Source: Tomitella fengzijianii
GTDB lineage: Bacteria; Actinomycetota; Actinomycetes; Mycobacteriales; Mycobacteriaceae
Direction: 5' to 3'
NCBI RefSeq assembly: GCF_007559025.1
Contig: NZ_CP041765.1
Span: forward strand, 802,679 to 866,678
DNA length: 64,000 nucleotides
Shown: positions 1 through 64,000 of the stretch, one piece after another
How the letters are laid out: the number at the start of each line of letters is the position of its first letter
Numbering within the stretch: the first letter of the stretch is position 1
Notes under the pieces: generated by a model
Databases searched by the model: none
What the model was told of the DNA's origin: nothing
Seen by the model: only the letters and a program-made list of their open reading frames with translations
Made by a program: the position numbers and the translations under genes

Positions 1-215
1 CGTGCGGTACCGCCGCCCAGCGCGTGCACGCCGTCCACCTGCCGGGTGGCGGTGCCCGCGATCTTGGACACCACGGTGTCGGTGAGGATGGTGCGGCCCT
101 GGTCGGTCACCAGCTGCGTCGATGCGGAGCCCGCCTGCGGTGCTGCGGCCAGGGGCCGTGGTCCGCGCTCCGGGCCGGTGCTGCCGGGCTGGGCGGAGGA
201 AGCGGGTGTCGCCAT
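1..215 (-). CDS. Asp23/Gls24 family envelope stress response protein (partial, 3' end outside window)
   Basis: The first 71 codons run off the left edge of the window. After a Pro/Ala/Gly-rich leader of about 30 residues the frame reads GRTILTDTVVSKIAGTATR and then QVDGVHALGGG. This is the opening of the Asp23/Gls24 (DUF322) domain, in which a beta strand is followed by a helix carrying VxxKIAGxAxxxVxGV. Family members are small, often membrane-associated proteins linked to envelope stress; actinobacteria commonly carry two or three in tandem. The start chosen is the ATG at 215-213. Family assignment is firm from the motif; the physiological role is only what is known of the family. Confidence 0.8.
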   Translation of the reverse strand, partial: MATPASSAQPGSTGPERGPRPLAAAPQAGSASTQLVTDQGRTILTDTVVSKIAGTATRQVDGVHALGGGTA

Positions 216-375
216 GGTGTTGCTCCAGTCGTGATCACGCCGTCGGTGGTTTCCGGTGCTGTGCGGGCGCGGCCTGGCTGTTGCACCGGTCGCCGCGTCG
301 GGGCCGTCGTGGGCACCCCTGCAATCGTACGGCGGATCCCGGCGCGGGCGGGTGCAGTATGAATGGGGTGCCCGG

Positions 376-1509
376 TCAGGCCCACACGGTGTCGATGTCG
401 GTGTACTCGCGCGGCGGCGCGGACGGGACGGGTGCGGGCGTGCGCGAGAAGCGGGGGGCGGGCATCGGCTGGACGACGCCGTCGAGGTCGGCGAGGATCC
501 CGCGGGCGGCGACGTGCGGATCGCCGGCGGCCTCGCCGAAGCTGAGGACGGGCGTTGCGCAGGCGTCGGTGCCGTCGAACACCGCGGCCCACTCGTCGCG
601 GGTCTTCGTGGCGAAGGCGTCGACGAGTGTCGCGCGCAGCTCCGGCCAGCGCTTGCGGTCCTGCTGCGGGGGCACCGAATCGGGATCGATCCCGAGGCCG
701 TCGAGCAGCCGGGCGAAGAACTGCGGCTCGATGGCGCCGACGGCGAAGTAGCCGCCGTCGGCGCACTCGTAGGTGTCGTAGAACGGGGCGCCGCCGTCGA
801 GCAGGTTCGCGCCGCGTTCGTCGCTCCACATTCCGCGGCCGCGCCACGACCACATCATCTGCGCCAGCAGTGTGGATCCGTCGATCATCGCCGCGTCCAC
901 CACCTGCCCCCGGCCGGAGACGGTGGCCTCGTGCATCGCGGCGAGGATGCCGAAGACGAGGAACATCGAACCGCCGCCGAAATCGCCGACCAGGTTGAGC
1001 GGGGGCACCGGACGCTCGCCCGGCCGGCCGATCGCGTGCAGCACGCCGGTGAGGCTGATGTAGTTCATGTCGTGGCCGGCGCGCTGCGCCATCGGGCCGT
1101 CCTGGCCCCAGCCGGTCATGCGCCCGTAGACGAGCCGCGGGTTGCGGGCCAGGCACTCGTCGGGGCCCAGGCCCATCCGTTCCGTGACCCCGGGGCGGAA
1201 GCCCTCGATGAGGACGTCCGCCCGCTCGATCAGGTGCAGCACCTTCTCCACGTCGGCGGCGTCCTTGAGGTTCGCGGTCACCGCACGGCGGCCTCGTTGC
1301 AGCTGATCGCCGGACGGATCGGCGCCGGCACGGTCGACGCGGACGACGTCGGCGCCGAGGTCGGCCAGGAGCATGGCCGCGTGCGGGCCGGGGCCGATCC
1401 CCGCCAACTCGACCACGCGCACGCCGTGCAGCGGGCCGCTCCGCGTAGTGGAGTCTGTGGCGGCTGCGTGGTCGGCGGGGTCGGAGGTCGTGTTCCGGGT
1501 CGGGTTCAC
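376..1509 (-). CDS. mcr: CaiB/BaiF CoA-transferase family protein, probable alpha-methylacyl-CoA racemase
   Basis: This 377-residue product belongs to family III CoA-transferases. The N-terminus [20 protein letters not shown] is the CoA-binding Rossmann segment. [12 protein letters not shown] (His about 146) and [13 protein letters not shown] (Asp about 176) carry the His/Asp pair used for alpha-proton exchange in mycobacterial MCR. The enzyme would interconvert 2R/2S-methyl-branched acyl-CoAs so that beta-oxidation can proceed. The GTG at 1509 is preferred because GGAGA lies seven bases upstream; an in-frame ATG at 1563 has no ribosome binding site and would add 18 polar residues. It is transcribed divergently from narK, and the space between holds two sharp palindromes. 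A formyl- or succinyl-CoA transferase is possible but less likely given the intact racemase motifs. Confidence 0.85.
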
Positions 1510-1580
1510 AGTGCGTTCTCCAGGGTTTCTCTCGGGTTTTCCAGGGCGTGTGTCCAATGACACGATTCTGCGCAGCCTAG

Positions 1581-1590
1581 CAAGCGCTTG
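1581..1590. promoter_or_regulatory. Candidate TetR-type operator CAAGCGCTTG
   Basis: A perfect 10-bp palindrome, in the wider context AG-CAAGCGCTTG-GC, lies about 70 bases upstream of the racemase start. It resembles the mycobacterial KstR2 consensus as I remember it (A-N-CAAG-NN-CTTG-N-T), missing only the last T. That repressor controls CoA-dependent sterol ring degradation. Assignment to a particular regulator is inference; the palindrome is seen directly. Confidence 0.45.
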
Positions 1591-1646
1591 GCCGCGTTCG
1601 ACACGGTCAGGGGCCCGAGGGGGCCTGCACGTGCCCGGAAATCGGC

Positions 1647-1663
1647 TACGACACTGTGTCGTA
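1647..1663. promoter_or_regulatory. Palindrome TACGACAC-T-GTGTCGTA, candidate operator
   Basis: Perfect 8-bp inverted arms flank a single central base. It lies between the divergent racemase gene and narK, about 190 bases before the narK start. The symmetry suggests a dimeric repressor or activator site. It could serve either gene and the regulator is unknown. Confidence 0.45.
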
Positions 1664-1855
1664 ATTGCGAGTCGCGCACATCCGTGCGTCGCCGCGCCGG
1701 ACTCCCGTGATTAGCCCGATCGGACTAGTCCGGATCGCTCACGGCGACTGCGCTGCTGGGCTAAGTTGTGGTCGGACGAGGCAGTTTTCGGTGGCATGCG
1801 GACGACGGGCCCGGCAGGCCAGCCTCGCAGCGACGCGATGGGGAGTATTCCCGTG

Positions 1856-3091
1856 ATGATTCGGTTGGGCGCACGCGGCAATCTGTTTCTGGCCACGTTC
1901 GTGTCGATGATCGATTTCTGGGTCTGGAACGACCTCGGTCCGCTGTCCTCGCGGTATTCCGAGTCGATGTCGCTGTCGTCCTCGCAGAGCGCGATCATGG
2001 TCGCGATGCCGGTGCTGGTCGGCTCGCTCGGGCGGATCCCGGCGGGCGCACTCACCGACAAGTACGGCGGCCGCAGAATGCTCCTCGTCGTGACGATCGC
2101 TTCGATCATCCCGATCCTGCTCGTCGGCTACTTCGGGTCGTCCGGCAACTACGTCGCGCTGCTGGCGTCCGCGCTGCTGCTGGGCGTGGCGGGCACGGTG
2201 TTCGCCGTCGGCATCCCGTTCGTCAGCGCGTGGTACCCGCCGGAGCGCAAGGGGTTCGCCACGGGCGTGTTCGGCGCGGGCATGGTGGGCACCGCGGTGG
2301 CGGCGTTCTTCACCCCCCGGTTCGACAACTGGTTCGGCGGCATGCAGACGCACATCATCCTGGCCGTCGTCCTGGCCGTCACCGCGGTGATCGTGTTCCT
2401 CGGCGCCTCGGACGCGCCGCAGTGGAAGCCGCAGACCGACCCGTTCCTGCCCAAGATGTGGGCGACGATGAAGCTGCCCGTCACGTGGAACATGTGCGTG
2501 CTCTACGGGCTGGTCTTCGGCGGCTTCGTCGCCTTCGCCAGCTACCTGCCCACCTACATCGCCACGATCGACGTGTACGACTTCGATCCCATCCAGGCGG
2601 GCAGCCGCACCGCGGCGTTCGCGGTCGCGGCGGTGGTCGCCCGGCCCATCGGCGGCATGATCTCCGACCGCGTCCCGCCGAAGAACGTCGTACTCGTGTC
2701 GGTCGCCGGCACCGCGGTGTTCGCGGCGCTGGTCAACATGCAGCCCAAGCCGGAATGGCAGGCGGGGCTGGTGTTCGGCGGGCTGGCGTTCTTCCTCGGC
2801 ATCGGAACCGGCGGCGTGTTCGCATGGCTCTCGCAGCTCGCCCCCGCGAACAAGGTCGGCAGCGTCACGGGCATGGTCAGCGCCGCCGGCGGGCTGGGCG
2901 GCTACTTCCCGCCGCTGATCATGGGCGCCACCTTCGACGAAGCCGGCAACAACTACCACCTCGGTCTGACTCTGCTGGTGATCACGGCGGTGATCATCCT
3001 CGTGTACACGGCCATGCTCGTGCCGGCGGCCGACCCGACACGGCGCGTGAGCAGACCCGGCGCCAAACCGAAGGAGGGCGCGTCGACATGA
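1856..3091 (+). CDS. narK: Nitrate/nitrite transporter, MFS NarK/NNP family
   Basis: An approximately 411-residue, 12-helix major facilitator. MIDFWVWNDLGPLSSRYS in helix 1 is characteristic of actinobacterial NarK. SLGRIPAGALTDKYGGR is the MFS loop 2-3 motif, and FAVGIPFVSAWYPPERKG followed by GAGMVGTA is the first nitrate signature; a related Gly/Ala-rich segment (GMVSAAGGLGGYF) occurs in the C-terminal half. It would import nitrate and/or export nitrite across the cytoplasmic membrane for the reductase encoded next door. GGGGAG at 1840-1845 places the start at GTG 1853 or ATG 1856, although the frame stays open up to ATG 1766. The 76-base gap to narG suggests co-transcription. Confidence 0.92.
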   Translation: MIRLGARGNLFLATFVSMIDFWVWNDLGPLSSRYSESMSLSSSQSAIMVAMPVLVGSLGRIPAGALTDKYGGRRMLLVVTIASIIPILLVGYFGSSGNYVALLASALLLGVAGTVFAVGIPFVSAWYPPERKGFATGVFGAGMVGTAVAAFFTPRFDNWFGGMQTHIILAVVLAVTAVIVFLGASDAPQWKPQTDPFLPKMWATMKLPVTWNMCVLYGLVFGGFVAFASYLPTYIATIDVYDFDPIQAGSRTAAFAVAAVVARPIGGMISDRVPPKNVVLVSVAGTAVFAALVNMQPKPEWQAGLVFGGLAFFLGIGTGGVFAWLSQLAPANKVGSVTGMVSAAGGLGGYFPPLIMGATFDEAGNNYHLGLTLLVITAVIILVYTAMLVPAADPTRRVSRPGAKPKEGAST

Positions 3092-3167
3092 CCTGCGGCG
3101 CGGCGGCGGTCCTTCCCCGCACCCCGAACTCATCGTTCATCCCGACGACCACCACAAGGAGACCGGC

Positions 3168-6100
3168 GTGACATCCACCGACATTCCTCGGACCGGCGCC
3201 CCGCGGCACGGGAGGGCACGCACCGACGGGCCGTTGGCGGACGTGCTGCTGGACACCGGCAGGTTCTTCCGCCGCGGCGCCGAATTCTCCGTGGACAAGC
3301 GCACGGTGAGCCTCGAGGGCGGGCGCGACGGCGACGTGTTCTACCGCGACCGCTGGAGCCACGACAAGGTGGTCCGCTCCACACACGGGGTCAACTGCAC
3401 CGGCTCGTGCTCGTGGAAGATCTACGTCAAGGACGGGATCATCACCTGGGAGACGCAGGAGACGGACTACCCGTCGGTGGGCCCCGACCGCCCCGAGTAC
3501 GAGCCGCGCGGCTGCCCCCGCGGCGCGGCGTTCTCCTGGTACACCTATTCGCCCACGCGCGTGCGATACCCCTACGGGCGCGGCGTGCTGGTGCAGATGT
3601 ACCGCGAGGCCAAGGCGCGCCTGGGCGACCCGGTCCTCGCCTGGGCGGACATCCAGTCCGATCCGGAACGCCGCCGGCGCTACCAGCAGGCGCGCGGCAA
3701 GGGTGGCCTGGTACGCATCTCCTGGGACGAGGCCGCGGAAATGGTCGCGGCCGCGCACGTGCACACCATCAAGGAACACGGCCCGGACCGCGTCGCCGGA
3801 TTCTCGCCCATCCCCGCGATGTCCATGATCTCGCACGCGGTGGGCGCGCGCTTCGTCGAGCTGCTCGGCGGCGTCATGACCTCCTTCTACGACTGGTACG
3901 CCGACCTCCCCGTCGCGTCGCCGCAGGTGTTCGGCGACCAGACGGACGTGCCCGAATCCGGCGACTGGTGGGACGCGTCGTACCTGCTGATGTGGGGATC
4001 CAACGTGCCGATCACGCGCACGCCCGACGCGCACTGGATGACCGAGGTCCGCTACCGCGGCACCAAGGTCGTCTCGATCAGCCCCGACTACACCGACAAC
4101 ACCAAGTTCGCCGACGAGTGGATGCCCTGCGCGGCCGGCACAGATGGCGCGCTGGCGATGGCGATGGGGCACGTGATGCTCCGCGAGCACTATGTGGACG
4201 GTTCCACCCCGTTCTTCAGCGACTTCGCTGCACAGTTCACCGACCTTCCGTACTTGATCAGGCTCGAGGAGCGCGACGGCGCCTACATCGCGGGCAAGCG
4301 GCTGGTGGCCGCGGACCTGCCGGGCCTGGAGGCGGACCAGGAGCTCGCCGAGTTCAAGCCGGTGCTGCTCGACGCCGCCACCGACAGCCACGCCGTGCCG
4401 CGGGGCAGCCTCGGCCACCGCTACGCCGAATCCGACGAGGGCGCGTGGAACCTCGACCTGGGCGACATCGCGCCCCGGCTCACCGTCGGCCGCGAGGACG
4501 CTCCCGGCGGAGGGCATTCCTGGGACGGCGCGGCGCCCGAGAGCGTCGAGGTGCTCATCACCGGGTTCGACACCGTGGAGGGGCGCGCGGAGGTCCACCG
4601 CCGCGGGGTGCCGGTGCGGCGGGTGGGCGGCCACCTGGTGTGCACGGTGCTGGACCTGATGCTCGCCCAGTACGGGGTGGCGCGTCCGGGGCTCCCGGGG
4701 CAGTGGCCCACCGGCTACGACGACCCGTCGGTGCCCTGCACGCCCGCGTGGCAGGAGCCGATCACCGGGGTGAGCGCCGAGCAGGCCGTGCGCGTCGCCC
4801 GGCAGATGGCGGCGAACTCCATCGAATCCGGCGGCCGCACCATGATCATCATGGGCGCCGGCATCTGCCAGTGGTTCCACGGCGACGCCACCTACCGCGC
4901 CGTCCTCTCGCTGCTGCTGCTCACCGGTTCGATGGGCCGCAACGGCGGGGGCTGGGCGCACTACGTGGGCCAGGAGAAGGTCCGTCCCATCACCGGGTAC
5001 TCGACGCTGGCGATGGGCCTGGACTGGTCGCGCCCGCCGCGGCAGATGGCCGGCACCACCTACTGGTACGCCCACACCAACCAGTGGAGCTACGACAACT
5101 ACCGGGCCGACGCGCTGTCCACCCCGCTGGGGCGCGGGCGCTTCGCCGGCAAGCACACGATGGACGTGGTCTCGGCGGCGACCGCGATGGGGTGGTCCCC
5201 GTTCTACCCGCAGTTCGACCGCTCGAGCCTGGACGTGGCCGACGAAGCCGAGGCGGCGGGGCGCGGCGACGACGTGCCCGGCTACGTTGCCGACCAGCTG
5301 GCGTCCGGAGACCTCAAGCTGGCGGTGACCGACCCGGACGCGCCGGAGAACTGGCCGCGCGTGCTCAGCATCTGGCGTTCCAACCTGCTGGGCTCGTCGT
5401 CCAAGGGCAACGAGTATTTCCTGCGCCACCTGCTGGGGACGTCGTCGAACATGAGCGCGGAGCCGATGCCGGAGGACGTGCGGCCGGTGACGGTGCGGGT
5501 GCCCACGCGCGAGGACGGCAGCGCCGAGGTGCCCGAGGGCAAGCTCGACATGGTCATGTCCATCGACTTCCGCATGACCTCGACCACGCTGCTCTCGGAC
5601 ATCGTGCTGCCCGCGGCCACCTGGTACGAGAAGCACGACCTGTCCAGCACCGACATGCACCCCTACGTGCACGCATTCAGCCCGGCGATCGATCACCCGT
5701 GGGAGTCGCGTTCGGACTTCGAGGCGTTCCAGACCATCGCCAAGGTGTTCAGCCGGCTCGCGGCACGGCACCTGGGCGTGCGCAAGGACGTGGTTCTGGG
5801 CACGCTGCAGCACGACACCCCGGGCGAGACCGCCTACCCGCGCGGGGCCGAGGACAACTGGCTGGAGACGGGGGCGACGCCGATCCCCGGCAGGACGATG
5901 GGCCCCATCGCGGTGGTCGAGCGCGACTACGGCGCCATCGCGGACAAGTGGGCGACGCTCGGTCCGCTGGTGGACACGCTTGGCATGACGACCAAGGGCG
6001 TCACCTTCCACCCGGACGAGGAGGTGGCGCAGCTCGCCGCCATGCACGGCGTGATGGACCGCGGGGCCGGCGCCGGACGGCCGGCGATCGACACGGCGGT

Positions 6101-6956
6101 GAAGATGTGCGAGGCGGTGCTGCGGCTGTCCGGCACCACCAACGGCCGGCTGGCGGTGCAGGGGTTCAAGGATCTCGAGCGCCAGACGGGGCGGCGCATG
6201 GCGCAGCTCGCCGAGGGCTCCGAGGAACGGCACATCACCTTCCAGGACACCCAGGCGCACCCGGTGCCGGTGATCACCAGTCCGGAGTGGTCCGGCAGCG
6301 AGACCGGCGGGCGGCGTTACGCGCCGTTCACGCAGAACATCGAGCACCTCAAACCGTTCCACACCGTCACCGGGCGCATGCACTTCTTCCTCGACCACGA
6401 CTGGCTCGAGGAGATCGGCGAGCAGATGCCCGTCTACCGCCCGCCGATGAACCTGCACGCGCTCTACGGCGAGCCGAAGCTGGGGGAGACGGGCGAGCTG
6501 GGCCTGGCCGTGCGCTACCTGACCCCGCATTCCAAGTGGTCGATCCACTCGGAATACCAGGACAACCTGTTCATGCTCTCGCTCTCCCGCGGCGGCCCCA
6601 CCATGTGGATGTCGCCGGAGGACGCGACCACCATCGGCGCCGCCGACAACGAGTGGGTGGAGGCGGTCAACCGCAACGGCGTGTTCGTTTGCCGGGCCAT
6701 CGTCTCGCACCGGATCCCCAAGGGCGTCGTGCTCGTCTACCACGTGCAGGAGCGCACCATCGACACCCCGCTCACGGAGACCACCGGCCGGCGCGGCGGC
6801 ATCCACAACTCGCTCACCCGGCTGCTCGTCAAACCCTCGCACCTGGCCGGCGGCTACGGCCAGAACAGTTACGCGTTCAACTATCTCGGCCCCACGGGCA
6901 ACCAGCGTGACGAGGTCACGTTCGTCCGTCGCCGCTCCCAGGAGGTGACCTACTGA
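3168..6956 (+). CDS. narG: Respiratory nitrate reductase, alpha (catalytic) subunit
   Basis: At 1262 residues this is full length for NarG. The N-terminal FS0 cluster ligands are seen as His73, Cys77 and Cys81 in HGVNCTGSC, plus Cys116 in RGCPRGA. The segment YDWYADLP around residues 241-248 carries the conserved Asp ligand to molybdenum. The protein binds the bis-MGD cofactor and reduces nitrate to nitrite on the cytoplasmic side. No twin-arginine signal peptide is apparent; the N-terminus is polar, as in NarG. The GTG start follows an AAGGAG-like site. The stop codon overlaps the narH start (TGATG), so translation is probably coupled. Confidence 0.97.
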   Translation: MTSTDIPRTGAPRHGRARTDGPLADVLLDTGRFFRRGAEFSVDKRTVSLEGGRDGDVFYRDRWSHDKVVRSTHGVNCTGSCSWKIYVKDGIITWETQETDYPSVGPDRPEYEPRGCPRGAAFSWYTYSPTRVRYPYGRGVLVQMYREAKARLGDPVLAWADIQSDPERRRRYQQARGKGGLVRISWDEAAEMVAAAHVHTIKEHGPDRVAGFSPIPAMSMISHAVGARFVELLGGVMTSFYDWYADLPVASPQVFGDQTDVPESGDWWDASYLLMWGSNVPITRTPDAHWMTEVRYRGTKVVSISPDYTDNTKFADEWMPCAAGTDGALAMAMGHVMLREHYVDGSTPFFSDFAAQFTDLPYLIRLEERDGAYIAGKRLVAADLPGLEADQELAEFKPVLLDAATDSHAVPRGSLGHRYAESDEGAWNLDLGDIAPRLTVGREDAPGGGHSWDGAAPESVEVLITGFDTVEGRAEVHRRGVPVRRVGGHLVCTVLDLMLAQYGVARPGLPGQWPTGYDDPSVPCTPAWQEPITGVSAEQAVRVARQMAANSIESGGRTMIIMGAGICQWFHGDATYRAVLSLLLLTGSMGRNGGGWAHYVGQEKVRPITGYSTLAMGLDWSRPPRQMAGTTYWYAHTNQWSYDNYRADALSTPLGRGRFAGKHTMDVVSAATAMGWSPFYPQFDRSSLDVADEAEAAGRGDDVPGYVADQLASGDLKLAVTDPDAPENWPRVLSIWRSNLLGSSSKGNEYFLRHLLGTSSNMSAEPMPEDVRPVTVRVPTREDGSAEVPEGKLDMVMSIDFRMTSTTLLSDIVLPAATWYEKHDLSSTDMHPYVHAFSPAIDHPWESRSDFEAFQTIAKVFSRLAARHLGVRKDVVLGTLQHDTPGETAYPRGAEDNWLETGATPIPGRTMGPIAVVERDYGAIADKWATLGPLVDTLGMTTKGVTFHPDEEVAQLAAMHGVMDRGAGAGRPAIDTAVKMCEAVLRLSGTTNGRLAVQGFKDLERQTGRRMAQLAEGSEERHITFQDTQAHPVPVITSPEWSGSETGGRRYAPFTQNIEHLKPFHTVTGRMHFFLDHDWLEEIGEQMPVYRPPMNLHALYGEPKLGETGELGLAVRYLTPHSKWSIHSEYQDNLFMLSLSRGGPTMWMSPEDATTIGAADNEWVEAVNRNGVFVCRAIVSHRIPKGVVLVYHVQERTIDTPLTETTGRRGGIHNSLTRLLVKPSHLAGGYGQNSYAFNYLGPTGNQRDEVTFVRRRSQEVTY

Positions 6957-8638
6957 TGCGCGTCATGGCTCAGATGGGCATGGTGATGAATCTCGACAAG
7001 TGCATCGGGTGCCACACCTGCTCGGTCACGTGCAAGCAGGCGTGGACCAACCGTGCGGGCATGGAGTACGTCTGGTTCAACAACGTCGAGACCCGGCCCG
7101 GCCAGGGGTATCCGCGCACCTACGAGGACCAGGACAAGTGGCAGGGCGGCTGGACGCTGGACCGCAAGGGCCGGCTGCGGCTGCGGGCCGGCGGCCGCAT
7201 CAAGAAGCTCGTCAACATCTTCTCCAACCCCAAGCTGCCGTCGATCCAGGACTACTACGAGCCGTGGACCTACGACTACGAGAACCTGACGACGGCGCCC
7301 GCCGGCGAGCACATCCCCGTCGCCGCGCCGCGCAGCCTGCTCACCGGCGAGCCGATGAAGGTCACCTGGTCGTCCAACTGGGACGACGACCTGGGCGGCA
7401 GCCCGGAGATCGTGCCCGGCGACCCGATCCTCAGCCAGGTCGGCGAGGAGGTCAAGCTGCAGCTGGAGCAGACCTTCATGTTCTACCTGCCGCGGATCTG
7501 CGAGCACTGCCTCAACCCGTCGTGCGCCGCGTCCTGCCCGTCGGGCGCCATCTACAAGCGTTCCGAAGACGGCATCGTGCTGGTCGACCAGGACAAGTGC
7601 CGCGGCTGGCGCATGTGCGTCTCCGGCTGCCCGTACAAGAAGGTCTACTTCAACCACCGCACGGGCAAGGCGGAGAAGTGCACGTTCTGCTATCCGCGCG
7701 TGGAGGTGGGGCTGCCGACGGTGTGCGCGGAAACCTGCGTGGGCCGCCTGCGGTACATCGGGCTGATGCTCTACGACGCGGACGCCGTGCTCGAGGCCGC
7801 CAGCACCGAGGACCCGCAGGACCTCTACGAATCGCAGATGCGCGTGCTGCTGGACCCGAACGACCCCGAGGTGATCGCCGGCGCCCGCGAGGCGGGCATC
7901 TCCGACGACTGGATCGAGGGCGCGCAGCGTTCGCCGATTTACGCGCTGATCAAGCAGTACAAGGTGGCGCTGCCGCTGCACCCGGAGTACCGGACCATGC
8001 CGATGGTCTGGTACATCCCGCCGCTGTCGCCGGTGGTGGACGCGATCGCGCGGGACGGCCACGACGCCGAGGACGTCGGCAACCTGTTCGGGGCCATCGA
8101 CGCGCTGCGCATCCCCAAGGAGTACCTGGCGGGGCTGTTCACCGCCGGGGACACCGGCATCATCGACGACGTGCTGCACAAGCTGGCCGCGATGCGCTCG
8201 TACATGCGCGACATCAACCTGGGGCGCGAGCCGCAGGCGCACATCCCCGCGGCCGTCGGCCTGAGCGAGGAGGAGATGTACGAGATGTACCGGCTGCTCG
8301 CACTGGCCAAGTACGACGAGCGGTACGTCATCCCCACCGCCTACCAGAACGAGGGCCACAAGCTGGAGGAGACGGCCACGGAGTGCCCGCTGGACTTCGA
8401 AGGCGGGCCGGGGATGTACATGGCGGGTTCGGGGCCGTTCGGCGAGACGTCCGGCACCCCGGCACCGGTCGCGGTGGAGACTTTCAACGCGCTCAAGCAG
8501 CGGCAGACAAGCGAGCACACGGCGAGCAGCCGCGTGAACCTGCTCAACTGGGACGGCCTGGGCAGCCCGCCCGGACTGTTCCCGTCGGAATCCGGGGGCA
8601 CCGCCGAAGACGGCGGAGCGGCCGGAAAGGACGTGTGA
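6956..8638 (+). CDS. narH: Respiratory nitrate reductase, beta (iron-sulfur) subunit
   Basis: A 560-residue electron-transfer subunit with four cysteine groups. These are CIGCHTCSVTC (C16, C19, C22, C26), CEHCLNPSCAASC (C182, C185, C190, C194), CRGWRMCVSGC (C215, C221, C225) and CTFCYPRVEVGLPTVCAETC (C242, C245, C257, C261). The Trp in the third group replaces a cysteine, as is usual for the [3Fe-4S] cluster of NarH. The chain carries electrons from the haems of NarI to NarG. GGAGGTGA eight bases before the ATG gives a strong start. The length exceeds that of E. coli NarH because of C-terminal extra sequence, a common actinobacterial feature. Confidence 0.97.
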   Translation: MRVMAQMGMVMNLDKCIGCHTCSVTCKQAWTNRAGMEYVWFNNVETRPGQGYPRTYEDQDKWQGGWTLDRKGRLRLRAGGRIKKLVNIFSNPKLPSIQDYYEPWTYDYENLTTAPAGEHIPVAAPRSLLTGEPMKVTWSSNWDDDLGGSPEIVPGDPILSQVGEEVKLQLEQTFMFYLPRICEHCLNPSCAASCPSGAIYKRSEDGIVLVDQDKCRGWRMCVSGCPYKKVYFNHRTGKAEKCTFCYPRVEVGLPTVCAETCVGRLRYIGLMLYDADAVLEAASTEDPQDLYESQMRVLLDPNDPEVIAGAREAGISDDWIEGAQRSPIYALIKQYKVALPLHPEYRTMPMVWYIPPLSPVVDAIARDGHDAEDVGNLFGAIDALRIPKEYLAGLFTAGDTGIIDDVLHKLAAMRSYMRDINLGREPQAHIPAAVGLSEEEMYEMYRLLALAKYDERYVIPTAYQNEGHKLEETATECPLDFEGGPGMYMAGSGPFGETSGTPAPVAVETFNALKQRQTSEHTASSRVNLLNWDGLGSPPGLFPSESGGTAEDGGAAGKDV

Positions 8639-9339
8639 TGAAGCTCTTCCGACGATCCACGGGCATCGCCGACAGTCACCGTCGGCTGGTGTGGCAGTCG
8701 GTGTCGCTGCTGCTGGCGTACCCGGAGGACGAAGCCGACGGCATGCCCTGCTACTCCGAGCGCCTCGAGCTGGTCGGCGGCCTGCTCGACGACCTGCCGC
8801 CGTCCGTGGCCGAACCGCTGCGGCGGTGCGTCGACGGGTTGGCCGGCACGGACGCGTACGACGCGGCGCAGCGATATGTGGAGACGTTCGACCTGCGCCG
8901 GCGGCGGTCGCTGTTCCTGACCTACTGGACCGACGGCGACACCCGCAACCGCGGCAACGCGATGCTCCAGTTCGCGGACGCCTACCGTGAGGCCGGGGTG
9001 GAGCCGCCCGAGGGCGAACTGCCCGACCACCTGGCCGTGGTGCTCGAGTTCGGCGCCACCGTCGAATTCAAGTCCGGGATGGCGCTGCTCACCCGGTATC
9101 GCGCGCCGCTGGCTCTGCTGCAGGACGCGCTGGGGCAGATGGGCTCCCCGTACGCGGGGGCGGTGGAGGCGGTGCTGGCGACGGTGCCGGAGCCGGACCC
9201 CGAGCAGACGCGGCTCGAGGCGCAGCGGATCGCGCAGGAGGGTCCGCCGAGCGAATCGGTGGGCCTGGACCCCTATTCGGTGACGGTGCCGGTGGACGCG
9301 CTGGCCGCGTCGCTCCGCACGGTGGGAGGATCCCGATGA
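8638..9339 (+). CDS. narJ: Nitrate reductase molybdenum cofactor assembly chaperone
   Basis: A 233-residue helical protein of the NarJ/TorD family. SLLLAYPEDE near residue 23, the segment RRRSLFLTYWTDGDTRNRG and DHLAVVLEF are typical NarJ blocks. It binds apo-NarG so that cofactor is inserted before the GH complex docks on NarI. It is not part of the final enzyme. The ATG overlaps the narH stop (TGATG), and its own stop overlaps the narI start (ATGA), so the four subunits are made from one coupled message. Confidence 0.95.
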   Translation: MKLFRRSTGIADSHRRLVWQSVSLLLAYPEDEADGMPCYSERLELVGGLLDDLPPSVAEPLRRCVDGLAGTDAYDAAQRYVETFDLRRRRSLFLTYWTDGDTRNRGNAMLQFADAYREAGVEPPEGELPDHLAVVLEFGATVEFKSGMALLTRYRAPLALLQDALGQMGSPYAGAVEAVLATVPEPDPEQTRLEAQRIAQEGPPSESVGLDPYSVTVPVDALAASLRTVGGSR

Positions 9340-10109
9340 ACAGCAGCAACGGCGCGCTGGAGATCTTCTGGGACGTGATCCCGTACGTGTCGCTCGCGAT
9401 GATGATCGTCGGGCTCGTCTGGCGGTACCGCTACGACAAGTTCGGGTGGACCACCCGGTCCTCACAGCTCTACGAGTCCCGGCTGCTGCGCATCGGCAGC
9501 CCCCTGTTCCACTACGGCATCATCGTCGTGTTCCTGGGGCACATCATCGGTCTGGTGATTCCGGAGAGCTGGACCCACGCGATCGGCATCTCCGAGTCCG
9601 TCTACCACTGGGTGGCGCTGAGCGCGGGTGGTATCGCCGGCCTCGCGACCCTCGTCGGCGTAAGCATCCTCATCTACCGGCGGCGCCGCACGGGTCCCGT
9701 GTTCATCGCCACCACGTGGAACGACAAGTGGATGTACGTGCTGCTCGTCGCCACGCTGGTGGCCGGGTTGTCCACCACCGTCATCGGCATGACCCCGTCG
9801 GGCCGGGCGCCGGACGCGAACTACCGCGCTACCGTCTCGCCGTGGTTCCGCGACTTCTGGAGCCTCCAGCCGGACGGCAGCCTCATGGCCGCAGCCCCCG
9901 TCCAGTTCCAGGTGCACGTGGCGATCGCGCTGGTGCTGTTCGCCATCTGGCCGCTCACGCGGCTCGTGCACGTGTTCAGCGCCCCGGTGTGGTACCTGTT
10001 CCGCCCGTACATCGTCTACCGCAGCCGCAGCGCCGCCAAGGAAGGACACCTGCTCGGTTCGGATCCGCAGCGACGCGGCTGGACGCGCGACGCACCCGCC
10101 CGCTGGTAG
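9336..10109 (+). CDS. narI: Respiratory nitrate reductase, gamma (cytochrome b) subunit
   Basis: A 257-residue integral membrane protein with about five helices. Two histidine pairs match the haem b ligands of NarI: His59 and His69 in FHYGIIVVFLGH, and His194 and His212 (VHVAIALVLF and RLVHVFS) with the usual 18-residue spacing. It oxidises menaquinol at the outer face and passes electrons inward to NarH. It starts at the ATGA overlap with narJ and closes the operon; the next gene is convergent, 18 bases away. Confidence 0.96.
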   Translation: MNSSNGALEIFWDVIPYVSLAMMIVGLVWRYRYDKFGWTTRSSQLYESRLLRIGSPLFHYGIIVVFLGHIIGLVIPESWTHAIGISESVYHWVALSAGGIAGLATLVGVSILIYRRRRTGPVFIATTWNDKWMYVLLVATLVAGLSTTVIGMTPSGRAPDANYRATVSPWFRDFWSLQPDGSLMAAAPVQFQVHVAIALVLFAIWPLTRLVHVFSAPVWYLFRPYIVYRSRSAAKEGHLLGSDPQRRGWTRDAPARW

Positions 10110-10127
10110 CCGCGCCGCCTGCAGGGC

Positions 10128-10958
10128 TCAGTGCGCCAGGCCGCGGCCGGACCGCAATCGCCGGCGCATGTCGGCCAGGTAGAGCCGCGCCGGGATCGTG
10201 CGGACGAACCGCGGCACCAGGCGGTAGGCCATCGGCAGGACGCGGAAGAGCAGATCGAACGCCCGCTGGTGCCGGGTGCTCCACGGCAGGGCGAAGGCGT
10301 CGCGCGCCTGCTGCGGCAGCAGCCCCGTCGTGACGAACCGGTTCAGCGGCATCGCCGGGCGCAGGAACCACGGCGCGCTCCGGGTCGCCAGTAGCCGCCG
10401 AGTGAACTCGCGGACCTGATCGTCGACGCTGAGCGTGTCCATCGTGCGCTCCCAGTAGCGGTCGAACCCGGCGACGGTGTCCGGCCACATTTCCGGGCGC
10501 ACCTGCAGCGCCGTGCCGTAGGCCATCGACTCGCGGTAGACGCGCTCGGCCGACACGGGTCCCAGCGGGCCGCGGAACCGCCGGTGCAGGTCCACCCCGC
10601 CGTGGTACAGGGTGGCGGCCACCCACAGCTGCAGTTCCGGATCGAAGGCGTTGTAGGTCTCCGAACGCACCGGCACGTGCGCCTTGTTGACCATGCGCAC
10701 GATCGCGCTGCGCTCGTCGTCGGTGCCCAGCGACACGGCGTAGATGTAGCTCATCGTGGTGCGCAGTCGGCTGAGCGGGCGGTGCAGGACGTCGCTGTGG
10801 TCGGCCACGCCGTGCCCCACGCCGGGCATCGCCAGCTGCAGCAGGATCGCGGCGCCCGCCCCCAGGAACACGTAAGCCTCGTCGACGTAGTCGGCCACGC
10901 CCACCGACGGTGTTCCGTCGGCCTCCGTAGCCAGGTCCGTCGCCTGCGGTGCTGCCAT
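10128..10958 (-). CDS. Oxygenase MpaB family protein (DUF2236)
   Basis: A 276-residue protein of the MpaB/DUF2236 family, which includes fungal MpaB and the bacterial rubber oxygenase Lcp. Members are haem or metal proteins that oxidatively cleave hydrocarbon chains. Recognisable blocks are FRGPLGPVSAERVYRESMAY in the middle and FALPWSTRHQRAFDLLFRVL towards the C-terminus. There is no export signal, unlike Lcp, so a cytoplasmic or peripheral location is likely. The substrate cannot be told. It diverges from a TetR gene at 11098; the intervening dyad at 11038-11064 suggests repression by that regulator. Family assignment is good, function only inferred. Confidence 0.8.
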   Translation of the reverse strand: MAAPQATDLATEADGTPSVGVADYVDEAYVFLGAGAAILLQLAMPGVGHGVADHSDVLHRPLSRLRTTMSYIYAVSLGTDDERSAIVRMVNKAHVPVRSETYNAFDPELQLWVAATLYHGGVDLHRRFRGPLGPVSAERVYRESMAYGTALQVRPEMWPDTVAGFDRYWERTMDTLSVDDQVREFTRRLLATRSAPWFLRPAMPLNRFVTTGLLPQQARDAFALPWSTRHQRAFDLLFRVLPMAYRLVPRFVRTIPARLYLADMRRRLRSGRGLAH

Positions 10959-11037
10959 GCCGTCTCCGTTCCGTGCCGCCGCTTATCGAGGCTGCCGCTT
11001 CTTGTGGCCGTCGCTTCGTGTCGCGGGGCGCTGCCAA

Positions 11038-11064
11038 TGCAACAATTTGATTCCAACTGTTGCA
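11038..11064. promoter_or_regulatory. Inverted repeat TGCAACA-N13-TGTTGCA, candidate TetR operator
   Basis: Perfect 7-bp arms separated by 13 bases lie in the 139-base divergent gap between the MpaB-type gene and a TetR gene, 34 bases before the TetR start. Position and symmetry fit an autoregulatory TetR site that also covers the oxygenase promoter. Confidence 0.55.
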
Positions 11065-11097
11065 TGCGACCGTCGGCTCCGCAAGGGTGGTTAGCCT

Positions 11098-11736
11098 GTG
11101 GAGGTGACGGATGACGGTGTGCGGGCGCTGATCGGAGCGGACGAGGGCGTCGCGGACGCGGACGCCCGGATCCTCGAGGCCGCGCTCGAACAGTTCGCCC
11201 TCACCGGCATCCGCAAGACCAGCACCGACGACATCGCGCACCGGGCGGGCGTGAACAGGGCGACGCTCTACCGCCGGCTCGGCACCAAGGACGACGTGGT
11301 GCGCGCCGCGTATCTCTATGAGGCGGCGCGGGTGCTCACGCACATCGAACGCTCTGTGGAAGGCATCGACGAGCTCGAGGAGTACGTCGTCACCTTCTTC
11401 ACGGTCACCGTCCGGGCCGTCCGCGGGAATCCGCTGCTGGAGCGGATGCTGCGCGTGGACCGCGACGAGACGCTGCGGTCGCTCACCATCGGGGCGGGCG
11501 ACGTGCTCACCCTCGCGACCGCGTTCCTCGCCGACAAGATCAGTACGTTGCGCGCGAGCGACGCGGGGGCCGGGGATGGCGACGCGCGGCTCGGCGACGT
11601 CGACGCGCTGTCCGCCGTGCTCGCCCGGCTCACGCAGTCGCTGCTGCTCACGCCGGACGGCCCGCCGCGGCTGGACGACGACGAGGAGTTCCGGGTGTTC
11701 GCGACCGCGCTGCTGGTGCCCCTGATCCGCGGGTGA
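11098..11736 (+). CDS. TetR/AcrR family transcriptional regulator
   Basis: A 212-residue regulator with an N-terminal TetR helix-turn-helix. The segment ILEAALEQFALTGIRKTS leads to the recognition helix region AGVNRATLYRRLGTKDD. The C-terminal ligand-binding part (about residues 90-205) is not diagnostic. The GTG start directly follows the divergent gap holding an inverted repeat. It most likely represses itself and the neighbouring MpaB-type oxygenase gene; the ligand is unknown. Confidence 0.88.
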   Translation: MEVTDDGVRALIGADEGVADADARILEAALEQFALTGIRKTSTDDIAHRAGVNRATLYRRLGTKDDVVRAAYLYEAARVLTHIERSVEGIDELEEYVVTFFTVTVRAVRGNPLLERMLRVDRDETLRSLTIGAGDVLTLATAFLADKISTLRASDAGAGDGDARLGDVDALSAVLARLTQSLLLTPDGPPRLDDDEEFRVFATALLVPLIRG

Positions 11737-11751
11737 GCCCCCGCATGGCGG

Positions 11752-12534
11752 CTAATCGTCCCGTTCGTCGTCGTCCCAGTCGTCCCACATGCGCACCGCG
11801 TCGAGGTGGGCGACGAGCCGCCGTGCGCCGTCGGTGAACTGCGACCGGGTCTCCTCCTCGACCGCGGGCAGGTCGTGGTCCCGCAGTGCCGCGATCAGCC
11901 GACGGTGGCCCGCCACCGCGCCGGCGCCCCAGTCCGGGTCCGCGGCGTATAGCGCGTACGGGGTGTAGCGGACGGCGTTGTGCAGGAACCAGGCCAGCTT
12001 GTCGGAGCCTGCGATCCGGTTGAGCCGGCGGTGGAACTCGAACTCGCGCAGCGCGACGGTCTCCACGTCCGGGCCGGCCAGGGAGGCCTCCAGCGCGTCG
12101 CAGTGCGCGGCGAGGTCGGCGAGGTCGGCGTCGGTGACGCGGCGGGCCGCGCGCGCCGACAGCTCCACTGCGATACGTCCCTGCAGCCAGAAGATGTCGA
12201 CGACGTCCTCGCGGCTGAGCGGGTTGACGACGTAGCCGCGGTGCGGGACCGACTCGACCAGCCCCTCACCGCGGAGCTTCGACAGCGCCTCGCGCACGGG
12301 GGTGACGCTGACGCCCAGTTCCGCGGCCGTCTCATCGAGGCGGATGAAAGCCCCCGGGCGCACCTGCCCGGACATGATCCGGGCGCGCACGTGGTCGGCG
12401 ACGTCGTCGGACAGCTGGGGGCGTCGCCGAAGGCGACCTTGCGGCGCTGGTGAGGCGATGGCGCCGGGCCCAGTGATGGCGCCGGGCCCAGTGGTGGCGC
12501 CGGGCCCAGTGGTGGCGCCGGTTGAGGCGGTCAC
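11752..12534 (-). CDS. GntR family regulator with FCD domain (FadR subfamily)
   Basis: A DNA-binding winged helix (LDETAAELGVSVTPVREALS, then a beta hairpin ending RGYVVNPLS) is followed by an all-helical FCD domain. In that domain the Glu/His-rich positions around REFEFHRRLNRIAGSD and GHRRLIAAL are the usual metal or effector ligands. The GTG at 12534 lies four bases after the stop of the acyl-CoA dehydrogenase gene and is preferred, giving 260 residues. The frame stays open to 12609, inside that gene. The N-terminal segment contains a repeated Gly-Ala-Thr/Ile-Thr-Gly-Pro peptide encoded by an 18-bp tandem array. It probably controls the dehydrogenase operon and the divergent aldehyde dehydrogenase through dyads at 13817-13860. 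Confidence 0.88.
   Translation of the reverse strand: MTASTGATTGPGATTGPGAITGPGAIASPAPQGRLRRRPQLSDDVADHVRARIMSGQVRPGAFIRLDETAAELGVSVTPVREALSKLRGEGLVESVPHRGYVVNPLSREDVVDIFWLQGRIAVELSARAARRVTDADLADLAAHCDALEASLAGPDVETVALREFEFHRRLNRIAGSDKLAWFLHNAVRYTPYALYAADPDWGAGAVAGHRRLIAALRDHDLPAVEEETRSQFTDGARRLVAHLDAVRMWDDWDDDERDD
12457..12521 (-). repeat. 18-bp tandem repeat, about 3.6 copies, inside the GntR gene
   Basis: Units begin at 12457, 12475, 12493 and 12511 (the last partial) and read G(A/G)TGGCGCCGGGCCCAGT on the plus strand. They are in frame with the minus-strand GntR gene and encode the peptide GATTGP with one Ile variant. This is low-complexity linker sequence ahead of the winged helix. Confidence 0.9.
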
Positions 12535-12538
12535 GGCG

Positions 12539-13723
12539 TCACAGCCCGTAGGTCTTGCCGACGACGTCCCGCTGGATCTCGTTGGTGCCGCCGTAGATCG
12601 ACGAGACAAGCGTGGCGCGGACGTGGCGTTCCATGTCGAACTCGGTGGCGTACCCGTAGCCGCCCATCATCTGCATGCCCTCGAGCGCGACCTTCTTGGC
12701 GGTCTCGGTGGCCTTGAGCTTGACCATCGACGCCTCGCGGGGGAACAGCGCGCCGGGGTTGTCGTCGACCATCCGCGCCAGCCTGTAGACCAGCAGGCGG
12801 GTGCACTCGATCTCGGTGGCCAGGTCCGCCACGCGGTGCCGCAGGCTCTGGAATGTTCCTACGGGACGACCGAACTGCTTGCGTTCGCTGATGAACTCCA
12901 GCGCGTCCGCGAAGGCCCGCTGCGCGGTGCCGAGCATCATGGCGCCCAGGATGAGCCGCTCGATGTTCAGGCCAGTCATGAGCTGGCCCCAGGCGGCGTC
13001 GACCTCGCCGATCACCGCGTCCTCCGGAAGTCGCACGTCGGTGAAGTACAGGTCGTTGACGTCGTTGCCGCCCATGGTGGGGATGCCCTTGATGGTCAGA
13101 CCCGGGGTGTCGGCCGGCACGTGGAACATCGTCAGGCCCCGGTGCTTGTCCTCGCCGCGGGACGTGCGCGCCACGAGCAGGATCGCGTCGGCGATGTGGG
13201 CGTTGGAGCACCAGGTCTTCTGGCCGTTGATCGTCCAGCCGTCGGCGGTGCGCTCCGCCTTGCACGACACGTTGCCCACGTCGGAGCCGGCCTCGGGTTC
13301 GGACATCGAAATGGAGTAGCTGCGGCCGTCGACGACGCCGCCGAGGACCTCCTTCTTCTGCGCGTCGGTGCCGAACTTCTGGTAGGCGGCGCCGGTGATG
13401 AGAGTGGGGCCGATGCCGCCGACGGGCGCCATGCCGCGCGCGGTCGCCTCGAGCAGGATGCACAGGTCCACCATCGAGCCGTCCGAGCCGCCGAACTCCT
13501 CCGGCACGGTGAGCCCCAGCCACCCGAGCTCCGCCATCCGGCTGTAGAACCGCGTGTTGTGGTGGACCGTGCCGTGCTCGGTCAGTGCGTCCCGCTGCTC
13601 GCGGGTGCCGCACTCGCGCCGGCACATGTCGGCGACGGCACGCTGGAACGCGGCCTGCTCGTCGGTGAACCCCATCGCCTCCGGCTGCAGTCCCGTCGAT
13701 ACGTCGGTGATCCCCTTCGCCAT
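12539..13723 (-). CDS. Acyl-CoA dehydrogenase family protein
   Basis: A 394-residue flavoprotein of the acyl-CoA dehydrogenase family. SMSEPEAGSDVGN and NGQKTWCSNAHIADAILLV form the flavin/substrate-binding middle domain. The C-terminal helical domain ends with IYGGTNEIQRD. It has Gly where MCAD-type enzymes have the catalytic Glu of YEGT; many actinobacterial FadE proteins share this and place the base elsewhere. It would introduce the trans-2 double bond in an acyl-CoA. The ATG at 13723 has GGAGG just upstream; the longer open frame has none. The GntR gene follows four bases after its stop, so the two are probably one operon, divergent from the aldehyde dehydrogenase gene. Confidence 0.9.
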   Translation of the reverse strand: MAKGITDVSTGLQPEAMGFTDEQAAFQRAVADMCRRECGTREQRDALTEHGTVHHNTRFYSRMAELGWLGLTVPEEFGGSDGSMVDLCILLEATARGMAPVGGIGPTLITGAAYQKFGTDAQKKEVLGGVVDGRSYSISMSEPEAGSDVGNVSCKAERTADGWTINGQKTWCSNAHIADAILLVARTSRGEDKHRGLTMFHVPADTPGLTIKGIPTMGGNDVNDLYFTDVRLPEDAVIGEVDAAWGQLMTGLNIERLILGAMMLGTAQRAFADALEFISERKQFGRPVGTFQSLRHRVADLATEIECTRLLVYRLARMVDDNPGALFPREASMVKLKATETAKKVALEGMQMMGGYGYATEFDMERHVRATLVSSIYGGTNEIQRDVVGKTYGL

Positions 13724-13816
13724 GCGGCCTCCTCGCCGTTCGCGCACCGCGCACCGCGCACGGTGTGCCGTGTTCTGTGGCCGTCCGCGTGCCTTGTCGC
13801 GCCGCGGCCCGGCGCA

Positions 13817-13838
13817 TACTGTGGTGTCCACCACAGTA
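13817..13838. promoter_or_regulatory. 22-bp near-perfect palindrome in divergent promoter, candidate GntR operator
   Basis: Arms TACTGTGGTG and CACCACAGTA flank a two-base centre. The core contains TGGT-N4-ACCA, close to the TGGT/ACCA half-sites recognised by FadR-type GntR proteins. It lies between the acyl-CoA dehydrogenase and aldehyde dehydrogenase genes, and a FadR-type regulator is encoded in the same cluster. Confidence 0.55.
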
Positions 13839-13839
13839 G

Positions 13840-13860
13840 ATCACATCAAATATATGTGAT
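13840..13860. promoter_or_regulatory. Inverted repeat ATCACAT-N7-ATGTGAT, second operator candidate
   Basis: Perfect 7-bp arms with an A+T-rich spacer abut the palindrome at 13817-13838. Two adjoining dyads in one divergent promoter suggest either two dimers of the same regulator or two different regulators. Confidence 0.45.
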
Positions 13861-13870
13861 GCGATACTGC

Positions 13871-13921
13871 GCTCACGGGGAGAGGCCGCTCACGGGGAGG
13901 GGCCGCTCACAGGGAGAGGCT
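13871..13921. repeat. 17-bp tandem repeat, three copies
   Basis: Units start at 13871, 13888 and 13905, each reading GCTCAC(G/A)GGGAG(A/G)GGC(C/T). The array lies in the leader of the aldehyde dehydrogenase gene, immediately before its ribosome binding region. Confidence 0.9.
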
Positions 13922-13950
13922 CAGCGGCGGTGGAAGGAGTGCGTGACGGC

Positions 13951-15414
13951 ATGACGCAGACCGAGAACGGGCAGAGGGCGGACGGCGCGGCGGCGCAGGC
14001 GGGCACGGCCGCGCAGCCGGGGGCGGCCGCGCAGCCGGGGGCGGCCGTCGACGCCGCCCGCGCCGCGGCGCAGTGGTGGGACGCCCAGGACTTCCGCGGC
14101 AGGCGCGGCTGGCTCCGCGACCTCGCCCGGGTGCTCGCACGCGGCGCGGACGAACTCGCCGGGGTGATCGCCCGGGAGACCGGCAAGCCCGACGACGACG
14201 CGCTGCTCGAGGTCATGCTCGCCGTCGAGCACCTGGACTGGGCGTCGCGCAACGCCCGGCGGGTGCTGCGGCGGCGGTCGGTGCCGTCGGGCGTGGTCGG
14301 CATCGACCAGGCCGCGTCCGTCGGCTACCGGCCGTACGGCGTCGTCGGGGTGATCGGCCCCTGGAACTATCCGCTGTACACGCCGATGGGGTCGATCGCC
14401 TACGCGCTCGCCGCCGGCAACGCCGTCGTCTTCAAGCCCAGCGAGCTCACCCCCGGCGTCGGTGAGTGGCTGGCGCGGGCCTGGCAGTCGCTGGCGGCGC
14501 CGCAGCCGGTGCTCCAGGTGGTCACCGGAGACGGCGCGGTGGGGGCCGCGCTGTGCCGCGCGGGCGTGGACAAGGTCGCCTTCACAGGTTCGACGGCGAC
14601 GGCGAAACGGGTCATGGCCACGTGCGCGGAGAGCCTGACGCCGCTCATCGCGGAATGCGGCGGCAAGGACGCGATGCTGGTGGCGGCCGACGCCGACCTG
14701 GCGGCCGCCGCCGGCTACGCGGTGTTCGGCGGGCTCGGCAATGCCGGGCAGACCTGCGCAGGAGTCGAACGGATCTACGTCGCGGAAGAGGTGTTCGACG
14801 CGTTCACGGCCGCGGTGACCGACCGCCTGCGCGCGCTGCGGGCGGGGGTCGACTACGGCCCGATGACGATGCCGGCGCAGACGGACATCGTGCGCGCGCA
14901 GATCGCCGACGCGCTGCGCGGCGGCGGGCGGGCACTGGTCGGCGGGGAGGACTCCGTGCGCGGGCGGACCATCGAACCCGTCGTACTCACCGGCGTCGCG
15001 CCCGATTCGACGGCCGTCACCGACGAGACCTTCGGGCCCGTGCTGGTGATCGAGCCGGTGGCCGACCTCGACGAGGGCGTGCGCCGGGCGGACGCCTCGC
15101 GCTACGGGCTCGGCGCGTCGGTCTTCACCGCCGACACCGACGCGGGGAAGGCGGCGGCGGAACGGCTCGACTGCGGTGTCGTCACGGTGAACTCCGTCCT
15201 GGGATTCGCCGGCGTGCCCGCGCTGCCGTTCGGCGGCACGGGCGACTCCGGCTTCGGCCGCATCCACGGCGACGACGGCCTGCGGGAGTTCGCGACGGTC
15301 AAGTCGATGACGGTGACGAGGTTCGCCACTCCGCTGAAGCTGATGACGATGCGGCGGCGCCGGCGCGACATGCGCATCGCGCGACTCATGCTGCGCGTCC
15401 GGCACGGCCGCTGA
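13951..15414 (+). CDS. Aldehyde dehydrogenase family protein
   Basis: A 487-residue NAD(P)-dependent aldehyde dehydrogenase. IGPWNYPL in the N-terminal half and FKPSELTP are nucleotide-binding blocks. AECGGKD supplies the general-base Glu (about 235) and GQTCAG the nucleophilic Cys (about 269). FGGTGDSGFG closes the core. It would oxidise an aldehyde to an acid. The ATG at 13951 is taken as the start; GTG codons at 13930 and 13939 are alternatives. The first 35 residues are an Ala/Gln/Pro/Gly leader partly encoded by an 18-bp repeat. The tail after residue 460 is strongly basic. It is followed 76 bases later by an MpaB-type oxygenase on the same strand, so the pair may act in sequence. Confidence 0.92.
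   Translation: MTQTENGQRADGAAAQAGTAAQPGAAAQPGAAVDAARAAAQWWDAQDFRGRRGWLRDLARVLARGADELAGVIARETGKPDDDALLEVMLAVEHLDWASRNARRVLRRRSVPSGVVGIDQAASVGYRPYGVVGVIGPWNYPLYTPMGSIAYALAAGNAVVFKPSELTPGVGEWLARAWQSLAAPQPVLQVVTGDGAVGAALCRAGVDKVAFTGSTATAKRVMATCAESLTPLIAECGGKDAMLVAADADLAAAAGYAVFGGLGNAGQTCAGVERIYVAEEVFDAFTAAVTDRLRALRAGVDYGPMTMPAQTDIVRAQIADALRGGGRALVGGEDSVRGRTIEPVVLTGVAPDSTAVTDETFGPVLVIEPVADLDEGVRRADASRYGLGASVFTADTDAGKAAAERLDCGVVTVNSVLGFAGVPALPFGGTGDSGFGRIHGDDGLREFATVKSMTVTRFATPLKLMTMRRRRRDMRIARLMLRVRHGR
13990..14043 (+). repeat. 18-bp tandem repeat within aldehyde dehydrogenase leader
   Basis: Two exact units (14008-14025 and 14026-14043) and one diverged copy just upstream encode Ala-Gln-Pro-Gly-Ala-Ala repeats in the non-conserved N-terminus of the aldehyde dehydrogenase. 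Confidence 0.85.
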
Positions 15415-15490
15415 ATCGGAGCGCCGGGTGATCCGGCACGGACACGGCCGCGGAGGGCGGCGACGCCCCCGCAGACGAAGGAGGTACGAC

Positions 15491-16456
15491 ATGGGAATCA
15501 GGACCGCACCCGGAACGTGCAGCTGGCTGCCGTACATCCGCACGCTCGACCCGGAGCGCGACCGGCACGAGATCCACCGGCTCACCGCCGGATTCGAGTT
15601 CCCGTTCGACTACCAGCGGGCGCTGGAATTCGCGCTGTTCCGCACGTACTGCGTGCCGTCGGTCTCCGCGGTGCTCGCGGAATCGGGGGAGTTCGCCGCC
15701 CGACCGCAGAAGCGCTACGACGACACCGCGATCCTCATGGCCGAGATGCTGGAGCACGGCATCGACTCCGACCGCGGCCATGAGTCGGTGCGCAACGTCA
15801 ACCGCATGCACGCGATGTACGAGATCTCCAACGACGACATGCTCTACGTGCTGTCCACCTTCATCTACGACCCCATCGACTGGATCGACCGGTACGGGTG
15901 GCGCCGCCTGGATCCGGTGGAACGGCTGGCCGCCTACCACTTCTACGTCGAGATCGGCCGGCACATGGCGATCCGCGACATCCCCGCCGATTACCAGGCC
16001 TTCGCCCGGTTCAAGCTGGAGTACGAGCGCGACCGTTTCCGATACGCCGACACCAACAACGCGATCGGCCGCTACACGCGCGATCTCTACTGCTCCTGGT
16101 TCCCCGCGCCGCTGCGTCCGCTGGTCGCGCGCGGCGTGTACGCCATGCTGGACCAGCGGATGTCCGACGCGTTCGGTTTCCCGTCCGGATCGCCGCGCCT
16201 ACGGGCGCTGATCGAGTCCGCGCTGCACGCCCGCAGCGCCGCGGTGCGGTTCCTTCCGCGACGCCGGGCTTCGCGCAGCACCCACGACCCCCGCAATCGC
16301 ACGTATCCGGGCTACCCGGGCGACTACCGCCCGCGCGACCTCGGTGTCGAGCGGGCGCGCGGGCACGTGGGGAGGCTGGGCGGTGTCGGTCGGGGCGAGG
16401 CGCGCGTGTCCGACGCCGCCGCCGGTGCCCGGAGCCCGGCCGGTCCCGCGTCGTAG
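15491..16456 (+). CDS. Oxygenase MpaB family protein
   Basis: A 321-residue protein with the fold signature of MpaB-type oxygenases. After FEFPFDYQRALEFALFRTY comes a histidine-bearing helix VRNVNRMHAMYEIS, then FIYDPIDWIDRYGWR and HFYVEIGRHMAIRDIP. It is a different subfamily from the DUF2236 protein at 10128-10958. GAAGGAGG seven bases before the ATG at 15491 fixes the start. The last 60 residues are Arg/Gly/Ala-rich and probably disordered. It follows the aldehyde dehydrogenase gene by 76 bases, which suggests that an aldehyde released by oxidative cleavage is passed on. The substrate is not known. Confidence 0.78.
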   Translation: MGIRTAPGTCSWLPYIRTLDPERDRHEIHRLTAGFEFPFDYQRALEFALFRTYCVPSVSAVLAESGEFAARPQKRYDDTAILMAEMLEHGIDSDRGHESVRNVNRMHAMYEISNDDMLYVLSTFIYDPIDWIDRYGWRRLDPVERLAAYHFYVEIGRHMAIRDIPADYQAFARFKLEYERDRFRYADTNNAIGRYTRDLYCSWFPAPLRPLVARGVYAMLDQRMSDAFGFPSGSPRLRALIESALHARSAAVRFLPRRRASRSTHDPRNRTYPGYPGDYRPRDLGVERARGHVGRLGGVGRGEARVSDAAAGARSPAGPAS

Positions 16457-16488
16457 TCTGGGGCGATGAGCGACGAGAGCCTGTGCCG

Positions 16489-16983
16489 ATGAGCGAAGAG
16501 AAGACCCCGCACGGTGTCCTGGGCCCGCTTGCCGGATTCGCCGGCCGCTGGGCCGGCGGTGGCGAGGGGCACTATCCGACGATCGACGATTTCGCGTACG
16601 AGGAGGAGATCGACTTCTCCTGGGACGGCCGGCCGTTCCTGACGTATCTGTCGCGCACGTGGGCGCCCGGCCGTGCCCGCCCGATGCACACGGAGACCGG
16701 GTTCCTGCGCGCTGTCGGCGGCGGCGAGGCGGAGCTGCTGGTCACCCAGCCGACGGGGTTCACCGAGATCCACCGCGGGCCGGCCGAATCCGGCGGCCCG
16801 GGCGACGCGGTCTTCGCCCCGGAGCAGCTGCACATCGCCGGCTCGCCAGATGCCAAGCCGGTGCACGGGGTGCGCAGGCGGTTCACGGTGGACGGCGACA
16901 CGCTCACCTACGAGCTGTGGATGGCGCACGCGGACACCCCCATGACGCACCACCTGAGCGCCGCCCTGCACCGCCGCGGCTGA
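16489..16983 (+). CDS. Nitrobindin-like heme-binding beta-barrel (FABP family)
   Basis: A 164-residue protein matching the nitrobindin/THAP4-like family. GRWAGGGEGHYPTI near residue 18 is the GxWxGxGxGxYPTI signature, followed by alternating strands (EEEIDFSWDGRPFLTYLSRT, HTETGFLR). A C-terminal MAHADTPMTHHLSAAL supplies the candidate haem-ligand His. Relatives form a ten-stranded barrel with ferric haem that binds nitric oxide or isomerises peroxynitrite. The nitrate reductase cluster 6 kb away could generate NO, but a link is only inferred. An in-frame ATG earlier, at 16466, is a possible start. Confidence 0.85.
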   Translation: MSEEKTPHGVLGPLAGFAGRWAGGGEGHYPTIDDFAYEEEIDFSWDGRPFLTYLSRTWAPGRARPMHTETGFLRAVGGGEAELLVTQPTGFTEIHRGPAESGGPGDAVFAPEQLHIAGSPDAKPVHGVRRRFTVDGDTLTYELWMAHADTPMTHHLSAALHRRG

Positions 16984-16994
16984 GCGGCCTCGGC

Positions 16995-18191
16995 CTATCC
17001 GCCGAGCTGCAAGGCCAGGACCAACTCCTCGACCTGTGCCTGGACGCTCTCATCGGCGGTGAAGCGCACCGCCCGGCCGACATCGAGGATCATGGCGAAC
17101 GCCGCATGCGCCAGGTAGACGGCCTCGTTCCGGCGCAGCTCCGGGCGCAGCCGCAGCACCGAGTCCGCCCAGGACTCCGCCACGCGGCGGTGGGCGGCGC
17201 GGAGCATGCGCCGGCGGCTCTGCGGCAGGTTCGACACCTCGGCGAAGTAGAGCGTCAACTGGTCCGGATGTCGGAAGGACCGGCGGATGTAGAGCCTCGC
17301 CACCATGCGGAGGGCCGCTTCGGGGTCCCGTGCGGAGGCGGCGGCAGCCTGCTGTGCGGGTCCGAGCCCCTCCGCGGTCCGGCTGAATGCCGCGTCGAGC
17401 AGCGCGGGCTTGCCGTCGTAGTGCCGGTATACGCCCGACGCCGTCATTCCCGCGGCCGCGGCGATCTCCTCGACGCTCACCTCGTGGTAACCACGGCGCG
17501 CGAAGAGCCGGATCGATTCGGTCAGCAACGCCTCGCGCGGGTCGGCCGGTGCCGGCGGGCGGTCGGGGCCGCGCGGTGCGGCGGCGTCCGGGGCGCGCTC
17601 GGGCGCGGCCGGGCCGGGGGACGGACTGTCCACCACGGCGAGGCAGCCGTTCACGAGCACAGTGATGATGCGCTTCCGCGCCAGGGGGGTGCGGTGGCCG
17701 GTGACGCTGCCGAGGATGCTCAACGCGGCCGTGGTGCGCAGGCGCACCTGCGCGGCGGTCATCTCCGGGTGCAGTGCGCGTACGGGCTCTGCCAGGCGTG
17801 CACTGACGGTGCGCATGGTCCGGACCACCCGGAGCCTGTCCTCCTCGCTCAGCAGCCGCGCCTCCCACCGGTAGAGTCCGCCGCTGCGCCGGTGTTCGAT
17901 CGACGTGGCGGCGAGCGATTCCAGGAGCGCGGTGAGGCGGGCGCACGGATGCGCGGCCGGCTCGGGCGGAAGGTCGGTCGCCTCGTAGAGGGCCTGCGTC
18001 AACGACTCGACGGAGTGCAGGAACAGCGCGTACTTGCTTGGGAAATGCCGGTAGAGCGCGGGGCCGGACACTCCGACGGCGGCGGCGATCTCATCCATGC
18101 CCGCCCCGTGATAACCGTGCTCGTCGAAAGCCTCCGCCGCGACGACGGCGATCCGTTGCCTGCGATCGCGGGGACGTATCTGGGCCGACAT
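16995..18191 (-). CDS. Double TetR-domain transcriptional regulator
   Basis: The 398-residue product contains two complete TetR units in one chain. The first helix-turn-helix is near residues 12-50 (AAEAFDEHGYHGAGMDEIAA, VSGPALYRHFPSK). A Pro/Ala linker around residues 190-215 precedes the second, near 218-260 (SIRLFARRGYHEVSVEEIAA, MTASGVYRHYDGK). Each is followed by a helical effector-like segment. Ordinary TetR proteins are about 200 residues and dimerise; here one chain could supply both halves. It is divergent from an enoyl-CoA hydratase-like gene with a 74-base gap. No frame disruption separates the halves. Confidence 0.88.
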   Translation of the reverse strand: MSAQIRPRDRRQRIAVVAAEAFDEHGYHGAGMDEIAAAVGVSGPALYRHFPSKYALFLHSVESLTQALYEATDLPPEPAAHPCARLTALLESLAATSIEHRRSGGLYRWEARLLSEEDRLRVVRTMRTVSARLAEPVRALHPEMTAAQVRLRTTAALSILGSVTGHRTPLARKRIITVLVNGCLAVVDSPSPGPAAPERAPDAAAPRGPDRPPAPADPREALLTESIRLFARRGYHEVSVEEIAAAAGMTASGVYRHYDGKPALLDAAFSRTAEGLGPAQQAAAASARDPEAALRMVARLYIRRSFRHPDQLTLYFAEVSNLPQSRRRMLRAAHRRVAESWADSVLRLRPELRRNEAVYLAHAAFAMILDVGRAVRFTADESVQAQVEELVLALQLGG

Positions 18192-18265
18192 GGATAGAAA
18201 GTTAACCGCAGTTCCCTCGTCCCGTGGTTGTATCGAGGGGAAACCAAGACGGACGGGAGCGGAGG

Positions 18266-19072
18266 ATGACGGATGCCGGCGGGCCCGACGGCGTGCGAGT
18301 GGTGTCGACGGCCGGGGTGTTGACGGTGACCATCGACCGGCAGGCCCGGATGAACGCCCTCGACTCGGCGACGGTCGAAGAGCTGGTCCGCGCGTTGACC
18401 GAGGATGCCCGTGACGAGGCTGTGCGCGCGGTGGTCCTCACCGGGGCGGGAACGGCGTTCTGCACCGGCGCCGACCTCGTGGCGATGTCGTCCGACAGGC
18501 CGGCCGGCGCGGCGGAGGCCGATGAGCGCGCGCGGGCCACGATGCGGCGTGCCGAAGAACTGATCCGCGCCATCGTCGAAGCCCCGGTGCCTGTCGTGGC
18601 GGCGGTGAACGGCGCCGCCGCCGGGCTCGGGGTCTCGGTGGCGCTGGCCTGCGATCTGGTCTACGCCGCGGAGGATGCGTACTTCCTGCTGCCGTTCACC
18701 GGCATCGGACTCATGCCGGACGGCGGCGCGAGCCTGCTGGTCCCGGCTGCGGTGGGGCGCGCCCGCGCCAATGCGATGGTGCTGCTGGGCGACCGGCTGC
18801 CCGCCGCCGAGGCGCAGGCATCCGGACTGATCTGCGAGGCGGTGCCGGCGGAGCGCCTGTCCACGCGGGTCGACGAGGTCGCCGCGCGTCTGGCGTCCCG
18901 CTCGCGCCGGGCGCTGGAGGCCACGAAATCGGCGATGGCCGCCACGACCCTCGCGCTGCTGGATACGGCGCTGGCGACGGAGGCGGAGTCGCAGCGTGCC
19001 CTGCTCACCGGCCCCGACCTGCAGGAGGGGATCGCGTCGGTGCTCGAGCGCCGCGCGCCGCAGTTCCGCTGA
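18266..19072 (+). CDS. Enoyl-CoA hydratase/isomerase family protein
   Basis: A 268-residue crotonase-fold protein. CTGADLVAM forms the first oxyanion-hole segment and NGAAAGLGVSVALACDLVYA the second. IGLMPDGGASLLV carries the Asp typical of PaaG-like isomerases. The two glutamates of classical enoyl-CoA hydratase are not in their usual places, so a double-bond isomerase or other crotonase activity is as likely as hydration. The start at 18266 follows GGAGCGGAGG. It is probably regulated by the divergent double-TetR protein. Confidence 0.85.
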   Translation: MTDAGGPDGVRVVSTAGVLTVTIDRQARMNALDSATVEELVRALTEDARDEAVRAVVLTGAGTAFCTGADLVAMSSDRPAGAAEADERARATMRRAEELIRAIVEAPVPVVAAVNGAAAGLGVSVALACDLVYAAEDAYFLLPFTGIGLMPDGGASLLVPAAVGRARANAMVLLGDRLPAAEAQASGLICEAVPAERLSTRVDEVAARLASRSRRALEATKSAMAATTLALLDTALATEAESQRALLTGPDLQEGIASVLERRAPQFR

Positions 19073-19132
19073 GGCCCGGGCGCCGCGCCGGAGGCGTCCG
19101 GCGGTGCCACCGTCGACGCGCGGCGAGAGCGG

Positions 19133-20989
19133 TCAGCTGCCGGGGGTGGCGCCCAGCGCGTCGAGGAACGCGCGGGTCACGTCGGTTGCGGGCCCGGTGG
19201 AATCGGCTCCCTGGACGAACACGGAGAACGCCATGTCGCCGAGGATCCCGATGAACCACCCGTGTGCGCGCCGGTCCGTCACGTCGGCGGTGCCCGCCAC
19301 GCCGGAAAGGCCGTCGATGTCGCGGAGCGCGGACGCGTTGCCTGCCGCGACGGCCTCGTTCATCATCAGGCGCACCGATTTGGCGGTGCCCTCGGACACT
19401 GTGGCCGGCGGGTCGTCCGCGGAGCCCTTCCGGCCGACGACGAGTATCGGGGAGAAGCGGTCGCCGTCGTCGGCCAAGGTCGCGGCCACGACGGCCATTC
19501 CGAACGGGCTCGCCGCCACCTGGCCCTGGCCGATGCCGGCTTCGATCCGCGCGGCACCCGGCTCGGTGGGCGGCACCGAACCGGTGAGTGTCGTCAGCCC
19601 CGGGGTGTCGAAATCGGCTCCGACGCCCAGCGCTTCGGCAGTTCCCGGGAGCGCGCCGTCCGGCAGCGCGCCGGTGATCGTCGCCAGCGTGGTGAGGCAC
19701 GGCGCGGCGAAAGCCTGGGTCAGGGTGACGGGGCCCAGGTCCAGGTCGTCGGGGTTGAACACCGTGCGACCGTCCACGGTGACCTGCGCGGGACAACCGA
19801 CGATGTCGTCGGGCGCGATGCCCGACCCGCCGAGTGCCGCGGAGACCGTCACCAAGGAGAACACCGAGCCGGGGGCGTAGAGGCCGTTGAGTGCCACGGG
19901 ACCGCGGGCCGATGCGGCCGCATTCTGCGCGACGGCGCTCACCCCGCCATTGGACGGGGTGAGCGCGACGATCGCCGCCGGACGTTCTGCGGAGTCCACG
20001 GCACCCTGCGCCGCCTTCTGGACCTGCAGATCCATCGTCGTGGGTACGTTCTGGACATCCTCGGGCAACTTGGCCTGCACCCGGACGTCTTGCTCGTACC
20101 CGGGGTTGTCGATGTCCACCGACCACCCCGCGGACCGGGACAGGATGCTGCGCCAGACATTCGGGATCCCGTCCAGTGCGGGGGAGTGCACCGCCGGGTC
20201 GACGGTCAGCAGCCGGCCGCGCTGGGGCAGCGCGACGGAGGCGATGGCGTCGAGGTCTGCGCGGAGCGGGTCGACGTCCTCCGGCCGCAGCGTGACCACC
20301 ACGTAGCGGCTCGGCTCCGGTGCCGCGGCGTCCGCGGCGGGGGCGTCGCGGGCCGACGTGGATTGCTCCTGCTCCGCCTCGGCCATCCCCTCGGTGATCG
20401 ACTCGGCGGTGATCGACGGGTCGACACCGTGCAGGACGTCGGCCAGCGCGGCGATGTCGTCGGCAGTCGCGTCGAGCGCGATGGCGACGTCGGTGACCGT
20501 CTGCCACCGCATGAGGTCGTTGCGGTTCCTGTCGATCACGGGGCTCGCCAGGTCGAGGTCCTGCGAGTAGACGAGCCGTCCGCCGGGCTGCAGCCGGGAG
20601 TCGATGATGTGCGGCGACCACGGGACCTTGCCGTCCTCGAGGCGGTCGATGGTGCCGGTGGTCTCGGTCTTGTAGCCGTCGGGCAGCTTCCAGGAGGTGT
20701 GCGTGGTGAGCGTGCCGCGCAGCGATTCGAGCGTAGACAGGTGCGCGGTGGCGTTCCCCATCCCCCGGAAGGTCGCGGTGAGGGCCTTTTCGGCGGCCTC
20801 CGGGTCGTCGGTCATCGACGCTGCCCGGTCCAGTTCGTGGTCGTTGACTGCCTTGACGAACTCGCGCATCGGATCCGTCGGCGCGCCCAAGGTGATGCCG
20901 CACGCGGTCGTGCACAGGAGGATGACGGCACCGCCGAACGCCGCCGCGGTGCGTGCGATGCGGCGTCCCCCGTCGCGCGGAATCGGCAT
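19133..20989 (-). CDS. Penicillin-binding-protein-like lipoprotein with degenerate transpeptidase motifs
   Basis: A 618-residue protein with a lipoprotein signal (lipobox LCTTAC, Cys30). An NTF2-like MecA_N domain spans about residues 35-145, a dimerisation region follows, and a transpeptidase fold spans about 300-618. Architecture and lipidation match mycobacterial Rv2864c-type class B PBPs. However, SxxK reads S375-V-F-S (Lys lost), the usual SxN segment reads PCL within FAAPCLTTLA, and KTG reads VAG within GVAGTADV. The protein is therefore unlikely to acylate with peptidoglycan or beta-lactams. A regulatory or scaffolding role outside the membrane is plausible. The frame is otherwise intact. 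It is convergent with the crotonase gene and divergent from fadD5. Confidence 0.87.
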   Translation of the reverse strand: MPIPRDGGRRIARTAAAFGGAVILLCTTACGITLGAPTDPMREFVKAVNDHELDRAASMTDDPEAAEKALTATFRGMGNATAHLSTLESLRGTLTTHTSWKLPDGYKTETTGTIDRLEDGKVPWSPHIIDSRLQPGGRLVYSQDLDLASPVIDRNRNDLMRWQTVTDVAIALDATADDIAALADVLHGVDPSITAESITEGMAEAEQEQSTSARDAPAADAAAPEPSRYVVVTLRPEDVDPLRADLDAIASVALPQRGRLLTVDPAVHSPALDGIPNVWRSILSRSAGWSVDIDNPGYEQDVRVQAKLPEDVQNVPTTMDLQVQKAAQGAVDSAERPAAIVALTPSNGGVSAVAQNAAASARGPVALNGLYAPGSVFSLVTVSAALGGSGIAPDDIVGCPAQVTVDGRTVFNPDDLDLGPVTLTQAFAAPCLTTLATITGALPDGALPGTAEALGVGADFDTPGLTTLTGSVPPTEPGAARIEAGIGQGQVAASPFGMAVVAATLADDGDRFSPILVVGRKGSADDPPATVSEGTAKSVRLMMNEAVAAGNASALRDIDGLSGVAGTADVTDRRAHGWFIGILGDMAFSVFVQGADSTGPATDVTRAFLDALGATPGS

Positions 20990-21102
20990 GGACCAAGTTG
21001 AACAGACGGCGCCGGTGATGTCATCAGGTGACCCGCCGCCGCGCCCCTCGGTACGGCGCCGTGCGGCAGGCCCGGCGCAGAATCGCCGTTAACAAAACGC
21101 GC

Positions 21103-21128
21103 TTGCGAACCTGCCGTATATGTAATAC
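21103..21128 (+). promoter_or_regulatory. Candidate promoter of the fadD5-mce operon
   Basis: An A+T-rich patch ahead of fadD5 contains TTGCGA at 21103-21108 and, after a short spacer, TGTAATAC ending at 21128. The spacing is not ideal and no -10 of the TAnnnT form sits at 17 bases, so this is tentative. Confidence 0.3.
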
Positions 21129-21199
21129 TCGCCACATCTCGCCGGGCTGCGGCCCGGCGGCGGACGGGGAATCCGACGGCGACGACAGGGGCACCGACC

Positions 21200-22819
21200 A
21201 TGGCAGCAGACGTCTCGGGTGCGGGGGCCGCTGCGGCGCCCCAGCGCTTCACCCGCAACACCTGGAACAACTGGGTGGCGGGCCACGCGGTGATGAGGCC
21301 GAATGCGGAGGCCTTCCGTCACCGGGGGACATCGACCACCTGGGCGCTGCTGCACGCACGCGCGGAGGCGATGGCGTCAGCACTGTCCCGCCGGGGGATC
21401 GTGCAGGGCGACAGGGTCCTGCTGCTGACCCTCAACCGCACCGAGTTCTTCGAGGCGGTGCTGGCCGTGAACGCGCTGGGGGCCATCGCGGTGCCGGTGA
21501 ACTTCCGCCTCACCCCGCCGGAGTGCGCGTACATAGCGGAGAACTGCGGCGCGCGCGCCGTCGTCACCGAGCCGACCCTCGAGCCACTGGTGACCGCGCT
21601 GCGCGGCCTGGTCCCGTCGCTGGCCCTGGCGGTCACGATGGCACCGGACGGCGCGGACGGGTCGGCCGGTGCCGGTGCCGCGGACGGATTCGAGGGCTTC
21701 GAGGAGCTGATCGAGGAGCAGGGCGAGCCGTACGCGCCGCGCGACGTCCCCGAGGACTCGCCGAGCCTTATCCTCTACACCTCCGGCACCACCGGGCGGC
21801 CCAAGGGCGCGGTGCTCACCTATGCCAACATGGCCGCCCAATCGTTCACCTGCATCAGGGCACTGCAGATGGGGCTCGACAGCGTGGGCCTGCTGGCGGC
21901 GCCCACGTTCCACGTGGCCGCGCTGGGCTCGATCGCGCCGGCGCTGCAATTGGGAACCACCACCGTCATCCACCCGCTGGGCGCGTTCAGCCCCGCCGAC
22001 GTCCTGGACACCTGGGAACGTGAGCGGATCACGTCCACGTTCATGGTGCCGGTGCAATGGCAGGCCGTGTGCGCGGATCCGACGGTCAAGGACCGCGACC
22101 TGGCGCTGCGCACGATCTCGTGGGGCGCGGCGCCCGCGTCGGACACCGTGCTGAAGGCGATGGCCGAGACCTTCCCCGACGCGCTCAACGTCGCGGTGTT
22201 CGGCCAGACGGAGATGTCGCCCATCACCTGCGTGCTCGACGGGGCAGACGCCCTGCGCAAACTCGGCTCCGTCGGCCGGGTGATACCGACCATCCAGGCG
22301 CGCATCGTCGATGACGAGATGAACGACGTCCCACCGGGCGAGGTCGGGGAGATCGTGTACCGCGGGCCGACCCTGATGCAGGGGTACTGGAACGACCGCG
22401 CCGCCACCGACGCTGCGTTCGACGGCGGCTGGTTCCACTCGGGGGACTTGGTTCGCGCGGACGAAGAGGGCTTCATCTTCGTGGTCGACCGCAAGAAGGA
22501 CATGATCATCTCCGGCGGCGAGAACATCTACTGCGCCGAGGTCGAGAACGTGCTCTACGGGCATCCGTGCATCCGGGAGGCCGCGGTGATCGGGCGGCCG
22601 GACCCCAAGTGGGGAGAAGTCCCGGTGGCCGTCGTCGCGCTGGAGGGCGACGGGCCCGACCTCGACGCGCAGTCGCTCGCCGAGTGGCTGGGCGACAGGC
22701 TTGCGCGCTACAAGCACCCGCACGAGGTGGTCGTGGTCGACGCGCTCCCGCGCAACGCCAGCGGCAAGGTCGTCAAGGGCGAGCTGCGGAAGAACGCACC
22801 GGCGGCGAAGACCGGGTAG
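21200..22819 (+). CDS. fadD5: Long-chain acyl-CoA synthetase, FadD5-like
   Basis: A 539-residue adenylate-forming enzyme. LILYTSGTTGRPKG is the phosphate-binding loop, WGAAPASDTVLKAM and FGQTEMSP the adenine-binding core, and FHSGDLVRADEEGFIFVVDR the hinge. NASGKVVKGELR holds the catalytic Lys. It would activate fatty acids to acyl-CoA through acyl-AMP. It heads the mce cluster exactly as fadD5 heads mce1 in M. tuberculosis, suggesting it activates fatty acids delivered by the Mce complex. yrbEA follows 10 bases after its stop. Confidence 0.9.
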   Translation: MAADVSGAGAAAAPQRFTRNTWNNWVAGHAVMRPNAEAFRHRGTSTTWALLHARAEAMASALSRRGIVQGDRVLLLTLNRTEFFEAVLAVNALGAIAVPVNFRLTPPECAYIAENCGARAVVTEPTLEPLVTALRGLVPSLALAVTMAPDGADGSAGAGAADGFEGFEELIEEQGEPYAPRDVPEDSPSLILYTSGTTGRPKGAVLTYANMAAQSFTCIRALQMGLDSVGLLAAPTFHVAALGSIAPALQLGTTTVIHPLGAFSPADVLDTWERERITSTFMVPVQWQAVCADPTVKDRDLALRTISWGAAPASDTVLKAMAETFPDALNVAVFGQTEMSPITCVLDGADALRKLGSVGRVIPTIQARIVDDEMNDVPPGEVGEIVYRGPTLMQGYWNDRAATDAAFDGGWFHSGDLVRADEEGFIFVVDRKKDMIISGGENIYCAEVENVLYGHPCIREAAVIGRPDPKWGEVPVAVVALEGDGPDLDAQSLAEWLGDRLARYKHPHEVVVVDALPRNASGKVVKGELRKNAPAAKTG

Positions 22820-22829
22820 GAGGGCACAG

Positions 22830-23642
22830 GTGACCTATGGCCTGCCCGCGGCGCGGGGGCCGTTCCACGATCTCGCGCTCCAGGTCGGCGGCCTCGTCGC
22901 GTTCTCGGCGCGCGCGCTGGTCGCCGCCCCGCGCGCGGCGGTGCGCGGGCGGCTGCCGCTGCGTGAGGCGGTCGAGCAGACGGCGTTCCTCGCGCGGGTC
23001 TGCAGCGGCCCGGCGCTGCTGCTGATGCTGCCGATCGGCGTGCTCATCGCCGTGTCGGTGGGGTCCCTCGCAGCGCGGCTCGGTGCGGGCGGCTACTCGG
23101 GCGCAGTCACGGCGTTCGTCGTGGTGGGGCAGGCCGCGGCGCTGGTGTGTGCGCTGATGCTCGCCGGCGTCGGCGGCTCCGCCATCTGCGCGGACCTCGG
23201 TTCGCGGACCATCCGCGAAGAGATCGAGGCCCTCGAGACCATGGGCATCGACGTCATCGAGCGCCTCGTCCTGCCGCGGATCATCGCGGCCGTGGTCGTC
23301 TCGGTGATGCTGTGCGCGCTGGTGACCCTGGCGGGGGTGCTCACCTGCCTGCTCTATCAGGTCTACGTGCAGCATCAGTCGTCCGGCGCGTTCCTGGCGA
23401 CGTTCGCGCAGTACGGGCGCCTGTCCGACTTCACCACCGCCATGATCAAGGCCGCGGCTTTCGGGCTGACCTCGGCGCTGATCGCCTCGTTCAAGGGGCT
23501 GCACGCCAAGGGCGGGCCGAGCGGAGTGGCGGACGCGGTCAACGAGACCGTCGTCCTCGCCTTCGTCGTCGTGTTCGTCGTCAACACGGTGCTGTCGCAG
23601 CTGTACTCGGTGATCGTGCCGGCACCGGGGGCGTACGCATGA
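22830..23642 (+). CDS. yrbEA: Mce-associated permease YrbEA (MlaE family)
   Basis: A 270-residue MlaE-type ABC permease with about five to six helices. EEIEALETMGIDVIERLVLP is the cytoplasmic coupling helix that contacts the ATPase; LPIGVLIAVSVGSLAA and VVVSVMLCALVTLAGVL are membrane spans. The GTG start follows TAGGAGGG. With YrbEB it forms the membrane channel of the Mce lipid importer; the ATPase MceG is not in this window. Its stop overlaps the yrbEB start (ATGA). Confidence 0.92.
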   Translation: MTYGLPAARGPFHDLALQVGGLVAFSARALVAAPRAAVRGRLPLREAVEQTAFLARVCSGPALLLMLPIGVLIAVSVGSLAARLGAGGYSGAVTAFVVVGQAAALVCALMLAGVGGSAICADLGSRTIREEIEALETMGIDVIERLVLPRIIAAVVVSVMLCALVTLAGVLTCLLYQVYVQHQSSGAFLATFAQYGRLSDFTTAMIKAAAFGLTSALIASFKGLHAKGGPSGVADAVNETVVLAFVVVFVVNTVLSQLYSVIVPAPGAYA

Positions 23643-24499
23643 TCGGTCTCGGCACCGTCGGCCGCGTGCGCCGCGCAGGTCTACCGCTGCGGCGCACCTA
23701 CGACGGCGTCGCCCGCTTCGGCGAACACGTGACGTTCTTCGTGCACGTGCTCGCCGGCATCCCCTTCGCCGTGCGCAAGTACTGGCGCCACATCCTGCGC
23801 GAGATCGGCGACGTCAGCTTCGGCAGCGCGTCGCTGCTCGCGGGCGGCGGCACCATCGGGATCGTGTTCGCCATGTCGGGTGTCGCGGCGATCATGGTCG
23901 GCGTCGAGACCCATCGGGGCCTGGAGCTGATCGGGATGACCTCCCTCAGCGGCCTGCTCTCGGCCATCGCCAACACGCGCGAGCTGGCACCGGTGGTCGC
24001 GAGCATCGCCCTCGCCGCCAAGGTCGGCACCGGGTTCACGGCCAAGCTCGGCGCCATGCGCATCTCCGACGAGATCGACGCCCTCGACGCCATGGCGGTC
24101 CGGTCCGTGCCGTTCCTCGCCAGCACGCGGGTCGTCGCGGCGATCGTGTGCGTGGTGCCGATCTACATGGTGGGACTGCTCGCCGCCTACATCGCGACGA
24201 GATTCACCGTCGTGACCATGGGGGGCGACTCCGCCGGCACCTACGACTACTACTTCCACCTCGGGCTCGGCGCGTCGGACCTGTGGTTGTCGCTGACCAA
24301 GGCGCTGGTGTTCGCGACGATCGTCGCGCTCGTGCACTGCTCCTACGGTTTCCACGCCTCCGGTGGCCCGGAGGGTGTGGGCCGCGCCGCCGGCCGCGCG
24401 CTGCGGACGAGCATCCTCGCCATCGGCATCGCCGACGTGGCCATGACGTTCGCGCTCTGGGGCATCGAGCCGTCGGTGCCGGGGCTGGGACTGTCATGA
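23639..24499 (+). CDS. yrbEB: Mce-associated permease YrbEB (MlaE family)
   Basis: A 286-residue partner of YrbEA. DEIDALDAMAVRSVPFLAST is the EQ-loop-like coupling helix of MlaE permeases, and GTGFTAKLGAMRISDE precedes it as in other YrbE proteins. The N-terminal segment FAVRKYWRHILREIGDVSFG is the interfacial helix. Overlaps of four bases on both sides (ATGA) bind it into a translationally coupled unit with yrbEA and mceA. Confidence 0.93.
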   Translation: MIGLGTVGRVRRAGLPLRRTYDGVARFGEHVTFFVHVLAGIPFAVRKYWRHILREIGDVSFGSASLLAGGGTIGIVFAMSGVAAIMVGVETHRGLELIGMTSLSGLLSAIANTRELAPVVASIALAAKVGTGFTAKLGAMRISDEIDALDAMAVRSVPFLASTRVVAAIVCVVPIYMVGLLAAYIATRFTVVTMGGDSAGTYDYYFHLGLGASDLWLSLTKALVFATIVALVHCSYGFHASGGPEGVGRAAGRALRTSILAIGIADVAMTFALWGIEPSVPGLGLS

Positions 24500-25608
24500 A
24501 CGGGTTCGGGGCGCCCCGCGGGCATGTGCACGCCGCACGTGGTCAGGGCCGCCCCGCGCCGCGCCGGCTCACGGCGTCGAAGGGGGCCCTCGCGCTGCGC
24601 GGAGCAGCCGCCGTCATCGCGATCGTCGTCGGCGCGGCCGCGTTCGTCGCCTACGGGAACGGGGTGTTCGCCGGGCACCCGGAGATCACCGCGGACCTGC
24701 CGGCGGAGGCGGGGCTGCTCACCGGGTCCGTGGGCGTGCAGTACCAGGGCGTGCCGGTCGGCGAGGTCACGGCGATCGACGCGGGCACGGACGTGTCGAC
24801 GGTCCACTTGCGCATCGACCCGGACGCACTCGGACGCATTCCGGCCGCGGTGAAGGTGCGCGTCGCGCCGAACACGCTGTTCGGCGACGTCGTCCTCCAA
24901 CTGGTTCCGGACCCCGCGCGGTCCGCGCCCGGCGGGCGCCTGCAGGCGGGAGACGCGCTGCCTGCCGACACCTCGCCGGCGGCGGTCCGCCTCTACGACG
25001 TCTACGAGCACGCCGTGGCGACGATGGACCGCCTGCAGCCGCAACACCTCCAGACAGCGCTCACCGCGATGGCCGACGCGCTGCGCGGGCGGGGCGACGA
25101 CCTGGGCCGGTCGCTGGACCGGCTCTCGCGATCCGCCGGCACGCTCGTGCCCGACACCCGGAGCCTCCTGGCCCGCGCGCCGCAGTTCGCGGCCGTCACC
25201 GAGTCCGCCGACGCGGCCGCCGCCGACGGGCTGGGCGTGCTCCGCGACATCACCTCGCTGTCGAAAGCGGTCACGGACAGGCCCGACAGCCTCGCCGCGT
25301 TCTTCCGATCCGCGGGGGCCGCCGCGTCGTCCGCCGCCGCCGTGGCCGGCGAGAACACCGGGGCCCTCCGCCGGATCGTAGACCAGGCGGCCCCTGCCCT
25401 CACGGCGGTCGACGCGGGGCGTAGGGGGCTTCCGGACACCTTCGAGGCGCTCCGGCGGTTCACAGACAAGGGGGTCGCGGCCTTCGACACCGGGGTTTTC
25501 GACATCACCGCCGTGCCGAGCTTCAGCGACCCGATGCCGTACCCGGCGGCGGATTGCCCGCGCTACGGCGGTCTCGCGGGGGCGAACTGCGGCGGGGGAG
25601 GCGACTGA
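24496..25608 (+). CDS. mceA: Mce family protein, MceA position
   Basis: A 370-residue protein with one N-terminal membrane span (about residues 36-53), an MlaD domain (about 62-140: GLLTGSVGVQYQGVPVGEVT) and a long helical Mce domain to about residue 340. In the assembled transporter six Mce proteins form a hexameric tube that carries lipid across the periplasm. It ends with a Cys-containing tail (CPRYGGLAGANCGGGG) and is shorter than M. tuberculosis Mce1A (about 450 residues). Its stop overlaps the mceB start. Confidence 0.9.
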   Translation: MNGFGAPRGHVHAARGQGRPAPRRLTASKGALALRGAAAVIAIVVGAAAFVAYGNGVFAGHPEITADLPAEAGLLTGSVGVQYQGVPVGEVTAIDAGTDVSTVHLRIDPDALGRIPAAVKVRVAPNTLFGDVVLQLVPDPARSAPGGRLQAGDALPADTSPAAVRLYDVYEHAVATMDRLQPQHLQTALTAMADALRGRGDDLGRSLDRLSRSAGTLVPDTRSLLARAPQFAAVTESADAAAADGLGVLRDITSLSKAVTDRPDSLAAFFRSAGAAASSAAAVAGENTGALRRIVDQAAPALTAVDAGRRGLPDTFEALRRFTDKGVAAFDTGVFDITAVPSFSDPMPYPAADCPRYGGLAGANCGGGGD

Positions 25609-26681
25609 TGGCGTCACCGGCAACCGCCCTCCGCCGCCTCCGGCCGGGCGCGTCCCGCAGGGACGGGCTGCGCGGGCCGCTGACCGTCGTCGCGGTGTTC
25701 GTCGTGCTCGGAATCGCGGCCGCCGTCGTCGTGTCCAACACCCTCACCGTGCCCGTGCCCGGCGGCACCCGCGCCTACTCCGCGGCGTTCACCTCGGTGC
25801 CCGGCCTGTCCCCGGGGGATGCGGTGACCGCGGCGGGTGTGCGGGTGGGCCGCGTCGACTCGGTGACCCGCGCCGACACCGCCGACGGGGGCGCCCACGC
25901 CGTCGTCGCGTTCTCCGTGCGTGACGACGTCCCGCTCGACGCGCAGGTGCATGCGGCGATCCGCTACGGCGACATGCTCGGCGTGCGCTACCTCGCGCTG
26001 ACGGCGCCGCTCACGGAATCGGGTGCGCGTTTGCCCGCGGGGGCCCGCATCCCTCCGGCGAGGACGAGCCCGCCGCTGGATCTGACGGCCGTCTTCGACG
26101 GCTTCAAGCCGCTGTTCGACGCACTCGACCCGGCGCAGGTGAACTCGCTGGCACGCTCCATGGTCGACGCGTTCGGCGGCGGAGACGGAGACGTGCGGGT
26201 GCTGGTGGGCAGGGTCGCGGACGTGACGGAGAGCCTGGTCGGCCACCGCGAGGCGATCGCGCGGGTCGTGGACAACCTCGGGGTCCTGGCGCAGGCGGCC
26301 GACCGGCGGGGACCCGAACTCACGGGGCTCATCGACGGCTTGGCGCAGATCTCCGGCACGATGGCGCAACGCAACGATGAGCTCATCGGCATCCTCGACG
26401 ACGGCGGTCGGGCCGCAGGCGCGGCGGCGGCGGTGCTGGAAGGGCGCGTCGACACGCTCGCGGGAACCCTTCGTCGGCTCGGGGAGACGGCGGACTCGTG
26501 GGTGGACAACACAGACGAGTTCAACCGGACCATGGCGCTGCTGGTCCCCTTCACCCGGTCCGCCGGCCGGATCACCGACTACGGTGCCTGGCTGCAGTTG
26601 TACCCGTGCACGCTCACCGCGAAGGTCGGGGACCTCGAGGCCAACCTGCTGGGCCCGGCCCACAGCGAGGCGTGCCGATGA
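25608..26681 (+). CDS. mceB: Mce family protein, MceB position
   Basis: A 357-residue Mce protein. A hydrophobic span at about residues 24-44 is followed by the MlaD core (FTSVPGLSPGDAVTAAGVRV, YGDMLGVRYLALT) and helical repeats. The C-terminus carries the YPCTLTAKVGDL segment with Cys residues common in MceB proteins. It joins MceA by TGATG and MceC by ATGA overlaps. Confidence 0.9.
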   Translation: MASPATALRRLRPGASRRDGLRGPLTVVAVFVVLGIAAAVVVSNTLTVPVPGGTRAYSAAFTSVPGLSPGDAVTAAGVRVGRVDSVTRADTADGGAHAVVAFSVRDDVPLDAQVHAAIRYGDMLGVRYLALTAPLTESGARLPAGARIPPARTSPPLDLTAVFDGFKPLFDALDPAQVNSLARSMVDAFGGGDGDVRVLVGRVADVTESLVGHREAIARVVDNLGVLAQAADRRGPELTGLIDGLAQISGTMAQRNDELIGILDDGGRAAGAAAAVLEGRVDTLAGTLRRLGETADSWVDNTDEFNRTMALLVPFTRSAGRITDYGAWLQLYPCTLTAKVGDLEANLLGPAHSEACR

Positions 26682-27769
26682 GCCGGACCGGAATCGCACG
26701 GCGATGGATGCGACGCGCCCGGCGCGCCGGTGACGTCACGATCACCGGGCGCGGATCGGAGCGCGGGCGCTCACGCGCACTCGTCCTCGTCGGCGGCGCG
26801 GGGATCGTCGCGGCCGCCCTCGTGCTGCTGGCGGCGGTGGCGCTGCCGCACGGCCGATACCTGCTGCGCACCGACCCCTATACGGCCGAGCTCGCCAACG
26901 CCGCGGGACTCGAAGCCGGCGATCCGGTGCTGGTCGCGGGCGTGCCCACCGGCAAGGTGGAATCGATCGACTTCGCGGGGGACCGCGTGGAGGTGCGGTT
27001 CCGGCTGGACGACGGCCGCCCGCTGGGCGCGCGGACCACGGCATCGGTGCAGCTCGCGACGATACTCGGCAAGAGGTACCTGGCGGTCGACCCGGCCGGC
27101 AGCGGTGAGGTGGGGCCGGACAGGACGATCCCGCTGGCGCGCACCACCGTCCCTTACAGCCTGGACGAGGCCTCGCGGTCCGCCGCGGACACCGCCCAGG
27201 AGATCGACGTCCGCGCGGTGGAGGAGATGGTCGACGCGCTGCGGGACTCGCTGCCGCAGGATCCGGACACCGTGCGCCGGGCCGTCACCGGGGTGTCCGC
27301 GGCGGCGGAGGCCATGAACGAGAACTCCGCGCAGATCGGTGTGCTGCTCGATGCGGGGAAGTCCCTCACCGGGCTGCTGGCCCGGCAGGACCGGTCGCTC
27401 GACACCGTCTCCGCCGAGGCGCGGACGATGCTCGGAGCGCTCGCCGCGCGGCGGCAGGCGATCAGCGGCCTCGCCGAGGACCTGCGCACCATCCTCGGCG
27501 CGGCCGACGCGGTCCTCGCCTCGGCGGATGGTGCCGGGCCCGGCGGGGCCGGGGGGCTCGACCGGCTCGTGGGCGACCTGCGCTCGGTGCTGGCCACCCT
27601 GGACGGCAACGCGGCGCGCATCGGCGAGGTCGTCGACAGGCTGCCGCCGGTGGTCCGCGCGGTGGTCGATGCCGGCGGCAACGGAAACTGGATCGACGTG
27701 TCGGCGCCCGCAGGGCCCGTGCCCGACACGTTGCTGTGCGTGTTCGGCGTGATGGAGGGCTGCCGGTGA
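26678..27769 (+). CDS. mceC: Mce family protein, MceC position
   Basis: A 363-residue Mce protein with a basic N-terminus, a membrane span at about residues 34-55, and an MlaD domain (AAGLEAGDPVLVAGVPTGKV, LATILGKRYLAV). Long coiled helices follow, ending in CVFGVMEGC. It is a subunit of the periplasmic lipid tube. It begins at an ATGA overlap and ends overlapping the GTG of mceD. Confidence 0.9.
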   Translation: MSRTGIARRWMRRARRAGDVTITGRGSERGRSRALVLVGGAGIVAAALVLLAAVALPHGRYLLRTDPYTAELANAAGLEAGDPVLVAGVPTGKVESIDFAGDRVEVRFRLDDGRPLGARTTASVQLATILGKRYLAVDPAGSGEVGPDRTIPLARTTVPYSLDEASRSAADTAQEIDVRAVEEMVDALRDSLPQDPDTVRRAVTGVSAAAEAMNENSAQIGVLLDAGKSLTGLLARQDRSLDTVSAEARTMLGALAARRQAISGLAEDLRTILGAADAVLASADGAGPGGAGGLDRLVGDLRSVLATLDGNAARIGEVVDRLPPVVRAVVDAGGNGNWIDVSAPAGPVPDTLLCVFGVMEGCR

Positions 27770-28875
27770 CCGCCGGGGCACGGCCTGCGCGCCGTCCGTG
27801 GCGTGTCGCCGCGGCGGTGCTGGGCGTGCTGGCGCTGTTCGCGGCGGCGTTGTGGTTCGTGTTCCTCCGCGGGGACGACGCGCGCCGGGTCGTCGCCGAT
27901 TTCACCCACGTCGAGGGCATCCACCCGGGAAGCAAGGTGGATGTGCTCGGCGTGCCGCTGGGCCGGGTCGAGTCGGTGCGGCCGCGTGGCGGCGCGGTGC
28001 GCGTGACGATGACGCTGCGCGAGGACGTCGAGCTGCCGGCCGACGTGAACGCCTATGTGATGAACCCGTCGGTGATCAGTGCGCGCTTCATAGAACTGGG
28101 CCCGGTCTACCGCGGCGGCGCCCGCTACTCCGACGGCGACGTCATCCCGGTGGCGCGGACCCACGCGCCGATCAACTGGGACGAACTGCTCGGCAGCTTC
28201 GACACGATCGCGGACGCCCTCGGCCCGGACGGCGGCGACGTCGGGTCCCTGATCGACCAGGCGGCGCAGGTCACCGACGGGCTGGGCGCGTCGGTGCACA
28301 GGGCGATCGAGCAGGTGGGTTCGGCGACGTCGCTCATCGGGGCGCGCGCCGATCAGATCGGCGCGCTCGTCGACGACCTCGACCGCATCGCCGACGCGCT
28401 CGGCGCCAGGCAGGGCCGGATCGCCGACACCGTCCGCTCGCTCGCGGCGCTGGGCGACGAGATGCAGCGGCAGGATCTCGACGTGGGCACACCCGTGACG
28501 CAGTTGAACAGCCTGTTCGACAGGGTCGGCGCGCTGCTCGAGTCCCGGTCCGACGACGTGGCAGGGGCCATCGCCGACGCCCGCGCGGTCACCGGGCTCC
28601 TCGCGTCCAAGCCGGCGAACCTCGCGGAGTTCCTCGACCTGACCCCGCTGGCCCTGCAGAACATCGACCGCGCGATCGGCCCCGACGAGCGTGCCCGGCT
28701 GCGCCTCGACGTCTCCTCGAGCGGCGACCAGTTCGCGGTGACGCGGCGGCTCTGCGACGAGCACCCGGGCCCGCTGTGCTTCGCGCCGGGGCTCACCAAT
28801 CCCGTGCCCATCCCGCTGAGCCGGTCGGACCCGTTCGGCCCGCTGGTGGAGCGATTCGGTGAGGAGGGTCGATGA
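27766..28875 (+). CDS. mceD: Mce family protein, MceD position
   Basis: A 369-residue Mce protein. The span at about residues 13-34 leads into VEGIHPGSKVDVLGVPLGRV and PSVISARFIELGPVY of the MlaD domain, then a helical region and a tail with SSSGDQFAVTRRLCDEHPG. The start is the GTG overlapping the mceC stop. Its stop overlaps mceE. Confidence 0.9.
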   Translation: MTAGARPARRPWRVAAAVLGVLALFAAALWFVFLRGDDARRVVADFTHVEGIHPGSKVDVLGVPLGRVESVRPRGGAVRVTMTLREDVELPADVNAYVMNPSVISARFIELGPVYRGGARYSDGDVIPVARTHAPINWDELLGSFDTIADALGPDGGDVGSLIDQAAQVTDGLGASVHRAIEQVGSATSLIGARADQIGALVDDLDRIADALGARQGRIADTVRSLAALGDEMQRQDLDVGTPVTQLNSLFDRVGALLESRSDDVAGAIADARAVTGLLASKPANLAEFLDLTPLALQNIDRAIGPDERARLRLDVSSSGDQFAVTRRLCDEHPGPLCFAPGLTNPVPIPLSRSDPFGPLVERFGEEGR

Positions 28876-29945
28876 CACGTCGCCCGCACAACCGGCGCCG
28901 CGGCGTACTCGCCGCGGTCGCCGCCACCGTCGCCGCGGGGATGTCGACCGCGGCGTGCGGTCCTGGGCTGCAGGACCTGCCCGTCGGTCACGAGGCGGAG
29001 GGCGACTCCTACGGCGTGACGGCCGTCTTCGACCATGCCGATCGGGTGATGCCGGGTGCGCCGGTGCGCATCGGCCAGCTGACGGTGGGCCGGGTCCACG
29101 ACCTGTCCACCGACGGCCGCGCCGCCGACGTGCGGCTGAGCCTGCGCAGCGACGTCGACATCCCGGCGGACGCCTCCGCCGTCATCGAGGTGCCGTCCGC
29201 GTTGGGCAGCCCGTTCGTGCGGATCGAGCCGGACGGAGGCGCCGGGGACGGCCCGGAACGAGGCGGTGAGCGCATGCTCGCGGACGGCGACACGATCCCG
29301 CTCGCGCGGACGCGGGTGGGGCCCGAGCTGGAGACCAGCCTCGCCACTCTCGGACTTCTGCTCAACGGCAGCGGGCTCGACCAGCTGCAGACGGTGATGG
29401 CCGAGCTCGACGCCGCATACGGCGGACGCGGCGGGCAGGTCCGCGGCCTGATCGACGACGCGAACACGCTGCTCGGCGACGTCGATGCACAGCGTGAGGG
29501 CCTCGACCGGACGCTTGCGGCGATGGACTCGCTGACCGGCACGCTGGCCGGGCACCAAGACGATATCGACCGAGCGCTCGTGCAGGCTGCACCGATGGCG
29601 ACGCTGCTCGCCGCGCAGGGTGACCGGATAGCGGATCTCGTCGACTCCGGCGCGGACCTCGCTGCGCACGCCGACGCGCTGTTGTCGACGTCCTCGGTGC
29701 GGATCGGCGCGGAGATCGACCAGGTGTCCCGGATCCTGGAGGCGCTGAGCGGGTTCAACGCCACCGATACGGACACGCTGCGCAGTGCCGACGAGTTCAT
29801 CGCGAGCTTCACGTCGGTGATCCGGGGCGACTACCTGCTGTTCGACGGCGCACTGGACATCCCCCGGTCGCTGTTCGAACTGTGGGCGGGGGAGCGGCTG
29901 CCCGCGGCATCGCAGCCGCCGCCGGCGGCGGGAGGCCCGCGATGA
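28872..29945 (+). CDS. mceE: Mce family lipoprotein, MceE position
   Basis: A 357-residue Mce protein made as a lipoprotein. A twin-basic signal with lipobox STAAC places the lipidated Cys at residue 29, as in MceE/LprK proteins. The MlaD core (HADRVMPGAPVRIGQLTVGR, VPSALGSPFVRIEP) and long helices follow. Lipid anchoring on the E subunit is conserved across mycobacterial mce operons and supports the subunit lettering. Confidence 0.9.
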   Translation: MTRRPHNRRRGVLAAVAATVAAGMSTAACGPGLQDLPVGHEAEGDSYGVTAVFDHADRVMPGAPVRIGQLTVGRVHDLSTDGRAADVRLSLRSDVDIPADASAVIEVPSALGSPFVRIEPDGGAGDGPERGGERMLADGDTIPLARTRVGPELETSLATLGLLLNGSGLDQLQTVMAELDAAYGGRGGQVRGLIDDANTLLGDVDAQREGLDRTLAAMDSLTGTLAGHQDDIDRALVQAAPMATLLAAQGDRIADLVDSGADLAAHADALLSTSSVRIGAEIDQVSRILEALSGFNATDTDTLRSADEFIASFTSVIRGDYLLFDGALDIPRSLFELWAGERLPAASQPPPAAGGPR

Positions 29946-31168
29946 GCCGCCGGGTCGTCGTCCAGCTGGTCCTGTTCGTGGTGATCGGGCTGACCGCCAC
30001 GGTGTTCGGCGTGCGGTACGTCGCGGGCCCGCAGAGCTTCGGCGGCGCGATCAGCGTGACGATCACAGCGGACGGCGCCTTCGGGGTGGGGCCCGGCGCG
30101 TCCGTCACTTACCGGGGCGTGCCGGTCGGCCGAGTGACATCGGTGACGATCGGCGACGGGGCTCCGGCCGGCGGCGGGGCCGTGGCCGGGACAGCGGTGG
30201 CGATCGCGGCGGATCTGGACCCCGACGTCCGGATCCCGGTGTCCGCCACGGCGCGCGTGGTGGGGGCGAGCGCGCTCGGGATCCGATCGGTGGACCTCGC
30301 CGCCGATACGGCGGAGGGGCCCTTCCTGCGCGACGGTGACGCGGTGACCGCGCCGGCGGAGCAACAGCCGCAGCAACTCGGCGCGCTGCTGGCCGACGCC
30401 TCCGGCCTGCTGGGCACTCTCGACCCCGATTCGTTGCACAGCCTGGGGGCGACGATGAGCACGGCATTCGAGGGCACCGGGCCGGTGCTGCGCAGGATGA
30501 TCGACGACACCGATCGGATCACGGCCGCGCTCGACGCGCATGCCGCGACGGTCGCCGGCCTCGTGGAGGGCGGGTTGCCGGTCGTCGACGCGCTGGCGGA
30601 CGCGGGCGGCGGGTTCCCCGACGCGGTGGCGGCCGCCCGCCGCATCACCCGTCAGCTCGTCGAGCACCAGGGCACGTTGACGCACCTGCTGTCGGACGCG
30701 CCGGCCCCGATGCAGAAGGTGGGCTACCTGCTGACGGGCTCGCGGTCGGACATCACGGGCCTGGTGGCCGCGGGCGACACGATCAGTGCGATCCTCGGCG
30801 ACCGGGATGCCGCGCTGAGCGCGGGACTGACGGCGTTCCCCCGGACCCTCGATCAGTTGACGTCCGTCCTGCACGACGGGCGTGCCGAATTCGTCCTCGT
30901 CGCCACACAGGGGCCGGTGTGCTACTACGACACGCCCCGGCGGGCGGTCGGCGACACGTCTGCCAGGGACGCGAATCCGGACCTGTACTGCCCGCCCGGC
31001 GAGGACCTGGAGCAGCGTGGATCACGCAACGCTCCGCGGCCCGACGACCTGGGGCTGCGGAACGCGACGCGTCCGGGAACCCCCGTGGGGCCGCCGATGG
31101 CCGAGGATCCGTGGCTGATCCCCACGGGCCGGGACCTGCTGCGGCAGCTCACCGCCGGAGGCGGGTGA
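29942..31168 (+). CDS. mceF: Mce family protein, MceF position
   Basis: A 408-residue Mce protein and the last gene of the operon. It has a span at about residues 5-27 and an MlaD domain (GVGPGASVTYRGVPVGRVTS, VVGASALGIRSVDLA). The helical Mce region ends with a conserved CYYDTPRR stretch and a polar tail. The stop codon lies inside the first unit of a 17-bp tandem array, so the extreme C-terminus (AGGG) is encoded by repeat sequence. No mam/mas accessory genes follow. Confidence 0.9.
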   Translation: MSRRVVVQLVLFVVIGLTATVFGVRYVAGPQSFGGAISVTITADGAFGVGPGASVTYRGVPVGRVTSVTIGDGAPAGGGAVAGTAVAIAADLDPDVRIPVSATARVVGASALGIRSVDLAADTAEGPFLRDGDAVTAPAEQQPQQLGALLADASGLLGTLDPDSLHSLGATMSTAFEGTGPVLRRMIDDTDRITAALDAHAATVAGLVEGGLPVVDALADAGGGFPDAVAAARRITRQLVEHQGTLTHLLSDAPAPMQKVGYLLTGSRSDITGLVAAGDTISAILGDRDAALSAGLTAFPRTLDQLTSVLHDGRAEFVLVATQGPVCYYDTPRRAVGDTSARDANPDLYCPPGEDLEQRGSRNAPRPDDLGLRNATRPGTPVGPPMAEDPWLIPTGRDLLRQLTAGGG

Positions 31169-31221
31169 CGGGCGGAGGCGGGTGACGGGCGGAGGCGGGT
31201 GACGGGCGGAGGCGGGTGAAC
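31154..31221. repeat. 17-bp tandem repeat, four copies, at the end of the mce operon
   Basis: Units starting at 31154, 31171, 31188 and 31205 read GGCGGAGGCGGGTGACG with one mismatch in the first; the last unit is cut at its end. Each unit contains TGA, and the first one contains the mceF stop codon, so expansion or contraction of the array would leave the reading frame closed. It sits between convergent genes. Confidence 0.92.
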
Positions 31222-31240
31222 GGCCGCGGCGGTCGACCGG

Positions 31241-31816
31241 CTAGCGCGGGGTGACCCAGGTGGTGATTCGTGCCCGCACGACGAGCGTGCCGCTGCGGTC
31301 GAGGATGCGGACCGGCACCGCCATCTCCGTGCCCTCCGTGATCGCGTCGAAGTCGGGGACGGCGTCGGATCCCTGGTCGGCGCCGCCGCCCGCTGCATCG
31401 GTTTCCAGCTCGGCGATAGCCCGCAGGCCCGTCGTCGCCTTGGCGAGGTACTCGACCTCCATCGCCTTCGGGATCCACCGGTGCGTAGCGGGCACCGTCG
31501 CCTCGCACAGCATGCCCATCGCCATTTCCGCCAGGTTGCAGGCGGCGATGGCGTGGAAGGTGCCCAGGTGGTTGTGGATGCCCCACCACTTGGGCGCGGT
31601 CACCTCGCACCGGCCCGGCTCCATGACCTTCACCGTCGGCAGCACTGTGGCGAAGTACGGCACGCGTGCGCACAGGCCGATCGAGAACAGCGCGTCGCCC
31701 AGGCGGCCCGCGGGCAGCCGCTTGCGCAGCGCGTAGGTGGGGCTGACCGGGGCCGGCCCGTCTGCGGCGGGTGCGGCGGACGCGGGCGGGGTCCGGTCGG
31801 CGGGGATCGCGTTCAT
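31241..31816 (-). CDS. DUF4442 hotdog-fold protein, possible acyl-CoA thioesterase
   Basis: A 191-residue protein. IHNHLGTFHAIAACNLAEMA is the conserved hotdog helix with catalytic Asn/His candidates, and WIPKAMEVEYLAKATTGLRA is the following strand pair of DUF4442/PaaI-like thioesterases. The first 20 residues are Pro/Ala-rich. It is convergent with the mce operon. A role in trimming acyl-CoAs is consistent with the lipid genes nearby but unproven. Confidence 0.82.
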   Translation of the reverse strand: MNAIPADRTPPASAAPAADGPAPVSPTYALRKRLPAGRLGDALFSIGLCARVPYFATVLPTVKVMEPGRCEVTAPKWWGIHNHLGTFHAIAACNLAEMAMGMLCEATVPATHRWIPKAMEVEYLAKATTGLRAIAELETDAAGGGADQGSDAVPDFDAITEGTEMAVPVRILDRSGTLVVRARITTWVTPR

Positions 31817-32012
31817 GGTTTCCCTCTCTGCGGGCGGTGGCGCGCCGTCGGCGGTTCCGGCGGGGGCGAGTGCGCCTTTGCGTGTCGCCGCGCAGCAACC
31901 CTACTCGATAGTAAGAAGCGCGTGCCGGTCCGCACAGCACGGCACCGCCGCCCCCGGCGGGATGCGGGTGCGGCGGTGCCTGGACGGAGGGCCCGGCGGG
32001 CCGGGGAGCCGG

Positions 32013-32540
32013 TCAGCGGTTGGCGAGCATGTCCATGAACGTCTGCTGGATCTGGGCGGCATTGGGCGAGCCCATGGCACCGCCGATGACCAGCCCGGGG
32101 ATGCAGCCGAATACCAGTAGCCAGCAGCCGACGACGGAGCCGATGGCGGCGCCGAATGCGCCGCCGTTCTGTACGCCCCAGAGCCATTCGCCGACCAGCT
32201 TGTTGAACTGGCCCACCGCGTCCGCCTCCACGCGGTGGAGGGTGAGCGTCTTGCCGTCCGCACCGATGGCGGCATCGACCGGCGCCGCGACGTCCGTGCC
32301 CGGCAGCGTGAGCGGAATCGACTCGACCACATTGCCTGCGGCGTCGCGGACGTCGATGGTGCCGTCCCCGGAGGTGAAGGAGAATGCGCCGGCGTCGAGG
32401 ATGACGCTGTCGCCCGCCGGCTGCGACTGTGCGGACTCCGGCGCAGGAGCGGCCGCGGCGGTGGTCGTGGCGCCGACGGCGACGGCCGCAGCGGATACGG
32501 CCGCGATGGCCGCGTTGCGGCCGAGGCGGGTCAGGTTCAT
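32013..32540 (-). CDS. Small exported protein with C-terminal glycine-rich hydrophobic segment
   Basis: A 175-residue protein with a clear signal peptide (basic start, Ala/Val core, likely cleavage after AAAA near residue 31). A beta-rich middle (DGTIDVRDAAGNVVESIPLT) is followed by a Gly-rich hydrophobic stretch with two Cys (GSVVGCWLLVFGCIPGLVIG) that could insert in a membrane. It resembles the secreted DUF8020-like proteins widespread in mycolata; no activity is known. It is expressed away from the ribosomal cluster. Confidence 0.75.
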   Translation of the reverse strand: MNLTRLGRNAAIAAVSAAAVAVGATTTAAAAPAPESAQSQPAGDSVILDAGAFSFTSGDGTIDVRDAAGNVVESIPLTLPGTDVAAPVDAAIGADGKTLTLHRVEADAVGQFNKLVGEWLWGVQNGGAFGAAIGSVVGCWLLVFGCIPGLVIGGAMGSPNAAQIQQTFMDMLANR

Positions 32541-32634
32541 CGTCTTCTCCGTTCAGTTGTGCGTGTCCGCGCGCGTGATGCCGTCGGCGGATCCTGCCGG
32601 CGTCCTCTGCCCGTCGGACCCACCGGCACCGTGA

Positions 32635-32714
32635 CTCGCCGGGGCGGTGCCTCGGCGAGGAGGTGCCTCGCCGGGGCGGTGCCTCGCCGGGGCGGTGCCT
32701 CGGCGAGGAGGTGT
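32635..32714. repeat. 16-bp tandem array of five units in two alternating versions
   Basis: Units at 32635, 32667 and 32683 read CTCGCCGGGGCGGTGC. Units at 32651 and 32699 read CTCGGCGAGGAGGTG plus one base. The order is A-B-A-A-B. Version B contains the self-complementary stretch CTCG...CGAG. Two distinct unit types imply repeated duplication of larger blocks. Confidence 0.92.
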
Positions 32715-32929
32715 CCGGTGGGTTCCGGATGGGTGGTTCCGGATGGGGCTGCGGGAGCCGACGCGCATTTCAAGGTGTCTCAATCTCAGGATCATAATCC
32801 CTCGGCACGGCCTCGGCAGGTCGACGCGGAAATTCCGCGGGAGGTCCCCGGCGTCGCGGCCGGGGCCGGTCGCTGCATCAGGGGCGCCGCCTGCGGCGAC
32901 CGCGGAGATCGAGTGGTATCGGACACGAT

Positions 32930-32958
32930 TTGGCAGGACCGGGCGCGTCGGGCATACT
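32930..32958 (+). promoter_or_regulatory. Candidate housekeeping promoter of the S10 operon
   Basis: TTGGCA at 32930-32935 and CATACT at 32953-32958 are separated by exactly 17 bases. Both hexamers fit a SigA-type promoter. It is the best match in the upstream region and predicts a leader of about 465 bases. Confidence 0.55.
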
Positions 32959-33430
32959 GTCGGGGTTGCCTTGAGTGCGTCCTGTGTCGTCGGCGAGGCC
33001 CCGCAGGGGTTTTTCGTCCGTTGACGCGGGGGTGCGCGCAGGCGGGTGCGGCCGCTCGGATAGAGTGGTCGCCCGGCCGACCAAGGCCTGTGTACGACGT
33101 GCCTGAAAGTGCCCGCCCGGCGGGTGCGGCCGGTGCGTTCTCCGCGGCGAAGCGCGGATCCGCCCCCCGGGGGGTGGTGTCCGGGATATTCGTCGCGTGA
33201 GAAGCGAGCGGGCGACACGCCCGACCGCGTGTACCGGTGGACCATGACAGATGAACAGCGGCGACGATGAGCCCTGGTGCTGATCGCAGTCGGCGGTGCC
33301 GATCACGAGAGATCGTCGATCACAGGCGTGCGGCCGGCCTCACTCGACCACATTCCGCTGCCATCGGTCCGGTAATGAACGAAGCGGCGCCTCCCGGGCG
33401 TCGCGACACGGCAAGCAAAGGACTACAAGC

Positions 33431-33736
33431 GTGGCGGGACAAAAGATCCGCATCAGGCTCAAGGCCTATGACCATGAGGCGATTGACGCGTCTGCGCGCA
33501 AGATCGTCGAGACGGTTACCCGCACCGGCGCCCGCGTCGTCGGTCCGGTGCCGTTGCCCACCGAGAAGAACGTCTACTGCGTCATCCGTTCGCCGCACAA
33601 GTACAAGGATTCGCGCGAGCACTTCGAGATGCGTACCCACAAGCGCCTCATCGACATCCTCGACCCGACGCCCAAGACCGTCGACGCGCTCATGCGCATC
33701 GACCTGCCTGCCAGCGTCGACGTCAACATTCAGTGA
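33431..33736 (+). CDS. rpsJ: 30S ribosomal protein S10
   Basis: The 101-residue first gene of the S10 operon. [20 protein letters not shown] at the N-terminus and the loop [20 protein letters not shown] are diagnostic. It binds 16S rRNA in the 30S head and, as NusE, joins transcription antitermination complexes. The GTG start follows AAAGGAC. It is preceded by a long gene-free leader and followed 29 bases later by rplC. Confidence 0.98.
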
Positions 33737-33765
33737 GCCCGGGAAGACGCAGCGGAGAACATTCA

Positions 33766-34422
33766 ATGACTGATACCGAGATCAAAGGCATCCTGGGCAA
33801 CAAGCTCGGCATGACGCAGGTCTTCGACGAGAACAACCGGGTCGTCCCGGTGACCGTCGTCAAGGCCGGTCCGTGCGTTGTCACCCAGGTGCGCACCGAG
33901 GAGCGCGACGGCTACAGCGCCGTCCAGCTGGCTTTCGGCGCCATCGACCCGCGCAAGGTGAACAAGCCCGTCGCGGGCCACTACGCCAAGGCCGGGGTCA
34001 CCCCGCGCCGCCACATCGTCGAGCTGCGGGTGCCGGACGCCTCCCAGTACGAGGTGGGCCAGGAGCTCACCGCCGAAGCATTCGCGGACGGCACGATGGT
34101 CGACGTCACCGGCACCAGCCGCGGCAAGGGCTTCGCCGGCACGATGAAGCGTCACGGCTTCGCCGGCCAGGGCGCCAGCCACGGCACACAGGCCGTCCAC
34201 CGCCGCCCGGGCTCGATCGGCGGCTGCGCCACGCCGGGCCGCGTGTTCAAGGGCATGCGCATGGCCGGCCGCATGGGCAGCGACCGCGTGACCACGCAGA
34301 ACCTGACCGTCCACAAGGTCGACACCGAGGCCGGTCTGCTGTTGATCAAGGGTGCGATCCCGGGCCGCAAAGGCGGCCTCGTGATCGTCAAGACCGCAGT
34401 GAAGGGTGGTGCGCAGGCATGA
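33766..34422 (+). CDS. rplC: 50S ribosomal protein L3
   Basis: A 218-residue assembly-initiating 23S rRNA-binding protein. [15 protein letters not shown] opens the protein, and [19 protein letters not shown] is the long loop that reaches the peptidyl-transferase centre and contains the Gln methylated in some bacteria. The ATG at 33766 matches the usual N-terminus; the open frame continues upstream into rpsJ. The stop overlaps rplD (ATGA). Confidence 0.98.
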
Positions 34423-35090
34423 GCGCCGAGAACACCGTCAATCTCACCCTCGACGTCCACGTCCCGGCCGGCGGAACCGACGGTTCCGTGGAGCTGCCGG
34501 CCGACATCTTCGACGTCGAGCCGAACATCCCGCTGATGCACCAGGTCGTCACCGCCCAGCTCGCGGCGGCACGCCAGGGCACGCACAAGGTGAAGACGCG
34601 CGGCGAGGTCCGTGGCGGCGGCCGCAAGCCGTACCGCCAGAAGGGCACCGGCCGCGCACGCCAGGGCTCGATCCGCGCACCCCAGTTCACCGGCGGTGGC
34701 ACCGTGCACGGGCCGCAGCCGCGCGACTACTCGCAGCGGACCCCCAAGAAGATGAAGGCCGCCGCGCTGCGTGGCGCGCTGACCGACCGGCTGCGCAGCG
34801 ACCGCATCCACCTGGTCTCCGAGCTGGTGGAGGGCCAGGTGCCGTCCACCAAGAAGGCGCTCGGCTTCCTCGGCCGCCTCAGCGACCGCTCGAAGTTCCT
34901 CGTGGTGGTTCCGCGTGAGGACGTCGTGACGTGGCAGAGCGTCCGCAACATCGAGGGCGCGCACCTGATCGCACCGGATCAGCTCAACACCCACGACGTT
35001 CTGCGCAGCGACGACGTCGTCTTTTCCGTTGCGGCGCTCGAGAGCTTCGTGTCCGCCCGCAGCACGGCAGCGAAGGAGGTCTCGGCATGA
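34419..35090 (+). CDS. rplD: 50S ribosomal protein L4
   Basis: A 223-residue protein with the extended tunnel loop [20 protein letters not shown] that lines the peptide exit tunnel. The acidic N-terminus before [12 protein letters not shown] is longer than in E. coli, as is usual in actinobacteria. In E. coli L4 also represses its own operon through the S10 leader; whether that happens here is unknown. It overlaps rplW by four bases. Confidence 0.98.
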
Positions 35091-35401
35091 GCATCGCGGA
35101 GATCAAGTCCGACCCGCGAGACATCCTGGTCGCACCGGTGGTCTCGGAGAAGTCGTACGGGCTCATGGAGGACAACGTCTACACCTTCCTGGTGCGCCCG
35201 GACGCCAACAAGACGCAGATCAAGATCGCCGTGGAGAAGGTCTTCGGGGTCACGGTCACGTCGGTGAACACCGCCAACCGTCAGGGCAAGCGCAAGCGGT
35301 CACGCCTCGGCTACGGCCGGCGCAAGAGCACGAAGCGCGCCTTCGTGACGCTGTCCGACGACAGCAAGCCCATCGAGATCTTCGGAGGGCCGGTCGGCTG
35401 A
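35087..35401 (+). CDS. rplW: 50S ribosomal protein L23
   Basis: A 104-residue protein at the exit-tunnel rim, the docking site for trigger factor and [23 protein letters not shown] and [19 protein letters not shown] are characteristic. It starts at an ATGA overlap with rplD and ends 49 bases before rplB. Confidence 0.98.
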
Positions 35402-35450
35402 GCCGCGGCTCGCCCACCGGAACTCGTAGAAGGTAAGGACTTCAAGACTC

Positions 35451-36290
35451 ATGGCAATCCGTAAGTACAAGCCGACGACACCGGGCCGCCGCGGCTCGAG
35501 CGTCGCCGTTTTCTCCGAGATCACGCGCTCGACGCCGGAGAAGTCGCTGGTGCGTCCCCTGCACAGCAAGGGGGGACGCAACGCGCACGGCCGGATCACG
35601 ACCCGGCACCAGGGCGGCGGGCACAAGCGCGCCTACCGGGTGATCGACTTCCGCCGGCACGACAAGGACGGCGTGCCGGCCAAGGTCGCGCACATCGAGT
35701 ACGACCCCAACCGCACCTCGCGGATCGCGCTGCTGCACTACTACGACGGCGAGAAGCGCTACATCATCGCGCCCAAGGGCCTCGGGCAGGGCGACGTGGT
35801 GGAGGCGGGACCGAACGCCGACATCAAGACCGGCAACAACCTGCCGCTGCGCAACATCCCCGCGGGCACGGTGATCCATGCGGTGGAGCTGCGTCCCGGC
35901 GGCGGCGCCAAGATGGCCCGCTCGGCGGGCGCCAGCATCCAGTTGCTGGGCAAGGAGGGCAACCACGCGAGCCTGCGTATGCCCTCCGGCGAGATCCGCC
36001 GCGTCGACGTGCGCTGCCGCGCCACCGTCGGCGAGGTCGGAAACTCCGAGCAGTCCAACATCAACTGGGGCAAGGCCGGCCGCATGCGGTGGAAGGGCAA
36101 GCGCCCCTCCGTCCGCGGCGTCGTGATGAACCCCGTCGACCACCCGCACGGCGGTGGCGAGGGCAAGACCTCGGGCGGCCGCCATCCGGTCAGCCCGTGG
36201 GGCCGGCCCGAGGGCAGGACCCGCCGACCCAAGAAGGCCAGCGACGCGATGATCGTCCGTCGTCGCCGTACCGGCAAGAACAAGCGCTAG
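35451..36290 (+). CDS. rplB: 50S ribosomal protein L2
   Basis: A 279-residue protein of full family length. [20 protein letters not shown] is the rRNA-binding N-domain. [17 protein letters not shown] near the C-terminus contains the conserved His implicated in peptidyl transfer. AAGGTAAGGA upstream is a strong ribosome binding site. rpsS follows after 13 bases. Confidence 0.98.
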
Positions 36291-36303
36291 GAGGGAGTGA
36301 AGG

Positions 36304-37777
<1,474 letters not shown>

Positions 37778-37779
37778 CG

Positions 37780-38196
37780 ATGTTGATGCCACGACGGGTC
37801 AAGCACCGTAAGCAGCATCACCCCAAGCGCAAGGGCATGGCCAAGGGCGGCACCGAGGTCACGTTCGGTGACTTCGGCCTGCAGGCCCTGGAGCCGGCGT
37901 ACATCACGAACCGCCAGATCGAGGCGGCGCGTATCGCGATGACCCGCCACATCAAGCGCGGCGGCAAGATCTGGATCAACATCTTCCCGGATCGCCCGCT
38001 GACCAAGAAGCCGGCCGAGACCCGCATGGGCTCCGGCAAGGGTTCGCCGGAGTGGTGGGTCGCGAACGTCAAGCCCGGGCGCGTGATGTTCGAGATGAGC
38101 TACCCCAACGAGGAGATCGCCCGCGAAGCACTGCTGCGTGCGGCGCACAAGCTCCCCTGCAAATGCCGGATCGTGACTAGGGAGGGGAGCTTCTGA
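37780..38196 (+). CDS. rplP: 50S ribosomal protein L16
   Basis: A 138-residue protein that helps place the A-site t[40 protein letters not shown] and [20 protein letters not shown] are highly conserved; the last contains the Arg/Lys-rich loop near the peptidyl-transferase centre. The start at 37780 matches the known mycobacterial N-terminus. It overlaps rpmC by one base. Confidence 0.98.
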
Positions 38197-38432
38197 TGGC
38201 AACGGGAACCCAGGCATCCGAGCTCCGGGAGCTCGGCGAGGAAGAGCTGACCACGTCGCTCCGTGAAGCCAAGGAGGAACTGTTCAACCTCCGCTTCCAG
38301 ATGGCGACCGGGCAGCTCGACAACAATCGCCGCCTCCGGACCGTCCGGCGCAACATCGCCCGGATCTACACCGTGCTCCGCGAGCGTGAGCTGGGGCTCG
38401 CGGCCGGACCGGACGAGGACGGCGCCGCATGA
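38196..38432 (+). CDS. rpmC: 50S ribosomal protein L29
   Basis: A 78-residue two-helix protein at the exit-tunnel rim. [20 protein letters not shown] and [20 protein letters not shown] are the two helices. The acidic C-terminus GPDEDGAA is an actinobacterial extension. It overlaps rpsQ (ATGA). Confidence 0.97.
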
Positions 38433-38740
38433 GTGAGGACAAGACAGTGAGCACCACCGAGAACGCAGCGAGCACGGAAGCGGCCGACGAGCGCGGCCGC
38501 CGCAAGATCCGTATCGGCTACGTCGTCTCCGACAAGATGGAGAAGACGATCGTCGTCGAGCTCGAAGACCGCGTCAAGCACCCGCTGTACGGCAAGATCA
38601 TCCGCCGCACCAGCAAGGTCAAGGCGCACGACGAGAACAGCGTGGCCGGCGTGGGCGACCGCGTCCAGCTGATGGAGACCCGGCCCCTGTCCGCCACCAA
38701 GCGGTGGCGGCTGGTCGAGGTCCTCGAGAAGGCCAAGTAG
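38429..38740 (+). CDS. rpsQ: 30S ribosomal protein S17
   Basis: A 103-residue OB-fold protein that binds helix 11 of 16S r[23 protein letters not shown] and [20 protein letters not shown] are diagnostic. The first 25 residues are an acidic Ser/Thr/Glu extension. A large hairpin begins four bases after its stop, so this is probably the last gene of the S10 transcript. Confidence 0.97.
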
Positions 38741-38744
38741 TACT

Positions 38745-38787
38745 CGGTGCGGCCGGCCGACCGCGAAAGCGGGGGCCGGCCGCACCG
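38745..38787 (+). terminator. Perfect 14-bp hairpin with nested GAAA-capped stem after rpsQ
   Basis: Left arm CGGTGCGGCCGGCC (38745-38758) pairs perfectly with 38774-38787. The 15-base loop itself folds as CCGC-GAAA-GCGG. There is no U-tract, as is common for actinobacterial terminators. It separates the S10 and spc units and is followed by a -10 element at 38815. Confidence 0.65.
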
Positions 38788-38814
38788 GTGCACTGCCCAA
38801 CCCTTATGATGGTC

Positions 38815-38820
38815 TGGTTT
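38815..38820 (+). promoter_or_regulatory. -10 element TATGAT of a candidate spc-operon promoter
   Basis: TATGAT lies 132 bases before rplN and 28 bases after the rpsQ hairpin. No clear -35 is present at the proper distance, so the promoter rests on a strong -10 alone. It would allow rplN and following genes to be transcribed independently of the S10 unit. Confidence 0.4.
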
Positions 38821-38951
38821 GCCGCACGGGCTCGCGTCCGTGCGGCGTGCCCCGCCATCGTGCGGGAGCCCGCCCCGAGGGGCGGGCGAACGACCGCGTG
38901 CGTCGGGTCGGTAATCCGGCGCACATCGAGTCCAGGTCAAGGAGAACTCTA

Positions 38952-39320
38952 GTGATCCAGCAGGAGTCGCGGGTCCGAGTTGCCGACAACACCGGTGCCA
39001 AGGAGATCTTGTGCATCCGTGTTCTCGGCGGCTCCGGTCGCCGCTACGCCGGAATCGGCGATGTCATCGTCGGCACGGTCAAGGACGCCATCCCCGGCGG
39101 CAACGTCAAGCGCGGCGATCTGGTCAAGGCCGTGATCGTCCGGACCAAGAAGGAGCGCCGTCGTCCGGACGGCTCCTACATCCGCTTCGACGAGAACGCC
39201 GCCGTCATCATCAAGCCGGACAACGATCCGCGCGGTACGCGCATCTTCGGGCCCGTGGGCCGCGAGCTGCGCGACAAGAAGTACATGAGGATCATCTCGC
39301 TTGCGCCGGAGGTGCTGTGA
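38952..39320 (+). CDS. rplN: 50S ribosomal protein L14
   Basis: A 122-residue protein at the subunit interface. [20 protein letters not shown] opens the protein and [20 protein letters not shown] is its signature. The GTG start follows AAGGAGA. It is the first gene after the rpsQ hairpin and probably heads the spc unit. Its stop overlaps rplX (TGATG). Confidence 0.98.
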
Positions 39321-39634
39321 TGAAGGTGCACAAGGGCGACACGGTCCTCGTCATCTCGGGTAAGGACAAGGGCGCCAAGGGCAAGGTCATCAAGGCCATC
39401 CCCGAGCGCAACCGCGTCATCGTCGAGGGCGTGAACCGCATCAAGAAGCACACCGCCGTCTCTGCGAACCAGGCCGGCGCGCGCGTCGGCGGGATCGTCA
39501 CCCAGGAGGCCGCCCTTCACGTCTCGAACGTGATGGTCGTCGACTCCGACGGCAACCCCACCCGCGTCGGGTACCGCACCGACGAGAACGGCAAGCGGGT
39601 GCGGATCTCCCGTCGCAACGGGAAGGACATCTAG
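39320..39634 (+). CDS. rplX: 50S ribosomal protein L24
   Basis: A 104-residue KOW-domain protein. [20 protein letters not shown] is the KOW motif, and [14 protein letters not shown] the following strand. It starts assembly of the 50S by binding the 5' end of 23S rRNA. The ATG overlaps the rplN stop. Confidence 0.98.
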
Positions 39635-39636
39635 AG

Positions 39637-40203
39637 ATGACGAGCACCGAGAACAAGATTCAGCCGCGCCTGAAGCTGCAGTACCGCAGCGAGATCCGCG
39701 ACGCCATGCAGAAGGAGTTCTCCTACGAGAACGCCATGCAGGTGCCGGGGCTCGTCAAGGTCGTCGTGAACATGGGCGTCGGCGACGCGGCCCGCGATGC
39801 CAAGCTCATCAACGGCGCCGTCCGCGATCTCTCGCTGATCACCGGACAGAAGCCCGAGATCCGCCGCGCACGCAAGTCCATCGCGCAGTTCAAGCTGCGT
39901 GAGGGCATGCCCATCGGCGCCCGGGTGACCCTGCGCGGTGACCGCATGTGGGAGTTCCTCGACCGTCTGCTCTCGATCGCGCTGCCCCGCATCCGCGACT
40001 TCCGCGGCCTGTCGGGCGAGCAGTTCGACGGCAACGGCAACTACACCTTCGGCCTTTCCGAGCAGTCGATGTTCCATGAGATCGACATCGACTCGATCGA
40101 CCGCCCGCGCGGTATGGACATCACCGTCGTGACCACCGCCACCAACAACGACGAGGGCCGCGCGCTGCTCAAGCAGCTCGGCTTCCCGTTCAAGGAGAAG
40201 TGA
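39637..40203 (+). CDS. rplE: 50S ribosomal protein L5
   Basis: A 188-residue 5S rRNA-binding protein. [40 protein letters not shown] and [20 protein letters not shown] are conserved blocks. The gene lies two bases after rplX and is followed by rpsN after one base. Confidence 0.98.
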
Positions 40204-40204
40204 G

Positions 40205-40390
40205 ATGGCGAAGAAGGCGCTCGTCAACAAGGCGAACCGCAAGCCCAAGTTCTCAGTTCGCGCATACACGCGGTGCCAGCGTTGCGGACGCCCGCACTCG
40301 GTGTACCGCAAGTTCGGACTGTGCCGCGTCTGCTTCCGCGAGATGGCGCACGCGGGCGAACTGCCGGGAGTTCACAAGAGCTCCTGGTGA
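40205..40390 (+). CDS. rpsN: 30S ribosomal protein S14, zinc-binding short type
   Basis: At 61 residues this is the short, zinc-binding (S14Z) form. The four ligands are visible as C24 and C27 (CQRC) and C40 and C43 (CRVC). Many actinobacteria also hold a longer zinc-free copy elsewhere that replaces it under zinc starvation; none is seen here. It lies near the A-site in the 30S head. Confidence 0.98.
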
Positions 40391-40483
40391 TCCACCACCA
40401 CACCACTTCGCGGTAGGCCTGCTGCGCCGCCCCGGCGGCGTCCAAGAGGGAACCATTGCGAGAAAGGTATACAGGTCACTTCC

Positions 40484-40882
40484 ATGACCATGAGCGATCC
40501 GATCGCAGACATGCTCACGCGTCTGCGCAACGCCAACTCGGCGTACCACGACGAGGTTTCCATGCCGTCGTCGAAACTGAAGGTGAACATCGCCGAGATC
40601 CTCAAGCGTGAGGGCTACATCGGCGATTACAAGGTCGAGGACGCGCGGGTGGGCAAGACCCTCACGCTGGTCCTCAAGTACGGCCCTGCGCGTGAGCGCA
40701 GCCTCGCCGGCATCCGCCGCGTGTCGAAGCCCGGCCTGCGCGTGTACGCCAACTCCACCAACCTGCCCAAGGTCCTCGGCGGCCTCGGCGTGGCGATCAT
40801 CTCGTCATCGACCGGACTGCTCACGGACCGCCAGGCAGCCAAGCAGCGAGTAGGCGGGGAAGTCCTCGCCTACGTCTGGTAG
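40484..40882 (+). CDS. rpsH: 30S ribosomal protein S8
   Basis: A 132-residue 16S rRNA-binding assembly protein. [20 protein letters not shown] and the C-terminal [20 protein letters not shown] are diagnostic. Start may be ATG 40484 or 40490 (two Met codons apart by one). The 93-base gap after rpsN is the largest within this unit. In E. coli S8 represses the spc operon by binding its mRNA; this is not shown here. Confidence 0.98.
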
Positions 40883-40893
40883 GGGGTCGAAGA

Positions 40894-41433
40894 ATGTCTC
40901 GTATCGGTAGAGACCCGATCACCGTCCCCGGCGGCGTCGATGTGGCCATCGACGGCCAGGACGTCAAGGTCAAGGGGCCCAAGGGCGAGCTGGCACTGAC
41001 ACTGAACGACGTCATCGGCATCGCGAAGGCCGAAGACGGACGTCTGGAGGTCACGCGCGCAGACGAGGACCGTGACAGCCGCGCGCTGCACGGCCTGTCC
41101 CGCACGCTGGTGCAGAACATGGTCACCGGCGTCACCGAGGGCTACCTCATCAAGATGGAAATCCACGGCGTCGGCTACCGCGTGGCGCTGAAGGGTTCCA
41201 CGTTGGAGTTCTCGCTGGGCTACAGCCACCCCGTCACCGTCGACGCGCCCGAGGGCGTGAGCTTCCAGGTCGAGAACCCCACCCGGTTCTCCATCAGCGG
41301 CATCGACAAGCAGAAGGTCGGCCAGGTCGCCTCCAACATCAAGCGGCTGCGCAAGCACGACCCGTACAAGGGCAAGGGCATCCGCTACGAAGGTGAGCAG
41401 GTCCGTCGCAAGGTCGGAAAGACGGGTAAGTGA
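40894..41433 (+). CDS. rplF: 50S ribosomal protein L6
   Basis: A 179-residue protein of two similar alpha/beta domains. [18 protein letters not shown] begins the first, and [20 protein letters not shown] with [18 protein letters not shown] ends the second. It sits near the sarcin-ricin loop at the factor-binding site. It ends at an overlap with rplR. Confidence 0.98.
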
Positions 41434-41435
41434 TC

Positions 41436-41843
41436 ATGAGTGAGACTGCACAGACCAACGGCAAGCGGGTTCCGCGCGGCACGGACGTGTCCACCGCGCG
41501 CCGTATCGCGCGGAGCCGTCGGCACTTCCGCCTGCGCAAGCGGCTTTCCGGCACGCCGGCCCGCCCGCGCCTCGTAGTGAAGCGCTCCTCCCGGCACATC
41601 CACGTCCAGGTCATCGACGACACCGTGGGCCACACCCTGGCCGCTGCGTCGAGCATCGAGGCCGACGTCCGCGCCGTGGACGGCGACAAGACCGCCAAGG
41701 GCGTCAAGGTCGGGGAGCTCATCGCGGCCCGCGCCAAGGCGGCCGGCGTGACCGCGGTCGTGTTCGACCGCGGCGGCAATGCCTACCACGGCCGTATCGC
41801 GGCGCTCGCGGACGCGGCGCGCGAGGGCGGGCTGGAGTTCTGA
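41436..41843 (+). CDS. rplR: 50S ribosomal protein L18
   Basis: A 135-residue 5S rRNA-binding protein. [20 protein letters not shown] and [20 protein letters not shown] are its hallmarks. ATG 41436 is preferred; GTG 41430 overlaps the rplF stop and would add two residues. The N-terminal 20 residues are a polar extension. Confidence 0.97.
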
Positions 41844-41874
41844 TGAAGACGATCAACAACGGAAGGACTGTCTG

Positions 41875-42528
41875 ATGCCGGGACGTCAGCGGCGTGACGG
41901 CGGACGGGGTCCCGCCGGACAGAACGGCCCCAACAGTGACAACAAGGGTCAGGGCGGCCAGGGCGGCCGTGGCGGCCGCGGCGGCCGGGACAACCGGTCC
42001 CGCGACGCGGAGAAGTCGAACTTCATCGAGCGGGTCGTTACGATCAACCGCGTCTCGAAGGTCGTCAAGGGCGGCCGCCGGTTCAGCTTCACCGCTCTGG
42101 TGATCGTCGGCGACGGCAACGGTGTCGTCGGCGTCGGCTACGGCAAGGCCAAGGAAGTGCCGGCCGCCATCCAGAAGGGTGTCGAGGAGGCTCGGAAGAA
42201 CTTCTTCCGCGTGCCGATGATCGGCAGCACCATCACCCACCCGGTGCAGGGGGAGGAGGCCGCAGGCGTGGTCATGCTGCGTCCGGCCAGCCCGGGTACC
42301 GGTGTCATCGCGGGCGGCGCCGTGCGTGCGGTCCTCGAGTGCGCCGGCATCCAGGACATCCTGTCCAAGTCGCTCGGCAGCGACAACGCGATCAACGTCG
42401 TGCACGCGACGGTGGCCGCGCTCAAGGGTCTGCGTCGTCCCGAGGAGGTCGCGGCGTCCCGCGGCCTGCCGATCGAGGACGTGGCCCCGGCGGCGATGCT
42501 GCGGGCACGTGCCGGGCAGGGGGCATGA
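41875..42528 (+). CDS. rpsE: 30S ribosomal protein S5
   Basis: A 217-residue protein of the decoding-fidelity region. [20 protein letters not shown] and [18 protein letters not shown] form the double-stranded-RNA-binding domain. The first 40 residues are an Arg/Gly/Gln-rich extension usual in actinobacteria. GGAAGGA precedes the ATG. Confidence 0.98.
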
Positions 42529-42530
42529 CG

Positions 42531-42716
42531 ATGGCACAGCTCAAAGTCACCCAGGTCCGCAGCACCATCGGAACCAAGAAGAACCAGCGTGACAGCCTGC
42601 GTACCCTCGGGCTCAAGCGGATCCGGCACACCGTGGTCCGCGAGGACTCGGCGGAGACGCGCGGACTGATAAACGTGGTCTCGCACCTCGTCACGGTGGA
42701 GGAGGTCTCACAGTGA
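42531..42716 (+). CDS. rpmD: 50S ribosomal protein L30
   Basis: A 61-residue protein. [20 protein letters not shown] and [20 protein letters not shown] cover nearly the whole family profile. ATG 42531 is chosen because GCAGGGGG lies at a workable distance; ATG 42525 overlaps the rpsE stop but has its ribosome binding site too close. Confidence 0.96.
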
Positions 42717-43156
42717 CCATCAAGTTGCACCACCTTCGCCCGGCGCCGGGCTCCAAGACCGACCGCACACGCGTCGGCCGCGGTGAGGGCTCCAAGGGCA
42801 AGACCGCGGGACGCGGCACGAAGGGCACCAAGGCCCGTAAGAACGTGCCGGCCGCCTTCGAGGGCGGGCAGATGCCGCTGCACATGCGGCTGCCCAAGCT
42901 CAAGGGTTTCAAGAATCAGTTCCGCACCGAGTTCCAGGTCGTCAACGTCGGCGACATCGCGCGGCTGTTCCCCGAAGGCGGGACCGTCGGGGTGGCCGAG
43001 CTGGTCGCCGCCGGTGCCGTCCGCAAGAACCAGCCGGTGAAGGTTCTCGGCGACGGCGAGATCAGCGTCAAGGTCGACGTCACGGCGGACAAGTTCTCGG
43101 CGTCCGCCGCGGACAAGATCGCGGCCGCCGGCGGCACTGTCACCGCCACGGCCTGA
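42713..43156 (+). CDS. rplO: 50S ribosomal protein L15
   Basis: A 147-residue protein. [20 protein letters not shown] and [20 protein letters not shown] are the basic N-terminal arm that threads into 23S rRNA. The GTG start overlaps the rpmD stop. A long hairpin follows about 77 bases downstream, marking the end of this unit. Confidence 0.98.
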
Positions 43157-43233
43157 CCGACGCGTAGCGTGCGGCCGATCCGCGTCCGGAAGCTGTTCCG
43201 GGCGCCGGCGCGACCGTCCACGCAGAAGCGCGC

Positions 43234-43272
43234 ATGCCGCGGATGGGGCCTTGCGGGCCCCGTCCGCGGCAT
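43234..43272 (+). terminator. 17-bp hairpin between rplO and secY
   Basis: Arms 43234-43250 and 43256-43272 pair over 17 positions with one G-U wobble, around the loop TTGCG. No U-tract follows. A TGTTAGAGT sequence at 43289-43297 resembles an extended -10 and could start the secY-adk-map transcript. Confidence 0.6.
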
Positions 43273-43423
43273 CGCTGTCTGCGCCCACTGTTAGAGTTCA
43301 ATCGTCGTCCGCGCGCCGGCCGGACCACGCCGGTGGGGATTGCCCGGGCCGCCGCCCGATGAGGGTGGGCGGGTCGGTGGGTTCTTTCCCGGGCGCCCCG
43401 TCAGCACACATCCAGGAGGACAC

Positions 43424-44737
43424 TTGCTCTCGGCCTTCGGATCTGCCTTCAGGACTCCGGACCTGCGGCGGAAGATCCTGTTCACGCTCGGCCTGATAGT
43501 GCTGTATCGGCTGGGCGCGATGATGCCGTCGCCCGGCGTGGACTTCAAGGTGGTCCAGCAATGTTCCGCGGACGCCCTCGGCGGCGACGGTGACGCGGCC
43601 GGCGTGTACACGCTCATCAACCTGTTCTCCGGCGGCGCCCTGTTGCAGCTGTCCGTGTTCGCCATCGGCATCATGCCCTACATCACGGCGAGCATCATCG
43701 TCCAGCTGCTGACCGTCGTCATCCCGAAGTTCGAGGAACTGCGCAAGGAAGGCCAATCCGGCCAGGCCAAGATGACGCAGTACACGCGGTACATCACGAT
43801 CGCGCTGGCGCTGCTCCAGTCCACCGGCTTCGTCGCACTGGCCAACAGTGGCAACCTGCTGCGGGGCTGTGATCAGCCCATCCTGGCCGACTCGAGCATC
43901 TTCGGACTCGTCGTGACGACTCTCGTCATGTCCGCGGGCGGCGTGCTGCTGATGTGGTTCGGCGAGCTCATCACCGAGCGCGGCGTCGGCAACGGCATGT
44001 CGCTGCTGATCTTCATCAGCATCGGCGCCGGCCTGCCGACGATGGGCAAGTCCATCCTGGATCAGGGCGGGCTCAAGTTCACGCTGATCATGCTCGCGGT
44101 GCTGGCGATCCTCGTCGGCGTCGTGTTCATCGAGCAAGGCCAGCGCCGCATCCCGGTCCAGTACGCCAAGCGGATGGTGGGCCGGCGGATGTACGGCGGC
44201 ACGTCCACCTACCTGCCGCTCAAGGTCAACCAGGCCGGCGTCATCCCGGTGATCTTCGCGTCGTCGCTGCTGTACCTGCCCACTCTCGTGGCCCAGTTGA
44301 CGAGCAACAACGGCACCGAAGAGCACTGGTGGAACAAGATCATCAACCAGTACCTGTCCAACCCCGCGGACACCGGCTACATCATCATCTACTTCCTGCT
44401 CATCATCTTCTTCACCTACTTCTACGTGGCGATCACGTTCAATCCTGAAGAGCGTGCGGACGAGATGAAGAAGTACGGTGGGTTCATTCCGGGGATCCGT
44501 CCGGGGCGGCCGACGGTGGAGTACCTGCAGTACGTGCTCACGCGGATCACCCTTGTGGGCTCGCTCTACCTGGGCATCATCACGGTGCTGCCGAACTTCT
44601 TCCTGGGCGCGGCGGCAACGGCGAGCATGGCGTTCGGCGGCACGTCGATCCTGATCATCGTCGTCGTCGCCCTCGACACCGCGAAGCAGATCGAAAGCCA
44701 GTTGTTGCAGCGAAACTATGAAGGGTTCCTTCGATGA
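43424..44737 (+). CDS. secY: Protein translocase subunit SecY
   Basis: A 437-residue, ten-helix channel protein of the Sec translocon. [20 protein letters not shown] starts helix 1, and [19 protein letters not shown] and [18 protein letters not shown] are conserved channel segments. The start is TTG at 43424: AGGAGGA lies just upstream and the protein begins LLSAF, matching the mycobacterial N-terminus. The ATGA overlap with adk couples the two genes. Confidence 0.97.
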
Positions 44738-45279
44738 GAATTGTTCTACTCGGTCCCCCCGGAGCAGGTAAGGGCACGCAGGCCGCCATCCTGTCCGACA
44801 AGCTCGGCGTGCCGCACATCTCGACCGGCGATCTGTTCCGCGCGAACATCGGCGAAGGCACCGACCTGGGCGTGGAGGCGAAGCGGTATCTCGACGCCGG
44901 CGAACTGGTCCCCAGCGAGTTGACCAACCGCATGGTGGAGGCCCGTCTGAGTGAGGCCGACGCCGCCCAGGGATTCCTGCTCGACGGCTTTCCCCGCACA
45001 GTCGACCAGGCGGAGGCGCTCGAGGGGATCCTCGGTCGGCTGGGCACCGCTCTCGACGCCGTCCTCGAGTTCGTCGTCGACGAGGACGTCGTGGTGGAGC
45101 GCATGCTGTCCCGCGGCCGCGATGACGACAAGGAAGACGTCATCCGCAACCGGCTGCGTGTGTACCGCGCGGAGACCGCACCGCTGCTGGACCATTACCG
45201 GTCCATCGAGGTGAGCGTCGACGCGGTGGGCGAGATCGAGGAGATCAACGCGCGAGCCATGGCAGCACTGGGCAAGTAG
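44734..45279 (+). CDS. adk: Adenylate kinase
   Basis: A 181-residue enzyme that interconverts ATP plus AMP and two [15 protein letters not shown] is the P-loop, [12 protein letters not shown] and [16 protein letters not shown] bind [21 protein letters not shown] replaces the large lid, so this is the short form without the zinc-type LID domain, as in mycobacteria. It starts in the secY stop codon and is followed two bases later by map. Confidence 0.98.
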
Positions 45280-45281
45280 CC

Positions 45282-46076
45282 GTGGGTTTCGCGCGACGTC
45301 GCAAGGTGGTGCCGTTCCGCACGGCCGGGGAGCTCGACGCCATGGCAGCCGCGGGCGCGGTGGTGGGACGGACCCTCGTGGCGGTCCGGGACGCCGCGGT
45401 GCCCGGGGCCAGCACGCTGGACCTGGACCGTGTGGCGGAGGCGTCGATCCGGGCCGCGGGGGCAGTGCCCTCGTTCCTGGGATACCACGGGTTCACCGGT
45501 TCCATCTGCGCGTCCCGCAACGACGTGGTGGTCCACGGCATCCCCCGTGCGGACGACCTGCTGGGCGAGGGCGACCTGATCTCGATCGACTGCGGCGCCA
45601 TCCTCGACGGATGGCACGGCGACTCCGCGTGGACCTTCGCGGTGGGCGGAGTCTCCGCAGCGGAGGAGGAGCTCAACGCCGCCACGGAGCAGTCGCTTGC
45701 GGCGGGGATCGCGGCGATGCTTCCCGGGAACCGGCTGACCGACGTGTCGCATGCGATCGAAAGCGGGACCCACGCGGCGGAGAAGGCGCACGGCAGGGTC
45801 TACGGCATCGTCGACGGCTACGGCGGCCACGGTATCGGCCGGGAGATGCACATGGACCCGTTCCTCGCCAACGAGGGCGCGCCCGGAAAGGGCCCCCGGC
45901 TGGTGGTCGGCTCCGTGCTCGCCATCGAACCGATGCTCACCCTGGGTACCGACCAGACGACCGTTCTGGAGGACGGGTGGACGGTGATCACCGACGACGG
46001 CTCCAGGGCTTCGCACTGGGAGCACACCGTGGCGGTGACCTCCGACGGTCCGCGCATCCTGACGACCCGCCCCTGA
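45282..46076 (+). CDS. map: Type I methionine aminopeptidase
   Basis: A 264-residue metalloprotease that removes initiator Met. [19 protein letters not shown] supplies two Asp ligands, [15 protein letters not shown] the His, and LAIEPML and WEHTVAV the two Glu. [20 protein letters not shown] is the substrate pocket. It lacks the N-terminal SH3-binding extension of the second mycobacterial MetAP. The start is the GTG at 45282. It is the last gene of the secY unit before two minus-strand genes. Confidence 0.97.
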
Positions 46077-46101
46077 CGCGCCGCCGCGGCCCGGTCCGGC
46101 C

Positions 46102-46572
46102 CTAGGCGTCGAGGAGGATCGTCACCGGGCCGTCGTTGGTGGACGCGACCTGCATGTGCGCGCCGAAACTCCCCGATTGGACCCGGGCGCCCAGTCGGCG
46201 GAGTTCACCGGTCAGCGCGTCGACGAGGGGCTCGGCCACCGAACCCGGGGCGGCCTGGTTCCAGGACGGGCGCCGGCCTTTGCACGCGTCACCGTACAGA
46301 GTGAACTGGCTGACGACCAGGACCGGAGCGTCCAGGTCCGAGGCCGAGGTCTCGCCGTCGAGGATGCGGAGTCGCCAGATCTTCGCCGCCAGCGCGGCCG
46401 CCGCGGCGACGTCGTCGGAGTGCGTTGCACCGACGAGCACGAGCAGCCCCTGCCGGGCGCCTGGCGCATCCGTGTCCGCTCTTCCTGGGCCGCTGTCGCC
46501 GAGGATTTCGCCGACTGTCTCGCCGTCGACCTGCACTCGCGCCCACGTGACCCGCTGAACGACCGCTCGCAT
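46102..46572 (-). CDS. dtd: D-aminoacyl-tRNA deacylase
   Basis: A 156-residue enzyme. [18 protein letters not shown] opens the protein. [20 protein letters not shown] and the C-terminal [10 protein letters not shown] are the two catalytic-site motifs of Dtd (SQxTL and GPVT). It removes D-amino acids and glycine mischarged on tRNA. A loop around residues 26-40 is longer than in E. coli. It is inserted on the minus strand between map and infA, downstream of a membrane-protein gene on the same strand. Confidence 0.96.
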
Positions 46573-46618
46573 GCCGCCATTCGATCAGATGCGCATCCGG
46601 GCGCGGCGTCCGGTGCGG

Positions 46619-47134
46619 TCACCCCGCGTCGCCGTCGCACCCGGTGGATCGGTGCCGGTCGGCTCCTTCGGGCGGGCCGACGAGCACGGGCGGGCGTCCC
46701 GGCGCGCGATGCCATCGATCGCCGCGCGCATCGGTGAAGGTGATCGCCGGCAGGACGGGGGTGTCCGCGAGATGACGCAGGGTCTGCCGGTGCTCCCCGG
46801 GCAGTACGATTCCGATCCTGGTGGGTGCCGGGCCCCGCCCGTCGGCCGCATCGACGGGGTCGAGCACATCCGCCGCCTGCACCTCGACGTCGTGGATGGG
46901 GTGCCCCGAACGGTTCGCGACGACCAGCTCGGACTCGGCGATCCAAGCGCTCACGTGGTCGGCGTGCGCCCGGCGCGCGCGCATGCGGTCGCCCATCTCG
47001 CGCAGCAGGCGATGCCGACGTTCACGGTGGATCTGCCAGAATCCGACCCCGAACGCGGCGACGGTGCCGATGGATCCGAACCAGGTGGCGAGGTCTCCGA
47101 AGCTGTCGAACCACTGATGCGGTGCTGCGGCCAT
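46619..47134 (-). CDS. Hypothetical single-span membrane protein
   Basis: A 171-residue protein not recognised. A hydrophobic stretch near residues 17-35 (WFGSIGTVAAFGVGFWQIHR) is followed by a basic, heavily charged helix (RERRHRLLREMGDRMRARRA). A beta-rich cytoplasmic-type domain (ESELVVANRSGHPIHDVEVQ) resembles proteins that carry a short membrane anchor followed by an immunoglobulin-like domain. AAGGATC before the ATG at 47134 supports the start. It reads towards dtd (46-base gap) and diverges from infA. Confidence 0.65.
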   Translation of the reverse strand: MAAAPHQWFDSFGDLATWFGSIGTVAAFGVGFWQIHRERRHRLLREMGDRMRARRAHADHVSAWIAESELVVANRSGHPIHDVEVQAADVLDPVDAADGRGPAPTRIGIVLPGEHRQTLRHLADTPVLPAITFTDARGDRWHRAPGRPPVLVGPPEGADRHRSTGCDGDAG

Positions 47135-47168
47135 GGTCGTGATCCTTGTCGTCCGGTGCGGGGAGGTT

Positions 47169-47197
47169 TTCGCCGCGCGGGCGCGGGCGTGTACCCT
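47169..47197 (+). promoter_or_regulatory. Possible infA promoter
   Basis: TTCGCC at 47169-47174 and TACCCT at 47192-47197 are 17 bases apart in the divergent gap upstream of infA. Both hexamers are weak matches, so this is tentative. Confidence 0.3.
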
Positions 47198-47343
47198 GGT
47201 CGATTGGTGCGTGCTGCGCGCGTGTTCCGTGCCGCCTGATGGCGACCGGAGCCGCCCGGGTCGGGCGGCAGGGCGCGGGCCTGTAGTGAGCAGGTCTGTA
47301 GTGAGCATCATCCCTTAGGAGGACGAGTAGGCGATCGATTCGG

Positions 47344-47369
47344 GATCGTCCGGGCACGCCCGGACGATC
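47344..47369 (+). promoter_or_regulatory. 26-base perfect inverted repeat in the infA leader
   Basis: Arms GATCGTCCGGGC and GCCCGGACGATC flank only two bases (AC). It ends 25 bases before the infA start codon. It could act as a DNA operator or, in RNA, as a stem that shields or positions the ribosome binding region. Confidence 0.5.
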
Positions 47370-47394
47370 GGTCGACGCCAGGATCGCGGAGGAC

Positions 47395-47616
47395 ATGGCC
47401 AAGAAGGACGGCGCCATCGAGGTCGAGGGGCGTGTGATCGAACCCCTGCCCAACGCAATGTTCCGCGTTGAGCTGGAGAACGGACACAAGGTCCTTGCCC
47501 ACATCAGTGGCAAGATGCGGCAGCACTACATCAGGATCCTTCCCGAGGATCGGGTGGTGGTGGAGCTGTCGCCGTATGACCTCTCCCGCGGTCGGATCGT
47601 TTTCCGGTACAGGTGA
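47395..47616 (+). CDS. infA: Translation initiation factor IF-1
   Basis: A 73-residue OB-fold protein. [40 protein letters not shown] and RIVFRYR match the family end to end. It occupies the ribosomal A site during initiation. It heads the infA-rpmJ-rpsM-rpsK-rpsD-rpoA-rplQ unit. The leader upstream holds a strong inverted repeat. Confidence 0.98.
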
Positions 47617-47708
47617 GAACCCTTTCCGGCCGGTCCCGGTCGGGAGGACTACGATTCTGCGGCGCCGCTGGCGGCGTCGCGGAGTGATCTTCAGGAGATT
47701 CGACAGAC

Positions 47709-47822
47709 GTGAAGGTGCAACCGAGCGTCAAGAAGATCTGCGAGAAGTGCAAGGTGATCCGCCGTCACGGGCGGGTCATGGTGATCTGCGACAACCCGCG
47801 CCACAAGCAGCGCCAGGGTTAG
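47709..47822 (+). CDS. rpmJ: 50S ribosomal protein L36, zinc-binding type
   Basis: A 37-residue protein. [20 protein letters not shown] begins the sequence. Zinc ligands are C11, C14, C27 and H32. It starts at GTG 47709 and stops at TAG 47820-47822. It stabilises the L6/L11 region of the 50S. It lies 92 bases after infA. Confidence 0.97.
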
Positions 47823-47996
47823 GCAGCGCCGGCCAACGCACAATTGCGATCGGCTTGCCGAGCGACATGACAGCCTCCCAGAACCAGCCGCACCCCATGC
47901 GGGCGCGGTCCACCCCCGGCACGGAGGCCGGGGCCCCATCGAATACGGGGACGGGCTGGGAGAAGACCTCCGAACACCGAGAACAGGATCTGCCAC

Positions 47997-48371
<375 letters not shown>

Positions 48372-48374
48372 GCA

Positions 48375-48782
48375 ATGCCACCGAAGTCACGCGGCACCGG
48401 CCCCAAGAAGGGCACCCGACGCAGGGACAAGAAGAACATCCCGCTCGGCGCCGCACACATCAAGAGCACGTTCAGCAATACGATCGTCTCGATCACCGAC
48501 CCCGCGGGCAACGTCGTCTCGTGGGCGTCGTCCGGCCATGTGGGCTTCAAGGGGTCGCGCAAGTCGACCCCGTTCGCCGCGCAGCTGGCTGCGGAGAACG
48601 CCGCGCGCAAGGCGCAGGAGCACGGCATGAAGAAGGTCGACGTCTTCGTGAAGGGCCCGGGCTCGGGTCGCGAGACGGCGATCCGCTCGCTGCAGGCCGC
48701 CGGCCTCGAGGTCGGCACAATCTCTGATGTCACCCCTCAGCCGCACAACGGCTGCCGTCCGCCCAAGCGGCGCCGGGTCTAG
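48375..48782 (+). CDS. rpsK: 30S ribosomal protein S11
   Basis: A 135-residue platform protein that contacts mRNA near the E site. [40 protein letters not shown] and [13 protein letters not shown] at the C-terminus are typical. It follows rpsM after three bases. Confidence 0.98.
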
Positions 48783-48815
48783 CGGGAACTGGAAAGGATA
48801 GGAGGCTAAAGGTTC

Positions 48816-49421
48816 ATGGCTCGTTATACCGGACCGGTCACCCGCAAGTCGCGACGTCTGCGCGTCGACCTCGTCGGAGGAGACCAGGCGTTCGAGCGTC
48901 GCCCCTACCCGCCCGGCCAGCACGGCCGCGCGCGGATCAAGGAGAGCGAGTACCTCCTGCAGCTGCAGGAGAAGCAGAAGGCGCGCTTCAGCTACGGCGT
49001 GATGGAGAAGCAGTTCCGCCGCTACTACGAAGAGGCCGCGTCGCGTCCCGGCAAGACCGGTGAGATCCTGCTCGTCCTGCTCGAGTCGCGTCTCGACAAC
49101 GTGGTCTACCGCGCAGGGCTCGCGCGCACGCGCCGCCAGGCACGTCAGCTCGTCAGCCACGGCCACTTCCTGGTCAACGGCAAGAAGGTCGACATCCCCA
49201 GCTACCGCGTGTCGCAGTACGACATCATCGACATCAAGGAGAAGTCGATGAGCACGCTGCCGTTCCAGGTGGCGCGGGAGACCCAGGGCGAGCGCAACGT
49301 CCCCGGCTGGCTGCAGGTCGTCGGCCCGCGCATGCGGGTGCTCGTGCACCAGCTGCCGGAGCGCGCGCAGATCGACGTGCCGCTGCAGGAGCAGCTCATC
49401 GTCGAGTACTACTCGAAGTAG
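48816..49421 (+). CDS. rpsD: 30S ribosomal protein S4
   Basis: A 201-residue primary 16S rRNA-binding protein. The S4 domain is seen as [20 protein letters not shown] and [20 protein letters not shown]. The N-terminal region contains no cysteines, so this is the zinc-independent form, with [20 protein letters not shown] in its place. A perfect hairpin begins 10 bases after the stop. Confidence 0.98.
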
Positions 49422-49430
49422 ATCGTGCGT

Positions 49431-49456
49431 CCCCGTGCGGCCATGGCCGCACGGGG
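49431..49456 (+). terminator. Perfect 12-bp hairpin between rpsD and rpoA
   Basis: CCCCGTGCGGCC and GGCCGCACGGGG flank a two-base centre (AT). It starts 10 bases after the rpsD stop and is not followed by a U-run. It may attenuate or process the transcript so that rpoA is expressed at a level different from the ribosomal proteins. Confidence 0.5.
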
Positions 49457-49549
49457 CGCTGTCCCGGACAGCGTTCGGGGCTTCCCCGAGGGTCTCGGGG
49501 TCCGTCAGGTGGACGTCAAATAGCGGACGTCCGTACAGGAGGAATGTCA

Positions 49550-50590
49550 ATGCTCATCTCGCAGCGACCCGTGCTGACCGAAGAGGTCATCGCGGACAAC
49601 CGCTCGAAGTTCGTGATCGAGCCGCTGGAGCCGGGGTTCGGCTACACGCTCGGCAACTCGCTTCGGCGCACGCTGCTGTCGTCCATCCCGGGCGCGGCGG
49701 TCACCAGCATCCGGATCGAGGGTGTGCTCCACGAGTTCACCACGATCCCGGGCGTGAAGGAGGATGTCACCGAGATCATCCTCAACCTCAAGGGGCTCGT
49801 CGTGAGTTCCGAGGAGGATGAGCCGGTCACGATGTACGTGCGCATGCAGGGGCCCGGTGTGGTCACGGCAGGCGACATCGTCCCGCCGAGCGGCGTGGAG
49901 GTGCACAACCCCGATCTGCACATCGCGACGCTGAACGAGAAGGGCAAGCTCGAGATCGAGCTCGTGGTCGAGCGTGGCCGCGGCTATGTCCAGGCGATCC
50001 AGAACAAGGCCGCCGGCGCGGAGATCGGCCGTATCCCGGTCGACTCCATCTACTCGCCGGTCCTCAAGGTGACCTACAAGGTCGAGGCCACCCGTGTGGA
50101 GCAGCGTACGGACTTCGACAAGCTGATCCTGGACGTCGAGACGAAGCACTCGATCTCGCCGCGTGACGCCATCGCGTCGGCCGGCAAGACGCTGGTCGAG
50201 CTGTTCGGATTGGCTCAGGAGCTCAACGTCGAGGCGGAAGGCATCGAGATCGGGCCGTCGCCCGTCGAGGCCGACCACATCGCGGCGTACTCCATGCCGA
50301 TCGAGGAGCTGGAGCTGGCGGTCCGCTCGAACAACTGCTTCAAGCGCGAGGGCGTCCACACCGTGGGCGACCTGGTGGCGCGCAGCGAGTCGGATCTGCT
50401 GGACATCCGGAACTTCGGACAGAAGTCGATCAATGAGGTCAAGGTCAAACTGGCCGCCCTCGGTCTGGCGCTCAAGGACAGCCCTCCCGGGTTCGACCCG
50501 TCCACGATCGCCGGATACGACCCGGAGACGGGCACGTGGACGGACACGGACGACGACGATCAGGACTTCGCCGAGACCGAACAGCTGTAA
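49550..50590 (+). CDS. rpoA: DNA-directed RNA polymerase subunit alpha
   Basis: A 346-residue protein. The assembly domain is seen in [20 protein letters not shown] and [20 protein letters not shown]. The alpha-CTD ([40 protein letters not shown]) binds UP elements and activators. ATG 49550 matches the mycobacterial N-terminus MLISQRP and sits properly after AGGAGGA; ATG 49544 is an alternative two codons upstream. An acidic tail ends the protein. Confidence 0.98.
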
Positions 50591-50647
50591 CCGTCTTCAC
50601 CCGGAACGCCGGAGAGGCCGTCCCGGGTACCTACAAGGAGCACTACA

Positions 50648-51205
50648 ATGCCCAAGCCCACAAAGGGTGCCCGCCTCGGCGGGTCGGCTTCGCACCAGAA
50701 GGCCATCCTGGCCAACCTGGCCACTGCGCTCTTCGAACACGGTCGGATCACCACCACCGAGTCGAAGGCAAAGCGGCTGCGTCCGTACGCGGAGAAGCTG
50801 ATCACGAAGGCCAAGGCCGGCACGCTGGCAGACCGACGCGAGGTGATGAAGAACATCACCGACAAGGACGTCGTCCACCACCTGTTCGCCGACATCGGAC
50901 CGCACTTCGCGGAGCGCGACGGCGGGTACACCCGCATCGTCAAGACGCTTCCGCGCAAGGGTGACAACGCCTCGATGGCGATCATCGAGCTGGTGCGCGA
51001 GCAGACCGTGTCCTCCGAGGCGGACCGTGCGCGTCGCGTCGCGGCCTCGCAGGCCCAGGAGAACCCGGTGGCCGAGGTCGCCGACGAGGCGACCGACGCC
51101 GAGGTCGAGAACGCCGAGGAGGTGGTGGAGGGGATCGAGGAGACCACCGCCACCGCGGCCGACGCGACCGAGGCCGGAGACGACAAGGCCGCGGACAAGG
51201 AATAG
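50648..51205 (+). CDS. rplQ: 50S ribosomal protein L17
   Basis: A 185-residue protein. The conserved part ends near residue 120: [40 protein letters not shown], and [20 protein letters not shown]. The remaining 60 residues are an acidic Glu/Ala/Thr tail, a feature of actinobacterial L17. truA follows after six bases. Confidence 0.97.
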
Positions 51206-51211
51206 TCCCCA

Positions 51212-52117
51212 GTGGAGGAATCCTTTCATCGCGCGGGTGAGCCCGCCGTCGCAGACAGCGGCGGCGGGCTCACCCGTCTGCGCCTCGACATCGCCTACGA
51301 CGGCACCGACTTCTCCGGGTGGGCCAAGCAGCCCGGCCGCAGGACTGTGTGCGGCGTGCTGGAGGAGGCGCTGGCGACGGTGCTGCGCACGCCCGCCCGC
51401 CTGACGGTGGCGGGCCGGACGGACGCCGGAGTGCACGCGGCGGGGCAGGTGGCGCACCTGGACCTGCCGGCGGACGCCGTGCCCGGCGACCCGTCGCGGT
51501 GGGTGCGCCGCTTCGCCCGGCTTTTGCCGCAGGACGTCCGCATCCGCGAGTTCACGCCGGTCCCCGGCGATTTCGACGCGCGATTCTCCGCCCTGCGCCG
51601 CCACTACGCCTACCGCGTGACCGCCGCGGAGTCGGGCGCCGACCCCGTGCGGGCCAGAGACACGGCGGTGTGGCGGGGGCCCGTCGACGTGGAGGCCATG
51701 CGGGAGGGCTCGGCCGCGCTGGTGGGGCTGCACGACTTCGCCGCGTACTGCAGGCGCCGCGACGGCGCGACGACGGTCCGTGAACTGCAACGGTTCGACT
51801 GGGTCGAGGCAGACGGGGGCGTGCTCGTGGCCTACGTCAGCGCGGACGCGTTCTGCTGGTCGATGGTGCGCAGCCTCGTCGGGGCGGCGCTGACGGTGGG
51901 GCAGCACCGGCGCGCCCCGGAGTGGATGACGGAGCTGCTGGCGGAGCGGGCGCGTTCCAGCGCGGTGCCCGTCGCGCCCGCGAAGGGGCTCAGCCTGATC
52001 GGTGTCGACTATCCGGCGGAGGACGCCCTCGCCGCGCGGAACAGAAGAACAATGGACAAGCGTGACCCGGTCGAAGCGCACGGCGGGGGCGGGCCGGGCG
52101 GGTGCTGCGGCGACTGA
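51212..52117 (+). CDS. truA: tRNA pseudouridine synthase A (positions 38-40)
   Basis: A 301-residue enzyme. [20 protein letters not shown] opens the catalytic fold, [16 protein letters not shown] contains the catalytic Asp (about residue 71), and [16 protein letters not shown] and SFCW-like [13 protein letters not shown] complete the core. It modifies U38-U40 in the anticodon stem. The GTG at 51212 is the only start close to rplQ. A 15-bp perfect hairpin lies inside codons 8-22, before the conserved part begins at about residue 28. Confidence 0.95.
51234..51276 (+). terminator. 15-bp perfect hairpin at the rplQ/truA junction, inside truA codons 8-22
   Basis: CGGGTGAGCCCGCCG (51234-51248) pairs perfectly with 51262-51276 across a 13-base loop. 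It begins 29 bases after the rplQ stop and falls in the non-conserved start of truA. No U-tract follows. It may mark the end of the ribosomal transcript or reduce truA expression. Confidence 0.5.
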
Positions 52118-52185
52118 CCGGTCGGGTGCGCTGGGCGCGCCGACGGCGGCGTCGAGCCGGCGCGGGGTTCGGGGGAGGGGAGAAG

Positions 52186-53061
52186 TTGCAGGCTGAGAGC
52201 GGTACTCGCGCGGCCACGGTGGTCGTCGACATCGGACCCGCCGGGATTCGCGCGTGGGCGAACGGGGACGTCACGCGGCAGCGGGCGGCGGTGCTGCGCA
52301 CCGGGGGCGGGCTGGTGTACGGGGACGAGGCCGCGCGAGGTGCGGGGGCCGACCTGGGCGCCTTCGAGGGGTGCCTCGCGGAGGCGGTGGACGAGGAGTA
52401 CACGGCGCTCGGGGCCTCGGTTTTCCGGACCGTCGAGCTGTTCCGCGGATTGCTGCTGCATGTGCTCACGGCGGTGGGGGCCGTCGGCGGTGTGCTTGCA
52501 CCGGGCGTACCGCGGCGGATGGTGCTGGTGCTGCCGGGCCAATGGGGCGCGATCCGCCGCGGCGTCGTCGAGCGGGCGGCCGCCGCCGTGGCCGACGGGG
52601 TCGTCACGGTGGGCTCGAGTTGCGCGGCGGTGGCCGCAGCGGAGGCCGAGGACTCGATCCGGCGCGGCGGCGCGGTAGGCGTCGTCGAGCAATGGCCAGG
52701 TTGTGCGGTCGTCTCTGTGGTGGAACGGGCGTCGCCCGCTCACCAGGCGTCCGTTCCGGGCCGGCCGGCAGGCGCGGACCGGTTGCCGGAGCACCGCGGT
52801 GCCGTCTGCCTGCCGGGCGTCGTGCCGGGATGCGGCGGGGGCGAGGGAACGGGGGCGGGCGCCGGGGCCGACGTCGGGCGCGGCCTGTTCACCGCGTTGG
52901 CCGGCCTCAATGCCGGTGTGGCCCCGGACTCGGTGATAGCGGTGCCCCGGTCCGGTCGGGAGTTCGACCGCACGCTCGGCGCGGCGGATGGGGCCCGCGT
53001 GCTGTTCATGGACGGGGACGCGCCGTTGCGCGGTGCGGTGCTTCTGGCGAGGGCGCTGTGA
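52186..53061 (+). CDS. Type VII secretion (ESX-4)-associated protein, Rv3446c-like
   Basis: An Ala/Val/Gly-rich protein of about 291 residues. [16 protein letters not shown] near the N-terminus looks like the phosphate-1 strand-loop of the actin/Hsp70 (ASKHA) fold, and [20 protein letters not shown] follows. Its location between truA and rplM is that of M. tuberculosis Rv3446c, a type VII secretion-associated protein beside eccC4. GGAGG at 52174-52178 favours the TTG at 52186. A GTG at 52102 overlapping truA would add an implausible Arg-rich leader. The rest of the ESX-4 locus is absent here. Assignment rests on position plus weak motif resemblance. Confidence 0.55.
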
Positions 53062-53563
53062 CGGCTCCGGGTCACGTTTTCGCAGGGCATGGACGCGCTT
53101 GGAGGAGATCTGCGGCGACCGGAACCGGGATGGGCGCCGCTGCGTCCTAGTCAGTGTGGGGGACAGCGGGGCGCCCGGGCCGGCAGCGGCCCGATCGCCA
53201 TCTCGGTCCGATCGTCCCGCGTCTCCTGGCGGAGCGCGGCTCGAGGAGGGAGCGGACCGAGGCGCCGACGCAGACGACGGCGCGCGCTGTGAACCTGGGG
53301 GAGATGGGGGAAAGGCCGGTCGGGTCCACGTGAGGGGGCGTGGGGCCACGGCCACGGCGGTCCGGTGCGGGAGTCGGAGGGGAGGTCCGGCCCCGCACCG
53401 GGCCGTGCGCGGTCCGGCCCGCTTTGACGGTGCCCACCGGCGGTCGGTATCGTGCTTCTTTGGTGTGTTGCCACGCAGGCCGCCCCCGGGTCTCCACCGG
53501 CCGCCGGGGCCGTCCGGCACGCACCCAGGCCGGCAGATCATTCGACAGACGAGGAACAACCTA
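53062..53563. other. Gene-free interval where esxU/esxT would be expected; carries rplM promoter
   Basis: I could find no WXG-containing small protein or other credible gene in any frame of these 502 bases. The only clear signal is the promoter at 53424-53453. Confidence 0.6.
53424..53453 (+). promoter_or_regulatory. Promoter of rplM-rpsI
   Basis: TTGACG at 53424-53429 and TATCGT at 53448-53453 are 18 bases apart, a close match to a SigA promoter. It predicts a leader of about 100 bases before rplM. Confidence 0.6.
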
Positions 53564-54007
53564 GTGTCCACGTACACCCCGAAGGCCGGTGACGTAACCC
53601 ATCAGTGGTACGTCATCGACGCCACCGATGTGGTGCTCGGGCGGCTCGCCAGCAAGGCTGCGACGCTGCTCCGCGGCAAGCACAAGCCCACCTACACCCC
53701 CAACACGGACGGCGGGGACTTCGTCGTCGTCGTCAACGCCGAGAAGGTCACGCTCACCGGCAAGAAGCTGACGGACAAGCGCAGCTACCGGCACTCGGGC
53801 CACCCGGGCGGGCTCAGCTCGCTCTCGGCCGGCGAGATGATCGCCAAGCACCCGGACCGCTTCGTCGAGGACGCGATCAAGGGCATGCTTCCGCACACCA
53901 AGCTCGGCCACGCCATGGCCTCGAAGCTCAAGGTGTACGCGGGTCCTGAGCACCCCCACGCCGCGCAGAAGCCGGTGCCGTTCGAGATCAAGCAGGTGGC
54001 CCAGTGA
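53564..54007 (+). CDS. rplM: 50S ribosomal protein L13
   Basis: A 147-residue early-assembly protein. [40 protein letters not shown] and [20 protein letters not shown] match the family. The GTG start follows GAGGAAC. Its stop overlaps a GTG that is an alternative start of rpsI. Confidence 0.98.
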
Positions 54008-54027
54008 CGGCGCCGGAGGAGAAGAAC

Positions 54028-54549
54028 GTGACCAACCCCGAGAACGAAGGCCTGCAGGCCCCCATCGCCGATAGCGTGGAGGTCGTCGACGAGGGCGTCG
54101 TCGACGAGGGCTACGAGGTGGCCGAGGAAACCTTCGCGGCGCCGGTTCCGCAGCTGGGCGGCGACCGTCCGGTGCAGACCGTCGGGCGCCGCAAGGAGGC
54201 CGTCGCGCGGGTGCGTCTGCTGCCCGGCACCGGCGGCTTCACCCTCAACGGCCGGACCATCGAGGACTACTTCCCCAACAAACTGCACCAGCAGCTGGTG
54301 AAGTCCCCGCTGGTGCTCGTGGAGCGCGAGGAGTCCTTCGACATCCACGCGCGCCTGCACGGCGGCGGCCCCTCGGGTCAGGCCGGCGCACTGCGTCTGG
54401 CCATTGCGCGCGCCCTGGTGGACGTGCAGCCGGAGGACCGCTCCACGCTCAAGTCCGCGGGATTCCTCACCCGTGACGCGCGTGCGGTCGAGCGTAAGAA
54501 GTACGGCCTGAAGAAGGCCCGCAAGGCCTCGCAGTACTCGAAGCGCTGA
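54028..54549 (+). CDS. rpsI: 30S ribosomal protein S9
   Basis: A 173-residue protein. [20 protein letters not shown] starts the conserved part and [17 protein letters not shown] is the C-terminal tail that touches the P-site tRNA. GTG 54028 is chosen because GGAGGAGAAG lies directly upstream; GTG 54004 overlaps the rplM stop and would add eight residues. The first 45 residues are an acidic extension. An intrinsic terminator follows. Confidence 0.97.
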
Positions 54550-54595
54550 TTCGACGGCGCCGCCGGCCCCCGGGTCGGCGGCGTCCCCGCGCACA

Positions 54596-54641
54596 CCGAG
54601 GGCGGGCGTCGGGAAGGATCCGGCGCCCGCCCTCGGTTTTT
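54596..54641 (+). terminator. Intrinsic terminator after rpsI
   Basis: A perfect 13-bp GC stem (54596-54608 with 54624-54636), a 15-base loop and a run of five T make a classical rho-independent terminator. It ends the rplM-rpsI transcript 47 bases after the rpsI stop and implies a separate promoter for glmM. Confidence 0.92.
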
Positions 54642-54735
54642 CAGATCTGCACGCACATGACCGCGTGGCGGATGCTCCGTCCGATGCACCATGCACCGCC
54701 GGACGGCCACGCCGCGGGAAGGACCTCGACCAGAC

Positions 54736-56088
54736 ATGTCACGACTCTTCGGCACGGACGGGGTCCGCGGGGAAGCGAACTCCACCCTGACTGCGGATCT
54801 CGCCCTGGCGCTGTCGGAGGCGGCGTCCACAGTCCTCGCCTCACCGTCGGCGGGTTCGGTCCGTCCCGTGGCGGTGCTCGGGCGCGACCCCCGGGCCAGC
54901 GGCGAGATGCTCGAGGCGGCGGTGTGCGCGGGGCTTGCGGCCTCGGGCGTCGACGTCCTGCGCGTGGGTGTGGTCCCGACGCCGGCCGTCGCGTACCTCA
55001 CCGCGGCCTACGAGGCCGACATGGGCGTGATGATCTCGGCGTCGCACAATCCGATGCCGGACAACGGCATCAAGATCTTCGGCCGCGGCGGCCACAAGCT
55101 CGACGACGCGGTGGAGGATCGGATCGAGCAGCTGCTGCGCCCGGGCAGCGAGGCGCAGCGCCGTGCCTACCGGCCGACGGGTGCGGCGATCGGCCGCGTG
55201 CGGAGCGCCCCTGAGGCGCTCGACCGCTACCTGCAGCACCTCGCGGCGGCGTCGGACACGCGCCTGGACGGTGTGACCGTGGTGGTCGACTGTGCCAATG
55301 GTGCCGCCCACCGGGCCGCGCCCCTGGCCTACAAGGCGGCGGGCGCGAAGGTCGTGGCCATCAACGACGAGCCCGACGGCATCAACATCAACGACCGGTG
55401 CGGATCGACTCACTTGGACGACGTGCGCCGTGCGGTGGTGGAGCAGGGGGCCGACCTCGGCCTGGCCCACGACGGCGACGCGGACCGCTGCCTCGCGGTG
55501 GACGCGGAAGGCAACGTGGTCGACGGCGACGTGATCATGGCGATCTTGGCGGTGGCGATGCGCGAGGCCGGGGAGCTGTCGGAGGACACCCTGGTGGCCA
55601 CGGTGATGAGCAACCTCGGCCTGCACCTGGGGATGCAGGCGGCCGGGATCACGGTGCGCACGACCGCGGTGGGCGATAGATACGTGCTGGAGGAACTGCG
55701 GCGCGGGAGCTACAGCCTGGGCGGAGAGCAGTCGGGGCACGTGGTGCTGCCGGACCACGGCACCACCGGCGACGGCGTGCTGACCGGGCTCAGGCTGATG
55801 GCGCGCATGGCCGGGACCGGCCGCACACTGGCCGAGCTGACGAAGGTGATGACGGTCCTTCCGCAAGTTCTCGTGAACGTGCGCGTCGAGGACAAGAAGG
55901 CCGTGGCCGATTCCGCTTCCGTCGGTGAGGCGGTGCGTCTTGCCGAGGCGGAGCTGGCGGGACGCGGTAGGGTGCTGCTGCGGCCGTCGGGGACCGAGCC
56001 GCTGGTCCGGGTCATGGTCGAGGCCGAGGATATCGCCGTGGCCCGCAAGCTCGCGGACACGCTGTCGGACGCGGTGTCCGGAGTGTAG
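54736..56088 (+). CDS. glmM: Phosphoglucosamine mutase
   Basis: A 450-residue alpha-D-phosphohexomutase that converts glucosamine-6-phosphate to glucosamine-1-phosphate for UDP-GlcNAc and peptidoglycan. [11 protein letters not shown] is the start of domain 1. [19 protein letters not shown] contains the Ser that is phosphorylated, [12 protein letters not shown] binds Mg2+, [19 protein letters not shown] selects the sugar, and [12 protein letters not shown] binds phosphate. GAAGGA precedes the ATG. It works with glmS at 58636. Confidence 0.97.
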
Positions 56089-56174
56089 ATGGAACGCGGG
56101 CCGGTTACCGGGGTGTCGCGCGGGGGCGCGAGGAGATCCGCGGCGACGGTCGGCACGGAATGCACGGGGGACTC

Positions 56175-56546
56175 ATGGGGGAATCCGGGGCGGCGGAACG
56201 CCGCGGGCGGTTGTGCGTGGACCACGCGGAGGTCGACGCGGTCCTTCGTGCGCTCGGCGCGAGCGCGTCGGACGCCTATACGGCGGCGGGGGCGATCTCG
56301 CAGGCCGCTGGGCAGGGCGTTGCGGATGGCGGTGGTGATCCTGCGGTGGCGCAGGTCGACGCCGCATTGCGGCGGTGGCTTGATGGTGTCCACCGGGGCG
56401 TACTGGATTGGGCGGCGACGCTCGACGCGTGCGCGCAGCACGTCCGCCGCACGGCCGGTGCCGCGGCCGACGCGGATGCGGAGGTCGCCGCGCGGCTCCG
56501 GTCCTGGAGCCCCACCGCGCCCGGCGGCGCCCCAGAGCCGCTGTGA
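56175..56546 (+). CDS. Small helical protein, Rv3440c position (possible type VII secretion-related)
   Basis: A protein of 123 residues with no firm family. It is Ala-rich and predicted helical: VDAVLRALGASASDAYTAAG, then VDAALRRWLDGVHRGVLDWA and a final helix TLDACAQHVRRTAGAAADAD. The single Trp in the central turn and overall helical hairpin recall EspC-like ESX targets. Its place right after glmM equals that of Rv3440c. GGGGGAC favours ATG 56175 over ATG 56160. It overlaps the next gene (GTGA). Confidence 0.6.
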   Translation: MGESGAAERRGRLCVDHAEVDAVLRALGASASDAYTAAGAISQAAGQGVADGGGDPAVAQVDAALRRWLDGVHRGVLDWAATLDACAQHVRRTAGAAADADAEVAARLRSWSPTAPGGAPEPL

Positions 56547-57118
56547 CGTCGCGGGCCCTTCCCTCAGGGTGGGAGCACCTCGTCGCGGACGGCGACGCGG
56601 CCCGGCGCGCGGACAGATCGCACAGCGCCGGGTCCGGCGAGGATGCAGGCCTGCGCGAGCTCTGGGAGCGTGCGGCGGGCGCCGACCCCTCGGAGCTTCG
56701 GCGGCGTGCCGACTGGTGCGACGCGCGAGCGGCCGACATCGACGGCCTCGCGGACTCCGGCCGCGCCCTCCCGGCGGGGGTGCTCCGGGCGCTGGGCAGC
56801 GGCGCGGAGACGCCGGCGCGCGGCGTGGAGGATGCGCTGCACGTGCTCGGCCACCACGCCGATGCGCTGCGGAACGCCGCCGCGGCCCTGCGTGCGGGAG
56901 CGGGGGCCGTGGACACGGTGCGCGCGCGGCACGTGAACGCGCTTGCGGCCATGGCGGGTCTCGCCGTGGGAGCGGGCCGGGACGCCTCAGCTCCCGATGA
57001 TCTGCAGGCGGCGTTCTCCCGTTCGTGCTCGCAGACCGCAGCGTCGATGCGCCGGATCGAACACGCGCTGTCCGAGGCTCTCGACGAAGGCCGGTTTGCG
57101 GGGGGCTCCCGTGTTTGA
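56543..57118 (+). CDS. Hypothetical helical protein, Rv3439c position
   Basis: A 191-residue, Ala-rich, helical protein without recognised motifs. LRELWERAAGADPSELRRRA, ALHVLGHHADALRNAAAALR and SFSRSCSQ-type segments suggest long amphipathic helices, as in WXG/PPE-like partners. There is no signal peptide or membrane span. The GTG overlaps the preceding stop, and the following gene begins eight bases inside its end, so the three genes are translated together. Confidence 0.6.
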   Translation: MTSRALPSGWEHLVADGDAARRADRSHSAGSGEDAGLRELWERAAGADPSELRRRADWCDARAADIDGLADSGRALPAGVLRALGSGAETPARGVEDALHVLGHHADALRNAAAALRAGAGAVDTVRARHVNALAAMAGLAVGAGRDASAPDDLQAAFSRSCSQTAASMRRIEHALSEALDEGRFAGGSRV

Positions 57119-57572
57119 GCAGCGTTTCGATCACATCTGCGAGGACCACGCTCAGGCGATGGATGCGATCGAGCAGAAGATCCGGGAGGTCGTGGCCAGG
57201 CGGAACGGAGGCCTCGCCGATGCGGGCACGGACCCCGCGGCGAGGCGGTCGCCGGCGTCCGTTGCGGCGGACGGGATCGACGCCTCCTTGCACGGGGCCG
57301 CCGGCGGTGCGCGGCGCGGGCCCGCACCGTCCCCGCCCGTGCAGTCCCCGCCGGGGCAGCCCGCGCCGGCGGGGCCGCCTTCTCCGCAGTCCCCGGAGGG
57401 GCGACGGCCGGATGCGCGCGTGCCCGTGCCTATGGGGCAGGAGTCGATCGGGCCCACACCGGGGCTGGAGCGCGCGGCGGACACGGCACCGTGGCCGGAG
57501 CGCGATGGGGAGGCGCGGCGCGGCGCGGCGTTCCTCGACCCGCGCTGGAACTCGGACCTGCCCTGGCAGTGA
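57111..57572 (+). CDS. Hypothetical protein with proline-rich middle
   Basis: A 153-residue protein. The N-terminal 30 residues form a charged helix (FEQRFDHICEDHAQAMDAIE, then QKIREVVARR). A Pro/Ser/Gly/Gln-rich disordered middle follows, and a conserved-looking end LDPRWNSDLPWQ. The helix-plus-proline layout suggests an adaptor for the two genes it overlaps. It is convergent with the hydrolase-like gene, six bases apart. Confidence 0.55.
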   Translation: MFEQRFDHICEDHAQAMDAIEQKIREVVARRNGGLADAGTDPAARRSPASVAADGIDASLHGAAGGARRGPAPSPPVQSPPGQPAPAGPPSPQSPEGRRPDARVPVPMGQESIGPTPGLERAADTAPWPERDGEARRGAAFLDPRWNSDLPWQ

Positions 57573-57578
57573 TCCTGG

Positions 57579-58541
57579 TCAGCGCCCGGTCAGGGCGCCG
57601 AGCACACGTGCGCGGGTACTCGGCGCGGCCGGGTCGACGGGCTCGTCTGCGACAGCGGCGGTGCCGGGCAGCACGGTCGCTTCATCCCTGAACACCGCGT
57701 GCTCCTTGCTGTCGGCGAGCGTGGCCAGCAGGAAACCCGTCAAGCATGCGCGCGTGGTGGCCTGCAGGTGCTTGTCTGAGCCCGCCATGCCGAAGAACGA
57801 GGCGAGCCTGCGGTCCTCCACGATCGTGCCGTCCTCCGCGGCGGCGACGATGCGGGTGGTGACGGAGCCGCCCAGGGCGGCGGCCAGCGCGGTGGACTCG
57901 GCGGACGCCAGGCCGTCGGGGCCGGGCTCGGACAGCACCAGGGTGGGGGCCTCCACCAGGCCGGCCGACGGCAGTGCGGACGGGCTCGTCGGCGCCGCGA
58001 ACAGCGTGGCGACAGCGGCGACGGGCTTGCGTGCGCGGGGGTCGAACGGCTGCGCACGCTTGGACTTGCGGCCTGACCGGCCGCGTGGCGGCTCCTCAGC
58101 GTCCGAGGCCCGGCCCTGACCGTCGGCTGCGCCGTGGCCGCCCGCGGCCAGGACGGCCGCGCCGGCGCCGAAACCGTGCCCCGTCATGGCCACCTTGGCC
58201 GGGTGCACGCTGATCCGGCCGGGGCCCAGCCGCACGCTGGTGGCGATGTCCGCGGCGGTGCCGAGGTCCTGGGCGAAGGACCGGGCGGACGGGACTGGCC
58301 CGCGTTCGGACGCCGGGGCCACGACCACGAACCCCCAGGAGGCCAGGTGCGCGAGAGTATCGAGGTACCGGCGCGGGGGTGTGAGCCAATCGTGCCCGAA
58401 CACCACCGCGGGCAGCCCGAAGCCGGATTCGGGGGTGCACACGACGCCCGGCAGCCCGGCGAATGCCAGGTCTCCGCGCAGCACGCGGTGCGGGCCGCGC
58501 CGGGACAGGGAGCGTGCCAGGGACTTCGGTTTGGGTGCCAC
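57579..58541 (-). CDS. Alpha/beta-hydrolase-like protein lacking the nucleophilic serine (Rv3438 position)
   Basis: A 320-residue protein of the dienelactone hydrolase/PET-hydrolase-like fold. PAVVFGHDWLTPPRRYLDTL carries the oxyanion strand, WGFVVVAPASERGP follows, and VAMTGHGFGAGAAVLAAGG is the nucleophile elbow. That elbow reads G-H-G-F-G, with Gly where Ser is required, so hydrolase activity is doubtful. A 25-residue basic insert (RGRSGRKSKRAQPF) lies after the elbow. The GTG at 58541 is preferred; an upstream ATG at 58667 overlaps the glmS start region. It diverges from glmS. Confidence 0.72.
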   Translation of the reverse strand: MAPKPKSLARSLSRRGPHRVLRGDLAFAGLPGVVCTPESGFGLPAVVFGHDWLTPPRRYLDTLAHLASWGFVVVAPASERGPVPSARSFAQDLGTAADIATSVRLGPGRISVHPAKVAMTGHGFGAGAAVLAAGGHGAADGQGRASDAEEPPRGRSGRKSKRAQPFDPRARKPVAAVATLFAAPTSPSALPSAGLVEAPTLVLSEPGPDGLASAESTALAAALGGSVTTRIVAAAEDGTIVEDRRLASFFGMAGSDKHLQATTRACLTGFLLATLADSKEHAVFRDEATVLPGTAAVADEPVDPAAPSTRARVLGALTGR

Positions 58542-58621
58542 GTGACGACGGTAACCGATCGTAGGTGCCCTGTCGGGACGGCTGCCGTTATCCGCCGCCG
58601 CGGGCACGGCGGCGCGGCACG

Positions 58622-58627
58622 TATCCT
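58622..58627 (+). promoter_or_regulatory. glmS: -10 element TATCCT of glmS, suggesting a leaderless transcript
   Basis: TATCCT (TAnnnT form) ends eight bases before the glmS ATG and no ribosome binding site is present. Transcription would begin at or next to the start codon, a common arrangement in mycolata. Confidence 0.5.
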
Positions 58628-58635
58628 TGTGAACT

Positions 58636-60504
58636 ATGTGCGGAATCGTGGGGTACGTGGGTGCCAAGCCCGCCCTCGGAGTGGTCGTGGAGGCGCTCCG
58701 GCGGATGGAGTATCGGGGTTACGACTCGGCCGGGGTGGCGATCCTGGACGGGGACGGAAGCCTGGCCGTGGAGCGGCGGGCGGGCCGGTTGGCCAACCTG
58801 GAAGGCGCGCTGGCGGAGGCCGGCGACGGCGTCTTCGCCGGGCACGCCGGCATCGGGCACACCCGGTGGGCCACGCACGGGCGGCCCACCGACCGGAACG
58901 CCCATCCGCACACCGACGCCTCCGGGTGCTTCGCTGTGGTGCACAACGGGATCATCGAGAACTTCGCCGCCCTGCGCGGTGAGCTCGAGGACCTGGGCGT
59001 GGACCTGGGCAGCGACACCGACACCGAGGTGGCGGCGCACATGATCGCCATCGAGTACGCGGACGGCCCGCACGCGGGCGACTTCGTCGGCAGCGCGCTC
59101 GCGGTGCTGCGGCGGCTGGAGGGGGCGTTCACGCTGGTGTTCACCCACGCCGGCGACCCGGACACCATCGTGGCCGCCCGTAGGTCCACGCCGCTGGTGG
59201 TGGGCGTCGGCGAGGGCGAGATGTTCATCGGGTCCGATGTGGCCGCGTTCATCGAGCACACCCGAGAGGCCGTGGAACTGGGCCAGGATCAGGCCGTGGT
59301 CATCACCGCGGACGGCTACGAGGTCACCGATTTCCACGGCGCGGACGCGACGGATCGCACCCGGCCGTTCACCATCGACTGGGACCTGGACGCCGCCGAG
59401 AAGGGCGGCCACGAATACTTCATGCTCAAGGAGATCCAGGAGCAGCCGGCCGCCGTCGCGGACACCCTCCGCGGGCACTTCATCGACGGCCGGATCGTGC
59501 TGGACGAGCAGCGGCTGTCCGACCAGGAGTTGCGCGACGTCGACAAGGTCTTCGTCGTGGCCTGCGGCACCGCCTACCACTCGGGCCTGGTGGCCAAGTA
59601 CGCCATCGAGCATTGGACCCGCCTGCCCGTCGAGGTCGAGCTGGCCAGCGAGTTCCGGTACCGCGATCCGGTCCTCGACCGTTCCACGCTGGTGGTGGCC
59701 ATCTCGCAGTCGGGCGAGACGGCCGACACCCTCGAGGCCGTGCGGCATGCGAAAGACCAGAAGGCCCGCGTGCTGGCGGTGTGCAACACCAACGGCGCGC
59801 AGATCCCGCGTGAGGCGGACGCTGTGCTCTACACGCGCGCCGGGCCGGAGATCGGCGTCGCCTCCACCAAGTGCTTCCTGGCGCAGCTGGCCGCGAACTA
59901 CCTGGTGGGTCTCGCCCTCGCGCAGGCGCGCGGCACCAAGTATCAGGACGAGGTGGCGCGCGAGTACGAGGCGCTCGAGGCGATGCCCGCGCTGATCGAA
60001 CGGGTGCTGCAGACGGTCGAGCCCGTGCGTCGACTCGGCCGCGACATCGCGCAGGCGCCGGCGGTGCTGTTCGTCGGCCGGCACGTGGGCTACCCGGTGG
60101 CGCTCGAGGGCGCGCTCAAGCTCAAGGAGCTCGCCTACATGCACGCGGAGGGGTTCGCCGCGGGCGAGCTCAAGCACGGCCCCATCGCGTTGCTGGAGGA
60201 CGGACTGCCGGTGTTCGTCGTCATGCCCTCGCCCAAGGGGCGGGCGCTTCTGCACTCGAAGATGCTCAGCAACATTCGCGAGATCCAGGCGCGCGGGGCG
60301 CGCACGCTGGTGATCGCGGAAGAGGGCGACGACACTGTGCGGCCGTACGCCGACCATCTCATCGAGATCCCGCCGTCGGCGACGCTCCTGCAGCCGCTGC
60401 TGTCGACGGTGCCGCTGCAGGTGTTCGCCGCCGAGGTGGCGAAGGCGCGCGGCTACGACGTGGACAAGCCGCGCAACCTGGCGAAGTCGGTGACGGTGGA
60501 GTAG
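58636..60504 (+). CDS. glmS: Glutamine--fructose-6-phosphate aminotransferase
   Basis: A 622-residue enzyme that makes glucosamine-6-phosphate, the first step to UDP-GlcNAc. CGIVGYVG gives the N-terminal nucleophile Cys2 of the glutaminase domain, with HTRWATHGRPTDRNAHPHTD nearby. Two SIS sugar-isomerase domains follow (FVVACGTAYHSGLVAKYAIE, then AISQSGETADTLEAV; second around VLFVGRHVGYPVALEGALKL). It ends DKPRNLAKSVTVE. No glmS ribozyme is seen upstream. nnr follows after 46 bases. Confidence 0.98.
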   Translation: MCGIVGYVGAKPALGVVVEALRRMEYRGYDSAGVAILDGDGSLAVERRAGRLANLEGALAEAGDGVFAGHAGIGHTRWATHGRPTDRNAHPHTDASGCFAVVHNGIIENFAALRGELEDLGVDLGSDTDTEVAAHMIAIEYADGPHAGDFVGSALAVLRRLEGAFTLVFTHAGDPDTIVAARRSTPLVVGVGEGEMFIGSDVAAFIEHTREAVELGQDQAVVITADGYEVTDFHGADATDRTRPFTIDWDLDAAEKGGHEYFMLKEIQEQPAAVADTLRGHFIDGRIVLDEQRLSDQELRDVDKVFVVACGTAYHSGLVAKYAIEHWTRLPVEVELASEFRYRDPVLDRSTLVVAISQSGETADTLEAVRHAKDQKARVLAVCNTNGAQIPREADAVLYTRAGPEIGVASTKCFLAQLAANYLVGLALAQARGTKYQDEVAREYEALEAMPALIERVLQTVEPVRRLGRDIAQAPAVLFVGRHVGYPVALEGALKLKELAYMHAEGFAAGELKHGPIALLEDGLPVFVVMPSPKGRALLHSKMLSNIREIQARGARTLVIAEEGDDTVRPYADHLIEIPPSATLLQPLLSTVPLQVFAAEVAKARGYDVDKPRNLAKSVTVE

Positions 60505-60550
60505 CAGTTCGGCAGGGCATTGAGGAGCTGCCGTGAGGAGGCGCTGACCG

Positions 60551-62047
60551 ATGCGCGAGTTCCATGGCGTCGACGCGGTGCGCGCGGCGGAGGCGCCGCT
60601 GCTGGCGTCGTTGCCCGAGGGCACCCTGATGCGGCGGGCGGCCTACGGGCTGGCGCGCATTGCGGCGGCGGAGCTGGCGCGGTGCCGCGGCGGCGTCGTC
60701 GGCCGGTCGGTGCTCGTGCTCGCCGGATCCGGGGACAACGGCGGTGACGCGCTGTTCGCCGGCGCAGATCTGCGCCGGCGTGGTGCTGCCGTGACCGCCG
60801 TGCTGATGAAGCCGGAGCGGGCGCACACGGCGGGCCTGGCGGATCTGCGCGCGGCCGGCGGCGTCGCGGTGGCGGCCGAGGACGTGCTCGCCGGCCGCGT
60901 GCGAGGATTCACGGCCGCGTACGTCGCAGTCCCCGACCTGGTCATCGACGGCATCGTGGGCATCTCCGGCCGCCCCGGGCTCCGGCCCGACGCCGCGGAG
61001 CTCGTCGCGCGCCTCGAGGCCGCGGCACGGCGGCCGGTGTTCGTCGCGGCGGATCTGCCCAGCGGCGTGGACCCCGAGACGGGGGCGACGGACGGCCCGG
61101 CGGTGCGGGCGGATGTCACCGCGGCCTTCGGCGCGTGCAAGCCGGTGCACGTGTTGGGTGCGCGCTGGTGCGGACGGGTGGAGCCGGTGCCCATCGGGCT
61201 CACGCTCGGCGCGCCGGAACTGCGGCAGTGCGAGGACGTCGATGCCGGCCGCCACTGGCCGGTGCCGGGGGCGGACGACGACAAATACTCCGGCGGGGTG
61301 CTCGGCGTTGTCGCCGGCTCGCAGAAGTATCCGGGGGCGGCGGTGCTCTGTGCGGGGTCTGCCGTGGCGGCGACGTCGGCGATGGTGCGTTACGCGGGGG
61401 GCGCTGCGGACCGGGTGCTGGCGGCCTGGCCCGAGGTCGTCGCGACCGCCACGATCGGCGAGGCGGGCCGCGTGCAGGCGTGGGCGGCCGGCCCGGGAGG
61501 CGGTGTCGACGACGCGGCGGAGCGGCGGCTGCAGGGCATTCTGGCGACGGACGTGCCGGTGATCGTCGACGCCGACGGCCTCACGATCCTGGCGCGGCAC
61601 CACGAGTGGGTGCGGGAGCGGTCGGCGCCGACGGTGCTGACGCCGCACGCGGGCGAGTTCGCGCGGCTGACCGGCAGTCCCGTGCCGGCGGACCGGCTCG
61701 CCGCGGTGCGGACGCTGGCGGCCGATCTGGGCGCCACGGTGCTGCTCAAGGGCAACGTCACGCTAATCAGTGAGCCCGGCCGCGTGGCGTACGCCGAGCA
61801 TTCGGGGCACGCGTGGGCGGCGACGGCCGGCTCGGGCGATGTGCTCACCGGCATCGTCGGGGCGCTGCTCGCGGCGGGGCTGGATCCGGCGTTCGCGTGC
61901 GCGGCGGCGGCCCGGGTGCACTCGACCGCGGCGGGGCTGGCGGCGCAGGGGGCCGGCGCTGTGAGTAAGGAGGGGCCCGGCGCGCCCGTGTCGGCCTCGG
62001 CGGTGCTGGGGCAGGTGCGCGCGGCGGTGCGCGCTGTGCGTTCGTAG
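60551..62047 (+). CDS. nnr: Bifunctional NAD(P)H-hydrate epimerase / ADP-dependent dehydratase
   Basis: A 498-residue metabolite-repair fusion. The N-terminal YjeF_N epimerase domain (to about residue 220) shows LAGSGDNGGDALFAGADLRR and AADLPSGVDPETG. The C-terminal ribokinase-like dehydratase domain (about 230-498) shows VIVDADGLTIL, TVLTPHAGEFARLTGSPVPA and the anion hole AATAGSGDVLTGIVGALLAA. It restores damaged NADHX and NADPHX. The same gene lies near glmS in M. tuberculosis (Rv3433c). Confidence 0.96.
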   Translation: MREFHGVDAVRAAEAPLLASLPEGTLMRRAAYGLARIAAAELARCRGGVVGRSVLVLAGSGDNGGDALFAGADLRRRGAAVTAVLMKPERAHTAGLADLRAAGGVAVAAEDVLAGRVRGFTAAYVAVPDLVIDGIVGISGRPGLRPDAAELVARLEAAARRPVFVAADLPSGVDPETGATDGPAVRADVTAAFGACKPVHVLGARWCGRVEPVPIGLTLGAPELRQCEDVDAGRHWPVPGADDDKYSGGVLGVVAGSQKYPGAAVLCAGSAVAATSAMVRYAGGAADRVLAAWPEVVATATIGEAGRVQAWAAGPGGGVDDAAERRLQGILATDVPVIVDADGLTILARHHEWVRERSAPTVLTPHAGEFARLTGSPVPADRLAAVRTLAADLGATVLLKGNVTLISEPGRVAYAEHSGHAWAATAGSGDVLTGIVGALLAAGLDPAFACAAAARVHSTAAGLAAQGAGAVSKEGPGAPVSASAVLGQVRAAVRAVRS

Positions 62048-62350
62048 CGAAGCACTCGGGCTACGGGGGATCCCTTCGTCTGCGGGACGGAGCAAATGTG
62101 ACCGTCTGGCCCTTGCGCTCATCAAAAACATAACTAGAGTATGTAAAGGAGAGTATTCAGATACTTGGTGACTCCGGTTTGGGCGTGCAGCCAGGTACCC
62201 GCTCGTATTACCGGGGTGGCGGGCACCGTGCAGGTGCCGTCGGTGCCCGGATGGTGTGCGATGCGACGCTCGTGGCGACGAGAACCTAGCGGCGGATCCG
62301 AGCCGCGGCCCGCGGCAGGACACGGAGCCGGCTGAAGGGAGGTGATTCCC
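62048..62350. other. Intergenic region with candidate promoter for the sugar transferase
   Basis: No gene is present. The only A+T-rich stretch, about 62120-62166, follows TTGCGC at 62113. AGTAT-TCAG-ATACT (62152-62165) is a small inverted repeat just downstream of the predicted promoter. Confidence 0.55.
62113..62140 (+). promoter_or_regulatory. Candidate promoter TTGCGC-N16-TAGAGT
   Basis: TTGCGC at 62113-62118 and TAGAGT at 62135-62140 are 16 bases apart in the A+T-rich part of the gap. The predicted leader is about 205 bases and contains a small dyad at 62152-62165 that could bind a repressor. Confidence 0.4.
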
Positions 62351-63940
62351 GTGACGAGCACCGTCACGCGCTCCGGCGGCCTGCCGCAACCGGCCGTGCA
62401 GCGCGCGGAAGTTCCGGCGGGGACGCTCCGTTCGGTCGCGGCCGTGCCGGCCGCCGCTGTGCCGCGCGACCGGTGGCGGCGGCGATACATCCGCAAACTT
62501 GCGGTCACCGACCTGGCCGTCGTCACGGCATCGGTGGTGGCGGGGCAGGCGGCGTACCGGGTGACGGACAGTGCGGCCGGCGCGGGCGACCAGTGGCCGG
62601 TGCACACCGCAGCTTCGATGTGCATCGTGGTGGTCTGGTCCGCGTTGCTGTCCTGGGCGCAGGCGCGGGAGCCGAGCGTGGTCTCCGTCGGCGCCGAGGA
62701 GTATCAGCGGGTGTTCGATGCGACGCTGCGGGCGTTCGGTTTCCTCGGCGTGCTCGCGTTGGTTCTGCGGCTCGATTCTGCGCGCATGTTCCTGCTCGTG
62801 TCCTTGCCGGCGGGCCTGGCCGGGATCATCATCAGCCGCTGGCTGTGGCGACGATGGCTCGACCGTCAACATGCGCGCGGCCGCTGCGTCACCCGGGTCG
62901 TAGTGCTCGGTGAGAGGCGCGCGGCGGCGTCGATGGCCGTCGGCTTCGCCCAGGACGGCGCGCATGCCTACCGGGTCGTCGGCGTGTGCATTCCCGGCGT
63001 GGGAGGACCCCCGGCCCATACCGCGGGGTCCCGCGACGGCGCGACGATCACGGACGACGGCGCGGGGGCGGTCGAGGGCGACGCACTCCCGGTTCCCGTG
63101 TTCGGCGACGAGCGGTCGGTCTCCACGGCCATCGCCGCGACGGGCGCGGACACGGTGGCCGTGACCGCGACCGAACGGCTGGGCGACGAATGGATGCGCG
63201 AACTCGCCTGGGAGCTGGCCGACGCCGGCGTCGACCTCGCCGTCTGCCCCGGCGTCGGCGAGATCGCCCGTCCGCGGCTGACGATCTCGTCGGCCGCCGA
63301 CGTGCCGCTGGTCCATGTCGGTGAGCCGCAGTACCGCGGAGCCAACAGACTGGGGAAGATGACCGTCGACCGCGTCGGCGCGGGCGTGGCGCTCGTGTTG
63401 CTGTCGCCGGTGTTCGCCCTGTGCGCCCTGGCGGTGGGGACGACGTCGCGCGGCCCGGTGTTCTACGTGGCAGAACGGATCGGGATCAACGGCGTCCCGT
63501 TCGCGATGATCAAGTTCCGATCGATGGTCGCGGGTGCGGACAGGCTCGTCGCGTCGTTGGCGGACGGGAACGACGGGGCGGGGCCGCTGTTCAAGCTGCA
63601 CGATGATCCCCGCGTGACCCGGGTGGGCCGGCTCCTGCGGCGCTACAGCCTGGACGAGTTGCCGCAGCTGTTCAACGTCCTGCGCGGGGAGATGAGCCTG
63701 GTGGGGCCCCGGCCTCCGCTGCGCTGCGAGGTGGAGGGCTACTCCGGAGCAGTGCGCCGGAGGCTGCTGGTGCGGCCCGGCATCACCGGCCTGTGGCAGG
63801 TGAGCGGGAGATCCGATCTGCCATGGGACGAGGCCGTGCGACTCGACCTGTCCTACGTCGAGAACTGGTCGTTCATGGGCGACGCGGCCATCGTCTGGAA
63901 GACTCTCCGCGCGGTTCTAACGGGGTCCGGGGCATACTGA
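62351..63940 (+). CDS. Exopolysaccharide polyprenyl-phosphate sugar-1-phosphate transferase (WbaP/WcaJ type)
   Basis: A protein of about 529 residues. Four or so N-terminal membrane spans (from about residue 50) are followed by a CoA-binding-like Rossmann domain (TRVVVLGERRAAASMAV). The bacterial sugar transferase domain has its own span (ALVLLSPVFALCALAVG) and the motifs FRSMV, LRRYSLDELPQLFNVLRGEM, SLVGPRPP and RPGITGLWQVSGRS. It links a sugar-1-phosphate to polyprenyl phosphate, the first step of exopolysaccharide assembly. GGAGGTGAT before GTG 62351 is an almost perfect ribosome binding site; GTG 62342 is within it. Following genes lie outside the window. Confidence 0.93.
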   Translation: MTSTVTRSGGLPQPAVQRAEVPAGTLRSVAAVPAAAVPRDRWRRRYIRKLAVTDLAVVTASVVAGQAAYRVTDSAAGAGDQWPVHTAASMCIVVVWSALLSWAQAREPSVVSVGAEEYQRVFDATLRAFGFLGVLALVLRLDSARMFLLVSLPAGLAGIIISRWLWRRWLDRQHARGRCVTRVVVLGERRAAASMAVGFAQDGAHAYRVVGVCIPGVGGPPAHTAGSRDGATITDDGAGAVEGDALPVPVFGDERSVSTAIAATGADTVAVTATERLGDEWMRELAWELADAGVDLAVCPGVGEIARPRLTISSAADVPLVHVGEPQYRGANRLGKMTVDRVGAGVALVLLSPVFALCALAVGTTSRGPVFYVAERIGINGVPFAMIKFRSMVAGADRLVASLADGNDGAGPLFKLHDDPRVTRVGRLLRRYSLDELPQLFNVLRGEMSLVGPRPPLRCEVEGYSGAVRRRLLVRPGITGLWQVSGRSDLPWDEAVRLDLSYVENWSFMGDAAIVWKTLRAVLTGSGAY

Positions 63941-64000
63941 GACACGTCGGCGAGCGCGGCCGTCCGGATCGCCGGCCGCCCTATGCGTGCACACCGATGC

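Follow-up and report, generated by a model that had tools for sequence, protein, structure and literature searches.

Several described systems indicate that the fold of penicillin-binding proteins (PBPs) can be useful for more than the cross-linking of peptidoglycan. The class B enzyme PBP 2B of Bacillus subtilis is naturally catalytic, and its engineered inactive mutant is described as still supporting division, indicating a structural role that is independent of catalysis (PMC5656894). BlaR1/MecR1 and PbpP are presented as PBP-fold sensors; the former are defined by a transpeptidase-like sensor domain that bonds the beta-lactam covalently, together with a cytoplasmic protease domain (PMC8092216). 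Beta-lactam sensing by PbpP depends on S301 and is lost when S301A is present at normal level, and the same inactive protein, when overproduced, still switches on the sigma factor, so that a dead PBP can apparently signal through protein contact (PMC8092216). Among the MecA_N-type lipoproteins, the S364A form of Mycobacterium abscessus PBP-lipo, predicted to be inactive, is reported not to rescue a knockdown (PMC9170245). A distal duplicate of PBP-lipo, MSMEG_6319, is described in environmental mycobacteria (PMC3987819), and meropenem-selected M. smegmatis is reported to carry mutations upstream of it (PMC9485614). In the titles and abstract openings of the open-access papers listed by our literature searches, no natural PBP family lacking a working active site was seen, the nearest work being on engineered inactive forms.

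Here we describe a gene, which we call PSE, in a stretch of 64,000 nucleotides of Tomitella fengzijianii DNA (the window). It is a paralogue, without catalysis, of the class B PBP lipoproteins of the MecA_N type, and is nested among catalytic PBPs that we term ACT. It has lost its polar catalytic residues with the exception of Ser375, the loss is common to three Tomitella genomes, and the sequence is constrained.

Domains and catalytic motifs of PSE

A sequence-only reading of the window had proposed that this open frame is intact and encodes a PBP lipoprotein with a MecA_N domain and a transpeptidase fold, in which all three catalytic motifs are lost. The frame was recovered at the same coordinates and on the same strand (Table 1). 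The class B PBP fold is recognized by the Pfam profile PF00905 (E 1.6e-19, 70.7 bits against a cut-off of 22.1), in agreement with the proposed transpeptidase domain. The MecA_N domain was borne out in part: PF05223 leaves a trace of 13 bits, short of the cut-off of 22 by which PBP-lipo proteins are recognized in Pfam, but the region is homologous by alignment, being collinear with that of catalytic relatives which do pass (L003, 55.9 bits; L058, 38.8 bits). The lipobox, judged by eye, is plausible but weak; LLCTTAC in PSE corresponds to LLCASAC and LLCSSAC in the orthologues, with Cys30 conserved and Thr, Ala or Ser at position −3. Besides the transpeptidase domain and the MecA_N trace, Pfam reveals no second signalling domain.

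Table 1. Positions of PSE, its parts, its paralogues and its neighbours (window coordinates unless a genome or locus code is given).
Feature	Position	Strand	Remarks
PSE, predicted lipoprotein resembling class B PBPs of the MecA_N type, non-catalytic	19133..20989	-	618 aa; ATG at 20989, stop at 19133
Putative signal peptide with a weak lipobox, as far as Cys30 (LLCTTAC)	20900..20989	-	judged by eye
NTF2-like (MecA_N) region, residues about 31-150	20540..20899	-	boundaries are our own; below Pfam cut-off, collinear with relatives that pass
Transpeptidase domain, residues 339-596	19202..19975	-	Pfam
SxxK site, S375-V376-F377-S378	19856..19867	-	alignment; Lys replaced by Ser, nucleophile Ser retained
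SxN site, P430-C431-L432	19694..19702	-	alignment
KTG site, V564-A565-G566	19292..19300	-	alignment
Own-genome ACT paralogue	G000:C1:3798237-3799982		
Own-genome DEG	G000:C1:3501748-3503352 (L071:7743-9389)	-	
DEG relative, example	L058:11872-13602		
Double-TetR-domain regulator	16995..18191	-	immediate neighbour of PSE in G003 and G004; in the window an enoyl-CoA hydratase separates the two
fadD-type acyl-CoA synthetase	21200..22819	+	oriented away from PSE; lies immediately ahead of yrbE/mce
Divergent PSE/fadD intergenic region	20990..21199	.	contains GTTAACAAAAC (21088-21098) and TGTAATACTCG (21121-21131)

The columns of the three motifs agree across a MAFFT alignment of related open frames, an alignment with named records, and phmmer alignments with solved PBPs, such as 4ra7, in which SVFS, PCL and VAG of PSE stand opposite SSFK, SSN and KTG. 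A regular-expression scan of the 618-residue chain found no SxxK, SxN, YxN or K[ST]G anywhere, ruling out that the true motifs lie elsewhere, which was one of the two findings that the sequence-only reading had named as its refutation. PSE consequently lacks each motif of a functional transpeptidase: SxxK is SVFS in 3/3 PSE sequences, SxN is PCL in two of the three and TCL in the third, and KTG is VAG in 3/3. Because these losses agree in three genomes (the window and two orthologues), sequencing error was rejected as their cause; S..K, S.N and KTG are intact in all 64 aligned catalytic relatives. The loss of all three motifs that had been proposed thus stands for SxN, for both lysines and for the Thr of KTG, but not for the nucleophile, as Ser375 is kept and SxxK is only half lost.

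The retention of Ser375, along with Phe377 and Gly566, in all three PSE sequences is what might be expected if Ser375 still acted with substitute residues. We consider such residual or altered catalysis highly improbable, as both motif lysines, SxN and the KTG Thr are gone, and Ser378, Leu432 and Val564 are no obvious replacements. The Lys of SxxK, the SxN motif and the Lys of KTG are needed for acylation. Their absence makes beta-lactam sensing, one of the functions previously suggested for PSE, unlikely in a covalent form, and PSE likewise differs from BlaR1/MecR1 in having no motifs and, by Pfam, no domain other than the transpeptidase and the MecA_N trace. A broader form of this idea is that PSE senses beta-lactams, or that it binds or senses muropeptides or stem peptides without forming a covalent bond. 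The kept fold and Ser375, and the existence of PBP-fold sensors such as PbpP and BlaR1, are consistent with this notion, but the known examples argue against it, since BlaR1 senses through a covalent bond and PbpP at normal level through its serine (PMC8092216), and PSE has neither the two lysines and SxN nor, by Pfam, a second domain through which to signal. Overall this explanation appears unlikely, although muropeptide sensing or scaffolding, also part of the earlier suggestion, would be possible functions for a protein of this sequence.

Distribution, descent and a second non-catalytic family

PSE is present in 3/5 Tomitella genomes (G000, which holds the window; G003; and G004, T. cavernea JCM 18542), its orthologues being 83% identical to the window protein. 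These two other genomes share the motif losses. PSE was not found in the other two of the five genomes scanned (G001 and G002), one of which is only 81% complete. The catalytic paralogue ACT was found together with PSE in the three carriers, and neither was found in G001 or G002; five related genomes, one of them 81% complete, are too few and too closely related for a test of this co-occurrence. Bearing on whether ACT was gained or lost, an FTR1-like neighbour of ACT has no match in G001 or G002, and another neighbour, an MFS transporter, has matches of 68% in G001 and 47% in G002. Across 401 genomes scanned within the bacterial family, identities to PSE, ranked from the best, drop from 83% directly to 49%.

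The genome that carries the window encodes three relatives. ACT is 47% identical to PSE over nearly the whole length and has the same domain order. LIP (L003), which by its domain make-up would be of the Rv2864c type, is 33% identical and shares the MecA_N and transpeptidase domains of PBP-lipo (Rv2864c/MAB_3167c). The third, DEG (549 aa), is degenerate. ACT is perhaps the counterpart of the distal PBP-lipo duplicate of environmental mycobacteria, MSMEG_6319. For comparison, a set of 91 rows was assembled (48 ACT, 16 LIP, 3 PSE and 24 DEG), grouped by best BLAST score and not by motif, after leaving out seven other class B PBPs and two open frames shorter than 400 aa (L061, partial DEG of L015). 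S..K, S.N and KTG are intact in 48/48 ACT and 16/16 LIP rows, unlike the 3/3 PSE rows, in which they are lost.

When 35 rows were analysed in a careful tree search from which the motif columns had been removed, the PSE rows fell inside a 26-row group that otherwise consists of ACT-type PBPs (support 100/100). The PSE stem is long, at 1.02 changes per column, and the tips are short (0.04-0.10). A quick tree of all 91 rows recovers the same 26-row group of PSE and ACT and places DEG in a separate group (quick-tree support 100 for each); ACT itself is not a single group in this tree, 12 ACT rows falling with DEG (a weak support of 72) and two with LIP (94). Approximately unbiased (AU) tests, in which the groups were chosen with the tree already in view and which involve long branches, rejected a grouping of the three PSE with the three Tomitella ACT proteins (p 0.019), so that PSE is not taken as the sister of Tomitella ACT, and did not reject a grouping of PSE with L074 (p 0.121).

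DEG is a wider family with a MecA_N region and no transpeptidase motifs, in which the SxN segment is missing. None of the 24 DEG rows shows S..K, S.N or KTG, the S..K column being readable in 23 of them and the KTG column in 19 (five open frames are cut). In a 201-genome scan spanning 31 genus codes, full-length matches or fetched rows represent at least 22 of the codes, a non-systematic count made up of 18 codes with full-length proteins among the matches listed and four from fetched loci. DEG is the gene just downstream of ACT, in the same orientation, in 11 fetched loci; the two lie apart in the three Tomitella carriers. Like PSE, DEG thus combines a MecA_N region with absent motifs, but PSE is not a member of this family: it groups with ACT rows in both trees, DEG stands apart, and PSE retains the SxN segment that DEG lacks. 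The separate placement of the two indicates that catalysis was lost at least twice among MecA_N PBPs, independently in PSE and in the much wider DEG family.

Constraint on a protein without intact catalytic motifs

The sequence-only reading took the intact frame as a sign of selection for a non-catalytic role rather than decay. The argument from the frame is weak on its own: in neutral simulations (substitutions only, with the spectrum taken from third positions; 2000 runs for each comparison) the frame escaped interruption in 28%, 34% and 47% of runs, and we therefore reject the open frame as proof of selection. The case for selection is made instead by constraint on the amino acids. The three PSE orthologues differ pairwise at 104, 104 and 63 amino acids, about half of the neutral expectation of about 200, 213 and 138, and their lengths differ by only two residues. 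The NG86 method puts dN/dS between these genomes at 0.20-0.28 for PSE, 0.14-0.29 for ACT, 0.10-0.14 for the Rv2864c-type LIP and 0.14-0.20 for DEG; the aligned frames run from stop to stop and so take in some codons ahead of the start. YN00 gives 0.07-0.10 for PSE, and as agreement between the methods is poor in this GC-rich DNA, these values are read only as orders of magnitude.

Most of the changes shared at strongly conserved positions hit catalytic residues. In the 64 ACT and LIP rows, 70 columns are conserved at 95% or more, and PSE is unchanged at 62 of them in all three sequences and changed in all three at eight (T376V, K378S, F416L, S430P/T, N432L, T551N, K564V and T565A). These changes affect 5/7 motif residues and 3/63 others (one-sided Fisher p = 9e-5, post hoc), a result which, given that we knew the motifs in advance and that the three PSE sequences sit on one stem, describes the placement of the changes and is not an independent test. 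Mean Kyte-Doolittle hydropathy at the eight columns moves from −1.43 to +1.49.

An alternative would be that PSE is a redundant duplicate in decay, catalysis having been the first thing to go, which now has no function and is becoming a pseudogene. Its presence in only three of five Tomitella genomes fits this possibility, as do the chance that the frame alone would have stayed open under neutrality and the faster change of PSE relative to ACT, the transpeptidase domains being 86-91% identical for PSE and 92-95% for ACT among the same three genomes. The halved rate of amino-acid change, the low dN/dS by either method, the near-identical lengths and the 62 untouched conserved columns are hard to reconcile with decay, which we regard as very unlikely. 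That selection has favoured a non-catalytic role, as first proposed, agrees with this evidence, and that PSE is both non-catalytic and under constraint is well supported by the sequence comparisons.

A proposed binding partner in peptidoglycan synthesis, and the neighbouring mce locus

The explanation that we favour, while giving it about an even chance, is that PSE would be a membrane-anchored, non-catalytic binding partner or regulator in peptidoglycan synthesis. PSE would be held by a lipid on Cys30 at the outer face of the cytoplasmic membrane, and the retained transpeptidase fold would be used for binding and not for chemistry. As a partner, regulator or scaffold, it may associate or compete with a catalytic PBP, or with the other partners of that PBP, and so tune the place or the amount of the active enzyme's work; the ACT paralogue of the same genome would be the first candidate. 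This proposal draws on the structural role of inactive PBP 2B, which PSE would resemble as a class B PBP acting independently of catalysis, and on the tandem arrangement of ACT and DEG in related genera. Signalling by overproduced inactive PbpP also fits it, as does the joint occurrence of PSE and ACT, within the limits of five related genomes. The need for the catalytic serine in M. abscessus PBP-lipo, as reported in PMC9170245, speaks against a simple transfer of the PBP 2B idea, and the faster change of PSE than of ACT in the transpeptidase domain would fit a weaker constraint too. If PSE and the wider DEG family are indeed non-catalytic partners, the output of class B PBPs in these bacteria would have a regulatory layer that is invisible to penicillin labelling.

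The neighbours of PSE also count against the partner proposal, as they concern lipid metabolism and import and not the cell wall: the double-TetR regulator, an mce locus and genes of lipid metabolism surround PSE. Nothing seen in the analysis ties it specifically to the divisome or elongasome, a link suggested earlier. In G003 and T. cavernea, PSE is preceded by genes for an aldehyde dehydrogenase, an oxygenase-like protein, a heme-binding-like protein and the double-TetR regulator, in that order, and is followed by fadD, the yrbE genes and mce. The window shows this arrangement too, except that an enoyl-CoA hydratase separates TetR from PSE. In G002, TetR adjoins fadD and PSE is absent; in G001, a relative of the hydratase (53%) precedes fadD, with no TetR match and no PSE.

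This setting raises the possibility that PSE is a lipoprotein assisting the Mce lipid importer encoded next to it, either binding lipid in an apolar cleft or tethering the importer to the wall. In all three carriers PSE lies beside the double-TetR regulator and the fadD-yrbE-mce genes and is divergent from fadD, with conserved intergenic stretches between the two, and the shift in hydropathy noted above would suit an apolar cleft. Most of that shift, however, comes from two Lys and one Asn having been replaced, and both G001 and G002 keep syntenic fadD and yrbE genes without PSE. Furthermore, GTTAACAAAAC and TGTAATACTCG precede fadD not only in the three carriers but in G002 as well, which assigns them to fadD and not specifically to PSE. 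An Mce accessory role therefore seems distinctly unlikely to us. Its boldest form, in which the class B PBP fold was repurposed, with an apolar cleft, as a lipid-anchored accessory or lipid-binding protein of the importer and would be, with the much wider DEG family, one of two independent cases of MecA_N PBPs turned non-catalytic partners, is very doubtful; if true, pseudo-PBPs would be a recurrent regulatory layer of envelope building. We retain the proposal of a binding partner or regulator in peptidoglycan synthesis as the best explanation of PSE.

Some minor features of the locus may be added. The enoyl-CoA hydratase of the window (18224-19072) has no equivalent at that place in the two other carriers or in G002. 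GTTAACAAAAC and TGTAATACTCG (window 21088-21131) are perhaps a promoter or regulator site of fadD/mce. The mce locus that follows fadD (window 22701-31165) contains two MlaE permease and six MlaD-type open frames.
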